36,443 nucleotides of DNA from Myxococcaceae bacterium (GTDB taxonomy: Bacteria > Myxococcota > Myxococcia > Myxococcales > Myxococcaceae). Position numbers and translations under genes: made by a program. The DNA lies in the NCBI GenBank assembly GCA_016926755.1, contig JAFGNZ010000358.1:1-36443 (forward strand), given 5' to 3'. This document shows positions 1-36,443 of this stretch, in pieces (within the stretch, counting starts at the first letter, position 1; each line of letters opens with the position of its first letter). The notes below the pieces were generated by a model. The model searched no databases. It was not told where the DNA came from and worked only from the letters and a program-made list of their open reading frames with translations.

Positions 1-630
1 GACGATCTCGATGCCGATGGAGCGGCCGTTCACGTCCGTGGGCACGCCGTGCAGCTCGCCCTTGCCCGCGTGCCAGGCGCGCTTCGAGTCGTTCACCAGC
101 TGGTAGATCGTCCCATCCCTGTCGATCATGTAGTGCGCGGACACCTCGGACTTCGGGTTGCGCATGTGGGCCAGGTCCGCCTTGCCGTTGTTGGAGGCGG
201 TGTGGTGCAGGACGATGGTGTCGATGTCCTTGCCGCCGCGCTCATTGAAGTTGGGCGAGGGCGCGCCGACGACGGGCGGCTTCTTGAAGACGCCCGGCTT
301 GGGATCCGGCTTGGACGGCCCCTCCACCTTGGCCAGCTCCTTCTTCAGCGCCGCGTGGGTCAGCTCGCCGTAGTAGCCGGTGTTGGGCAGCTTGTGATCC
401 GCCTGGAACTTCTTCACCGCCGCTTCCGTCTTCGGGCCGAAGATGCCGGGGCCCGTGGCCACCTGCGCCTTCGTCAGGTACTTGAGCTGCACCAGGGCAT
501 CCTGGAGCTGCTTGACCTTGGGGCCCTTGTCTCCCTCGCGCAGGCCCGGCGGAGGAGCTGTCAGGGTGGCGCGCGCTGGGGTGGCCGGAGTGCGGAGGGC
601 GGTGGCGGGGCTGGAGCGGTTGATCTGCAT
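1..630 (-). CDS. N-acetylmuramoyl-L-alanine amidase with peptidoglycan-binding domain, 3' end outside window
   Basis: Read on the minus strand, 210 codons are open from ATG 630 to the left edge, so the C-terminus is missing. After a Thr/Pro/Ala-rich leader without a clear signal peptide, residues 30-98 form a peptidoglycan-binding domain 1 (REGDKGPKVKQLQ, then FGPKTEAAVKKFQ). From about 136 an amidase_2 domain begins. It shows IDTIVLHHTAS with the first zinc-ligand His at 142/143, SAHYMIDRDGTIYQLV, and AWHAG near 186. The conserved GIEIV strand sits at the very edge, so the remaining zinc ligands lie outside. The family cleaves the MurNAc-L-Ala bond of the cell wall. Start choice: ATG 630 is the only in-frame ATG ahead of the first domain. 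The upstream SD-like sequence is weak. The family assignment is secure, but the role (wall turnover or predation) is inference. Confidence 0.9.
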   Translation of the reverse strand, partial: MQINRSSPATALRTPATPARATLTAPPPGLREGDKGPKVKQLQDALVQLKYLTKAQVATGPGIFGPKTEAAVKKFQADHKLPNTGYYGELTHAALKKELAKVEGPSKPDPKPGVFKKPPVVGAPSPNFNERGGKDIDTIVLHHTASNNGKADLAHMRNPKSEVSAHYMIDRDGTIYQLVNDSKRAWHAGKGELHGVPTDVNGRSIGIEIV

Positions 631-1153
631 GGCGGGTTTCTCGGAAAGGCAGAGAGTAGGAAAGCTCTCCCCCATTGTCGGGAGTAGCCAGATGTAGTTG
701 CTTCACGTACTCATTTTCGCCTGGGGTGCAGTATTCCAAGGAAGTACTGCCCGAAGTACATCTGCGCCTGGTACAGCGACCCGGAGCCGGGCTACTGCAG
801 CCTGCCGGCCGAGTCCGTGACGGGCAAGGTCGCCTCGGAGTAGCGGCGCCCCCCGGCGGTTCTTTCAGGGCCCCCGCGCCTCTTGCCAACGGCAGGGGTC
901 GCGGTTAACCCTTCAGCCATGCTTCTCGTGATGCGCGCTCGTCGATTTAGCAGCCCCCCGGCCCCGTTCGGGTGTCGGGAGGCCGTGCTGCCGTAGCGCG
1001 CACTCCTCTCGGTAGCGGATCGCCACCTCGGCGTGATGCTCTCACCCGGACTCGCCGGGGGGGCATTCGAGGCCGGTGGCGCAGGGCGGCACGTCCGCCG
1101 GGTGCCTCCGGAGACCGTTGCGTCCCGTCCCCATCCGAGCCGAGAGGTTTCCC
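631..1153. other. Gene-poor intergenic region of 523 bp
   Basis: This gap separates the divergent amidase (-) and PheRS-like gene (+) and must hold both promoters. I could not place either with confidence. Besides the Cys-rich fragment ending at 843, a 42-codon stop-to-stop frame on the minus strand (913-1041) reads EEHHAEVAIRYREECALRQ-like sequence with high GC3 and ends KSTSAHHEKHG. It has no ATG. It may be another remnant. Confidence 0.35.
727..843 (+). pseudogene. Possible remnant of a small cysteine-rich protein
   Basis: An open frame from 688 to the TAG at 841-843 has no ATG, but its end reads like real protein: CPKYICAWYSDPEPGYCSLP followed by AESVTGKVASE. There are four Cys in under 30 residues if the upstream GCS is counted, and codon choice is mostly GC-ending. 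With no start codon and no SD it looks like the 3' end of a gene whose 5' part was lost. It could also be chance. I do not recognise the family. Confidence 0.3.
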
Positions 1154-2302
1154 ATGTCCGTTGCCATCCTGAGCGCCGATGAAATCCGGCGCGCGCTGTC
1201 CGTTCGCGATCTGACCGACCCCGCCGAGGGGCCCCACGCCGTGCAGCAGCTCCTCGACGCCGCGCTGGAGGCCCTGCGCGCAGCGTGGGGCTGCGAGCTG
1301 CTCGTCCACCGGCAGAGCCCCATCGTCTCCATTGCCGACAACTACGATCGTCTCCACTACCCACCCGAGGGCGCCGCGCGCGACGCGCGCTACACCCGCT
1401 ATGTCTGTGACACGGCGCTGCTGCGCACGCAGACCTCGGCCATGATCCCCGGCGCGCTGCGCCGCCTGGCCGCGGCCCCACCCGAGGACGTGCTGGTGGC
1501 CTGCCCCGGGCTCGTCTACCGGCGCGACTGCATCGACCGGCTGCACACCGCAGAGCCGCACCAGCTGGATCTATGGCGCGTGCGACGGGGCGCGCCCTTG
1601 GGGGGAGCGGAGCTGCGAGAGATGATCGAGGTAGTCATCCACGCACTGCTGCCAGGGCGGGAGCTGCGCGTGGTGCCAGCCAGCCACCCGTACACGACGG
1701 AGGGGCTGCAGCTCGACGTGCGCGACGGCGCGCAGTGGGTGGAGATCGGCGAGTGCGGCCTGGCGCTGCCGGCGCTGCTGCGGGAGTGCGGGCTGGACTC
1801 CGGGAGCATCACGGGCCTGGCGATGGGGCTGGGGCTCGATCGGATCCTGATGCTGCGCAAGGGCCTGGATGACATCCGGCTGCTGCGCTCGGCGGATCCT
1901 CGCATCGCGTCTCAGCTGCTGGACCTTGCGCCGTACCGCCCCGTGTCGTCGATGCCGGCGGTGCGGCGGGATCTGTCGCTGGTGATCGACGCGGAGCAGA
2001 CGCCCGAGGAGCTGGGCGACGCCGTCCGGGCCGCCCTGGGCGGGCGGGCGGAGCTGGTGGAGAGCGTGGAGGTGCTCTCGGAGACGCCCTATGCGGCGCT
2101 GCCGCCGCGGGCCGTGGTGCGGCTGGGCATCGCGCCGGGGCAGAAGAACGTGCTGCTGCGCGTGGTGCTGCGCGCGCTGGAGCGCACGCTGACCCATGAG
2201 GAGTGCAACACGCTGCGAGACGACATCTACGCGGCGCTGCACCGCGGCACCTCCTGGGAGTGGGCGGCGCGGCCCGTGGAGCGCTCGGTGCCTGCGCCGT
2301 AG
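1154..2302 (+). CDS. PheRS alpha-like class II synthetase core fused to FDX-ACB domain
   Basis: This 382-residue protein is built like the monomeric, mitochondrial-type phenylalanyl-tRNA synthetase. Residues ~45-250 match the PheS catalytic core: TALLRTQTS (87-95), PGLVYRRDCIDRLHTAEPHQ (118-137, compare PGrVyR.D..DaTH...FHQ) and class II motif 3 in GLAMGLGLDRILMLRKGLDDI (from 221). Residues ~262-365 are a ferredoxin-fold anticodon-binding domain (VRRDLSLVID, KNVLLRVVLRALERTLTHEE), which in normal bacteria sits on the PheT beta subunit. No pheT follows. The N-terminus lacks the coiled-coil tRNA-binding arm. ATG 1154 follows GAGAGG at a good distance. Canonical PheS residues are altered: FHQ is PHQ, and EGLV is DLWR. 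A charging enzyme with altered substrate, or an amino-acid-activating paralogue, are both possible. Domain calls are firm; function is open. Confidence 0.8.
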   Translation: MSVAILSADEIRRALSVRDLTDPAEGPHAVQQLLDAALEALRAAWGCELLVHRQSPIVSIADNYDRLHYPPEGAARDARYTRYVCDTALLRTQTSAMIPGALRRLAAAPPEDVLVACPGLVYRRDCIDRLHTAEPHQLDLWRVRRGAPLGGAELREMIEVVIHALLPGRELRVVPASHPYTTEGLQLDVRDGAQWVEIGECGLALPALLRECGLDSGSITGLAMGLGLDRILMLRKGLDDIRLLRSADPRIASQLLDLAPYRPVSSMPAVRRDLSLVIDAEQTPEELGDAVRAALGGRAELVESVEVLSETPYAALPPRAVVRLGIAPGQKNVLLRVVLRALERTLTHEECNTLRDDIYAALHRGTSWEWAARPVERSVPAP

Positions 2303-2316
2303 TTCGCTGAAAAATA

Positions 2317-2355
2317 CCGCCAGCGTGGGAACTGATACCCGGCCCACGCTGGCGG
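2317..2355 (-). terminator. Perfect 13-bp hairpin, intrinsic-terminator-like for leftward transcription
   Basis: The arms CCGCCAGCGTGGG (2317-2329) and CCCACGCTGGCGG (2343-2355) pair perfectly around a 13-nt loop. Read leftward, the stem is followed by TATTTTTC, as in a Rho-independent terminator. Both flanking genes run rightward, so it would stop antisense transcription into the PheRS-like gene. On the plus strand there is no T tract, and the right arm covers part of the SD-like GGCGGAG of the next gene. Confidence 0.6.
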
Positions 2356-2361
2356 AGTACG

Positions 2362-3027
2362 ATGCCGGGGCTCATGCTCTTCCGAGGAAAAGCGCCCCTC
2401 TCGCGTTCGGAGATCATCGCCTCGGCCGATCAGGCTCGCGCCAAGGGCCGGCTCAAGAAGGCCATTGCTGGCTACCGCAAGGCGCTGGAGCTGGAGCCGA
2501 AGGATCCGGCCGTCCACGGGAAGCTGGCGCCGCTGCTGGCCCGCTCGAAGCAGCCGGAGGCCGCGCTCGAGAGCTTCCAGGCGGCGGCCCAGGGGCACCT
2601 GGACAAGGGCTTCGCCGACAAGGCGCTGGCCGTCTACACCCAGGCGGCGGAGACGTTCCCTCACAAGGTGGCCCTCTGGCAGCAGCTCTCGCAGCTCAAC
2701 CTCTCCAAGGGCCGTCGCGCGGACGCGTTGAAGACGCTGCTGCGAGGCCGGCTCCACTTCCGCCGCAAGGACGAGGCTCGGGGAGCCATCACCCTGCTGC
2801 AGGAGGCGCTGACCCTTGATCCGACGCTCTTCGAGGTGAAGCTGGACCTGGCGATGCAGCACGCCCGCCTGAAGCAGCGGGCCGAGGCGATGGCGCTGCT
2901 CAACCCGATGTTGCTGGACGTGAGGGAGCGCCGGCAGCTGCGCAGGCTGCGCTGGACGATGCTGCGCGTCGCCCCCGGCGCCGGGGCGTGGGGGCGCTGG
3001 CTGCGCGCGGCCCTGCTGGGGCGCTGA
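2362..3027 (+). CDS. Tetratricopeptide-repeat protein
   Basis: This 221-residue soluble protein is made of helical TPR units over residues ~17-185. Typical signatures are KGRLKKAIAGYRKALELEPK, the following PEAALESFQAAAQ, ADKALAVYTQAAETFP, and GAITLLQEALTLDPTLFEVK. TPRs act as protein-protein scaffolds and no catalytic domain is present. The C-terminus is basic (RERRQLRRLRWTML). ATG 2362 follows GGCGGAG, while ATG 2374 with GGGG upstream is an alternative start. The strong hairpin just upstream can occlude the first SD. It lies 59 bp after the PheRS-like gene and may be co-transcribed. There is no signal peptide. The partner is unknown. Confidence 0.8.
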   Translation: MPGLMLFRGKAPLSRSEIIASADQARAKGRLKKAIAGYRKALELEPKDPAVHGKLAPLLARSKQPEAALESFQAAAQGHLDKGFADKALAVYTQAAETFPHKVALWQQLSQLNLSKGRRADALKTLLRGRLHFRRKDEARGAITLLQEALTLDPTLFEVKLDLAMQHARLKQRAEAMALLNPMLLDVRERRQLRRLRWTMLRVAPGAGAWGRWLRAALLGR

Positions 3028-3195
3028 GCGGGGAGGGGCTCAGCTGCCGGGCGCGCGCCATGCCTGCACCGCCAGCAAGGGCCCGACCAGGGTGGGCTCT
3101 GCGACCTTTCGCGAGGGCGCCGTGCCGTGTCGGAAGGGCCCTGGCTCCATGTAGACTCCCGTGAGCCGCACCCAGCCCACCTCAGGCACGCCTTC

Positions 3196-4815
3196 ATGCA
3201 GGAAGTGAAGTTCACCGACATCTCGACGGCCGCTACGCCCACGCGCGCGAGCGAGCAGGCCTCGCGCCCTGTTCCGGCCATCACCGTCATCTCCCACCCC
3301 ACGCCCCAGCGCGCCGGCGAGCGGCTGCTGCTGGGCGCGGTGGCCATGGGAGGCACCGTCGCGCTCTCCCGCATCGCCCCGGACTTCACCCGCCCCGGCG
3401 GTACGCTGGGCATGCCCCTGGCGGACACGTTCGTCAGCCGCAAGCCCCTGATCTTCGAGCCCGCGCCCAACGGAGGTGTCAGGCTGCGCGTGGAGGAGGG
3501 GGGAACGCTGGTGCACGTGGGAGACACGCCGCTGGTGGGCACCCAGGAGTTCTCCACCCAGGAGCTGACGGCCGGGGTGCCGCTCATGCTGGCCGAGCGC
3601 ATCGTGCTGCTGCTGCACATGGCGCTCCCCTCCGAGTCGGCCTCGACCGAGGAGCTGGGCATGGTGGGCCACGGGGCGGGTACTCGCCGCGTGCGCGAGG
3701 ACGTCCTGCGCGTGGCCGACCTCAAGGTGCCGGTGCTCATCCGAGGGGAGACCGGCTCAGGCAAGGAGCTGGTCGCGCGGGCGATCCACCAGCGCAGCCC
3801 GCGCAGGGGCGCGCCCTTCATCAGCGTCAACCTGGGCGCCCTGCCCAAGGAGCTGGCCGCCGCCGAGCTCTTCGGCGCTCGCAAGGGGGCCTATACGGGC
3901 GCCACGCAGGATCGCGAGGGCTTCTTCCGCGCCGCCCATGGGGGCACGCTCTTCCTCGACGAGGTGGGCGAGGCGCCGCCCGAGGTGCAGGTGCTGCTGC
4001 TCCGAGTGCTGGAGACGGGGGAGGTGTTCCCGGTGGGCGGCCACGCGCCGGTGGCGGTGGACGTGCGGCTGATCACCGCCACGGACGCCGATCTGCAGGA
4101 GCGCATCCGCCAGGAGCTCTTCAAGGCCCCGCTGCTGCACCGGCTGGCGGGCTATGAGATCCAGGTGCCTCCGCTGCGCGAGCGGCGCGAGGACGTGGGC
4201 GTGCTCTTCCACCACTTCGCCCAAGAGGAGCTGGCGGCGCTGGGCGAGGCCCACCGCCTGGACGCGGCCGCCTCCCGGAGCGAGCCCTGGCTCCCGGCGG
4301 CGCTGGCGGCCCAGCTCGTGCGCTACACGTGGCCCGGCAACATCCGCCAGCTCCGGAACGTGACGCGGCAGATCGTCATTGGCAGCCGGGGCCTGCCCAG
4401 GCTCCAGGCCACCGCGCGCATCGAGCAGGAGCTGGGCTCCTCCGTCACGCCTGTCCCGCAGCGCTCGGCGGTGCCCTCCGCGTCTCCGGAGCGGGAGCCG
4501 CCCGCTCCCCTGGATCAGAGCCCCTCCCGGCGCAAGCCCTCCGAGGTGACCGATCAGGAGCTGCTGGAGGCCCTGCGCTCCACCTCGTGGGATCTCAAGG
4601 CCGCCGCGGAGCGCCTGGGCATCGCGCGCCCCTCGCTCTACGTGCTGATCGAGCGCAGCCCCAGCCTCCGGACCGTCGCGGATCTGAGCCCCGAGGAGAT
4701 CACCCGCTGCTTCCAGGAGTGCAACGGGGACCTGGATGCCATGGTGCGCAAGCTCGAGGTCTCCAAGCGCGGGCTCCAGCGCCGCGTCCGGGAGCTGGGC
4801 CTGGGCGAGGCCTGA
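3196..4815 (+). CDS. Sigma-54-dependent transcriptional activator with FHA-like N-terminus and two C-terminal HTH units
   Basis: This is a 539-residue bacterial enhancer-binding protein. Residues ~25-140 resemble an FHA phosphopeptide domain, which in myxobacteria typically senses Ser/Thr kinases. The AAA+ domain has Walker A GETGSGKE (184-191), the sigma-54 loop GAYTGA (231-236, F to Y in GAFTGA), Walker B GGTLFLDE (249-256), PPLRERRED and TWPGNIRQLR (from 378). A Pro/Ser-rich linker leads to a Fis-type HTH (455-487, LKAAAERLGIARPSLY) and then a second HTH-like unit (501-533, CNGDLDAMVRKLEVSKRGLQ). ATG 3196 is preferred. The frame stays open upstream to a GTG at 3127, but that extension is not FHA-like. 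A sigma-54 promoter with paired palindromes lies immediately downstream, so 5020-5382 is the likely target. Confidence 0.88.
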   Translation: MQEVKFTDISTAATPTRASEQASRPVPAITVISHPTPQRAGERLLLGAVAMGGTVALSRIAPDFTRPGGTLGMPLADTFVSRKPLIFEPAPNGGVRLRVEEGGTLVHVGDTPLVGTQEFSTQELTAGVPLMLAERIVLLLHMALPSESASTEELGMVGHGAGTRRVREDVLRVADLKVPVLIRGETGSGKELVARAIHQRSPRRGAPFISVNLGALPKELAAAELFGARKGAYTGATQDREGFFRAAHGGTLFLDEVGEAPPEVQVLLLRVLETGEVFPVGGHAPVAVDVRLITATDADLQERIRQELFKAPLLHRLAGYEIQVPPLRERREDVGVLFHHFAQEELAALGEAHRLDAAASRSEPWLPAALAAQLVRYTWPGNIRQLRNVTRQIVIGSRGLPRLQATARIEQELGSSVTPVPQRSAVPSASPEREPPAPLDQSPSRRKPSEVTDQELLEALRSTSWDLKAAAERLGIARPSLYVLIERSPSLRTVADLSPEEITRCFQECNGDLDAMVRKLEVSKRGLQRRVRELGLGEA

Positions 4816-4839
4816 GCGCGGCGCAGGTCCGGCGGCCCG

Positions 4840-4895
4840 TTGACGTGTCAGCGCTGTGTCATCGACATGTTCGTGGAGCTGTTGACCCGTCAGCG
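4840..4895 (+). promoter_or_regulatory. Paired palindromic enhancer sites (TGAC-N2-GTCA)
   Basis: TTGACGTGTCAGCG (4840-4853) and TTGACCCGTCAGCG (4882-4895) are direct repeats of one palindromic core, TGAC-N2-GTCA. They are spaced 42 bp, which is four helical turns. They lie about 80 and 120 bp upstream of the -12 element of the sigma-54 promoter, the usual place for activator binding. The adjacent activator gene is the obvious candidate to bind them, which is inference from position. Confidence 0.65.
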
Positions 4896-4952
4896 GGCTT
4901 CTTCCAGAGCACAGGTGCAACCGGATCCCAGGTGCCTCCGACAGTCGGGGGC

Positions 4953-4968
4953 TGGTATGCAGCGTGCA
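4953..4968 (+). promoter_or_regulatory. Sigma-54 (-24/-12) promoter
   Basis: TGGTATGCAGCGTGCA matches the consensus TGGCACG-N4-TTGCW at TGG, A, G, TGC and the final A. The invariant GG and GC have the correct spacing. The expected start is about 12 nt downstream, leaving a leader of about 40 nt before ATG 5020. Confidence 0.65.
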
Positions 4969-5019
4969 AACTCGAACCGTGACTCTTTCCAGTCCCCGAA
5001 AGGGACAGAGGAACCTCGC

Positions 5020-5382
5020 ATGGCCACCATCCAGATCACCATTGGTCCCACCGCCTCTTCGCCGCCCACAGCCCAGGCGAGGCACGGCGACACGGTGGAG
5101 TTCATCTTGGGTGACAGGCCAGACTCCGTCACGGTGACGTTCACGGACGGGACGCCGCTGGCGCTCGAAGTGAGTGGGGCGCTGACCTACCCGAACAGCG
5201 TCACGCTGAGCCCCTCGCTGACCACGGAGGACTATGGAGTCGCCCCTGGCTCGCTCAAGAGGAAGTACTCCTTCACGTTCCCCCAATACGTGGCGCCCGA
5301 GGAGACGCGCCATAAGTTTCCCGAGGGGGAGCAGACCACCGCTTCCGGGGAGCTGGAGGTGACCGACGATCCCGAGATGTAG
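5020..5382 (+). CDS. Small hypothetical protein, likely beta-sandwich, sigma-54 controlled
   Basis: ATG 5020 follows AGAGGAAC at good spacing and gives 120 residues. There is no signal peptide and no Cys. The pattern of alternating hydrophobic residues (MATIQITIGP, DTVEFILGDRPDSVTVTF, KRKYSFTFPQYV) and a C-terminal LEVTD suggests a compact beta-sandwich, perhaps cupredoxin- or Ig-like. Copper ligands are absent. The acidic C-terminus ends EVTDDPEM. I do not recognise a named family. It sits directly behind a sigma-54 promoter with enhancer palindromes and next to the activator gene, so expression is probably conditional, through the FHA-type regulator. It converges on the kinase gene, with a hairpin in the 23-bp gap. 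Confidence 0.7.
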   Translation: MATIQITIGPTASSPPTAQARHGDTVEFILGDRPDSVTVTFTDGTPLALEVSGALTYPNSVTLSPSLTTEDYGVAPGSLKRKYSFTFPQYVAPEETRHKFPEGEQTTASGELEVTDDPEM

Positions 5383-5387
5383 CGCCC

Positions 5388-5406
5388 GCTCCGCTTCCCG
5401 CGGAGC
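5388..5406. terminator. Bidirectional hairpin between convergent genes
   Basis: GCTCCGC (5388-5394), loop TTCCC, GCGGAGC (5400-5406) form a perfect 7-bp stem in the gap between two convergent genes. It touches the kinase stop codon. No T tract follows on either strand, so termination efficiency is uncertain. Confidence 0.5.
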
Positions 5407-8400
5407 TACCGCGCGGCGAGGGAGGGGCTCCACTCCGCCGCGAGGTGGGGGTTGCTGGCGAGCGCCTGCGCCAGCTCCTGCTGGGCCTCGCTGAGCCAGG
5501 CCTGCTGCTGCGGGAGCGGGGCCGGAGTCTTCGCCAGCAGCTCGAGCAGGCTGGCGCGCACGGCCCGGGCGTGGGCCCAGTCAGGCCGGGTGGCCCGTGC
5601 CTCCTCCACCAGGGCCAGCCCCTGCCGCAGCACGGGGGTGGGATCTCCTCCCGACTGCGCGAGCCAGGCCGCCCAGTCGCGGTGAAGCAGGCCTGAGATG
5701 AGACGGCGCTCCTGTGACTCCGGCTCCGCTTCGATCGACTGCTGGAAGGCTTGTGCCGCCAGCTCGAAGTCCTCGCTCCGAGCCCGGCCCTGTCTCGACA
5801 GCCATCGGGCCTGCAGGCCGCGCGTCTCTCCCAGGTACCGCAGGGCGAACCCCAGGCGGGGGTTGAGCTCGAGCGCCTGGCGGAGCGCCTCCGAGGCGGG
5901 TTCGAGCTCTGCCCGCGGATCCTTGCCCTGCTTCAGCGCCCAGGAGGCCCGCGTGTGGTGGGCCCTGGCCAGGGTGACCAGGAACAGGGCGTTGCGAGGG
6001 ACCCGCTCGAGCGCCTGCCGACAGGCCTCCACCGCCGCGCGGCTGCTCGGGCCGGGATCCTCTCCCTGCCGCATCAGGAGCTCGGCGCGGTAGGCGTGCA
6101 GCGCGCCGAGGTTGTTGTAGGCGAAGGCCTGCTGCGGCGCGATGGCGCGGGCCTGCTCGAAGGCCGCCTGGGCCTCCTGGATCAGGGGGAAGGCTTCCTT
6201 TCCCTCCTCCCACGCCCGCTCGGCCTGCCAGAGCAGTGCTCCGCCCAGGGCGTTGTGGAGCTGGGGGATCCGGGAGTTGATGGCCAGCCCCTGGCGGTAC
6301 AGGGTGATGGCCTGCCCCAGCTCCGGCTCCGCCTCACCGCCGCGGTTGTCCTTCCAGCGGGCCTGCCGCTCATACACCTGGCCCGCCTGGAAGAGGGCCA
6401 CGTAGTTGCCGGGATCGATGCTCCGCGCCCGATCGAGCGCGCTCCGCGCCCGCGTGAGATCCCCCTCGGCGTCACTCCCTCCCGGCTGCGAGGCCCGCTT
6501 GAAGTACGCCGTGCCCAGGTGGAGCCACACGGACGCCTGGCTCGCGTCGAGCTCGAGGGCCGCCAGGTAGGCCTCGATCGCCCGCTGCCGGTGGCCGAGC
6601 GAGTCCACGCCGCGCTGATCCTCGAAGTCGGCCCACACCCGGAAGAGCTGCCCCAACTCCAGGTGGAACCGGTAGTCGCGCTCCTCGGGCCGGACGCGCT
6701 CGAAGGCCTCGGCGGCCTGGCGCAGCTGCTCGCCAGGCTCTTCGCCGTGCTCCTGGAGATAGCGCGCCCACTGGCGGAGCCCCAGCGCCAGCTCCATGTG
6801 GGCATCCGGGTGCTCGGGCGCGAGCGCCTGGGCCGCGCGCGCGGAGGCGAGGGCCTTCTCCAGCAGCGGCACCGCCTCGCCGCCGCCCTTCTGCGCGTGG
6901 TGCTCGGCCATCCGCCGGTGGAAGCGTGCCTCCAGCACCCGGGACTTGAAGTGGTTCGGATCCGCGGCGAGCGCCTGGGACAGCGCCTTCAGCCCCTGCT
7001 CGTAGTAGGGCTCGATCTCCCCCTGGCTGTAGAGCTCCAGGATGAGCGCGGTGAGCTGCAGCCGCGCCATGGCGTAGTAGACGGCGGGCTCGCTCTCGCC
7101 AATGTCGGCGGCGACGGCCTGGGCCTTCCGCGCGGCCTCGAGATCGCTCAGCGCCCCGGCGCGATCACCCTGGTTGCGGCGCCGGGCCGCGCGGGCCAGC
7201 AGGATATCGCCGCGCAGCAGGGGGGCCTCGTAGAACCAGGGGGTCGTCGAGTCCATGGCCTCCAGGCGGGCCAGCGCCTCTTCGTAGCGCCCCTCGTAGA
7301 AGGCCAGGAGCGCCGCCACGTACTCGGGGGACGGCGCCTCCGCGCCCTGGCTCTGCCGGAGGTAGCCCAGGGCCGGATCGCGGTAGCGGCGCTCGAGCTC
7401 CTCGCGGCGGGCCTCGCGCAGCTCGGCGTCTCGCAGGCGCTCCACCTCCAGCAGCTGCTCCTGGTAGAGCTGCCCCAGCGCCAGCGCCAGCGCATAGGCC
7501 ACGCGTGCCTCGTGGTACCCGCGCTGCCAGGCGGACTCGAGCCGCAGCCGGGCGCCCTCCACGTCTCCCAGCGCGAGCAGGGCGCGCCCCAGCGCGTACT
7601 GCCCCAGGCCCTCGGCCCGCGCGCCGCCCCGGTGCACCTCGGCCTCCAGCTCGCTCAGCCTCGCGCGGAGGGCCAGGCGGTCCGCGCTCGTGTCATGCAG
7701 CGGCGCCATGGCGGAGTAGCGCGCCATGGCCTCGATGCGCTCGACCTGCTCGGTGAAGCGGCGGGAGAGCTCCTCGCGCAGGCTCACCTCGCGGCGGGCG
7801 AGCACGGCCTGGCCGAGCGCCAGGCCCACCACCAGCAGCGCGGTGGAGCCGAGGGCCACCAGGAGGCGATGCTTGCGGACCTTCTTGCGCAGCCGGTACA
7901 GCGCCCCGGCCGGGCGCGCGAGCACCGGCTCTCCGGCCAGGAACCGCTCCAGATCCTCGGCCAGGGCGCGCGCCGAGTCGTAGCGCGCCGAGCGCTCCTT
8001 CTCCAGGCACTTGAGGACGATGGCCTCCAGGTCCACCGGGAGCTCCGGAGCCAGGGCCCGAGGCGGGCGCGGCTCCTCCGTCTGGATGCGGGTGACGATC
8101 TCCAGGGCATTCACGCCGGAGAAGGGCGGCTGTCCCGTCAGCACCTGGTAGAGGGTGGCGCCCAGGCTGTAGACATCGACCCGCCGATCCAGCCGGGCCA
8201 CCTCGCCCCGAGCCTGCTCGGGGGCCATGTAGTGGGGGGTGCCCAGCACCGCGCCCGTGGCCGTGTGCTCGCCGTGCCAGTCGCGCGCCAGGCCGAAGTC
8301 CATCACGTAGGGCTTGAGCGCGCCGTCCTCGGTGCGCTCCACGAGGATGTTGGAGGGCTTGAGATCGCGGTGGATGAGGCCGGCGCGGTGGGCGGCGTGC

Positions 8401-9035
8401 ACGCCCTCGGCGACGTCCCGCATCACCAGGACCTTCTGCTCCAGGGGGAGCTCGAGCGCGAGCGGGCCCAGCGCTCGCCCCTCCACGTACTGCATGGCGA
8501 TGTAGGCCCGGCCTTGGACTTCGCCCACCTCGTACATCTCGCAGACGCGCTCGTGGTGCACCCGGGCCTGGGCGCGCGCCTCGGCGAGGAAGCGCTGCGC
8601 GAGCTCGGGGGCGCCATCCCGCACGAACTTGAGGGCCACGTTGCGGCGCAGCCGCGGATCGTACGCGAGGAAGACCTGCCCCATGCCGCCCTGCCCCAGG
8701 AAGCGCACGGGCTGGTAGCGCTCCCAGTTGGGCAGCGGGAAGGCGGGCTCCCCCGGGGAAGTGCCCTGGGCGTTGCCCTGCGGCTGTTGGGTGGGCGGCT
8801 CCTGGGGCTGCGCGCCCGCGCCGGCGGCGGCCTGGCGCTGGGCCTCATCCCTCAGGGAGATGAGCGTCTCCGGCGAGAGCTGCCCGCGCTCCCGCAGCAG
8901 CTCCAGCGGGCTGCGCTGCAGGCGGAGCGCCTCCGCGCGCAGGGACTCGAGCTGTTCTCGCGTGAGAATGCCCTCGATGAGGGCCAGGTGGAGTTCATCC
9001 TCGTAGGTTGCTTGCGGGGCGCTCGGCGGCTTCAC
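5406..9035 (-). CDS. Transmembrane Ser/Thr protein kinase with long TPR sensor region
   Basis: This 1209-residue Hanks-type kinase is typical of myxobacteria. A helical N-terminal segment and a Pro/Gln-rich linker lead to the kinase domain, about 107-370. It has GQGGMG (114-119), catalytic Lys in VALKFV (~136), HRDLKPSN (222-229), DFG (246-248) and TPHYMAPEQ. All key residues are present, so it should be active. A single membrane helix follows (391-413, LLVALGSTALLVVGLALGQA). About 780 residues of TPR-like repeats come after it (for example AIEAYLAALELDASQASVWL), probably periplasmic and ligand- or partner-sensing. The start is taken as GTG 9035, because the ATG at 9040 is out of frame and hits TGA at once. 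The SD is weak. The FHA-type activator at 3196-4815 is a possible output, but only by proximity. Confidence 0.92.
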   Translation of the reverse strand: MKPPSAPQATYEDELHLALIEGILTREQLESLRAEALRLQRSPLELLRERGQLSPETLISLRDEAQRQAAAGAGAQPQEPPTQQPQGNAQGTSPGEPAFPLPNWERYQPVRFLGQGGMGQVFLAYDPRLRRNVALKFVRDGAPELAQRFLAEARAQARVHHERVCEMYEVGEVQGRAYIAMQYVEGRALGPLALELPLEQKVLVMRDVAEGVHAAHRAGLIHRDLKPSNILVERTEDGALKPYVMDFGLARDWHGEHTATGAVLGTPHYMAPEQARGEVARLDRRVDVYSLGATLYQVLTGQPPFSGVNALEIVTRIQTEEPRPPRALAPELPVDLEAIVLKCLEKERSARYDSARALAEDLERFLAGEPVLARPAGALYRLRKKVRKHRLLVALGSTALLVVGLALGQAVLARREVSLREELSRRFTEQVERIEAMARYSAMAPLHDTSADRLALRARLSELEAEVHRGGARAEGLGQYALGRALLALGDVEGARLRLESAWQRGYHEARVAYALALALGQLYQEQLLEVERLRDAELREARREELERRYRDPALGYLRQSQGAEAPSPEYVAALLAFYEGRYEEALARLEAMDSTTPWFYEAPLLRGDILLARAARRRNQGDRAGALSDLEAARKAQAVAADIGESEPAVYYAMARLQLTALILELYSQGEIEPYYEQGLKALSQALAADPNHFKSRVLEARFHRRMAEHHAQKGGGEAVPLLEKALASARAAQALAPEHPDAHMELALGLRQWARYLQEHGEEPGEQLRQAAEAFERVRPEERDYRFHLELGQLFRVWADFEDQRGVDSLGHRQRAIEAYLAALELDASQASVWLHLGTAYFKRASQPGGSDAEGDLTRARSALDRARSIDPGNYVALFQAGQVYERQARWKDNRGGEAEPELGQAITLYRQGLAINSRIPQLHNALGGALLWQAERAWEEGKEAFPLIQEAQAAFEQARAIAPQQAFAYNNLGALHAYRAELLMRQGEDPGPSSRAAVEACRQALERVPRNALFLVTLARAHHTRASWALKQGKDPRAELEPASEALRQALELNPRLGFALRYLGETRGLQARWLSRQGRARSEDFELAAQAFQQSIEAEPESQERRLISGLLHRDWAAWLAQSGGDPTPVLRQGLALVEEARATRPDWAHARAVRASLLELLAKTPAPLPQQQAWLSEAQQELAQALASNPHLAAEWSPSLAAR

Positions 9036-9086
9036 GTCATGAGCATAGGAGCAGCCCGAGCCCGGAGGGAATACGGGCTCGCCGCG

Positions 9087-10397
9087 TCACACCGTGGCTG
9101 CCACCGCGGCCGAGGCGGGAGCGCGGCGCATGGGCTGGGCCTTGCCGTAGGTCAGCGAGCGCCACGCCCACTCGGCGGGGCCGAAGCGGAAGCGCGCCAG
9201 CCACAGGTGGCTCAGCACCACCTGGACGGAGAAGATCCCCAGCGTCAGCGCCACGCACAGCGCGGGCCCGGCCTTGCCGATCAGCCCCAGCCCGAGCCCG
9301 TAGAAGAGCAGCAGGCTGATCACGGTCTGGCTCAGGTAGTGGGTGAGCGCCATGCGGCCCACGGGCGCGAGCACCGAGAGCAGCCGCTGCCAGCGGGCGC
9401 GCTGGAAGAGCAGGGTGAAGCCCGCCACATAGACGGCGGCAGTGCCCAGCTCGGCCAGCTGCCGCACCGGCGTCATCACCGGGAGCAGCCAGGGCATGCT
9501 CTCCAGGTTCAGCACCTTGCGGGTGACGAGCTGCATCATCACGAGCCCCACGCCGTTGCACAGCACTCCGAGCACGAGGCCCCAGAGGAGCACCTTGCGG
9601 AACAGGGGCAGGTGCTGGGCGGCGTTGTGGAAGAGCCCGCGCCGGCCCGCCACCAGGCCCAGCAGGAACCGCCCGAGGATCACGGGCAGCACGAACGGCA
9701 TCATCTTGATGAAGTCCTGGAGGTAGTAGGTGGCGTTGGCGCTCACCACCTCGAGGTAGCCGCCGCTGGAGAAGGCCTCCAACGTCTGGGCCCTGAGCGC
9801 CGTGGAGCGCTCCATGGCCTCCTTGGCCGTGGCCTCGGCCGAGCCCAGCAGCTGGGGGAGGCGCATGCAGAGCATGGCGGCGGTGGAGACAATGAACACG
9901 AGGACGCCCGCCCAGATGAGCAGCGCCTTGTCCGAGCGGCTCCGGAACAGCAGCAGCCCGAAGCCCAGCAGGGCGTAGGTGCTGAGGACGTCGCCGTACC
10001 AGAGAAGGAACAGGTGCGACACGCCGATGAGCAGCAGCACTCCCAGGCGGCGGGAGTAGAGCGGGACGATGGAGGCCCCGCGCTGCTCGGCCCGCCCCAG
10101 CTGCACCGCGAAGCCCAATCCGAAGAGGAACGAGAAGATCGTGATGAACTTCCCGAAGACCAGGAACATCGTCGCGTTGCTCGCCACGGTGTCCACCAGG
10201 GACGCGTTGGCCATCAGCGCCTTCATCTGGTCGCGAGCCAGGAAGTTCCGGCCGCTGAACCACGAGCTGACGTTGGAGATGAAGACACCGCAGAGCGCGA
10301 AGCCACGCAGCGCGTCAAGGAGGGCCAGGCGCTCGCCGCCGTCGACGGGTTGGGCCTCGGAGATCGGCGGGGAGGGCGCGGGGAGGGAGGAGCTCAT
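9087..10397 (-). CDS. DUF418 family multi-pass membrane protein
   Basis: This 436-residue integral membrane protein matches the YeiB/DUF418 family. It shows LALLDALRGFALCGVFISN near the start, SFLFGLGFAVQL, and a conserved C-terminal block, APVGRMALTHYLSQTVI followed by GPAEWAWRSLTYGK. I count about 10 hydrophobic segments. The family is thought to be related to acyltransferase-like or transport proteins, with no settled reaction. Start: ATG 10397 (MSSSLPAPSPP), but the SD-like GGGGA is very close. The frame stays open upstream to an ATG at 10511, so a longer N-terminus cannot be excluded. It lies 52 bp upstream of the kinase start on the same strand, so the two may be co-transcribed. It is divergent from the SDR/ArsR-type operon. 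Confidence 0.85.
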   Translation of the reverse strand: MSSSLPAPSPPISEAQPVDGGERLALLDALRGFALCGVFISNVSSWFSGRNFLARDQMKALMANASLVDTVASNATMFLVFGKFITIFSFLFGLGFAVQLGRAEQRGASIVPLYSRRLGVLLLIGVSHLFLLWYGDVLSTYALLGFGLLLFRSRSDKALLIWAGVLVFIVSTAAMLCMRLPQLLGSAEATAKEAMERSTALRAQTLEAFSSGGYLEVVSANATYYLQDFIKMMPFVLPVILGRFLLGLVAGRRGLFHNAAQHLPLFRKVLLWGLVLGVLCNGVGLVMMQLVTRKVLNLESMPWLLPVMTPVRQLAELGTAAVYVAGFTLLFQRARWQRLLSVLAPVGRMALTHYLSQTVISLLLFYGLGLGLIGKAGPALCVALTLGIFSVQVVLSHLWLARFRFGPAEWAWRSLTYGKAQPMRRAPASAAVAATV

Positions 10398-10430
10398 GTC
10401 CCCATTAAAAGCGGCCGAACCCACGCTCGA

Positions 10431-10480
10431 CTCCCTGTATTCCCGGGCACCGCGCAGCGGTGGGAAGCCCATGCAGGGAG
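10431..10480. repeat. Nested inverted repeats in the divergent intergenic region
   Basis: The outer arms are CTCCCTG (10431-10437) and CAGGGAG (10474-10480). The inner perfect hairpin is CACCGC-GCA-GCGGTG (10448-10462), with TTCC/GGAA between. It would fold into one long stem in the leader of the DUF418 transcript, or serve as a DNA site. Function is unknown. Confidence 0.4.
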
Positions 10481-10557
10481 CTCTCAGAGATCCCTTGGGC
10501 CTCCGAGCCATGGAAAACCGGTGAGTGCCACCTCTCCGTCTTGTGTCGGGGGCCGCC

Positions 10558-10583
10558 GATTGTTTAACTTCATTTGAACAATC
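10558..10583 (+). promoter_or_regulatory. Inverted-repeat operator upstream of the SDR/ArsR-type operon
   Basis: The arms GATTGTTTAA and TTGAACAATC are 10 bp each with one mismatch, around a CTTCAT spacer. This AT-rich palindrome is conspicuous in the GC-rich background. It ends 11 bp before the SDR ATG, overlapping the likely leader or promoter. ArsR-type dimers bind such sites, and the regulator encoded second in the operon is the likely binder, giving autoregulation. Confidence 0.65.
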
Positions 10584-10594
10584 AAGGGGGCCGC

Positions 10595-11377
10595 ATGAAC
10601 GGGATCTCAGGCAGGAGCGCGCTCGTCACCGGGGGCAGCTCCGGCATCGGGTTGGCGACAGCTCGGGAGCTGTGCCGCGCCGGCGCGAAGGTGGCCATCG
10701 CCGCCAGGGGCGTGGAGCGGGGGGCGGCCGCCGCGAAGGCCTTGCGCGAGGAGGGGGGCGAGGCGTTCTTCCTTCCCGTGGACGTCTCTCGCGGGCAGGA
10801 CGTCCACCGGCTGGTGGAGGCCGTGCTGGAGCGCTGGGGGCGGCTGGATCTGGCGGTGAACAACGCGTCACTCGCGGAGCTCACCCTGGCACCTACCGCG
10901 GAGCTCCCGGAGGAGGAGTTCGACCGGGTTGTCGCCGTGAGCCTCAAGGGCGTGTGGCTGTGCATGAAGCACGAGCTGCCCGCCATGCTTCGCGGGGGCG
11001 GGGGCGCCATCGTCAACATCTCTTCGGTGAACGGGCTCTCGGGGACGCCGATGGCCGCGGCCTACTGCGCGGCCAAGCATGGCGTTCATGGGCTGAGCAA
11101 GACGGCGGCGCTGGAGTACGGAGGGCAGGGCGTGCGCGTGAACGTGATCTGCCCCGGTGCTCACCGCACGCCCATGCTGGAGGGGGTGTTCTCCCGTGTG
11201 TCGCCGGGGGAGCCCGACAAGGCGGAGGCGCTGTACCGCTCTCGAATCCCCCAGGGGAGGCTCGGCGACCCCCAGGAGGCCGCTCGTGCCATCCTCTGGC
11301 TGCTGTCGGCGGACGCCTCCTACGTGAATGGCAGCATCCTGACGGTGGACGGCGGCCTGGCCGCGGGGCTTGCCTAG
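10595..11377 (+). CDS. SDR family NAD(P)-dependent oxidoreductase
   Basis: This 260-residue classical short-chain dehydrogenase/reductase has the cofactor loop TGGSSGIG (12-19), DV near 63, and NNAS (89-92, NNAG in most members). The catalytic Ser is in NISSVNG (~143) and YCAAK (157-161) gives the Tyr/Lys pair. The C-terminal YVNGSILTVDGG is typical of the FabG-like branch. Arg residues after the second strand (AARGVER) favour NADP(H), which is inference. The start is ATG 10595 with AGGGGG upstream; an in-frame TTG at 10574 lies inside the operator and is unlikely. The substrate is unknown. It is the first gene of a two-gene operon with an ArsR-type regulator, so expression probably responds to a small-molecule signal. 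Confidence 0.9.
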   Translation: MNGISGRSALVTGGSSGIGLATARELCRAGAKVAIAARGVERGAAAAKALREEGGEAFFLPVDVSRGQDVHRLVEAVLERWGRLDLAVNNASLAELTLAPTAELPEEEFDRVVAVSLKGVWLCMKHELPAMLRGGGGAIVNISSVNGLSGTPMAAAYCAAKHGVHGLSKTAALEYGGQGVRVNVICPGAHRTPMLEGVFSRVSPGEPDKAEALYRSRIPQGRLGDPQEAARAILWLLSADASYVNGSILTVDGGLAAGLA

Positions 11378-11382
11378 GACTC

Positions 11383-12051
11383 ATGCAGAAGACACTGCTG
11401 CTCCGAGACGCCAGCCAGGTGAGGGTGCTGGCCCACCCGCTTCGCATGCGCATCATCGAGGCGCTTCGCACCCAGGAGGGCTCCCCCCGACAGGTGGCGG
11501 ACGTGCTGGGGACGAAGCCCACGAGGCTCTACCACCACTTCGCCGCGCTGGAGCAGGCGGGGCTCATCACGCTGGAAGGGACGCGGCAGCGGCGCGGCGT
11601 GGTGGAGCGGCTCTACCGGCCCGCGGCCCGGCAGTTCGTGGTGGACCGGGCCCTCTTCGAGGGGCCGCAGCGCCGGCGGCGAGGAGCCAGCGTGGTGAGT
11701 GCCGCGTCGGCGATGTTCGCGGTGACGCTCGAGGAGCTGCGCTCGGGCGTCGAGGCGGGCACCATGCCCCTCACGGATCGCCAGCGCGCGGAGCTGGGAT
11801 CCTTCCGGCTCGAGCTCGCCCCCGGCAAGCTCCCCTTGCTGATGCGGCGGCTCCGGGAGCTCGTCGCCGAGGCCCAGGCTGCCGAGGTAGGCGAGGGAGG
11901 CGAGCCCGTGCGCCTCACCGTGGCCCTGTTCCCCGTAGGGACGAAGGCGCCGGTTGCCTCCCGCGGGAGTCGTGGCAAGCGGGGCGGGAAGTCCTCGAAG
12001 GGAATCAGGCGCGGCGCTCTGGAGCCACCGGCAGGCCCAGCACGTACGTGA
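11383..12051 (+). CDS. ArsR-type winged-helix transcriptional regulator
   Basis: This 222-residue regulator starts 5 bp after the SDR stop, with AGGAC as SD. Residues ~12-80 form a winged HTH: VRVLAHPLRMRIIEALRTQ, then PRQVADVLGTKPTRLYHHF as recognition helix, then EQAGLITLEGTRQRRG as wing. It lacks the Cys metal-binding motifs of classic ArsR/SmtB proteins, so metal sensing is unlikely. The middle (90-185) is helical and resembles other larger HTH proteins of this type. The C-terminal tail is Arg/Lys/Gly-rich (SRGSRGKRGGKSSKGIRR) and may help DNA binding. Its last 47 nt overlap the convergent methyltransferase gene. The likely target is the inverted repeat at 10558-10583. Confidence 0.82.
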   Translation: MQKTLLLRDASQVRVLAHPLRMRIIEALRTQEGSPRQVADVLGTKPTRLYHHFAALEQAGLITLEGTRQRRGVVERLYRPAARQFVVDRALFEGPQRRRRGASVVSAASAMFAVTLEELRSGVEAGTMPLTDRQRAELGSFRLELAPGKLPLLMRRLRELVAEAQAAEVGEGGEPVRLTVALFPVGTKAPVASRGSRGKRGGKSSKGIRRGALEPPAGPART

Positions 12052-12823
12052 TCGGCGGCTTGCCCGGCTTCCGCACCACGCCCACCTCCCAGCTGTAGCC
12101 CTCGCGCTGGAGCGACTCCGTCATGCGCCGCAGCTCCTCCGGCCGGTGCGCGCGCAGCGCGGAGACGAGCCCGTCCCAGAAGATGACCAGCGGGAACACG
12201 GGCAGCACGTACGTGAGCAGCAGCCGCGGCAGGGTGAGCGGGCGGATGAGCGGCGTGAAGAACAGGACGAGCAGGGGGATGAACAGCGCGCCGATCACCC
12301 CTTTGGGCGAGCGCTCGACCACCTCGAACACGCCGATGGGCGCCCCTTGCGCCTGGGCATCGGCCAGCACCGCGCGCGCTGCCTCCGGGCGGAAGTGATG
12401 AAGGGCGTTGAACAGGGTCCGCATGCCGCGCAGCCCGGAGGGCACCCGCATCGCGTCCACCGGCTGCTCCAGGTACTCCGTCCCGGCGGCGAGCGCGCGC
12501 TCTCGCGCCCGGACATTCGGGTACAGATCGCTCTGCACCACCCGCACCTGCCGGCCATGCTCGGACGCCAGGAGCTTGCCCAGCCGGGGCAGCGGCCCCC
12601 CACCGCCCGAGCCCAGATCGAGCACCGTGTCCGTGCCGCTCGCCTCCAGGCCTCGGAGGAGCAGGGGCACGGTCGCATCGAAGAGCCCCATCCGCTGGCT
12701 CACGGTGGCCAGGTAGTGGGTGCAGTGGTCCCGCAGTGCGGCGGGGTACCACTCCTGGTCGAGCAGCTCGAAGAGGTGGAGGCGAGGCCACAGGGTTCGA
12801 GGAGGCGTCATTGCGGTGTCCAT
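12005..12823 (-). CDS. Class I SAM-dependent methyltransferase with C-terminal hydrophobic segments
   Basis: The protein has 272 residues. The SAM-binding motif I is VLDLGSGGGGPLPRLG (~67-82), followed by the acidic strand VVQSDLYPN and a later FNALHHFRPE that resembles the post-II/III region. From ~175 come two or three strongly hydrophobic stretches (VIGALFIPLLVLFFTPLI, LLLTYVLPVFPLVIFW), unusual for soluble methyltransferases and suggesting membrane association or a lipid substrate. A short soluble tail follows (SLQREGYSWEVGVV). Start ATG 12823 has AGG upstream; ATG 12811 is an alternative. The 3' end overlaps the ArsR-type gene by 47 bp tail-to-tail. It is divergent from the AraC-type gene, and the 95-bp gap holds the perfect palindrome CTGGCGCCAG (12865-12874), a possible operator. 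The substrate is unknown. Confidence 0.85.
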   Translation of the reverse strand: MDTAMTPPRTLWPRLHLFELLDQEWYPAALRDHCTHYLATVSQRMGLFDATVPLLLRGLEASGTDTVLDLGSGGGGPLPRLGKLLASEHGRQVRVVQSDLYPNVRARERALAAGTEYLEQPVDAMRVPSGLRGMRTLFNALHHFRPEAARAVLADAQAQGAPIGVFEVVERSPKGVIGALFIPLLVLFFTPLIRPLTLPRLLLTYVLPVFPLVIFWDGLVSALRAHRPEELRRMTESLQREGYSWEVGVVRKPGKPPITYVLGLPVAPERRA

Positions 12824-12918
12824 GGCCTCAAGATGCCCATCCCGCCGGCGCCTGGCACTGACTCCTGGCGCCAGAAGGGATTGCCCCGCGCGCCAGGGTA
12901 CCGCTAGACCTGGGGGCC

Positions 12919-13944
12919 ATGTCCTCCCCCACGGTCGCCTCGCTCTCCTCCCGCCAGGTCCGTCATGCCTTCCAGGCCCTGGATGGGCTGCGCCTGCCGA
13001 CGGTGAACTCGGAGCTGCTGTGCCGGGAGTTCGGCCTGTCGCGCGCCGAGCTGGAGGATCCCGAGGCGCGCCTCCCCTACGCCACGCTGGACGCGCTGAT
13101 GGAGCGGGCCGTGGCGCTCAGCGGGGATGACAACCTGGGGCTGCACATGGCCAGCCTCCCGGTGGTGGATCCGGACGACATGGGCTCGGCGGTGATCGCC
13201 ACCAGCCCCACCCTGGCCGAGTCTTTCGAGCGAGGCGCGCGCTACCAGCGCGTCTGGGGAGACGGAGAGCGGCTGCGCTTCGAGGAGACGGAGCGCGGCG
13301 TGCGGATGCGCTTCACCCCGGTGGGGCCGTGGCGGCCCGCGCACCGGCACCAGGCGGAGATGGCCATGGCGCAGTTCGTCCATGGCGCCCGCCTCCTGAC
13401 GGGAGAGGACGTCACCCCGCTGGGCGTGCGCTTCGTGCACCCGGAGCCGAAGGACACCCGGGAGCACCGCGAGCGGTACGGCTGTGAGATCGCCTTCGAG
13501 GCCCCGGCCAACGACATCGAGTTCTCGCGCGAGGATGCCGCCCGACCGCTCCTCCACGCCGATGCGCTCGTCCACGCCATCTTCGAGCGCCAGGTCCAGA
13601 AGATCCTCAGCGCGCTGCCGGAGGAGCCGGGGGTGGCGGCGCGGGTCCGGGCGTACCTCCAGCGCTCGCTCGGGGGTGGGGACTCCTCCTTCGCGGCCGT
13701 GGCTCGCGCGCTCCACATGCCGGCGCGCACGCTCCAGCGGCGCCTGGCCGCGGAGGGGAAGAGCTATGCCAGCCTGTTGGAGGAGCTGCGCCGGGAGCGC
13801 GCCTCGAGCTTCCTGCAGCGCCGGGTGTCGATCGCCGAGGTCTCCTTCCTACTGGGCTACAGCGACCCGAGCGTCTTTCATCGGGCGTTCAAGCGCTGGT
13901 GGGGCATGAGCCCGGAGACTTTCAGGCAGCGGCACGGCGGCTAG
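12919..13944 (+). CDS. AraC family transcriptional regulator (OruR/ArgR-like architecture)
   Basis: The 341 residues split into an N-terminal 'arabinose-binding-like' domain of the OruR type (~20-205; for example RLPYATLDALMERAVAL and NLGLHMASL) and a C-terminal AraC HTH (~241-338). The HTH shows VARALHMPARTLQRRLAAEG, then SIAEVSFLLGYSDPSVFHRA and FKRWWGMSPETFRQRH, the standard double helix-turn-helix. Regulators of this branch often control amino-acid or lipid catabolism. It is followed after 22 bp by a MaoC-like dehydratase gene on the same strand, and it lies next to the polyamine operon. Either could be its target. ATG 12919 is the natural first Met, though its SD is weak (GGGGG). Confidence 0.9.
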   Translation: MSSPTVASLSSRQVRHAFQALDGLRLPTVNSELLCREFGLSRAELEDPEARLPYATLDALMERAVALSGDDNLGLHMASLPVVDPDDMGSAVIATSPTLAESFERGARYQRVWGDGERLRFEETERGVRMRFTPVGPWRPAHRHQAEMAMAQFVHGARLLTGEDVTPLGVRFVHPEPKDTREHRERYGCEIAFEAPANDIEFSREDAARPLLHADALVHAIFERQVQKILSALPEEPGVAARVRAYLQRSLGGGDSSFAAVARALHMPARTLQRRLAAEGKSYASLLEELRRERASSFLQRRVSIAEVSFLLGYSDPSVFHRAFKRWWGMSPETFRQRHGG

Positions 13945-13966
13945 AGTAGTGCATACTCCGCGCCGC

Positions 13967-14431
13967 ATGCGCTACTTCGAGGACTTCCTGCCGGGTGATG
14001 TGATCGAGACCGGCTCGTACATGGTGTCGCGAGAGGAGATCCTCTCGTTCGCCCGGCAGTTCGATCCCCAGCCCTTCCACCTGGATGAGGATGCCGGGCG
14101 TCGCTCCATCTTCGGCGGGATCGTCGCGAGCGGCTGGCACACCGCCTCCATCTGCCACCGCCTCCTCGTGGAGGGCGTGATCAACAAGTCCCACAGCCTG
14201 GGCTCGCCGGGCCTGGACGAGCTGCGCTGGCTGCTCCCGGTGCGGCCCGGGGATGCGCTTCACGTGCGCGTGGAGGTGCACTCCACCACGCCCTCCCGCA
14301 GCAAGCCGGATCGTGGCGCCATCAAGTTCCGCTTGGAGGTGCGCAACCAGCGGGGCGAGACGGTGATGACCGAGCTCGCCACCTCCTTGTTCGTGCGGCG
14401 CCATCCGGCCCCGGCTGATCCGACTCATTGA
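13967..14431 (+). CDS. MaoC family dehydratase (hot-dog fold)
   Basis: A 154-residue single hot-dog domain of the MaoC/(R)-specific enoyl-CoA hydratase family. It begins MRYFEDFLPGDVIETGSYMV and contains FARQFDPQPFHLDEDAG, in which Asp and His of the D-x4-H catalytic pair are present. GGIVASGWHTASICHRL and the overhanging-helix region follow. Such enzymes hydrate trans-2-enoyl-CoA to (R)-3-hydroxyacyl-CoA, or act on related thioesters. ATG 13967 matches the family start; an in-frame GTG at 13949 adds six unneeded residues. It is 22 bp behind the AraC-type gene, so co-transcription is likely. The precise substrate cannot be read from the sequence. Confidence 0.88.
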   Translation: MRYFEDFLPGDVIETGSYMVSREEILSFARQFDPQPFHLDEDAGRRSIFGGIVASGWHTASICHRLLVEGVINKSHSLGSPGLDELRWLLPVRPGDALHVRVEVHSTTPSRSKPDRGAIKFRLEVRNQRGETVMTELATSLFVRRHPAPADPTH

Positions 14432-14456
14432 GCGAATTCGTCCCCTCCTCTAGAGT

Positions 14457-14479
14457 CCGCCCGGGCTCCGCGGGGGCGG
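14457..14479 (+). terminator. Weak GC hairpin between MaoC gene and the polyamine operon
   Basis: CCGCCC (14457-14462) and GGGCGG (14474-14479) form a 6-bp stem with an 11-nt loop, 26 bp after the MaoC-like stop. There is no T run, so this is at best a weak transcript end. The remaining ~60 bp up to the binding-protein gene must hold the operon promoter, which I could not place. Confidence 0.3.
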
Positions 14480-14537
14480 CCAGTTTCAGGCGCCCACCCC
14501 CCGTGCGAGCCCTTCCTCAACCCAAGGAGCAACGCGC

Positions 14538-15686
14538 ATGCTGAACCTGAAGCCGTTGGCGGTAGGTGTGGTGCTGGCCGCTGCGAGCCACGCCCTGGCG
14601 GCCCCGCCGAAGCAGCTCGGCAAGCCCGAGGGCAAGCTCAACATCATCGCCTGGCCCGGCTATATCGAGCGCGGTGAGACGGACAAGAAGTACGACTGGG
14701 TCTCCCAGTTCGAGAAGGACTCCGGCTGCAAGGTCAACGTGAAGACGGCCGCCACCTCGGACGAGATGGTCAGCCTGATGAACCAGGGCGGGTACGATCT
14801 GGTCACCGCCTCTGGAGACGCCAGCCTGCGCCTGGTCCACGGCAAGAAGGTGCAGGAGCTCAACCTGGATCTCATCCCCTCGTGGAAGACGGTGGACGAG
14901 CGCCTCAAGAACGCGCCCTGGCACACCGTGGACGGCAAGCACTTCGGCGTGCCCTACCAGTGGGGCCCCAACGTGCTCATGTACAACACGAATATCTTCA
15001 AGGAGGCGCCCACCTCCTGGGCCGTGGTGTTCGAGCCGCAGAACCTGCCGGACGGCAAGCCCAACAAGGGCCGCGTGCAGGCCTATGACGGCCCCATCTA
15101 CATCGCAGACGCCGCGCTCTACCTGATGAAGAAGCGGCCGGAGCTGGGCATCAAGGATCCGTACGAGCTCAACGAGAAGCAGTACGCCGAGGCCCTCAAG
15201 CTGCTGCGCCAGCAGAAGCAGCTCACCCACCGCTACTGGCACGACGTCACCGTGCAGATGAACGACTTCAAGAACGAGGGCCTCGCCGCCTCCAGCGCCT
15301 GGGGCTACCAGGTCAACGCCCTCAAGGCCGAGAAGCAGCCCGTCAACTCCACCATCCCCGCCGAGGGCTCCACCGGCTGGGCGGACTCCACGATGATGCA
15401 CGTGAAGGCCCAGAACCCGGTGTGCGCGTACAAGTGGATGGAGTGGTCGCTCAACAAGAACCTGCAGTCCGCGCTGGCCGAGTGGTTCGGCTCCAACCCG
15501 GTGGTGCCTGACGCCTGCAAGACGCCGGCGCCCGGCGGAAGCGACTTCTGCAAGACAAATGGCTTCGAGCGCTTCGGGCAGGTCCACTTCTGGAAGACGC
15601 CCGTCGCCAAATGCGCTAGCCAGGGGACATGCGTGCCTTACAGCAAGTGGACGCAGGACTACATCGCCATCATGGGCGGCCGCTGA
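14538..15686 (+). CDS. Polyamine-type ABC transporter substrate-binding protein (YdcS/PotD-like)
   Basis: This 382-residue periplasmic protein has a Sec signal peptide (MLNLKPLAVGVVLAAASHAL, cleavage near ALA-APP). The mature part starts with the PotD-type strand LNIIAWPGYIERG and continues with TSDEMVSLMNQGGYDLVTAS, then GVPYQWGPNVLMYNT and STGWADSTMMHVKAQNP, all usual for spermidine/putrescine binding proteins. It has several Cys near the C-terminus (DACK, DFCKT, AKCASQGTC), probably disulfides. ATG 14538 follows AAGGAG. It is the first gene of a six-gene operon ending with patD and gabT, which makes putrescine or a related diamine the likely ligand. The arrangement parallels E. coli ydcSTUV-patD. 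Confidence 0.88.
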   Translation: MLNLKPLAVGVVLAAASHALAAPPKQLGKPEGKLNIIAWPGYIERGETDKKYDWVSQFEKDSGCKVNVKTAATSDEMVSLMNQGGYDLVTASGDASLRLVHGKKVQELNLDLIPSWKTVDERLKNAPWHTVDGKHFGVPYQWGPNVLMYNTNIFKEAPTSWAVVFEPQNLPDGKPNKGRVQAYDGPIYIADAALYLMKKRPELGIKDPYELNEKQYAEALKLLRQQKQLTHRYWHDVTVQMNDFKNEGLAASSAWGYQVNALKAEKQPVNSTIPAEGSTGWADSTMMHVKAQNPVCAYKWMEWSLNKNLQSALAEWFGSNPVVPDACKTPAPGGSDFCKTNGFERFGQVHFWKTPVAKCASQGTCVPYSKWTQDYIAIMGGR

Positions 15687-15691
15687 GTGAC

Positions 15692-16708
15692 GTGAGCACC
15701 GCCGTCGAGCTCAGACAGGTCAGTCGGCACTACGGCGCCGTCCGCGCCGTGGACGCCGTCTCCCTGTCCATCCAGGACGGGGAGTTCTTCTCCCTGCTGG
15801 GGCCCTCGGGCTCCGGGAAGACGACGTGCCTGCGCCTGATCGCCGGCTTCGAGCAGCCCACCTCCGGCAGCCTCCTGCTCCACGGGCAGGAGGCCGCCGG
15901 CGTCCCTCCCTACGAGCGGGACGTGAACACCGTGTTCCAGGACTACGCCCTGTTCCCGCACATGAGCGTGCGGGACAACGTGGCCTATGGGCTCATGGTG
16001 AAGGGGGTGGAGAAGCGCAAGCGCCACGCGGAGGCCGAGGCCGCGCTGGAGCTGGTGGCGCTCAAGGGCTTCGGCCAGCGCCGCCCCGCCGAGCTGTCCG
16101 GCGGCCAGCGCCAGCGCGTGGCCCTGGCGCGCGCCGTCATCAACAAGCCGCGCGTGCTGCTGTTGGATGAGCCGCTCGGCGCGCTGGATCTGCGGCTGCG
16201 CGAGCAGATGCAGACGGAGCTCAAGTCCCTGCAGCGCCGGCTGGGCATCACCTTCATCTACGTCACCCACGATCAGGGAGAGGCCCTCTCCATGTCGGAT
16301 CGGGTGGCCGTCTTCAACAACGGCCGGATCGAGCAGGTGGACACGCCCAGGGGGCTGTACACGAAGCCCCGCACGGTGTTCGTCGCCCGCTTCGTGGGCG
16401 CCTCCAACGTGGTGGAGGGCGAGCTGGCGCGGCGGATCACCGGCTCGGAGCGGCCGTTCTCGGTGCGGCCGGAGCACATCCGCTTCGTCCGGGAGGCGCA
16501 GGCGGAGCACCTGGGGGTGGAGGGCACGCTGGTGGACGTGCAGTACCACGGGGCCACCAGCCGCTTCACCGTGGAGGTGCCCGGCGGCCCGCCGCTCAAC
16601 GTGAGCCTCCCCAATGGCGAGGAGGAGGCGGTGCGGCCCGCGCTCGGCGAGCCGGTGCGGCTGGCCTGGTCCCGCCATGCCATGGTGGAGCTGGAGCCGG
16701 GGGCCTGA
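15692..16708 (+). CDS. Polyamine-type ABC transporter ATP-binding protein (PotA/YdcT-like)
   Basis: This 338-residue ATPase has Walker A GPSGSGKTT, Q-loop VFQDYALFPHMSV, signature LSGGQRQR, Walker B VLLLDEPLGALD and H-loop VTHDQGEA. The C-terminal ~100 residues form a TOBE/OB regulatory domain (FSVRPEHIRFV, VEGTLVDVQYHGATSRF), as in PotA and other CUT/polyamine importers. The start is taken as GTG 15692, 6 bp after the binding-protein stop. No ATG lies between the upstream stop and the first strand, and an earlier in-frame ATG (15629) would overlap the upstream gene by 58 bp. It energises the two permeases that follow. Confidence 0.9.
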   Translation: MSTAVELRQVSRHYGAVRAVDAVSLSIQDGEFFSLLGPSGSGKTTCLRLIAGFEQPTSGSLLLHGQEAAGVPPYERDVNTVFQDYALFPHMSVRDNVAYGLMVKGVEKRKRHAEAEAALELVALKGFGQRRPAELSGGQRQRVALARAVINKPRVLLLDEPLGALDLRLREQMQTELKSLQRRLGITFIYVTHDQGEALSMSDRVAVFNNGRIEQVDTPRGLYTKPRTVFVARFVGASNVVEGELARRITGSERPFSVRPEHIRFVREAQAEHLGVEGTLVDVQYHGATSRFTVEVPGGPPLNVSLPNGEEEAVRPALGEPVRLAWSRHAMVELEPGA

Positions 16709-16710
16709 GC

Positions 16711-17637
16711 ATGGGAACGGCGAGCGCCGGGGTCGTGCGCCCCCTCTCGAACCTGCTGTACCGGCGGAGCACGCTGCGCCTGTTCCTGCTGCTCACCCCG
16801 CCGCTGCTCTGGTTCGGCGTGGTGTACCTGGGCTCGCTCCTGGCGCTGCTGGCCCAGAGCTTCAACACCTTCGACGACTTCACCATGGCGGTGACGCCCG
16901 AGTTCACCTGGGCCAACTACCAGGCGCTGTTCGAGGAGGCCAACGCCGACATCGTCCTGCGCACGGTGGGCATGGCCGCCGCGGTGACGATCGCCTCCGC
17001 GCTGCTGGCCTTCCCCATCGCCTACTACGTGGCGCGCTACGCCCAGGGCTGGCGCAAGGGGTTCTTCTACGTCGCGATCATGCTGCCCATGTGGGCCAGC
17101 TACATCGTCAAGGCCTACGCCTGGACGGTCATCCTCACCAAGGGCGGCATCCTCTACTGGCTGATCGGCAACCTGGGGCTGACGGGCGCGCTGGAGTGGG
17201 TGCTGGAGCTGCCCTACGTGGGCGGCACCTCGCTCTCCACCTCCAACCTGGGCCGCTTCCTGGTGTTCACCTATATCTGGCTGCCCTTCATGATCCTGCC
17301 CGTCCAGGCCTCCATCGAGCGGGTGCCGCCCCAGCTCCTCCAGGCCTCGGCGGATCTCGGCGCCCGGCCGACGCAGACCTTCCGCACCGTCATCCTCCCG
17401 CTGGCCTTCCCCGGCGTGGTGGCGGGCTCCATCTTCACCTTCTCGCTCACGCTCGGCGACTACATCATCCCGCAGCTGGTGGGGCCGCCGGGGCTCTTCA
17501 TCGGCTCCATGGTGTACACGCTGCAGGGCTCCGTGGGGAACCTGCCCCTGGCCGCGGCCTTCACCGGGGTGCCCATCCTCCTCGTCGGTGCCTACCTGGC
17601 CATGGCCAGGCGGCTGGGGGCCTTCGATGCGCTCTGA
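16711..17637 (+). CDS. Polyamine-type ABC transporter permease (PotB/YdcU-like)
   Basis: This 308-residue inner-membrane protein has about six transmembrane helices, beginning [20 protein letters not shown]. The cytoplasmic EAA loop that docks on the ATPase reads [20 protein letters not shown], followed by [12 protein letters not shown], matching the EAA-x3-G-x9-I-x-LP pattern with Ala to Ser changes. The large periplasmic loop ([19 protein letters not shown]) is typical of the PotB side. It starts 2 bp after the ATPase stop and overlaps the next permease gene by 11 bp, consistent with translational coupling in one operon. Confidence 0.9.
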
Positions 17638-18454
17638 GGCGAGCTCGGCCGGCGAGCCGCGCACCCCTCCATGGTTGAAGGTGCTGGCCTGGGCCGGGCT
17701 GCTGTTCCTCCACTTCCCCATCCTGGTGGTGGGCCTCTACGCCTTCAACACCGAGGAGAGCGCCTTCAGCTTCCCCCTCAAGGGCTTCACCCTGCGCTGG
17801 TTCGAGGTGGCCGCGGCGCGCGAGGATGTGCTGGAGGCCATCGGCCTGTCGCTGAAGGTGGCGGTGGCGGCCACCGCCCTGGCCCTGGTGCTGGGCACCC
17901 TGGCCGCGCTGGTGCTCGCCCGGCGCCAGTTCTTCGGCCGCGAGGCGCTCACGCTGATCTTCGCCCTGCCCATTGCCTTGCCGGGCATCATCACCGGCAT
18001 CGCCCTGCTGTCCGCGTTCCGGATGTCCGAGACCCCCCTGGGCTTCTGGACCATCGCCGCCGGCCACGCCACCTTCTGCCTGGTGGTCGTCTACAACAAC
18101 GTCGTCGCCCGCCTGCGCCGCATGCCGACCTCGCTGGTGGAGGCCTCCATGGATCTGGGCGCCGACGGGCTGCAGACGTTCCGCTACGTGCTGCTGCCCC
18201 AGCTGGCCACCGCCCTGCTGGCCGGCGGCATCCTCGCCTTTGCCCTCAGCTTCGACGAGATCATCGTCACCACCTTCACCGCCGGCCACGAGCGGACGCT
18301 GCCCATCTGGATGCTCAACCAGCTGGGGCGCCCGCGCGACGTGCCGGTGACGAACGTGGTGGCCCTCCTGGTGATGCTCATCACCGCCATTCCCCTCTTG
18401 CTGGCCTGGCGCCTCACCCGAGGCACCGAGCAGGTGGCCGGCAGCAGCAAGTGA
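17627..18454 (+). CDS. Polyamine-type ABC transporter permease (PotC/YdcV-like)
   Basis: The second permease, 275 residues with about six transmembrane helices. It starts with a short hydrophilic segment and [20 protein letters not shown], typical of PotC. The EAA loop is [20 protein letters not shown] followed by [12 protein letters not shown]. Near the C-terminus, [13 protein letters not shown] carries the conserved S-x-D-E of polyamine permeases. ATG 17627 lies inside the end of the PotB-like gene (11-bp overlap), so translation is likely coupled. Together with the three preceding genes this makes a complete importer. After 52 bp comes patD with its own strong SD. Confidence 0.9.
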
Positions 18455-18506
18455 CGCAACCGAGGCGGCCGGCCCGGCCCCTCCCGCAGGACAAGGAGAC
18501 GAGCTC

Positions 18507-19931
18507 ATGGATGGCAAGCAGTTCATCGACGGGCAGTTCGTGGTGGGCGAGGGCGCGGTGGAGGAGATCCTCGATCCCGCCACGGGCGAGGTGCTGGCCA
18601 AGGTCCCCGAGGCCTCCCATGCGCAGATCCAGGCCGCGGTGAAGGCGGCCGAGAGGGCCTTCCCGGCCTGGGCCCGCACCCCACCCAAGGATCGGGCCAC
18701 CGCGCTGCTCAAGCTGGCCGACGCCATCGAGGCCAAGGGCGCGGAGCTCGCCCGCCTGGAGTCTCGCAACTGCGGCAAGCCGTACGCCGCGGCCCTCAAT
18801 GACGAGATCCCCGCCATCGCGGACGTGTTCCGCTTCTTCGCGGGCGCGGCGCGCTGCATGTCCGGCATGGCCACCGGCGAGTACGCCGCCGGCTACACCA
18901 GCATGATCCGCCGGGATCCCCTGGGCGTGGTGGCCTCCATCGCCCCGTGGAACTACCCGCTGATGATGGCCGCGTGGAAGCTGGGCCCGGCGGTCGCCGC
19001 CGGCAACACCGTGGTGCTCAAGCCCTCCGAGCAGACGCCGCTCACCACGCTGAAGCTGGCCGAGCTGATCGCTGGCATCTTCCCGCCCGGCGTGATCAAC
19101 CTCGTGACGGGCCGCGGGGAGAGCGTGGGCGCGCCGCTCATCACCCATCCCCAGGTGCGCATGGTGTCGCTCACGGGCGATGTCGCCACGGGCTCGAAGG
19201 TGCTCCAGGCCGCCTCGCAGAGCCTCAAGCGGACCCACCTGGAGCTGGGCGGCAAGGCGCCTGTCATCGTCTTCGACGACGCGGACCTGGCCAGCGTGGT
19301 GTCCGGCCTGCGCGCCTTCGGCTTCTACAACGCGGGCCAGGACTGCACCGCCGCGTGCCGCATCTACGCGGGCGCCAAGGTGTATGACCGGCTGGTGGCG
19401 GACCTGAGCAGCGCCGTGTCCTCCATCAAGGTGGGCACCCAGCAGGAGGAGGGCGTGGAGATGGGGCCGCTCATCTCCGAGCGGCAGCGCCAGCGCGTGG
19501 CGGGCTTCGTGGAGCGCGCCGCGAGCCAGAAGCACATCGAGATCACCACCGGCGGCAAGCCGGGCACCGGCAAGGGCTTCTTCTTCGCGCCCACCGTGGT
19601 GGCGGGGGCTCGGCAGGACGACGAGATCGTCCGCCGCGAGGTGTTCGGCCCCGTCGTCTCCGTGACGCGCTTCGAGGAGCCGGACCAGGCCATCGCCTGG
19701 GCGAATGACTCGGACTATGGCCTGGCCAGCTCGGTGTGGACGAAGGACATCGGCAAGGCCATGAAGGTGGCGGCCGAGCTGCAATACGGCTGCACGTGGA
19801 TCAACTCGCACTTCATGCTGGTGAGCGAGATGCCCCACGGCGGCATGAAGCGCTCCGGCTACGGCAAGGATCTGTCCATGTACGCGCTCGAGGACTACTC
19901 CGTCGTGCGCCACGTGATGGTGAAGTACTGA
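18507..19931 (+). CDS. patD: 4-aminobutyraldehyde (gamma-aminobutyraldehyde) dehydrogenase
   Basis: This 474-residue NAD(P)-dependent aldehyde dehydrogenase is very close to E. coli PatD/YdcW as I remember it. Shared blocks include [49 protein letters not shown] and [12 protein letters not shown]. The catalytic Cys is C280 in [11 protein letters not shown] and the general base is E246 in [18 protein letters not shown] (usually GS) is the cofactor loop. It oxidises 4-aminobutanal to GABA, the second step of putrescine breakdown. ATG 18507 follows AAGGAG. It is encoded right behind a polyamine importer and 17 bp ahead of gabT, which strongly supports the role. Confidence 0.92.
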
Positions 19932-19948
19932 CGCGACAGGGGAGCAAG

Positions 19949-21217
19949 ATGAAGGACAACGCCAGTTTGCGCAGCCGTAGGGAGACCGCCACCCCGCGTG
20001 GCGTGTCGGTGATGGCTCCCTTCTTCGTGGAGCGCGCGGAGAACAGCGAGCTCTGGGACGTGGAGGGCCGCCGCTACATCGACTTCGCGGGCGGCATCGC
20101 CGTGCTCAACACCGGGCACCGCCACCCGAAGGTGATCGCCGCGGTGAAGGCCCAGCTCGACGCCTTCACCCACAGCGCCTACCAGGTGGTGGCCTATGAG
20201 GGCTATGTGGCGCTGGCCGAGCGCCTCAACCGGCTCGCCCCCGGCGCCTCCCCCAAGAAGACCAGCTTCTTCTCCACCGGGGCCGAGGCGGTCGAGAACG
20301 CGGTGAAGATCTCCCGCGCCGCCACGGGCCGCAGCGGCGTCATCGCCTTCAGCGGCGCGTTCCACGGGCGCACCCTGCTGGGCATGGCGCTCACCGGGAA
20401 GGTGGTGCCCTACAAGGCCTCCTTCGGGCCCTTCCCGCAGGACATCTACCACGTGCCCTTCCCGTCGGCGCTGCACGGCGTCAGCGTGGAGGACTCGCTC
20501 CGGGCGCTGCAGCTGATCTTCAAGGCGGACATCGAGCCGAGCAGGGTGGCCGCCATCCTCCTCGAGCCGGTGCAGGGGGAGGGCGGCTTCTACGTGGCGC
20601 CCCCCGAGCTCATGCGGGCGCTGCGGCGCGTGTGTGATGAGCACGGCATCCTCCTCATCGCCGACGAGATCCAGACGGGGTTCGCTCGGACGGGGAAGTG
20701 GTTCGCCATGGAGCACTACGACGTGGCGCCGGACCTGATGACCACGGCCAAGTCGCTGGCGGGCGGCTTCCCGCTGTCGGCGGTGACGGGCCGGGCGGAG
20801 GTGATGGACGCGCCGGGGCCTGGGGGGCTCGGGGGCACCTACGCGGGCAGCCCCATGTCCATCGCGGCGGCCCACGCGGTGCTGGACGTGATCGAAGAGG
20901 AGGGCCTGGTGAAGCGGGCCAACCACCTGGGCGAGGTGCTGCGCGGCCGGCTGGACGCGCTCAAGTCCCGGCAGCCGCGCATCGCCGAGGTGCGCGGGCT
21001 GGGCGCCATGCTGGCGGTGGAGCTCTGTCAGCCCGGCGGGCACACCCCGGATCCGGACTTCACCCGCGCCGCGCAGGCCCGGGCCCTCCAGCGCGGGCTG
21101 CTGCTGCTGTCCTGCGGCATCTACGGCAATGTCCTCCGCTTCCTCTTCCCGCTCACCATCCCCGAGCCCGTCTTCAACGAAGGGCTGTCCCTCCTGGAGG
21201 AGGCGCTGAGCGCGTAG
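19949..21217 (+). CDS. gabT: 4-aminobutyrate--2-oxoglutarate transaminase
   Basis: This 422-residue class III PLP aminotransferase is close to E. coli GabT along its length: PRGVSVMAPFFVERAENSEL, YIDFAGGIAVLNTGHRHP, STGAEAVENAVKISRAAT, LEPVQGEGGFYVAPP, GGLGGTYAGSP and LLLLSCGIYGNVLRFL. The PLP lysine is K268 in TTAKSLAGGFPL. The reaction gives succinate semialdehyde and glutamate from GABA. ATG 19949 follows AGGGGAGC. It completes the pathway from 4-aminobutanal. No succinate-semialdehyde dehydrogenase (gabD) is in the window, so that step must be encoded elsewhere or done by a promiscuous aldehyde dehydrogenase. Confidence 0.92.
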   Translation: MKDNASLRSRRETATPRGVSVMAPFFVERAENSELWDVEGRRYIDFAGGIAVLNTGHRHPKVIAAVKAQLDAFTHSAYQVVAYEGYVALAERLNRLAPGASPKKTSFFSTGAEAVENAVKISRAATGRSGVIAFSGAFHGRTLLGMALTGKVVPYKASFGPFPQDIYHVPFPSALHGVSVEDSLRALQLIFKADIEPSRVAAILLEPVQGEGGFYVAPPELMRALRRVCDEHGILLIADEIQTGFARTGKWFAMEHYDVAPDLMTTAKSLAGGFPLSAVTGRAEVMDAPGPGGLGGTYAGSPMSIAAAHAVLDVIEEEGLVKRANHLGEVLRGRLDALKSRQPRIAEVRGLGAMLAVELCQPGGHTPDPDFTRAAQARALQRGLLLLSCGIYGNVLRFLFPLTIPEPVFNEGLSLLEEALSA

Positions 21218-21275
21218 GGCAGGGAGGGTGGAGCGGCCGGAGCCTGGCCTTCCGCCCCTGGCATGCTTTTCTTCG

Positions 21276-21303
21276 ATTGCTGGAATTCAGGAATTTCAGC
21301 AAT
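21276..21303 (+). promoter_or_regulatory. 28-bp inverted repeat upstream of the amine oxidase gene
   Basis: The arms ATTGCTGGAATT (21276-21287) and AATTTCAGCAAT (21292-21303) match at 11 of 12 positions around a CAGG spacer. It is AT-rich in a GC-rich context and lies 37 bp before the oxidase ATG. TTGCTG and CAATAT inside it are 17 bp apart, so a promoter may overlap. It has no T tract, so I read it as an operator rather than a terminator. Confidence 0.6.
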
Positions 21304-21340
21304 ATGTGGGCTGCGTTCCCTCATCCCCCGGAGGAAGACC

Positions 21341-22957
21341 ATGGCCCGTACGCCGCTGTTCGAGCTGTTTCGTCAGACAACCCGCATTGTGATGGCCTCG
21401 GAGCGGCAGGGAGTTCCCAGCCGCGAGGCCGCGGAGGCCATGCGCGTCTCCCGGCGCACGCTGCTCAAGGGCGCCACGGCGCTGGGCGCGGGGCTGGCGG
21501 TAGGCGGGGCTCCCCGGGCATTCGCCGGGAAGCCTGGGGGCGAGGGGCCGCTGAGCGTCGGCATCGTCGGCGCGGGCATGGCGGGCCTGGCGTGCGCGTA
21601 TGATCTGAAGCGCGCGGGCCTCCTCGCGACAATCCACGAGGCGAATGATCGCCCGGGTGGGCGCATCTTCTCGATGGGCGGGGCCTTCCCCGGGCCCATC
21701 AGCTTCCCAGGGCAGGTGGTGGAGCGGGGCGGCGAGCTCATCGACACCGGGCACAAGACGATGCTCGGCTATGCGCAGGAGTTCAACCTCGCCAAGGAGG
21801 ACATCCTCAAGCCTCCAGGCGAGGTGGCCTATTACTTCGGCGGCCAGCACTACCCGGAGTCCGTCGTCGTGGACGAGTACCGCGCCTTCGTGGCGGCGAT
21901 GCGGACGGACATCCAACAGCTGTCGGGCGCGCCGACGGCGGACCTGCACACGCCGGTGGATCGCCAGTACGATCTGATCGATCTGCGGACGTACCTGGAG
22001 ACGCGAGGGGCGGGGCCGGTGGTGAAGGCGGCGATCATCGCCGCGTACGAGGCGGAGTACGGGCTGGCGGCGCACCAGCAGAGCTGCCTCAACTTCCTCT
22101 TCTTCATCCGGGCGAACCGGCGCTCGCGCTTCGAGCCTTTCGGGGTGAGCGACGAGCGGTACCACCTGGTGGGCGGCAACCAGCAGATCCCGCGGGAGCT
22201 CGCCGCGCGGCTGCCCGGGCAGCTCCGCTATGGCGAGCGCCTGGAGGCGGTGCGCAAGACGGCGGCCGGGGCGCTCGAGCTCACCTTCCGGCGCGGCTCC
22301 ACGTCGATCAGCGCCACGTATGACGCGGTGGTCCTCGCCGTGCCCTTCACCGTGCTGCGCAACGTGGCGCTGGACGCCTCGCTGGCGCTGCCGGCGTGGA
22401 AGACGCTGGCGATCCAGCAGCTGGGCTACGGGACGAACGCGAAGATGATGGTGGGCTTCAACGGCCCGGTGTGGGCGGAGCACGGCAGCAACGGCGCCTC
22501 ATACTCGGATCTGCCGAACCACCAGGCCACCTGGGAGACGAACCCCATCCACGCCACCTCGCAGAGCGCGGTGCTCACGGACTACTCGAGCGCGGCGCGC
22601 GGGGCGGCGCTGGATCCGCGCAACGTGGCGCGCGAGGCCGAGCGCTTCGTGGCCGATCTCGACAAGGTGTACCCGGGCGCCGCGCAGCGCGTGACGCGGG
22701 ACGCGAATGGGAAGATCCTGGCGCACCTGGAGCACTGGCCGTCCAACCCGAACGTGCTGGGCAGCTACACCTGCTACACGCCGGGCCAGTTCACCACGAT
22801 CTGCGAGAACGAGGGCAAGCCGGTGGGCAACCTCTTCTTCGCGGGCGAGCACGCCAACTCGTTCTACTGGTGGCAGGGCTTCATGGAGGGCGCGGCGCTG
22901 TCCGGAAAGGACACGGCCTCGGCGCTCCTCGCGAAGGTCAGCGCCGGGGAGCTGTAG
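21341..22957 (+). CDS. Tat-exported flavin monoamine oxidase (probable polyamine/diamine oxidase)
   Basis: The protein has 538 residues. Near the N-terminus is a twin-arginine signal, VSRRTLLKGATALGAGLAVG, ending around AFA-GKP, preceded by ~35 residues, as is common for cofactor-containing exported enzymes. The FAD domain follows: VGIVGAGMAGLACAYDLK (dinucleotide fold), NDRPGGRIFSMGG, a central substrate domain, and the C-terminal FAD motif LFFAGEHANSFYWWQGFMEG, with WWQ near the flavin. It oxidatively deaminates amines to aldehyde, ammonia and H2O2. Its place behind a polyamine importer, PatD and GabT suggests putrescine or a similar amine. ATG 21341 has GGAGGA upstream. It sits 123 bp after gabT with its own operator-like repeat, so it is probably separately regulated. 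Confidence 0.88.
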   Translation: MARTPLFELFRQTTRIVMASERQGVPSREAAEAMRVSRRTLLKGATALGAGLAVGGAPRAFAGKPGGEGPLSVGIVGAGMAGLACAYDLKRAGLLATIHEANDRPGGRIFSMGGAFPGPISFPGQVVERGGELIDTGHKTMLGYAQEFNLAKEDILKPPGEVAYYFGGQHYPESVVVDEYRAFVAAMRTDIQQLSGAPTADLHTPVDRQYDLIDLRTYLETRGAGPVVKAAIIAAYEAEYGLAAHQQSCLNFLFFIRANRRSRFEPFGVSDERYHLVGGNQQIPRELAARLPGQLRYGERLEAVRKTAAGALELTFRRGSTSISATYDAVVLAVPFTVLRNVALDASLALPAWKTLAIQQLGYGTNAKMMVGFNGPVWAEHGSNGASYSDLPNHQATWETNPIHATSQSAVLTDYSSAARGAALDPRNVAREAERFVADLDKVYPGAAQRVTRDANGKILAHLEHWPSNPNVLGSYTCYTPGQFTTICENEGKPVGNLFFAGEHANSFYWWQGFMEGAALSGKDTASALLAKVSAGEL

Positions 22958-22977
22958 CGAGCGCGCCGAGCCGCCCC

Positions 22978-23193
22978 TCAGCCACCCCCCCGGAGGATGG
23001 CCTCCAGGTTGCTCTTCGCCGCGGAGAGCTTCTGGAAGGCGATCGCCAGCCGGTGGCTGATGATCTTCTTGTCGGCGCGCTGAGCGTGATCGAGCTCGCT
23101 GAGGGCCGTCTCCAGCTCCTTCTCCGCGACGGAGAGGTGGTCTTTTGCTTCCGTGATGCGCCGCTGAAGCTCGGGATCGATGGGGGGCGGAAT
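22978..23193 (-). CDS. Small coiled-coil protein with apparent ATT start codon
   Basis: A minus-strand frame encodes about 71 residues with strong heptad character: PELQRRITEAKDHLSVAEK, ELETALSELDHAQRADKK, ISHRLAIAFQKLSAAKSN, LEAILRGGG and TGA stop. Codon usage is like real genes here. No ATG, GTG or TTG exists in frame between the upstream csp terminator and the helical part. The best start is ATT 23193, eight nt after AAGGA, giving IPPPIDPELQ. ATT initiation is rare (known for infC). Alternatively the start has been lost and this is a pseudogene. I do not know the family. It lies downstream of csp on the same strand but behind its terminator. Confidence 0.5.
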   Translation of the reverse strand: MPPPIDPELQRRITEAKDHLSVAEKELETALSELDHAQRADKKIISHRLAIAFQKLSAAKSNLEAILRGGG

Positions 23194-23241
23194 GGGGTGT
23201 GTCCTTGGAAGGCGGGGGCGGAGCCGGCAGCGCGCCTGGCC

Positions 23242-23281
23242 CCAGAAAGAAGAAAGCCCGGCCTCCTGACGAGACCGGGCT
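23242..23281 (-). terminator. Rho-independent terminator of the cold-shock gene
   Basis: On the minus strand, AGCCCGG (23281-23275) and CCGGGCT (23261-23255) form a 7-bp stem around a 13-nt loop, followed at once by TTTCTTTCTT. It is placed about 28 bp after the csp stop codon, making a classic intrinsic terminator. Confidence 0.85.
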
Positions 23282-23308
23282 GGGTTCAGGCGAAGCGTGC
23301 CTGCCTGC

Positions 23309-23515
23309 TCAGCTGAGCACGCGCACGTTCTCGGCCTGGAGCCCCTTCGGGCCCTTCTTCACCTCGAACTCCACCTTCTGGCCCTCGGCCAGGGAGCGGA
23401 ATCCATCGCTCTGGATCGCGGTGTGGTGGCAGAACACGTCGGGACCGCCGCTGTCCTGCGTGATGAAACCGAAACCCTTCGCGTCGTTGAACCACTTCAC
23501 GGTGCCACTGGTCAT
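23309..23515 (-). CDS. CspA family cold-shock protein
   Basis: The single cold-shock domain of 68 residues begins [23 protein letters not shown]1 is KGFGFI and RNP2 is DVFCHHTAI, where most relatives have DVFVHFSAI, so two RNA-facing positions differ. It ends [20 protein letters not shown]. The protein binds single-stranded RNA/DNA and destabilises RNA structure. Its ATG follows an A/G-rich stretch, GAAAGAAGTAAGTC. About 210 bp separate it from the divergent flavoenzyme gene, enough for a long cold-responsive leader, though I cannot define one. An intrinsic terminator follows. Confidence 0.95.
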
Positions 23516-23727
23516 GACTTACTTCTTTCCATTTCAGAGGTGCGCTTGTCGCCCATCTGCTCGCTAAGACAGCGAAGTTTGAGCCCATAGCCCAGAACCG
23601 CCGCGAAGTCGAACCGTCTTCCCTCTTCTCTGGGTAGAGCGGGGGAGAGGGGCGGCGTCCCGCTGCCGGGTTCCCCAGGGGCCGAGAGCGTGGAACAGTC
23701 CTGGGGACTCTGTTTCCGAGGTGACAC

Positions 23728-24852
23728 ATGGCACGCATCGCGGTGCTTGGGGCGGGGGGCGTGGGCAGCGCGGCGGCGCGCTTCCTGGCCCGTGAGGGGC
23801 ACGACGTTACGGTGCTCGAGCAGCTCGAGCCCGATCACGATCGAGGCAGCTCCTACGGCACCTCCCGCATCATTCGGAAGACGTACACGGATGGCTTCTA
23901 CACGGGGCTGATGGGCGCGGCGTACCCGCTCTGGGACGAGCTGGAGCGCGAGGCTGGCGAGCCGCTGTTCGCGAGGACGGGCGGGCTGTTCTTCGGCCCC
24001 GCGGAGCACCCGGAGCTGGTGGCCATCCGCCGCGCGCTGACGGAGAACGGCGTCCCGTTCGAGGAGCTGGATCCGGCCGCGTGCGCGCGGAGGTTCCCGC
24101 GGCTCCGGCTCCTGCCGGGAGAGTCCGGCGTCTTCGAGCGGGAGGCGGGCTTCCTCCGGGCCTCCGCGTGTGTCCGCGCCAACCTCCGCCTGGCGACGGC
24201 GCACGGGGCCCAGGTGCGCGCGCGCACCGCGGTGGAGGGCATCTCGCCCGGCCCGGGAGGCATCACGCTCTCTCTGGCGGGTGGGGACTCCCTCTCGGTG
24301 GACCGGCTGATCGTCGCCGCGGGGCCGTGGACGGCACGCCTGCTCTCTCGCTTCGTCTCGCTGCCCTTCACGGTGACGCGGCAGACGTACTGCCACTTCG
24401 AGCCGGAGGGCGCGGTGGAGGAGTTCAGCGCGGAGCGGTTCCCGGTGTGGATCGACTTCGCGACGAACTTCTACGGCTTCCCGCATGACGGCCAGTCGCC
24501 GGGCGTGAAGGTGGCGTGGCACGAGATGGGGACGCCGACGGACCCGGATCGGGTGGACCGCGAGCTCCACGAGGCCGACCGCGCGCCGCTGCGCCGCTAC
24601 CGCGCCGAGCACCTGCCCGGCCTGTCTCCCCGCGTCGCCCTGGAGAAGGTCTGCCTCTACACGATGACGCCGGACACGGACTTCGTGGTGGACCCGCTGC
24701 CCGGCGAGCCCCGCATCACCCTGGTGGGGGGGCTGAGCGGCCACGGCTTCAAGTTCACCGTGCTGCTCGGGCGCATCGCGGCGTGGATGGCCACGGAGCA
24801 GCGCGTGCCCTGGGCGCTCTCCCGCTTCTCCCTGGCCCGCCTGTCCCGGTAG
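23728..24852 (+). CDS. FAD-dependent amine oxidase, monomeric sarcosine oxidase / N-methyltryptophan oxidase type
   Basis: The protein has 374 residues and the standard family length. It begins MARIAVLGAGGVGSAAARFL (FAD-binding fold), with acidic E31 at the end of strand 2. GSSYGTSRIIRKTY (40-53) matches the conserved substrate loop R-x2-R. K261 in GVKVAWH corresponds to the oxygen-activating Lys of the family, and C309 in EKVCLYTMTPDTDF to the Cys that binds FAD covalently. GHGFKF closes the active site. The expected reaction is oxidative demethylation of an N-methyl amino acid, or oxidation of a cyclic or secondary amine, giving H2O2. The first Met at 23728 follows a weak AGGTG. It is divergent from csp and convergent with the MOSC gene. 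The substrate is not certain. Confidence 0.88.
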   Translation: MARIAVLGAGGVGSAAARFLAREGHDVTVLEQLEPDHDRGSSYGTSRIIRKTYTDGFYTGLMGAAYPLWDELEREAGEPLFARTGGLFFGPAEHPELVAIRRALTENGVPFEELDPAACARRFPRLRLLPGESGVFEREAGFLRASACVRANLRLATAHGAQVRARTAVEGISPGPGGITLSLAGGDSLSVDRLIVAAGPWTARLLSRFVSLPFTVTRQTYCHFEPEGAVEEFSAERFPVWIDFATNFYGFPHDGQSPGVKVAWHEMGTPTDPDRVDRELHEADRAPLRRYRAEHLPGLSPRVALEKVCLYTMTPDTDFVVDPLPGEPRITLVGGLSGHGFKFTVLLGRIAAWMATEQRVPWALSRFSLARLSR

Positions 24853-24864
24853 TGCCTGTCCCGG

Positions 24865-24895
24865 GCTGCTGCCTTGGGAGGATCAGGGCAGCAGC
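24865..24895. terminator. Hairpin between convergent oxidase and MOSC genes
   Basis: GCTGCTGCC (24865-24873) and GGCAGCAGC (24887-24895) pair perfectly over 9 bp with a 13-nt loop. The element spans the MOSC stop codon and lies 12 bp after the oxidase stop. It lacks a T run, but it is well placed as a shared bidirectional transcript end. Confidence 0.5.
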
Positions 24896-25683
24896 TCGAT
24901 GGGATCGCCGACCTGGAGCGTCCCCGGGCGGCGCACCAGGACGTTCTGCCCGAAGAGCACCTTCTTGCCGTTGCGGCGCAGCTGCGTGAGGGTGCGCAGC
25001 GGCTCTCCGTCCAGGTCCTTCACCCCCGTCTCCGGATCCACCGTGGTGAAGACGCACCGCGCGCAGGGCTTGACGATCTCCAGCTCCGCGCTGCCCACGC
25101 GCAGCCGCCGCCAGGTGTCCTCGGCGAAGGGCTCGCAGCCCTCCACCACGAGGTTGGGCCGGAAGTGCTCCACCGTGACGGGGCGGGCCAGGTGCCGGTT
25201 CAGCTCCTCCACCGAGGCCCGAGACAGCAGCAGCAGCGGGAAGGCATCGGGGAAGCCCACCCGATCCTCCGGCGAGCCATAGGTGGGATCCACCGGGCGC
25301 TGCATCTTCGCGTCCACGTACACCAGGGCCACGGGCTCACCGAGCAGCTGGGTGAACCAGCGCCCCGCGGCCTCGTCCGCGCGCGCCGCCGAGCAGCGAT
25401 CTCCAAAGAGGGTGACGTCCATGCGCGGCGCATGGGCGGCAGGGGTCGGCACCCGCAGCTCGGGCATCTTCAGCCCGGACAGGCGCAGCCCGCCGTCCGT
25501 GGGCACGGCGCTCACGCGCACCAGGGAAGGGAACTCCCGCCCGGTGATGCCGGATCCATCCGGGCGGACCAGCATCCAGCGGCGATCGTGCTCCAGCCCC
25601 AGGGGCTCCGCCGTGGCTCGCGTGAGCGGCAGGCCGCGCGTGGACTTGATCGGGTGGATGAAGAGCCGGGCCAGGACGGGCAT
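24883..25683 (-). CDS. MOSC domain protein with N-terminal beta-barrel (YcbX/mARC-like)
   Basis: The protein has 266 residues. The N-terminal MOSC_N beta-barrel begins VLARLFIHPIKSTRGL and contains LEHDRRWMLVRPDG. The MOSC domain follows: FPLLLLSRASVEELN, VEHFRPNLVVEG and the conserved KPCARCVFTTVDPETG, whose Cys is the molybdenum-ligand candidate in mARC/YcbX proteins. It ends with GQNVLVRRPGTLQVGD. Relatives carry molybdenum cofactor and reduce N-hydroxylated compounds. No ferredoxin domain is fused here, unlike YcbX, so an external electron donor is needed. It starts 12 bp after the stop of the response-regulator/kinase gene and is likely co-transcribed with the two-component pair, a link without an obvious explanation. 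Confidence 0.87.
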   Translation of the reverse strand: MPVLARLFIHPIKSTRGLPLTRATAEPLGLEHDRRWMLVRPDGSGITGREFPSLVRVSAVPTDGGLRLSGLKMPELRVPTPAAHAPRMDVTLFGDRCSAARADEAAGRWFTQLLGEPVALVYVDAKMQRPVDPTYGSPEDRVGFPDAFPLLLLSRASVEELNRHLARPVTVEHFRPNLVVEGCEPFAEDTWRRLRVGSAELEIVKPCARCVFTTVDPETGVKDLDGEPLRTLTQLRRNGKKVLFGQNVLVRRPGTLQVGDPIELLP

Positions 25684-25695
25684 GGAAGCAGGGGC

Positions 25696-27012
25696 CTACG
25701 CGGCCCGAGGCAGCTTGATCCGGAAGGTGGTGCCCTTGCCCGGCGCGCTGTCCACGCTGATGTCTCCTCCGAACCCGGTGATGATGCCGTGGCAGATGGA
25801 CAGCCCCAGCCCCGAGCCTCCCGGCTTCGTCGTGTAGAAGGGCTCGAAGATGTGGGGGAGGTGCTCCGCTTCGATGCCGCTGCCGTTGTCCTGGATCTCC
25901 ACGAGGATCTCCGAGCCTTGCTGGCGCGTGGCGATGCGGATCATCGGCTCGGGGTGGCTCTCCGGCATGGCCTGGGCCGCGTTGACGAGCAGGTTGAGGA
26001 ACACCTGCCCCAGCCCCTCCTCGCTGGCCAGGGCCGGCGGCACCTCCTGCAGCTCCAGCACCCGCTTCACGCGCGGGCCCAGGGCCTGCTCCGCGCGCGC
26101 CACGGACTCCCGGAGCACCTTGCCCACGTCCACCGCGGCGCCTTGCTGCGGGCTCACCCGGGCGAAGAGCTTGACGTCCTGGACGATCCGCTTGAGCCGG
26201 TCCGTCCCCTGGATCGCGTCCCGGCACGCCTCGAGCAGCTCCGCGGGATCCTCCAGGGGCTCCCCGGCGGCGCGCTTCTCCAGCGCCAGGCGCAGGTGGT
26301 TGAGGTTGGTGCTCACGAAGCCCAGCGGGCTGCTGATCTCGTTGGCCATCCCCGAGGCCAGCCGCCCCAGGGACTCCAGCCGGTGGGCCTGCGCCAGCCG
26401 CGTCTCCAGCAGTGCGCGATCCTCCATCTCCTGGATCAGCCGCGAGTTGGTGGCCTCCAGCTCATGCGTCCGCAGCGCCACCGCCTTCTCCAGCTCCTCC
26501 TCGCGGTTGCGGCTCTGCCGGGCCAGATCCCACTTCTGGGCCAGCGCGTGCGCCATCTGGCGCACCTCGATGTTGTCGAAGGGCTTGCGCAGGATCAGCA
26601 GCCGCTGGTTGATGCCCAGCCGCTGCGCCACCTCCTCCCACGAGTAGTCCGCGTAGGCCGAGCACAGCACCACCTGCAGATCCTCATCCGCCTTCCAGAG
26701 CCGCGCCGCGGTCTCCACGCCGTCAATGCCGGGAGGCATGCGGATGTCCACGAAGGCCAGCGAGTAGGGCCGCCCCTCGCGCGCGGCCTCCTGCACGCGC
26801 TGGATGCCCTCCTCGCCCTGCGAGGCCGAGTCCACCTCGAAGGAGTAGGCGCCGCCCGCGCGGCCCTGGGGCGCGCCGAAGATGGCCGTCTCCAGGGCGT
26901 CCAGCGAGGTGCTGCTCTCCGTGGCGTTCAGGATCTTCCGGAAGTCCTGATGGATGGAGGGGTTGTCATCGATGATGAGGATGCGGCGGCGGGGCAAGGC
27001 GGGCGTGCTCAT
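25696..27012 (-). CDS. Receiver domain fused to a histidine-kinase module lacking the phospho-acceptor His
   Basis: The protein has 438 residues. The receiver domain (10-155) has DD at 15/16, D89 in AFVDIRMPPGIDG and K143 in LILRKPF, all intact. A coiled coil (165-210) leads to the dimerisation helix RLESLGRLASGMANEISSPL. The position that is His in most kinases (A-H-E-I) is Asn 224 (codon at 26341-26343). The ATPase domain is complete: NLLVNAAQAM (N box), DNGSGI (G1), FEPFYTTKPGGSGLGLSI and GKGTTFRI. It cannot autophosphorylate at the normal site and may transfer or sense phosphate via D89. It overlaps the upstream kinase gene by 4 bp (ATGA), so that kinase is the likely phosphodonor. It has no membrane segment and should be cytoplasmic. 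Confidence 0.88.
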   Translation of the reverse strand: MSTPALPRRRILIIDDNPSIHQDFRKILNATESSTSLDALETAIFGAPQGRAGGAYSFEVDSASQGEEGIQRVQEAAREGRPYSLAFVDIRMPPGIDGVETAARLWKADEDLQVVLCSAYADYSWEEVAQRLGINQRLLILRKPFDNIEVRQMAHALAQKWDLARQSRNREEELEKAVALRTHELEATNSRLIQEMEDRALLETRLAQAHRLESLGRLASGMANEISSPLGFVSTNLNHLRLALEKRAAGEPLEDPAELLEACRDAIQGTDRLKRIVQDVKLFARVSPQQGAAVDVGKVLRESVARAEQALGPRVKRVLELQEVPPALASEEGLGQVFLNLLVNAAQAMPESHPEPMIRIATRQQGSEILVEIQDNGSGIEAEHLPHIFEPFYTTKPGGSGLGLSICHGIITGFGGDISVDSAPGKGTTFRIKLPRAA

Positions 27013-28940
27013 GCGCTGGCCTGCTCGGAGGTGAGAGGAAGCTCGATGGTGAAGGTCGCCCCTTGCTGGGGGCCGGCGCTCGTGCAGGTGAGGCTACCAT
27101 TCATGTCGCTGGCCGCCAGCGCGCTGGCGTGCAGCCCGAAGCCATGCCCGTCCTTCTTCGTGGTGAAACCCTGCGTGAACATGCGCGGGAGGTGCTCGGG
27201 CGTGATGCCGACGCCGTTGTCGGCCACCTGGATCCACAGCCGCCCCCGGGGCTGGACGGAGATGCGCAGGGTGAGCTGCTTGTCCGGACGTGTGCCCTTG
27301 AGCAGCGCGTGCCGTGCGTTGCTCAGCAGGTTGACCAGGATCTGCAGCAGCTTGTGGCGGTCCACCATGGTGGGGGGAACCGGAGCATACTCCCGGCGGA
27401 CCTGGATCCCCAGCCGCTCGAAGGAGGTGGCGTGAAGGCGCAGCGCGTCATCGAGCAGCTCGGGCAGGCTGACCTGCTCCTCCAGGCCACCGAAGCGGGC
27501 GTACTCCTGCTGCATGCTCACCACGGACTTGATGTGCTCGACGTTCTTCGTGAGGGTTTGGACCTCCACCCACATCGTCGCCTGCTCCTCCGCGAGCTGC
27601 TTCGAGACGGCCAGGAGATACTCTGGCAGCAGCCGGCCCCTCTCGTCACGCGTCAAGAAGGCGCCCAGGTCCGCGGCGTGCTCGCGCATCAGCTCGGTGG
27701 CCCGGACAATGCCGGCCACCCGGGAGCCGTGCAGCCGCTCGGCCACCAGCGAGGCGGAGACGTTGACGCTGTTGAGCGTGTTGCCCACGTTGTGGAGCAC
27801 CCCCGTGGCGATCTCCGCCATGCCCGCCTTGCGTGAGGTCTCCACCAGGGTGCGGTGCAGCTCGCTCAGCCGGGCCTCGGCCTGCCGCCGGGCCGTGGTG
27901 TCTCGCCCGAAGATCGTCACCCCCTCTGGGCGCCCGTCCTCGCCGGTGATGGGGGTGAGGGAGAAGTCCAGCGCCAGCTGGGAGTCGCCCGCCGGGTAGA
28001 CGAGCTCCACGCGCACGCGCTCGCCCTGGAGCGCCCGGGCGAAGCTCTCTGGGAACTCCGGGTGGTGCTCCATGAAGCTCGGGAGGGTGAGCGGCTCGCC
28101 CAGCCGGGGCTCCTGCCCCAGGAGGCGGGAGCACCACCTGCGCATCGCCGCGTTGGCGGTCAGCAGGCGCCCCTCGGTGTCCAGCGAGCAGACGATGTCA
28201 TCGGTGCTCTCCACCAGGCTGGACAGCTTGCGCTCGCCCTCGTGCTGGCTCTTCAGCGTCTGCTCGAGCGCCGCCACGGCCTGCTCGCGCGCGCGGCTGT
28301 GCAGCCAGCTCAGCCCCCACACGCCCATGTTGCACACGGCGGCGAAGACATCCCCCACCGCGAGCAGGTTGCCTCCGGTGTGGGCCACCCACCGGCTGGA
28401 CTCCGAAAGGAAGAGGGGCTGGAGGACGAGCGCGTACAGGCTCATCACCGCGGCGAGGGAGAACCCGCCCCGGGCGCCGAGCAGGAAGAACGCCAGCAGC
28501 GTGAGCAGCGGGCTGATCAGGTGCGTGGCCCCGCCTGGATTGGCGAGCACGAGGTTGGAGCTGATGTAGCTGCTGGCGATGAGCAGGCACAGGGCCAGGG
28601 AGGGGAGCCGGGGAGCGCGCCGCAAGCGCAGCAGCAAGAGCGTCCCGGCATAGCCCACCGCGGAGCCCCCGGCGATCAGGCTCGCTGAGAGGCGGACCCC
28701 AGGGCGGACGAGCATCTCCTGGAGGGCCAGCAGGAAGAGCACCGCCACGCAGAGCAGGACGCTCGCGGTGATGGCGACCACGCGGGAGCGGCTGCGATCT
28801 CCCGGCGCCAGCTCGTGGGGAGCTCTCGGCAGGAAGAGCCTGTCCAGCCCCGCGGTCAGCCAGGCCCCCAGGCGGAACCCAGACACCTTGCGCCAGCCTG
28901 GAAAGCGAGTGTCCACCATCCCGGAAGTGCTGACAGTCAT
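27009..28940 (-). CDS. Membrane sensor histidine kinase with PAS domain (HNVGN-type H box)
   Basis: The protein has 643 residues. Several transmembrane helices lie within ~53-214 (SRVVAITASVLLCVAVLFLL, LLLTLLAFFLLG and others). A coiled coil and a PAS domain (~237-352; LVESTDDIVCSLDTEGRLL) follow. The H box is ATGVLHNVGNTLNSV with His ~383, a variant seen in myxobacterial and related kinases. The ATPase domain has LVNLLSNARHAL, ADNGVGI and FTQGFTTKKDGHGFGLH. The start is ATG 28940, with GGGAGG upstream. The frame stays open to 29129, but that N-terminus has no domain character. It overlaps the downstream hybrid receiver/kinase gene by 4 bp, so both are made together and probably signal to each other. 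The input signal is unknown. Confidence 0.9.
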   Translation of the reverse strand: MTVSTSGMVDTRFPGWRKVSGFRLGAWLTAGLDRLFLPRAPHELAPGDRSRSRVVAITASVLLCVAVLFLLALQEMLVRPGVRLSASLIAGGSAVGYAGTLLLLRLRRAPRLPSLALCLLIASSYISSNLVLANPGGATHLISPLLTLLAFFLLGARGGFSLAAVMSLYALVLQPLFLSESSRWVAHTGGNLLAVGDVFAAVCNMGVWGLSWLHSRAREQAVAALEQTLKSQHEGERKLSSLVESTDDIVCSLDTEGRLLTANAAMRRWCSRLLGQEPRLGEPLTLPSFMEHHPEFPESFARALQGERVRVELVYPAGDSQLALDFSLTPITGEDGRPEGVTIFGRDTTARRQAEARLSELHRTLVETSRKAGMAEIATGVLHNVGNTLNSVNVSASLVAERLHGSRVAGIVRATELMREHAADLGAFLTRDERGRLLPEYLLAVSKQLAEEQATMWVEVQTLTKNVEHIKSVVSMQQEYARFGGLEEQVSLPELLDDALRLHATSFERLGIQVRREYAPVPPTMVDRHKLLQILVNLLSNARHALLKGTRPDKQLTLRISVQPRGRLWIQVADNGVGITPEHLPRMFTQGFTTKKDGHGFGLHASALAASDMNGSLTCTSAGPQQGATFTIELPLTSEQASA

Positions 28941-29114
28941 GGATAGAGCCTCCCCCCAACTGCGTGTCAGGAGGCCTAACGTGCTGCTCGTGGCCGGAAC
29001 AGCCATGCGGTCTTCACTGTGCGCTCTTGAACAGAGCTCATGCCGGAATTCGGGCGATCTCCTCGCGCCCCTGCCACGCGCCGGACGTCTCCCTCGTACG
29101 GGGGGGTGATGGCG

Positions 29115-29124
29115 GAAATATTTC
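29115..29124. promoter_or_regulatory. AT-rich palindrome in the 300-bp divergent gap
   Basis: The gap 28941-29240 between the sensor kinase (-) and the CotH operon (+) contains no gene I can support. GAAATATTTC at 29115-29124 is a perfect palindrome and the only AT-rich point in the gap. It lies ~117 bp before the CotH ATG and could be an operator or part of a promoter. The rest shows no clear -35/-10 or sigma-54 element. Confidence 0.3.
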
Positions 29125-29240
29125 GTCACACCCGCGCAACGAACAGGTCACGGCTCCCCTTCAGGGTGGCACCTCGCTGCATCAGCGCCGGCACGGAGCC
29201 GGTCCTGGACGAGGGCCTGGGTGCCCCTTGGGAGAAGCGT

Positions 29241-30797
29241 ATGCGCGGAGTTTCGCGACTGGGAGCGCTGGGCGCGCTCGTGTTCCTCGCCACGGCCTGC
29301 GGAGAGGGCCGGCCTGACGGCTGGAGCGAGGAGACGCACGGGAAGAACGCCCCGCCCGCGTATGACATCGTCTTCCCGTCGGACAAGGTTCAGCGGATCG
29401 ACATCGCCATCGCGCCAGAGGACTGGCAGGCGATGCAGGACGACATGACGAGCATGCTGGGCGCGTTCGGCGCGGGTGGGGGCCCTGGAGGTGGGGGGCC
29501 GGGAGGTGGAGGCGGCGGTCCCCCGCCGGAGCTGACGGAGGCCTGCAAGGACAAGGCCTCCGGCGACGCGTGCACCGCGACCTTGAATGGCACCACCTTC
29601 ACGTCCACGTGTGGCCAGCCTCCAGACGGAGCGCTGCTGTGCATCCCTCCGGGCGGACCTGGCGGGGGAGGGCCGGGGGGACCGGGGGGACCGGGGGGAG
29701 GGGGCGGCGTGGATCTCATCCCCAACACCCCGGTGTACGTGCGCTCGACGGTGCACTTCAACGGCGAGGCGTGGTGGCACGTGGGGGTTCGCTTCAAGGG
29801 GAACTCCACGCTGTCGGGAGGCTGGCGCTCCGGGGTGGGCAAGCTGCCCTTCCGGCTCAACTTCGACAAGTTCGAGCAGGAGCACCCCGAGATCGAGGAC
29901 CAGCACTTCTACGGCTTCAGCAAGCTGTCGCTCTCCAGCGGCTCGGGGGATCCGTCGTACCTTCGGGACAAGGTCGCCTCGGATACCTTCCTCGCGGCCG
30001 GGGTGCCGGCGGCGCACACGAGCTTCATGGCCGTCTACGTGGACCATGGTGACGGACCCGAGTACTTCGGCCTCTACACGGCCGCGGAGGATCCGCAGGA
30101 CTCGCTGGTCAACACCCACTTCGGCGATGACGAGGGCGCGCTCTACGAGGCGGATGGTGTCGGCGCCCGGTGGGGGACGTTCGATCAGGCCTCCTTCCAG
30201 GCTCAGTCCGGCGCGGCCGAGGCGGGCTGGGAGAGCATCGAGGCGGCCATCGCCGCGCTCCACGCCGATCGCAGCGACGCCGCGGCCTGGCGTGCGGGCC
30301 TGGAGGCGCGGCTGGACGTGGACGGCTTCCTGCGGTGGCTCGCCATCAACACGGTGATGGTGAACTGGGACAGCTACGGCTCCATGCCGCACAACTACTA
30401 CCTCTACGCGGATCCGAGCGAGGGGAACCGGCTGCGGTGGATCACCTGGGACCACAACCTGTCCATGTCTTCCCGCCAGGCGCTCTCGCTGACGCTCTCC
30501 GAGGTCACCGCGGACTGGCCGCTCATCCGCTACCTGATGGACGAGCCGGTCTACCGGGCGAGGTACGAGCAGCTCGCGCGCGAGGCGGTTGAAGGTCCGC
30601 TCGCCGCGGCCACGATGAAGGAGCGCATGCAGGCGGCGCACGATCTGATCGCGCCCTGGGTGGTGGGAGAGAACGCCGAGCGGCAGGGCTTCACCTATAC
30701 CAACCCTGAGCAGTTCGAGAGCTCCTTCAGCGGCAGCACGGGCCTGCTCTATCACGCCGAGCAGCGGGAGGCGGCGGTGCGGACGACCTTCCCATGA
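29241..30797 (+). CDS. CotH-kinase family lipoprotein with Gly-rich and 4-Cys insert
   Basis: The protein has 518 residues. The start is ATG 29241 with GGGAG upstream; the signal peptide MRGVSRLGALGALVFLATAC has the lipobox Cys at 20, so it is envelope-anchored. CotH homology begins at ~41 (YDIVFPSDKVQRIDIAIAPE) and resumes at ~160 (VYVRSTVHFNG, VGVRFKGNSTL). It includes EYFGLYTAAEDPQD, DGFLRWLAINTVMVNWDSYG followed by SMPHNYYLY, and the metal-site motif ITWDHNL (~401-407). Between the two parts, residues ~78-156 form an insert: two Gly/Pro tracts flanking a 4-Cys mini-domain (C102, C111, C124, C134). CotH proteins are atypical kinases that phosphorylate proteins such as spore-coat CotB/CotG. 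It is the first gene of a five-gene operon, overlapping the VTC gene by 4 bp. Confidence 0.9.
   Translation: MRGVSRLGALGALVFLATACGEGRPDGWSEETHGKNAPPAYDIVFPSDKVQRIDIAIAPEDWQAMQDDMTSMLGAFGAGGGPGGGGPGGGGGGPPPELTEACKDKASGDACTATLNGTTFTSTCGQPPDGALLCIPPGGPGGGGPGGPGGPGGGGGVDLIPNTPVYVRSTVHFNGEAWWHVGVRFKGNSTLSGGWRSGVGKLPFRLNFDKFEQEHPEIEDQHFYGFSKLSLSSGSGDPSYLRDKVASDTFLAAGVPAAHTSFMAVYVDHGDGPEYFGLYTAAEDPQDSLVNTHFGDDEGALYEADGVGARWGTFDQASFQAQSGAAEAGWESIEAAIAALHADRSDAAAWRAGLEARLDVDGFLRWLAINTVMVNWDSYGSMPHNYYLYADPSEGNRLRWITWDHNLSMSSRQALSLTLSEVTADWPLIRYLMDEPVYRARYEQLAREAVEGPLAAATMKERMQAAHDLIAPWVVGENAERQGFTYTNPEQFESSFSGSTGLLYHAEQREAAVRTTFP
29673..29699 (+). repeat. Three tandem 9-bp repeats in a G-quadruplex-prone tract
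   Basis: CCGGGGGGA occurs three times in a row, in frame with the CotH-like gene, coding for part of its second Gly/Pro tract. The flanking GGGGGAGGG and GAGGGGG extend a run of more than four G-tracts on the coding strand (29663-29705). Copy-number change by slippage would keep the frame. Confidence 0.75.
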
Positions 30798-31564
30798 GCG
30801 CCCTGGCCTGGACGGGTCCCTCTCCCATGGAGCGCGCCTCGGTGGAGCTGGATCATGAGCGGCGCTTCCAGCCGACCTCCGAGGTGGTGCAGGCCTTCTT
30901 GACGGCCACGCAGGCGTTCACCGAGCCGTGCGTGTATGAGCCCGGCCGTCCGTATGCTTTCACGCGCACCACGTACTTCGACACCGAGGGGCTCTCCCTG
31001 CTGGCCTCCAGCGGGACCGGCTGCGCGCAGCGCCTGAGGCTGCGGGAGTACGCGGAGGCGGCGGAGCTCACCCGCCCTCCTGTCCTGACGGGCCTGCGGT
31101 ACCTCGAGGTGAAGGCGACGACCGGGGCGCGCCGCATGAAGTCCCGCCGTCCGGTCTCGGCGGAAGAGGCGGACGCGCTGCTGGGGGGCACTCCGCTGCC
31201 AGCGGGGAGCGCGGTGGGCTCCTTGCTGCGGCAGCTCACCCACGCTCCGGTCAGGCCTTGGGTGACGACCTGGTACCGGCGCACCACCCGGGTGAACAGC
31301 GACGGCCGTGTCCGCATCACCCTCGACGAGGATCTCCTCTTCGCGCTCCCGCCCGATCCTGCCGGGCACGCTCCTCCCGCGCGCCCGTTGAAGCACGCGT
31401 CCTGCCCGCTGCTCGAAGTGAAGTGGGCAGGGCGCGCGCCGCCATGGCTCGAGCAGTCGCTCCTGCCGTTGGCCGGCTCCGAGTCCCATGGCTCGAAGTT
31501 CGAGCAGGGCATGTGCGCTCTCTTCAGCAGCGTCCTCGGACCGCTCGTGCTCAGCCCACGCTGA
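30794..31564 (+). CDS. VTC domain (polyphosphate polymerase-like, TTM superfamily) protein
   Basis: This 256-residue protein is a single CYTH-like tunnel domain. It shows the family's strand series: HERRFQP (~21-27), YAFTRTTYFDTEGLSLL, AQRLRLREY, LRYLEVKAT, ARRMKSRRPVS (basic tunnel residues), RVRITLDEDLLF, CPLLEVKWAGRAPPWLEQSL and GSKFEQG. This matches bacterial 'polyphosphate polymerase domain-containing' proteins related to yeast Vtc4, which makes polyphosphate from ATP. No SPX domain is present. There is no signal peptide, so it should be cytoplasmic. Its ATG lies in the stop of the CotH gene (ATGA), giving translational coupling. Activity is inferred from the family. Confidence 0.88.
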   Translation: MSALAWTGPSPMERASVELDHERRFQPTSEVVQAFLTATQAFTEPCVYEPGRPYAFTRTTYFDTEGLSLLASSGTGCAQRLRLREYAEAAELTRPPVLTGLRYLEVKATTGARRMKSRRPVSAEEADALLGGTPLPAGSAVGSLLRQLTHAPVRPWVTTWYRRTTRVNSDGRVRITLDEDLLFALPPDPAGHAPPARPLKHASCPLLEVKWAGRAPPWLEQSLLPLAGSESHGSKFEQGMCALFSSVLGPLVLSPR

Positions 31565-31611
31565 CGGGCCGTGGCGTCCTCACTGGAACCCCTCCCAAGG
31601 ACCTCTCCCTC

Positions 31612-32790
31612 GTGTCTGCCTCTCCTCGTCGCTCCACTGGCTGGGACCTGCTCCTCGGCATTCTTCTCCTCGTGGGCTCCTCCGCCAGCGCCCAGGCGCC
31701 CGCTCCGGAGCCTGCGCCGGAAGGCTCGGAGTCCGCGGCGCCGGAGCGCCCTGAAGTCCCCATGCAGCCGGAGGCCCCGCCGCCCGAGGACGGGCTCGTC
31801 CTCTCCACGGCGCTCGGCTCGGTGGAGGGAGGGGGGCGCCTCTCCGTGCGCGAGGCCCTGGAGGCTCCTCGCGGCGGGGCCTGGGCGGGCGAGCTCTCCG
31901 TCGCCGCCTCCCGCCTCGAGTTCACCTACCGCTGGAAGAAGCGCCTGCGCGCCGTGGTGGAGTTCGATGTGGTGGGCGATCTGGATCTGAAGGATGCGTT
32001 CGTCTGGCTGAAGATCTCCAAGGGCTTCGCCGTCCGAGCCGGCCGCTTCAAGGTGCCGCTGTCCCTGGTGGAGCTGGAGTCAGCCCAGGCGCTCCCGCTC
32101 GTTCGGCGCGGCCTGCTGCGCGACGTGCTGGATGACGCCCTGGGCTTCACCGGCCGGAGCGCCGGGGCCCAGGTGGAGTGGAAGTGCTCGGGCTGCGCGC
32201 GGGACCTGAAGCTGCGCGCGGGGGTGTGGCAGACGCGAGACTCGGACAAGAAGATCGCGCTCTCCAAGGGGCTCGGCCTCGTCCCAGCGCTTCGAGGCAC
32301 GTGGGGCACGGGGAACTGGGAGGTGGGCGCCTCCGCGTTCCTGCAGCCCGCCGGGGCGAACACGAACAGCGAGCGGAACAGCTGGATGACGGGGCTGGAT
32401 GTCCGGCACACGCTCCCTCTCGGCCAGGCCACCCTGCGCACCTGGGCGGAGCTCCTCACGGGGCGGGCGGCGTTCCTCGGCGGAACGGAAGGGCCCCTGC
32501 TCACCGGCCGTGCGCTGACGGCGCTGCGCCTGGGAGGGGAGGGGAAGGGCGCGGCGTACCTCGAGCCTTTCCTGATGCTCTCGGCGCTCGATCCGGATCT
32601 CGATCGCTCCGAGGACCGGGTGTGGGAGGGCGCCGTGGGCCTCAACGCGGGGCAGTGGCGGCGGTGGCGGGTGCAGGCGCAGTTCGAGCTCCGCAGCGCG
32701 GGCGCGGACGTGCCTCCCTCGCTCGTGGCGTTGGAGGAGGACCTCGCCTCGCGGCGAGCGCTGATGGTGCAACTGGAGGTGGGCTTCTGA
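31612..32790 (+). CDS. Outer-membrane beta-barrel, OprO/OprP (phosphate-selective porin)-like
   Basis: The protein has 392 residues. The start is taken as GTG 31612 (no ATG is nearby; AAGGA lies 12 nt upstream). The signal peptide GWDLLLGILLLVGSSASAQA is followed by a Pro/Glu-rich linker (APAPEPAPEGSESAAPERPE), which may pass through the periplasm. Beta-strand pattern starts at ~85. LKDAFVWLKISKGFAVRAGR followed by FKVPLSLVELESAQAL matches the conserved strand pair of phosphate-selective porins, and a terminal aromatic (VQLEVGF) supports outer-membrane insertion. An unusual WKCSGCARDLK Cys pair occurs mid-barrel. Its stop overlaps the next start (TGATG). In this operon it could move phosphate or a phosphorylated product across the outer membrane, which is inference. 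Confidence 0.78.
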   Translation: MSASPRRSTGWDLLLGILLLVGSSASAQAPAPEPAPEGSESAAPERPEVPMQPEAPPPEDGLVLSTALGSVEGGGRLSVREALEAPRGGAWAGELSVAASRLEFTYRWKKRLRAVVEFDVVGDLDLKDAFVWLKISKGFAVRAGRFKVPLSLVELESAQALPLVRRGLLRDVLDDALGFTGRSAGAQVEWKCSGCARDLKLRAGVWQTRDSDKKIALSKGLGLVPALRGTWGTGNWEVGASAFLQPAGANTNSERNSWMTGLDVRHTLPLGQATLRTWAELLTGRAAFLGGTEGPLLTGRALTALRLGGEGKGAAYLEPFLMLSALDPDLDRSEDRVWEGAVGLNAGQWRRWRVQAQFELRSAGADVPPSLVALEEDLASRRALMVQLEVGF

Positions 32791-34469
32791 TGTTGATCGT
32801 CTTCGAGGGAATCGACGGGTCCGGAAAGACGACCCTCTCCAACCGGGTGGCGCAGGAGCTGCGCAAGGCGGGCCTCCGGGTGCGGCACGTCCGCGAGGGT
32901 GGGCAGCTGGCCTCTCCCGTCTCCGAGGCGCTGCGGGGCTTCACGCGGAACCCCGCCCACCTGGCGCTCACGCCCACGGCGGAGCTGCTGCTCTACGCGG
33001 CGCGAGAGGCCCAGCTCCTGGAGGAGGTGACGCGCCCGGCGCTGGCCGAGTACGAGATCGTCATCACCGATCGCTTCTTCTACACGGCCGAGGTGCTCGC
33101 GCGCTGGGGCCGCGGGCTCTCGGAGGAGCAGGTGCGGCCGGTGCTGGAGGCGTGCTCGCGGGGGCTGGAGCCGGACTGTGTCTTCCTCATGGATGTGGAT
33201 CCGGCCCTGGCGCGCGCCCGCCGCCGCATCTCGAAGATCCTGTCGCCGAAGGCCGGGACATCCTCCCGGAAGGGGCTCGCGGGGGCCGGGCTGCAGGTGA
33301 GGCTGCGCGCGGGCTACCGCAGCCTCGCGGCCGAGTCCCCCGAGCGATGGACGCTCCTCGAGAACGCGGGGGTGCCTCTCGAAGTGCTCGTCCAGCAGGT
33401 GGTGCAGGACATCCTCCAGCTCCGTGGCGGAGGCGCCCCCGCCGCGCGAGCGCCTCGCTCCGCCCCACCGCCGGTGCGCTCCGTGGCGGAGGCGCGCGCG
33501 CGGTTCCTCCAGCACGTGGATCTCTGGAGGGTGGAGGAGCCGCCGCTGGCCGCCTGGTTTCTCTCGGGCCTGGAGGGCGCGGACATGATGGAGCGCCGGA
33601 GGCTCCTGGCCGAGCGTTGCCCCGAGCTGGTGGCGTACAGCCTCTCCGGGCTCACGGATGAGGCTGCGTGGCAGCTCCGGCGGCAGCTGGTGGAGGTGGC
33701 TCCGGGGCAGGTCATCGGCTCACTCCGCGACGTGGCGGCGGACACACCGGAGGCGTGGGAGCTCCGGGCGCGGATGGTGGCGCGAATCCCCGGGGAGGTG
33801 GCGGCGTCGCTCAACAGGATCGACTCGGAGCAGGCCTGGCAGCTGCGCGAGCGCCTCTACTTCTCGGCCTGGGAGGGGGTGATCATCTCGCTCCAAGGGC
33901 TGGACGGAGCGAGGGCGTGGAGCGAGCGGCTGCGCTGGCTCTCGGACGCTGGCGGGGAGGACGCGCTGGGCCTGGAGCGGGTGGCGCGCACGGCCTGTCG
34001 CTCCATTCGAGGGCTCGACAGCGAGCAGGCCTGGTCGTGGCGGCAGCGCGCCTGGGCCACGGCGCCGGACGAGGTGCTTCGCTCGCTGGACGGGCTGGAG
34101 AGCCCGCGGGCCTGGGAGCTCCGCGAACAGCACGCGGCGCGTGCCCCCAAGCTCGTCCTCGGTACGCTCAGCGGCCTGGACACCCCCCGCGCGTGGGCGC
34201 TGCGCGAGTCCTTCGGCGTGCAGTGCGAGGAGGTGCTGGACTCGCTCGTGGGCTTGGAGGGCACGGCGGCCTGGGGGCTGCGCACGGCGCTGGCGGACAC
34301 CTGGCCCTCGGCGACGGTGAAGAGCCTGGGCCCTCTGCTGCGGACGGCTCGCGGGCGCGCCCTGGCCGAGCGGCTCCTGGCGAGCCACCCTCAGGACTTT
34401 GCCCTCCTGCGCCAGGCGGCCCGTGGCGCACCTGACACCTTCCAGGGAGCACTCCATGCCTCCGCTTGA
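32790..34469 (+). CDS. Thymidylate-kinase-like P-loop kinase fused to AWxLR repeat array
   Basis: The protein has 559 residues. Residues 1-212 are a thymidylate-kinase-type domain: MLIVFEGIDGSGKTT (P-loop 7-15), REGG (35-38; REPGG in normal TMPK), TPTAELLLYAAREAQLLEEV, TDRFFYTAEVLA (DR at 94-95) and VFLMDVDPALARARRR. After a Pro/Ala linker (214-230), the C-terminal ~300 residues are tandem ~27-residue helical units. Trp sits in AW pairs at 293-294, 322-323, 349-350, 376-377, 414-415, 441-442, 468-469 and 494-495. The unit reads about AWxLRx(8)P-x-EV-x2-SL-x-GL. Thymidylate kinases are ~210 residues and stand alone, so this fusion is unusual. ATG 32790 shares its A with the porin stop. A housekeeping tmk is presumably elsewhere. 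The substrate is unknown; PPK2 polyphosphate kinases share this fold. Confidence 0.85.
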   Translation: MLIVFEGIDGSGKTTLSNRVAQELRKAGLRVRHVREGGQLASPVSEALRGFTRNPAHLALTPTAELLLYAAREAQLLEEVTRPALAEYEIVITDRFFYTAEVLARWGRGLSEEQVRPVLEACSRGLEPDCVFLMDVDPALARARRRISKILSPKAGTSSRKGLAGAGLQVRLRAGYRSLAAESPERWTLLENAGVPLEVLVQQVVQDILQLRGGGAPAARAPRSAPPPVRSVAEARARFLQHVDLWRVEEPPLAAWFLSGLEGADMMERRRLLAERCPELVAYSLSGLTDEAAWQLRRQLVEVAPGQVIGSLRDVAADTPEAWELRARMVARIPGEVAASLNRIDSEQAWQLRERLYFSAWEGVIISLQGLDGARAWSERLRWLSDAGGEDALGLERVARTACRSIRGLDSEQAWSWRQRAWATAPDEVLRSLDGLESPRAWELREQHAARAPKLVLGTLSGLDTPRAWALRESFGVQCEEVLDSLVGLEGTAAWGLRTALADTWPSATVKSLGPLLRTARGRALAERLLASHPQDFALLRQAARGAPDTFQGALHASA

Positions 34470-35124
34470 AACCGCGCTGCAGGGGCTCGATGTCGGCCCT
34501 CACGGGCTCGCCATCTCCCAGCTCCTGCTGCGCTTCGCCCTCGCGCTGGTGCTCGGAGGGATCCTCGCCTATCGGCCCTGGCGCAAGCTCATGGCCAATG
34601 CACCCCCTGTCGTTCCCGAGGCGGCCCACACGCAGGTGCTGATCGCCGTGGCGGGAGCGCTGATGACGGCGGTGATTGGTGACAGCGTGTCCCGGGCCTT
34701 CGGCCTGGTGGGGCTGGGGGGCTTCATCCGCTTCCGCTCGGGCATCAAGGATCCGCGGGATGCGGCGGTCATGTTCGTGATGATCGGCGTGGGGATGGCG
34801 TGCGGGCTGGGGACCTTCCCGCTGGCGCTGTGCGGGACGGCGTTCTTCGCCAGCGTGCTGCTGGTGCTGGACGCGACCAGCAAGCGGCGGATGGAGGTGG
34901 TGAGGCTGTCGCTGGGGCTCGAAGACTTGAACGCAGCGCTGGCACCCCTGAAGGCGCTACACCCGGAGGCCCGCTTCCTCTCGCTCGAGCAGTCTTCCTC
35001 GTCCCCCGCGGGCACCGCCGTCGTCGAGCTCTCCGTGCCGGCCCGGACGGATGGCCTGGAGCTGCTCCAGGGGCTGCGCAGCCAGCTCCCGGGAGTCCAG
35101 AGCGCCTCCATCGATCCGGGGTGA
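34456..35124 (+). CDS. DUF4956 family inner-membrane protein
   Basis: The protein has 222 residues with about four transmembrane helices: LLRFALALVLGGILAY, HTQVLIAVAGALMTAVIGDS, VMFVMIGVGMACGLG and ALCGTAFFASVLLVLDA. The conserved DUF4956 core SRAFGLVGLGGFIRFRSGIK followed by DPRDAAVMF is clear. A soluble ACT-like C-terminal domain (~135-222, MEVVRLSLGLEDLNAALAPL) ends the protein. Start: ATG 34456 with GGGAG upstream, overlapping the kinase-fusion gene by 14 bp. DUF4956 genes are commonly found with VTC and CotH genes, as here. Function is not established. The stop is only 4 bp from the ssrA-like fragment that follows. Confidence 0.88.
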   Translation: MPPLETALQGLDVGPHGLAISQLLLRFALALVLGGILAYRPWRKLMANAPPVVPEAAHTQVLIAVAGALMTAVIGDSVSRAFGLVGLGGFIRFRSGIKDPRDAAVMFVMIGVGMACGLGTFPLALCGTAFFASVLLVLDATSKRRMEVVRLSLGLEDLNAALAPLKALHPEARFLSLEQSSSSPAGTAVVELSVPARTDGLELLQGLRSQLPGVQSASIDPG

Positions 35125-35128
35125 AGAG

Positions 35129-35154
35129 TGGAGACGGCGGGAACCGAACCCGCG
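35129..35154 (-). other. ssrA (tmRNA) 3'-end-like fragment, candidate attachment site
   Basis: Read on the minus strand this is CGCGGGTTCGGTTCCCGC and then CGTCTCCA: a complete T-arm (GCGGG, loop TTCGGTT, CCCGC) plus 3' acceptor strand and discriminator A. Further upstream, AGTTTCG also recalls tmRNA 3' sequence. No matching 5' acceptor or D-arm exists at tRNA distance, and the space where a whole tmRNA would lie is coding. Such 3' remnants mark one end of elements integrated in ssrA. CCA is not encoded. Confidence 0.5.
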
Positions 35155-35208
35155 CCGGGCGGTGCGAAACTCCCAGCGGAATCGCGCCCTTACCTCGTAA
35201 CCGCCCGG
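35155..35208. repeat. 9-bp perfect inverted repeat next to the ssrA-like fragment
   Basis: CCGGGCGGT (35155-35163) and ACCGCCCGG (35200-35208) enclose 36 nt that contain the smaller TTAC/GTAA hairpin. It starts directly where the T-arm-like sequence ends. It could be a recombination-related structure, a terminator, or part of an unrecognised RNA. Confidence 0.5.
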
Positions 35209-35278
35209 AACGACTTGGAATCGATATCCCGCCGCGTCCCTTGCCGTCCCGCCCCGTTCCAGCCTGTTCCGCACTCTC

Positions 35279-35297
35279 ACGCAACACTGACGCAACA
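35279..35297 (+). repeat. Direct repeats ACGCAACA, one helical turn apart
   Basis: ACGCAACA at 35279-35286 and 35290-35297, starts 11 bp apart, within the 238-bp gene-free gap 35125-35362. Paired short direct repeats on one side of a core site resemble integrase arm-type sites. The rest of the gap shows no coding sequence. Confidence 0.35.
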
Positions 35298-35362
35298 TGG
35301 GCGGGGGCTCCTACGCCGCGACCGGCCCCCCACGGCTACAGGGAGCCGGCACCGGGGGGCAC

Positions 35363-36443
35363 TCAGGCGGTCGCCGTGTCGTCGGCGCGCTTCAGCTCCA
35401 AGTCGAACATGACTTCGCCCGCATCCTTCTTCAGCGCCTTCAGCTCGGCTGCGGCCTCACTCTTGCCGAATTGCCCCCCGAGCCATCGACGCAGGTCCGT
35501 CTCCAGTTCTCCCGCCGTCTGGTAACGCGCGGCAGGCGAGCGCTGAAGGAGCTTGCTCAGCGTCACGCGCAACCCCTGGGGGAGCTTCGCGGTTGCCGCG
35601 TCGATGTCCTCCTGCGTGTAGGTCGCCGCTCGCCAGATCGTCTGCTGAACCGCAGGTTCGCAGCCGGCGAGACTGGCGCGCTTGATCGCGCGCTTCACGC
35701 GGGCAAGCTGCTTCTTCGAGAGCGCCGCCTTCACTGCTTCGGGGATACCCTCCGGGGCATCGAGCAGGTTCTTCCCCGTGGACATGTCGAGCATGACGAG
35801 CCCGAGCGTGAACAGATCCGAGCGAGCATCCACCCTGCCGCCTAGCAGCATTTCCGGCGAGGCGAAGTAGGTATCGCCCCGCGGGCGGCGCACAGTGGAG
35901 ACGACGCGGCCTGGCAACCTGGAGAGTGCGAGCCCGAAGTCAGAAACCTGCACCCGGCCCTCCCAATCCACGAAGACGTGTCCCAGGTCGATCGCCCGGT
36001 GGACGATGCCCAGCGGGTTCCCCTTCTCGTCTTTCGCCGTGTGCGCGTGCTCAAGGGCGCTCGCGGCCGCCGCGCCGACGTATAGCGTGAAGAAGGGCGA
36101 GAACCATCGGTCGACTTCGGTCGCGAGCCCCATCAGGTCATTGAGAGCCTGCCCTGACGGGTGCTCGGTAATCACGTACCAAGCCCCCTCGGTCTTGTGC
36201 AGAGCGTGAACCCGAAGGATGCCCGGGTGCTGAAGGTGTGTCGCGAGCCGCACTTGCTCTTCGAGCTTCGCCCTCGCCTTGACGAAGCGCATCCCCTCCT
36301 CAGCGCCGCCACGCGGAATCCCGACCGCCTTGAGCAGCACCTTCCCGCGCGGGTGCCCTTCCGGCGTGCGACGCCGCGCCAGAAAGAGGCTCAGCCCGTG
36401 ATGCGCCTCGCCCAAGTCTTCGCGGAACTCGTAAGAAACCCCA
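35363..36443 (-). CDS. Ser/Thr pseudokinase (HRD to HRA), 5' end outside window
   Basis: The minus-strand frame is open to the right edge; 359 residues are visible, beginning SYEFREDLGEAHHGLSLFLA. The gene therefore continues beyond the window; a TTG at 36415 is an unlikely start because kinase homology extends upstream of it. The fold is Hanks-type: a degenerate Gly loop (GEAHHG), Lys in KVLLKAVG, GIVHRAIDLGHVFVD, VSDFGLALS, TYFASPEML and DARSDLFTLGLVMLD. The catalytic Asp of HRD is Ala (codon 35993-35995) and the usual Asn of KPxN is absent, while DFG remains. It is probably catalytically dead or very weak, acting as a scaffold or nucleotide sensor. The C-terminus (~50 residues) is helical and charged. 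It is the first gene inside the presumed integrated element. Confidence 0.85.
   Translation of the reverse strand, partial: GVSYEFREDLGEAHHGLSLFLARRRTPEGHPRGKVLLKAVGIPRGGAEEGMRFVKARAKLEEQVRLATHLQHPGILRVHALHKTEGAWYVITEHPSGQALNDLMGLATEVDRWFSPFFTLYVGAAAASALEHAHTAKDEKGNPLGIVHRAIDLGHVFVDWEGRVQVSDFGLALSRLPGRVVSTVRRPRGDTYFASPEMLLGGRVDARSDLFTLGLVMLDMSTGKNLLDAPEGIPEAVKAALSKKQLARVKRAIKRASLAGCEPAVQQTIWRAATYTQEDIDAATAKLPQGLRVTLSKLLQRSPAARYQTAGELETDLRRWLGGQFGKSEAAAELKALKKDAGEVMFDLELKRADDTATA

Follow-up and report, generated by a model that had tools for sequence, protein, structure and literature searches.

A candidate phosphate-capture and polyphosphate operon in myxobacteria

The operon and its closest described relatives

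The yeast VTC complex combines a triphosphate-tunnel domain with SPX and Vtc1-type membrane domains, and changes of R264, R266 or E426 inactivate Vtc4 (PMC9911596). In Gram-positive bacteria, genes encoding CotH, VTC and DUF4956 proteins adjoin the pel exopolysaccharide genes (PMC7112168), and similar CotH/VTC genes occur in NELoc-2 of Clostridium perfringens (PMC2879425). Pho boxes are direct repeats with an 11-nucleotide period, the consensus of which varies between species (PMC4415409).

We analyzed a 36,443-nucleotide stretch of a Myxococcaceae contig (the window), in which the same three families stand side by side. Unlike the Gram-positive pel sets, this locus belongs to a Gram-negative phylum, also encodes an outer-membrane porin and a thymidylate kinase (TMK)-like solenoid protein, and has a Pho-box-like array. 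No pel gene was found among the window genes scanned. The five open reading frames of the original prediction were confirmed, all on the + strand, and its view that they form one operon with components predicted for several envelope layers is supported. The features are:

29113-29151, + strand: Pho-box-like array of four 6-bp units with an 11-bp period, 90-128 bp upstream of the CotH start
29241-30797, + strand: CotH gene, predicted lipoprotein and CotH-family kinase (PF08757, E 1.3e-57)
30794-31564, + strand: VTC-domain gene, 4-bp overlap with CotH, polyphosphate-polymerase type triphosphate tunnel enzyme (PF09359, E 2.7e-16)
about 31612-32790, + strand: porin gene, 47-bp gap after VTC, GTG start likely (PF07396, Porin_O_P)
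32790-34469, + strand: TMPK-repeat gene, 1-bp overlap with the porin gene (Thymidylate_kin, PF02223, E 2.6e-20)
34456-35124, + strand: DUF4956/MgtC-like gene, 14-bp overlap with the TMPK-repeat gene, predicted inner-membrane protein (PF16316, E 1.2e-8)

The porin gene itself is real, with some uncertainty about which codon starts it. The last gene scores over the DUF4956 cut-off (35.3 bits vs 30.6), but it falls between DUF4956 and MgtC, the latter reaching 30.9 bits, just below its cut-off of 31.4 (Pfam). Hydrophobic segments were seen in this protein.

That CotH, VTC and DUF4956 occur together, as had been noted from the window, is already in print (PMC7112168). Searches of the open-licence literature gave papers dealing with CotH/VTC/DUF4956 or with polyphosphate in bacteria. 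None of those listed covered porin, TMPK and VTC together, and none was found on the porin/TMPK/VTC/Pho-box combination, in agreement with the suggestion that the porin and the repeat-fused kinase are undescribed as partners. The 11-bp direct-repeat array resembling a Pho box before these operons appears to be new here.

Conservation in two fixed gene orders

The order CotH-VTC-porin-TMPK-DUF4956 is not due to chance, because the same order on one strand recurs in 20 loci with proteins about 50-76% identical to those of the window. Among 94 VTC loci of Myxococcaceae, 85 contain the porin, VTC, TMPK-solenoid and DUF4956 genes (two of the porins, in L043 and L082, are cut by contig ends), always in one of two orders: porin-VTC-TMPK-DUF4956 (form A, 65 loci) or CotH-VTC-porin-TMPK-DUF4956 (form B, 20 loci including the window). 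The window's genome carries both forms. Thus the porin and TMPK genes are kept with VTC and DUF4956 in many of these predatory soil bacteria, the opposite of the outcome named in advance as a refutation. CotH does not hold up as a fixed partner, since 65 of the 85 loci have no CotH at the locus, a further difference between form A and the Gram-positive pel sets.

In two genomes, form B is split onto different contigs, with complementary halves and all five families retained: CotH-VTC and porin-TMPK-DUF4956 in one (G067, loci L038 and L262), and VTC-porin-DUF47 and CotH-TMPK-DUF4956 in the other (G042, loci L053 and L265). Proteins of the split halves are 60-79% identical to those of the window; for those that also matched form A, identity to form A was 34-53%. 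When the four core proteins were compared by their pairwise distances, correlations were 0.85-0.96 within form A and 0.87-0.94 within form B.

It is highly improbable that the locus is an ordinary CotH-VTC-DUF4956 set in which the porin and the kinase are hitchhikers, sharing no function with the set. The three-gene set is indeed a known one (PMC7112168), a TMPK-repeat gene was found alone with neither VTC nor porin nearby (L257), and deeper lineages have VTC-DUF4956 without the porin and TMPK. Against this, the four core genes stay together in 85 of 94 loci, both split genomes retain all five families, form A keeps the supposed hitchhikers where CotH is absent, and a porin gene accompanies VTC-DUF4956 in five distant loci as well (L239, L241, L242, L246 and L248).

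The predicted proteins

The VTC profile matches the yeast VTC4 structure 3g3q with E 4e-17, and alignment places R264, R266 and E426 of VTC4 at R82, R84 and E208 of the window protein. Among 24 sequences, R82 and E208 are invariant and position 84 is Arg or Lys. Thus the catalytic residues, the loss of which would have spoken against the original prediction, are present in this alignment. The window protein shares with the yeast complex the triphosphate-tunnel domain, these and further basic residues, and a membrane protein partner. However, neither an SPX domain nor a Vtc1-type membrane domain was found, and VTC is the sole Pfam match in the 256 residues; because both domains are absent, the window protein is best described as an enzyme with a VTC domain rather than as a VTC complex of the eukaryotic type, and would be a candidate polymerase with a DUF4956/MgtC-like partner. 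No enzyme activity data for bacterial VTC of this clade were found in the literature searched.

The predicted kinase-repeat fusion is real, with a P-loop TMK-like domain (about residues 1-215) followed by repeats that form a helical solenoid (about residues 230-550) in the AlphaFold model (mean pLDDT 90). The protein reaches 87.3 bits for TIGR00041 (cut-off 83.25), and TMK structures match its kinase model with Z up to 25.8 (4edh), the VIA-align matches being confined to residues 1-215. With TMK (PF02223) it has in common the fold, the lid region, and the P-loop and DR motif, both of which are kept. In addition to the C-terminal solenoid, it differs in the FxxxR motif, which we take to be the thymine-site motif of thymidylate kinases. 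In the alignment of sequences longer than 500 aa, the Arg is Asp in 65/65 form A and Glu in 20/20 form B proteins, and the Phe is Asn or Tyr. The separate canonical TMK of the same genome reads YAADR and DRYVLSSLAYQ. Because the thymine-site motif is changed, the kinase is, judged by its sequence, TMK-like and not a TMK; a plain thymidylate kinase was rejected on the altered motif in 85/85 proteins and the separate TMK gene. A PPK2-like kinase was also rejected, as no PPK2 match was found in Pfam at E up to 1 despite a DRxxY resemblance. A defense system was rejected as well, PADLOC giving weak TMK-domain-like matches for one of the five proteins (PDC-M51B, E 3.6e-8; VakA, 1.5e-5).

These features bear on whether the VTC-family protein performs some other triphosphate-tunnel reaction, the TMK-like kinase making or consuming its nucleotide partner in a pathway for a small-molecule phosphate metabolite instead of polyphosphate. 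Triphosphate tunnel enzymes catalyze varied reactions (PMC4641920), form B has Arg in place of K200 of VTC4, the changed acceptor pocket in all 85 kinases beside a canonical TMK gene would suit such a pathway, and polyphosphate is already made by two PPK1 genes in the window's genome. Nevertheless, it is VTC4 itself that the protein matches in the Pfam and PDB profile searches, the residues known from inactivating mutations are kept, and we regard such a pathway as quite unlikely.

The porin matches PF07396 over about 110 of its 392 residues (E 3.7e-8, 33.4 bits vs a cut-off of 20.9), and its AlphaFold model (mean pLDDT 81) has 16 long strands after residue 68. In a Foldseek search with this model, OprP (2o4v) and OprO (4rjw), the phosphate and pyrophosphate porins of Pseudomonas, came out on top. 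The likeness thus lies in the family match, the modeled 16-strand barrel and the best structural matches, whereas identity is only 12-16%, general porins score close behind, and the window porin is linked with VTC rather than with pst, or in addition to it.

The CotH protein has a lipobox (LATAC, Cys at residue 20), a Gly/Pro-rich insert and an N-terminus common to its relatives. Two Asp residues, in NWD and WDH, are invariant among 21 sequences. Judged by context and spacing (27 vs 23 residues) rather than by an alignment, they may correspond to D228 and D251, the catalytic residues of Bacillus subtilis CotH (PMC7821199).

A Pho-box-like promoter array and the proposed role of the operon

The array units in the window are CGGAAA, CGTCAC, CGCAAC and GGTCAC. 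The one-mismatch pairs at 29113 and 29124 are by themselves no more than chance (5 found vs 4.45 expected in the window), and the same array has the same relative place in the promoters of relatives. In a DNA alignment of eight promoters, the rows for L037 and L048, cut at wrong coordinates, were disregarded. Among genes with at least 200 bp of upstream sequence (at least 300 bp in one further count), a degenerate pattern is found upstream of 20/21 form B and 38/56 form A operons and 24/759 other genes, the A and B counts being no independent test since the pattern was drawn by eye from these promoters. Exact pairs at 11 bp precede 15/21 form B and 22/56 form A operons. The array is absent from 18/56 form A promoters even with one mismatch allowed, and a search upstream of the core operon in Anaeromyxobacter-type loci and in deeper lineages did not find it.

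The array was also found upstream of 10/30 pstS genes and of 12 of the 18 testable pst operon starts, upstream sequence being too short at the other 12 of the 30 loci. The first gene of the pst operon is Porin_O_P in L211, L215 and L224, and an OmpR-type regulator in L203. In L161 and L162, the array precedes phoB-phoR beside PiT-DUF47, about 9 kb from VTC-Na/Pi-TMPK genes. Thus, as in the Pho regulon promoters of pst and phoB, tandem repeats with an 11-nucleotide period stand upstream of the operon, incompletely in form A, and they recur at pst or phoB within the same genome or in those of relatives. The sequence-derived consensus YGTVAM differs from the E. coli Pho box, and CTGTCAT-N4-CTGTCAT showed no excess at the operon promoters over other genes. 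A three-unit pattern searched in six whole genomes gave five matches, two form B promoters and three sites without evident phosphate link, and matched no pst promoter. A sigma-70 promoter scan found none. Phosphate transporters are linked in some relatives (PHO4+DUF47 in L046, Na_Pi_cotrans in L160 and L161, homologues in L159 and L162). Among form B loci, a single one has PiT directly beside it, and no PHO4 match was found in the window's genome. It appears that the operon sits in the Pho regulon, and the phosphate theme of the original prediction is supported by the promoter, these transporters and the OprP/OprO-like porin model.

From the observed gene set, gene order, conservation, conserved residues and array with its presence at pst and phoB promoters, we infer PhoB/PhoP regulation, the activities and the direction of flow. 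We propose, at about even odds (roughly 0.5), that the operon is a Pho-regulated phosphate-capture and polyphosphate module of myxobacteria. A PhoB/PhoP-type regulator would bind the 29113-29151 array and turn on the operon under phosphate shortage. Phosphate, pyrophosphate or short polyphosphate would cross the outer membrane via the porin, and a phosphate transporter would then carry it into the cell: PiT or Na/Pi where relatives have them linked, and presumably Pst in other cases. VTC, on the cytoplasmic side of the inner membrane, would build polyphosphate from the gamma-phosphate of ATP, and DUF4956 would be the membrane protein paired with it, a role that Vtc1 has for Vtc4 in the yeast complex. 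The TMK-like kinase, with its altered acceptor site, may use another phosphate or nucleotide acceptor and dock via the solenoid, and in form B the lipoprotein kinase CotH may act, beyond the inner membrane, on phosphate that this system carries.

Several points count against this proposal. Polyphosphate synthesis during starvation is hard to understand unless it helps capture once phosphate is supplied again, the genome already has its two PPK1 genes, the array has gaps in form A and the deeper lineages, PiT linkage is scarce, and VTC-DUF4956 stands beside HlyD/TolC-like genes in L033-L036. If the proposal is correct, it would point to a VTC-type polyphosphate system in bacteria that is conserved as a unit, together with an OprP/OprO-like porin of its own and a solenoid kinase derived from TMK, and would help in finding out what DUF4956 and bacterial VTC, both widespread, do. 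The module is also a concrete candidate gene set behind the 'polyphosphate overplus' that Myxococcus xanthus is reported to show (Voelz 1966, cited in PMC7332688).

The working idea of the original prediction, export of a phosphate polymer or its attachment to surface proteins, was not supported as stated, and a Pho-type promoter fits capture or storage at least as well. In an export machine close to that idea, VTC would make polyphosphate or a related polymer, DUF4956 would move it across the inner membrane and the porin would release it, perhaps as a coat or for attachment to surface proteins with CotH. We consider export unlikely at this operon. OprP/OprO-type porins are known for uptake, and the promoter with the linked PiT or Na/Pi transporters fits acquisition better. 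Nevertheless, eukaryotic VTC couples synthesis with membrane translocation (PMC9911596), the Gram-positive sets adjoin pel genes (PMC7112168), and in L033, L034, L035 and L036 VTC-DUF4956 is followed by HlyD (PF13437) and TolC-like OEP (PF02321) genes, a periplasmic adaptor and an outer-membrane duct; L250 has similar neighbors and is cut by a contig end. These neighbors elsewhere in the phylum suggest export at those loci, but form A and B operons have no HlyD or TolC gene, and the exporter-like loci lack the repeat array except for a weak one-mismatch match in L034.

The capture module also bears on the source of phosphate for secreted CotH kinases. Since extracytoplasmic CotH-family kinases lack ATP where they act, they might be supplied by VTC and DUF4956 with polyphosphate, or its end phosphates, made in the cytoplasm and moved across the membrane, for envelope phosphorylation under the Pho system. 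We regard this as a long shot; if true, it would explain why CotH, VTC and DUF4956 are adjacent in both clostridia and myxobacteria, two very different groups.

Conservation and gene order

The five overlapping or closely spaced ORFs at 29241-35124 (forward strand) were re-read in the window, an entire contig (C71) of a 9.6-Mb genome in 409 contigs, and their positions and overlaps were as originally predicted. Their proteins matched the Pfam families CotH, VTC, Porin_O_P, Thymidylate_kin and DUF4956, all above the cut-off, and the DUF4956 protein also matched MgtC slightly under it. Elsewhere in the window, genes for a solute-binding protein, an ABC ATPase, a permease, an aldehyde dehydrogenase and a class III aminotransferase stand consecutively at 14538-21217, and look like an operon for uptake and breakdown of a polyamine or GABA-like compound.

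PF09359 had matches in 71 of the 96 genomes of the window's family. We retrieved the surroundings of 93 VTC places besides the window (94 loci), called genes in the 93 with a codon-usage script and labeled them via profiles made from the window's proteins. The porin, VTC, TMPK-repeat and DUF4956 genes were all present in 85 of the 94 loci, which bears out the original prediction that the porin and the kinase are co-conserved with VTC and DUF4956. Without exception, the 85 complete loci fell into two arrangements. In 65 the order was porin-VTC-TMPK-DUF4956, called form A, and in 20 it was that of the window, CotH-VTC-porin-TMPK-DUF4956, called form B. The window's genome carries both, its form A being locus L032. 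Form A lies in a chromosomal context common to its loci, and the contexts of form B vary. The remaining nine loci were four VTC-DUF4956 pairs (L033-L036), CotH-VTC (L038), VTC-porin (L053), a lone VTC (L075), and two cut by or close to contig ends (L077, L121).

Midpoint-rooted FastTree trees recovered form B as a clade with a support of 0.97 for VTC, 0.995 for the porin and 1.0 for TMPK; its grouping in the DUF4956 tree was weak (0.415). Pairwise distances of the core proteins correlated at 0.85-0.96 in form A and 0.87-0.94 in form B, to which species history contributes.

Two form B sets are divided between separate contigs: genome G067 has CotH-VTC (L038) and porin-TMPK-DUF4956 (L262), and genome G042 has VTC-porin-DUF47 (L053) and CotH-TMPK-DUF4956 (L265). 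The pieces share 60-79% identity with the window's proteins versus 34-53% with form A, where BLAST gave a form A match. Because the two splits are independent and both genomes retain all five families in complementary halves, a shared function of the cassette is better argued than by linkage alone.

Across the phylum, the TMPK-repeat protein was found in 75 and VTC in 94 of 195 genomes. The sole stand-alone TMPK-repeat gene seen (L257:7062-8726, genome G157) has no VTC, porin or DUF4956 nearby, and the phylum-wide VTC search of the 195 genomes gave no VTC match in G157 among the matches listed. A wide scan of 84,980 species, one genome each, with a single peptide pattern from the repeat domain (so that absence elsewhere is not proven) returned 38 related loci, myxobacterial by title except for a 'Proteobacteria' MAG (L159) and a 'Comamonas' record (L128). 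The latter (BNCN01000003.1, titled Comamonas sp. KCTC 72670) holds form A at 82% identity in a genome placed in the window's family, and its title looks wrong.

CotH, VTC and DUF4956 had been said to be known neighbors, and CotH, a polyphosphate polymerase and DUF4956 are indeed described beside pel clusters (PMC7112168); similar genes occur in C. perfringens (PMC2879425). In the open-licence journal literature searched, we found no description of the porin/TMPK-solenoid/VTC/DUF4956 combination or of a Pho-type promoter for it.

Pho-box-like repeats in the promoters

Pho boxes are 11-nt direct repeats of variable consensus (PMC4415409). A scan for the E. coli Pho box found nothing at the operon promoters. 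The best-scoring sites of that scan were alike, with YGTVAM repeated at 11 bp. We scored as an array two such units 11 bp apart, with at most one mismatch, within 400 bp upstream. The window's array is:

29113-29151, + strand, Pho-box-like array upstream of CotH, CGGAAATATTTCGTCACACCCGCGCAACGAACAGGTCAC

Since the window's one-mismatch pair alone is no rarer than chance in 36 kb, its weight lies in its position and its relatives. Arrays preceded 20 of 21 form B CotH genes and 38 of 56 form A porins, counts that are descriptive rather than a test because the pattern was derived from those same promoters; they also preceded 24 of the 759 other genes scanned, and 6 of the 290 genes inside operons. 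With no mismatch allowed, the numbers for these four sets were 15, 22, 2 and 0. At other spacings of 6-29 bp, exact pairs in form B occurred only at 9 bp (2), 22 bp (5) and 27 bp (3), versus 15 at 11 bp, and in form A only at 15 bp (1), 21 bp (1) and 22 bp (3), versus 22 at 11 bp; before the 759 other genes there were 2 at 11 bp and a maximum of 7 at 12 bp.

The array (at most one mismatch) also stood before pstS in 10 of 30 pstS loci and at 12 of 18 testable pst operon starts. The first pst operon gene encodes Porin_O_P in L211, L215 and L224 and an OmpR-type regulator in L203; that of L226 had no Pfam match. In L161 and L162 the array lies upstream of phoB-phoR, beside DUF47-PiT. Of the split form B sets, L262 and L265 retain it, and the same upstream test did not find it at L038 or before L053. 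Searches ahead of the core operon in loci of Anaeromyxobacter type, in f2 loci and in deeper ones did not find it either. Three exact units gave 5 matches in six whole genomes and 0 in the control; the form B promoter was the sole match in genomes G036 and G038, and G077 had none. The matches L233, L234 and L235 have no evident phosphate link. By eye, the genes nearby are one for a secreted protein resembling VWA-domain proteins, one for an EamA-like carrier, and a pair of divergent genes.

Protein components

The VTC profile matched yeast VTC4 (3g3q, E 4e-17). VTC4 R264, R266, K281, K294, R361, R373, E426 and K458 align with R82, R84, K107, K116, R163, R174, E208 and K235 of the window's VTC; those besides R264, R266 and E426 also have a role in VTC4. 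Unlike yeast VTC4 with K200, form B VTC has Arg at the aligned position. The R264A/R266A/E426N changes in VTC4 impair catalysis (PMC9911596).

The porin model has 16 strands (mean pLDDT 81), and in Foldseek OprP (2o4v, E 2.5e-14) and OprO lead, with general porins close behind. The TMPK-repeat model (mean pLDDT 90) combines a TMK domain, matching TMK 4edh at Z 25.8, with a helical solenoid. At the FxxxR site of thymidylate kinase, Arg is replaced by Asp in 65/65 form A and by Glu in 20/20 form B kinases, and Phe by Asn or Tyr. The window's genome has a separate TMK gene elsewhere (161 bits) and two PPK1 genes. Its canonical TMK (L193:1369-2031) has the P-loop GLDGAGTTT, with Thr where Lys is usual. 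CotH has a lipobox and two invariant Asp; its Gly/Pro-rich, low-complexity insert (window 29570-29770) varies in length among relatives.

Neighboring genes and the direction of phosphate flow

A PhoU-like DUF47 gene lies beside form B in 5 of 21 loci, as well as in L053, and is followed in L046 by one for a PHO4/PiT permease. A Na/Pi cotransporter homologue adjoins VTC in L159-L162, and the porin joins VTC-DUF4956 in five distant loci. We propose that the five-gene system fits phosphate-starvation-induced uptake of phosphate and its storage as polyphosphate: starvation would induce the cassette, and phosphate would be taken up and stored as the polymer, storage being the direction of flow that we infer. 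The main competing explanation, export of the polymer, draws on the HlyD/TolC neighbors in other lineages: in L033-L036 and L250, genes for an HlyD-family adaptor and a TolC-like protein come after VTC-DUF4956 in an exporter-like layout (labels by Pfam on L036 alone, by similarity in the others; L250 read at a contig end). For DUF4956 (a translocator or an anchor) and for the TMK-like kinase, the roles are guesses based on where the genes lie and how the proteins fold.

In L161:9694-16865 and L162:9719-17118, VTC, the Na/Pi cotransporter and TMPK-repeat are followed by arsenic-resistance-like genes (ArsA-like ATPase, ACR3-like carrier, ArsC- and ArsM-like proteins, named by eye, the cotransporter alone being Pfam-checked) and then by PiT, DUF47 and phoB-phoR; these regions look like a phosphate/arsenate island. 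A PPDK_N-domain lipoprotein lies upstream of VTC-DUF4956 in L033, L034 and L036. Downstream of form A, 62 of 66 loci encode a DUF3108-like lipoprotein and 51 encode a purple-acid-phosphatase-like protein. The DUF3108-like lipoprotein (L073:10691-11518 and L160:9424-10032), whose match is under the Pfam cut-off, also recurs in distant VTC loci.
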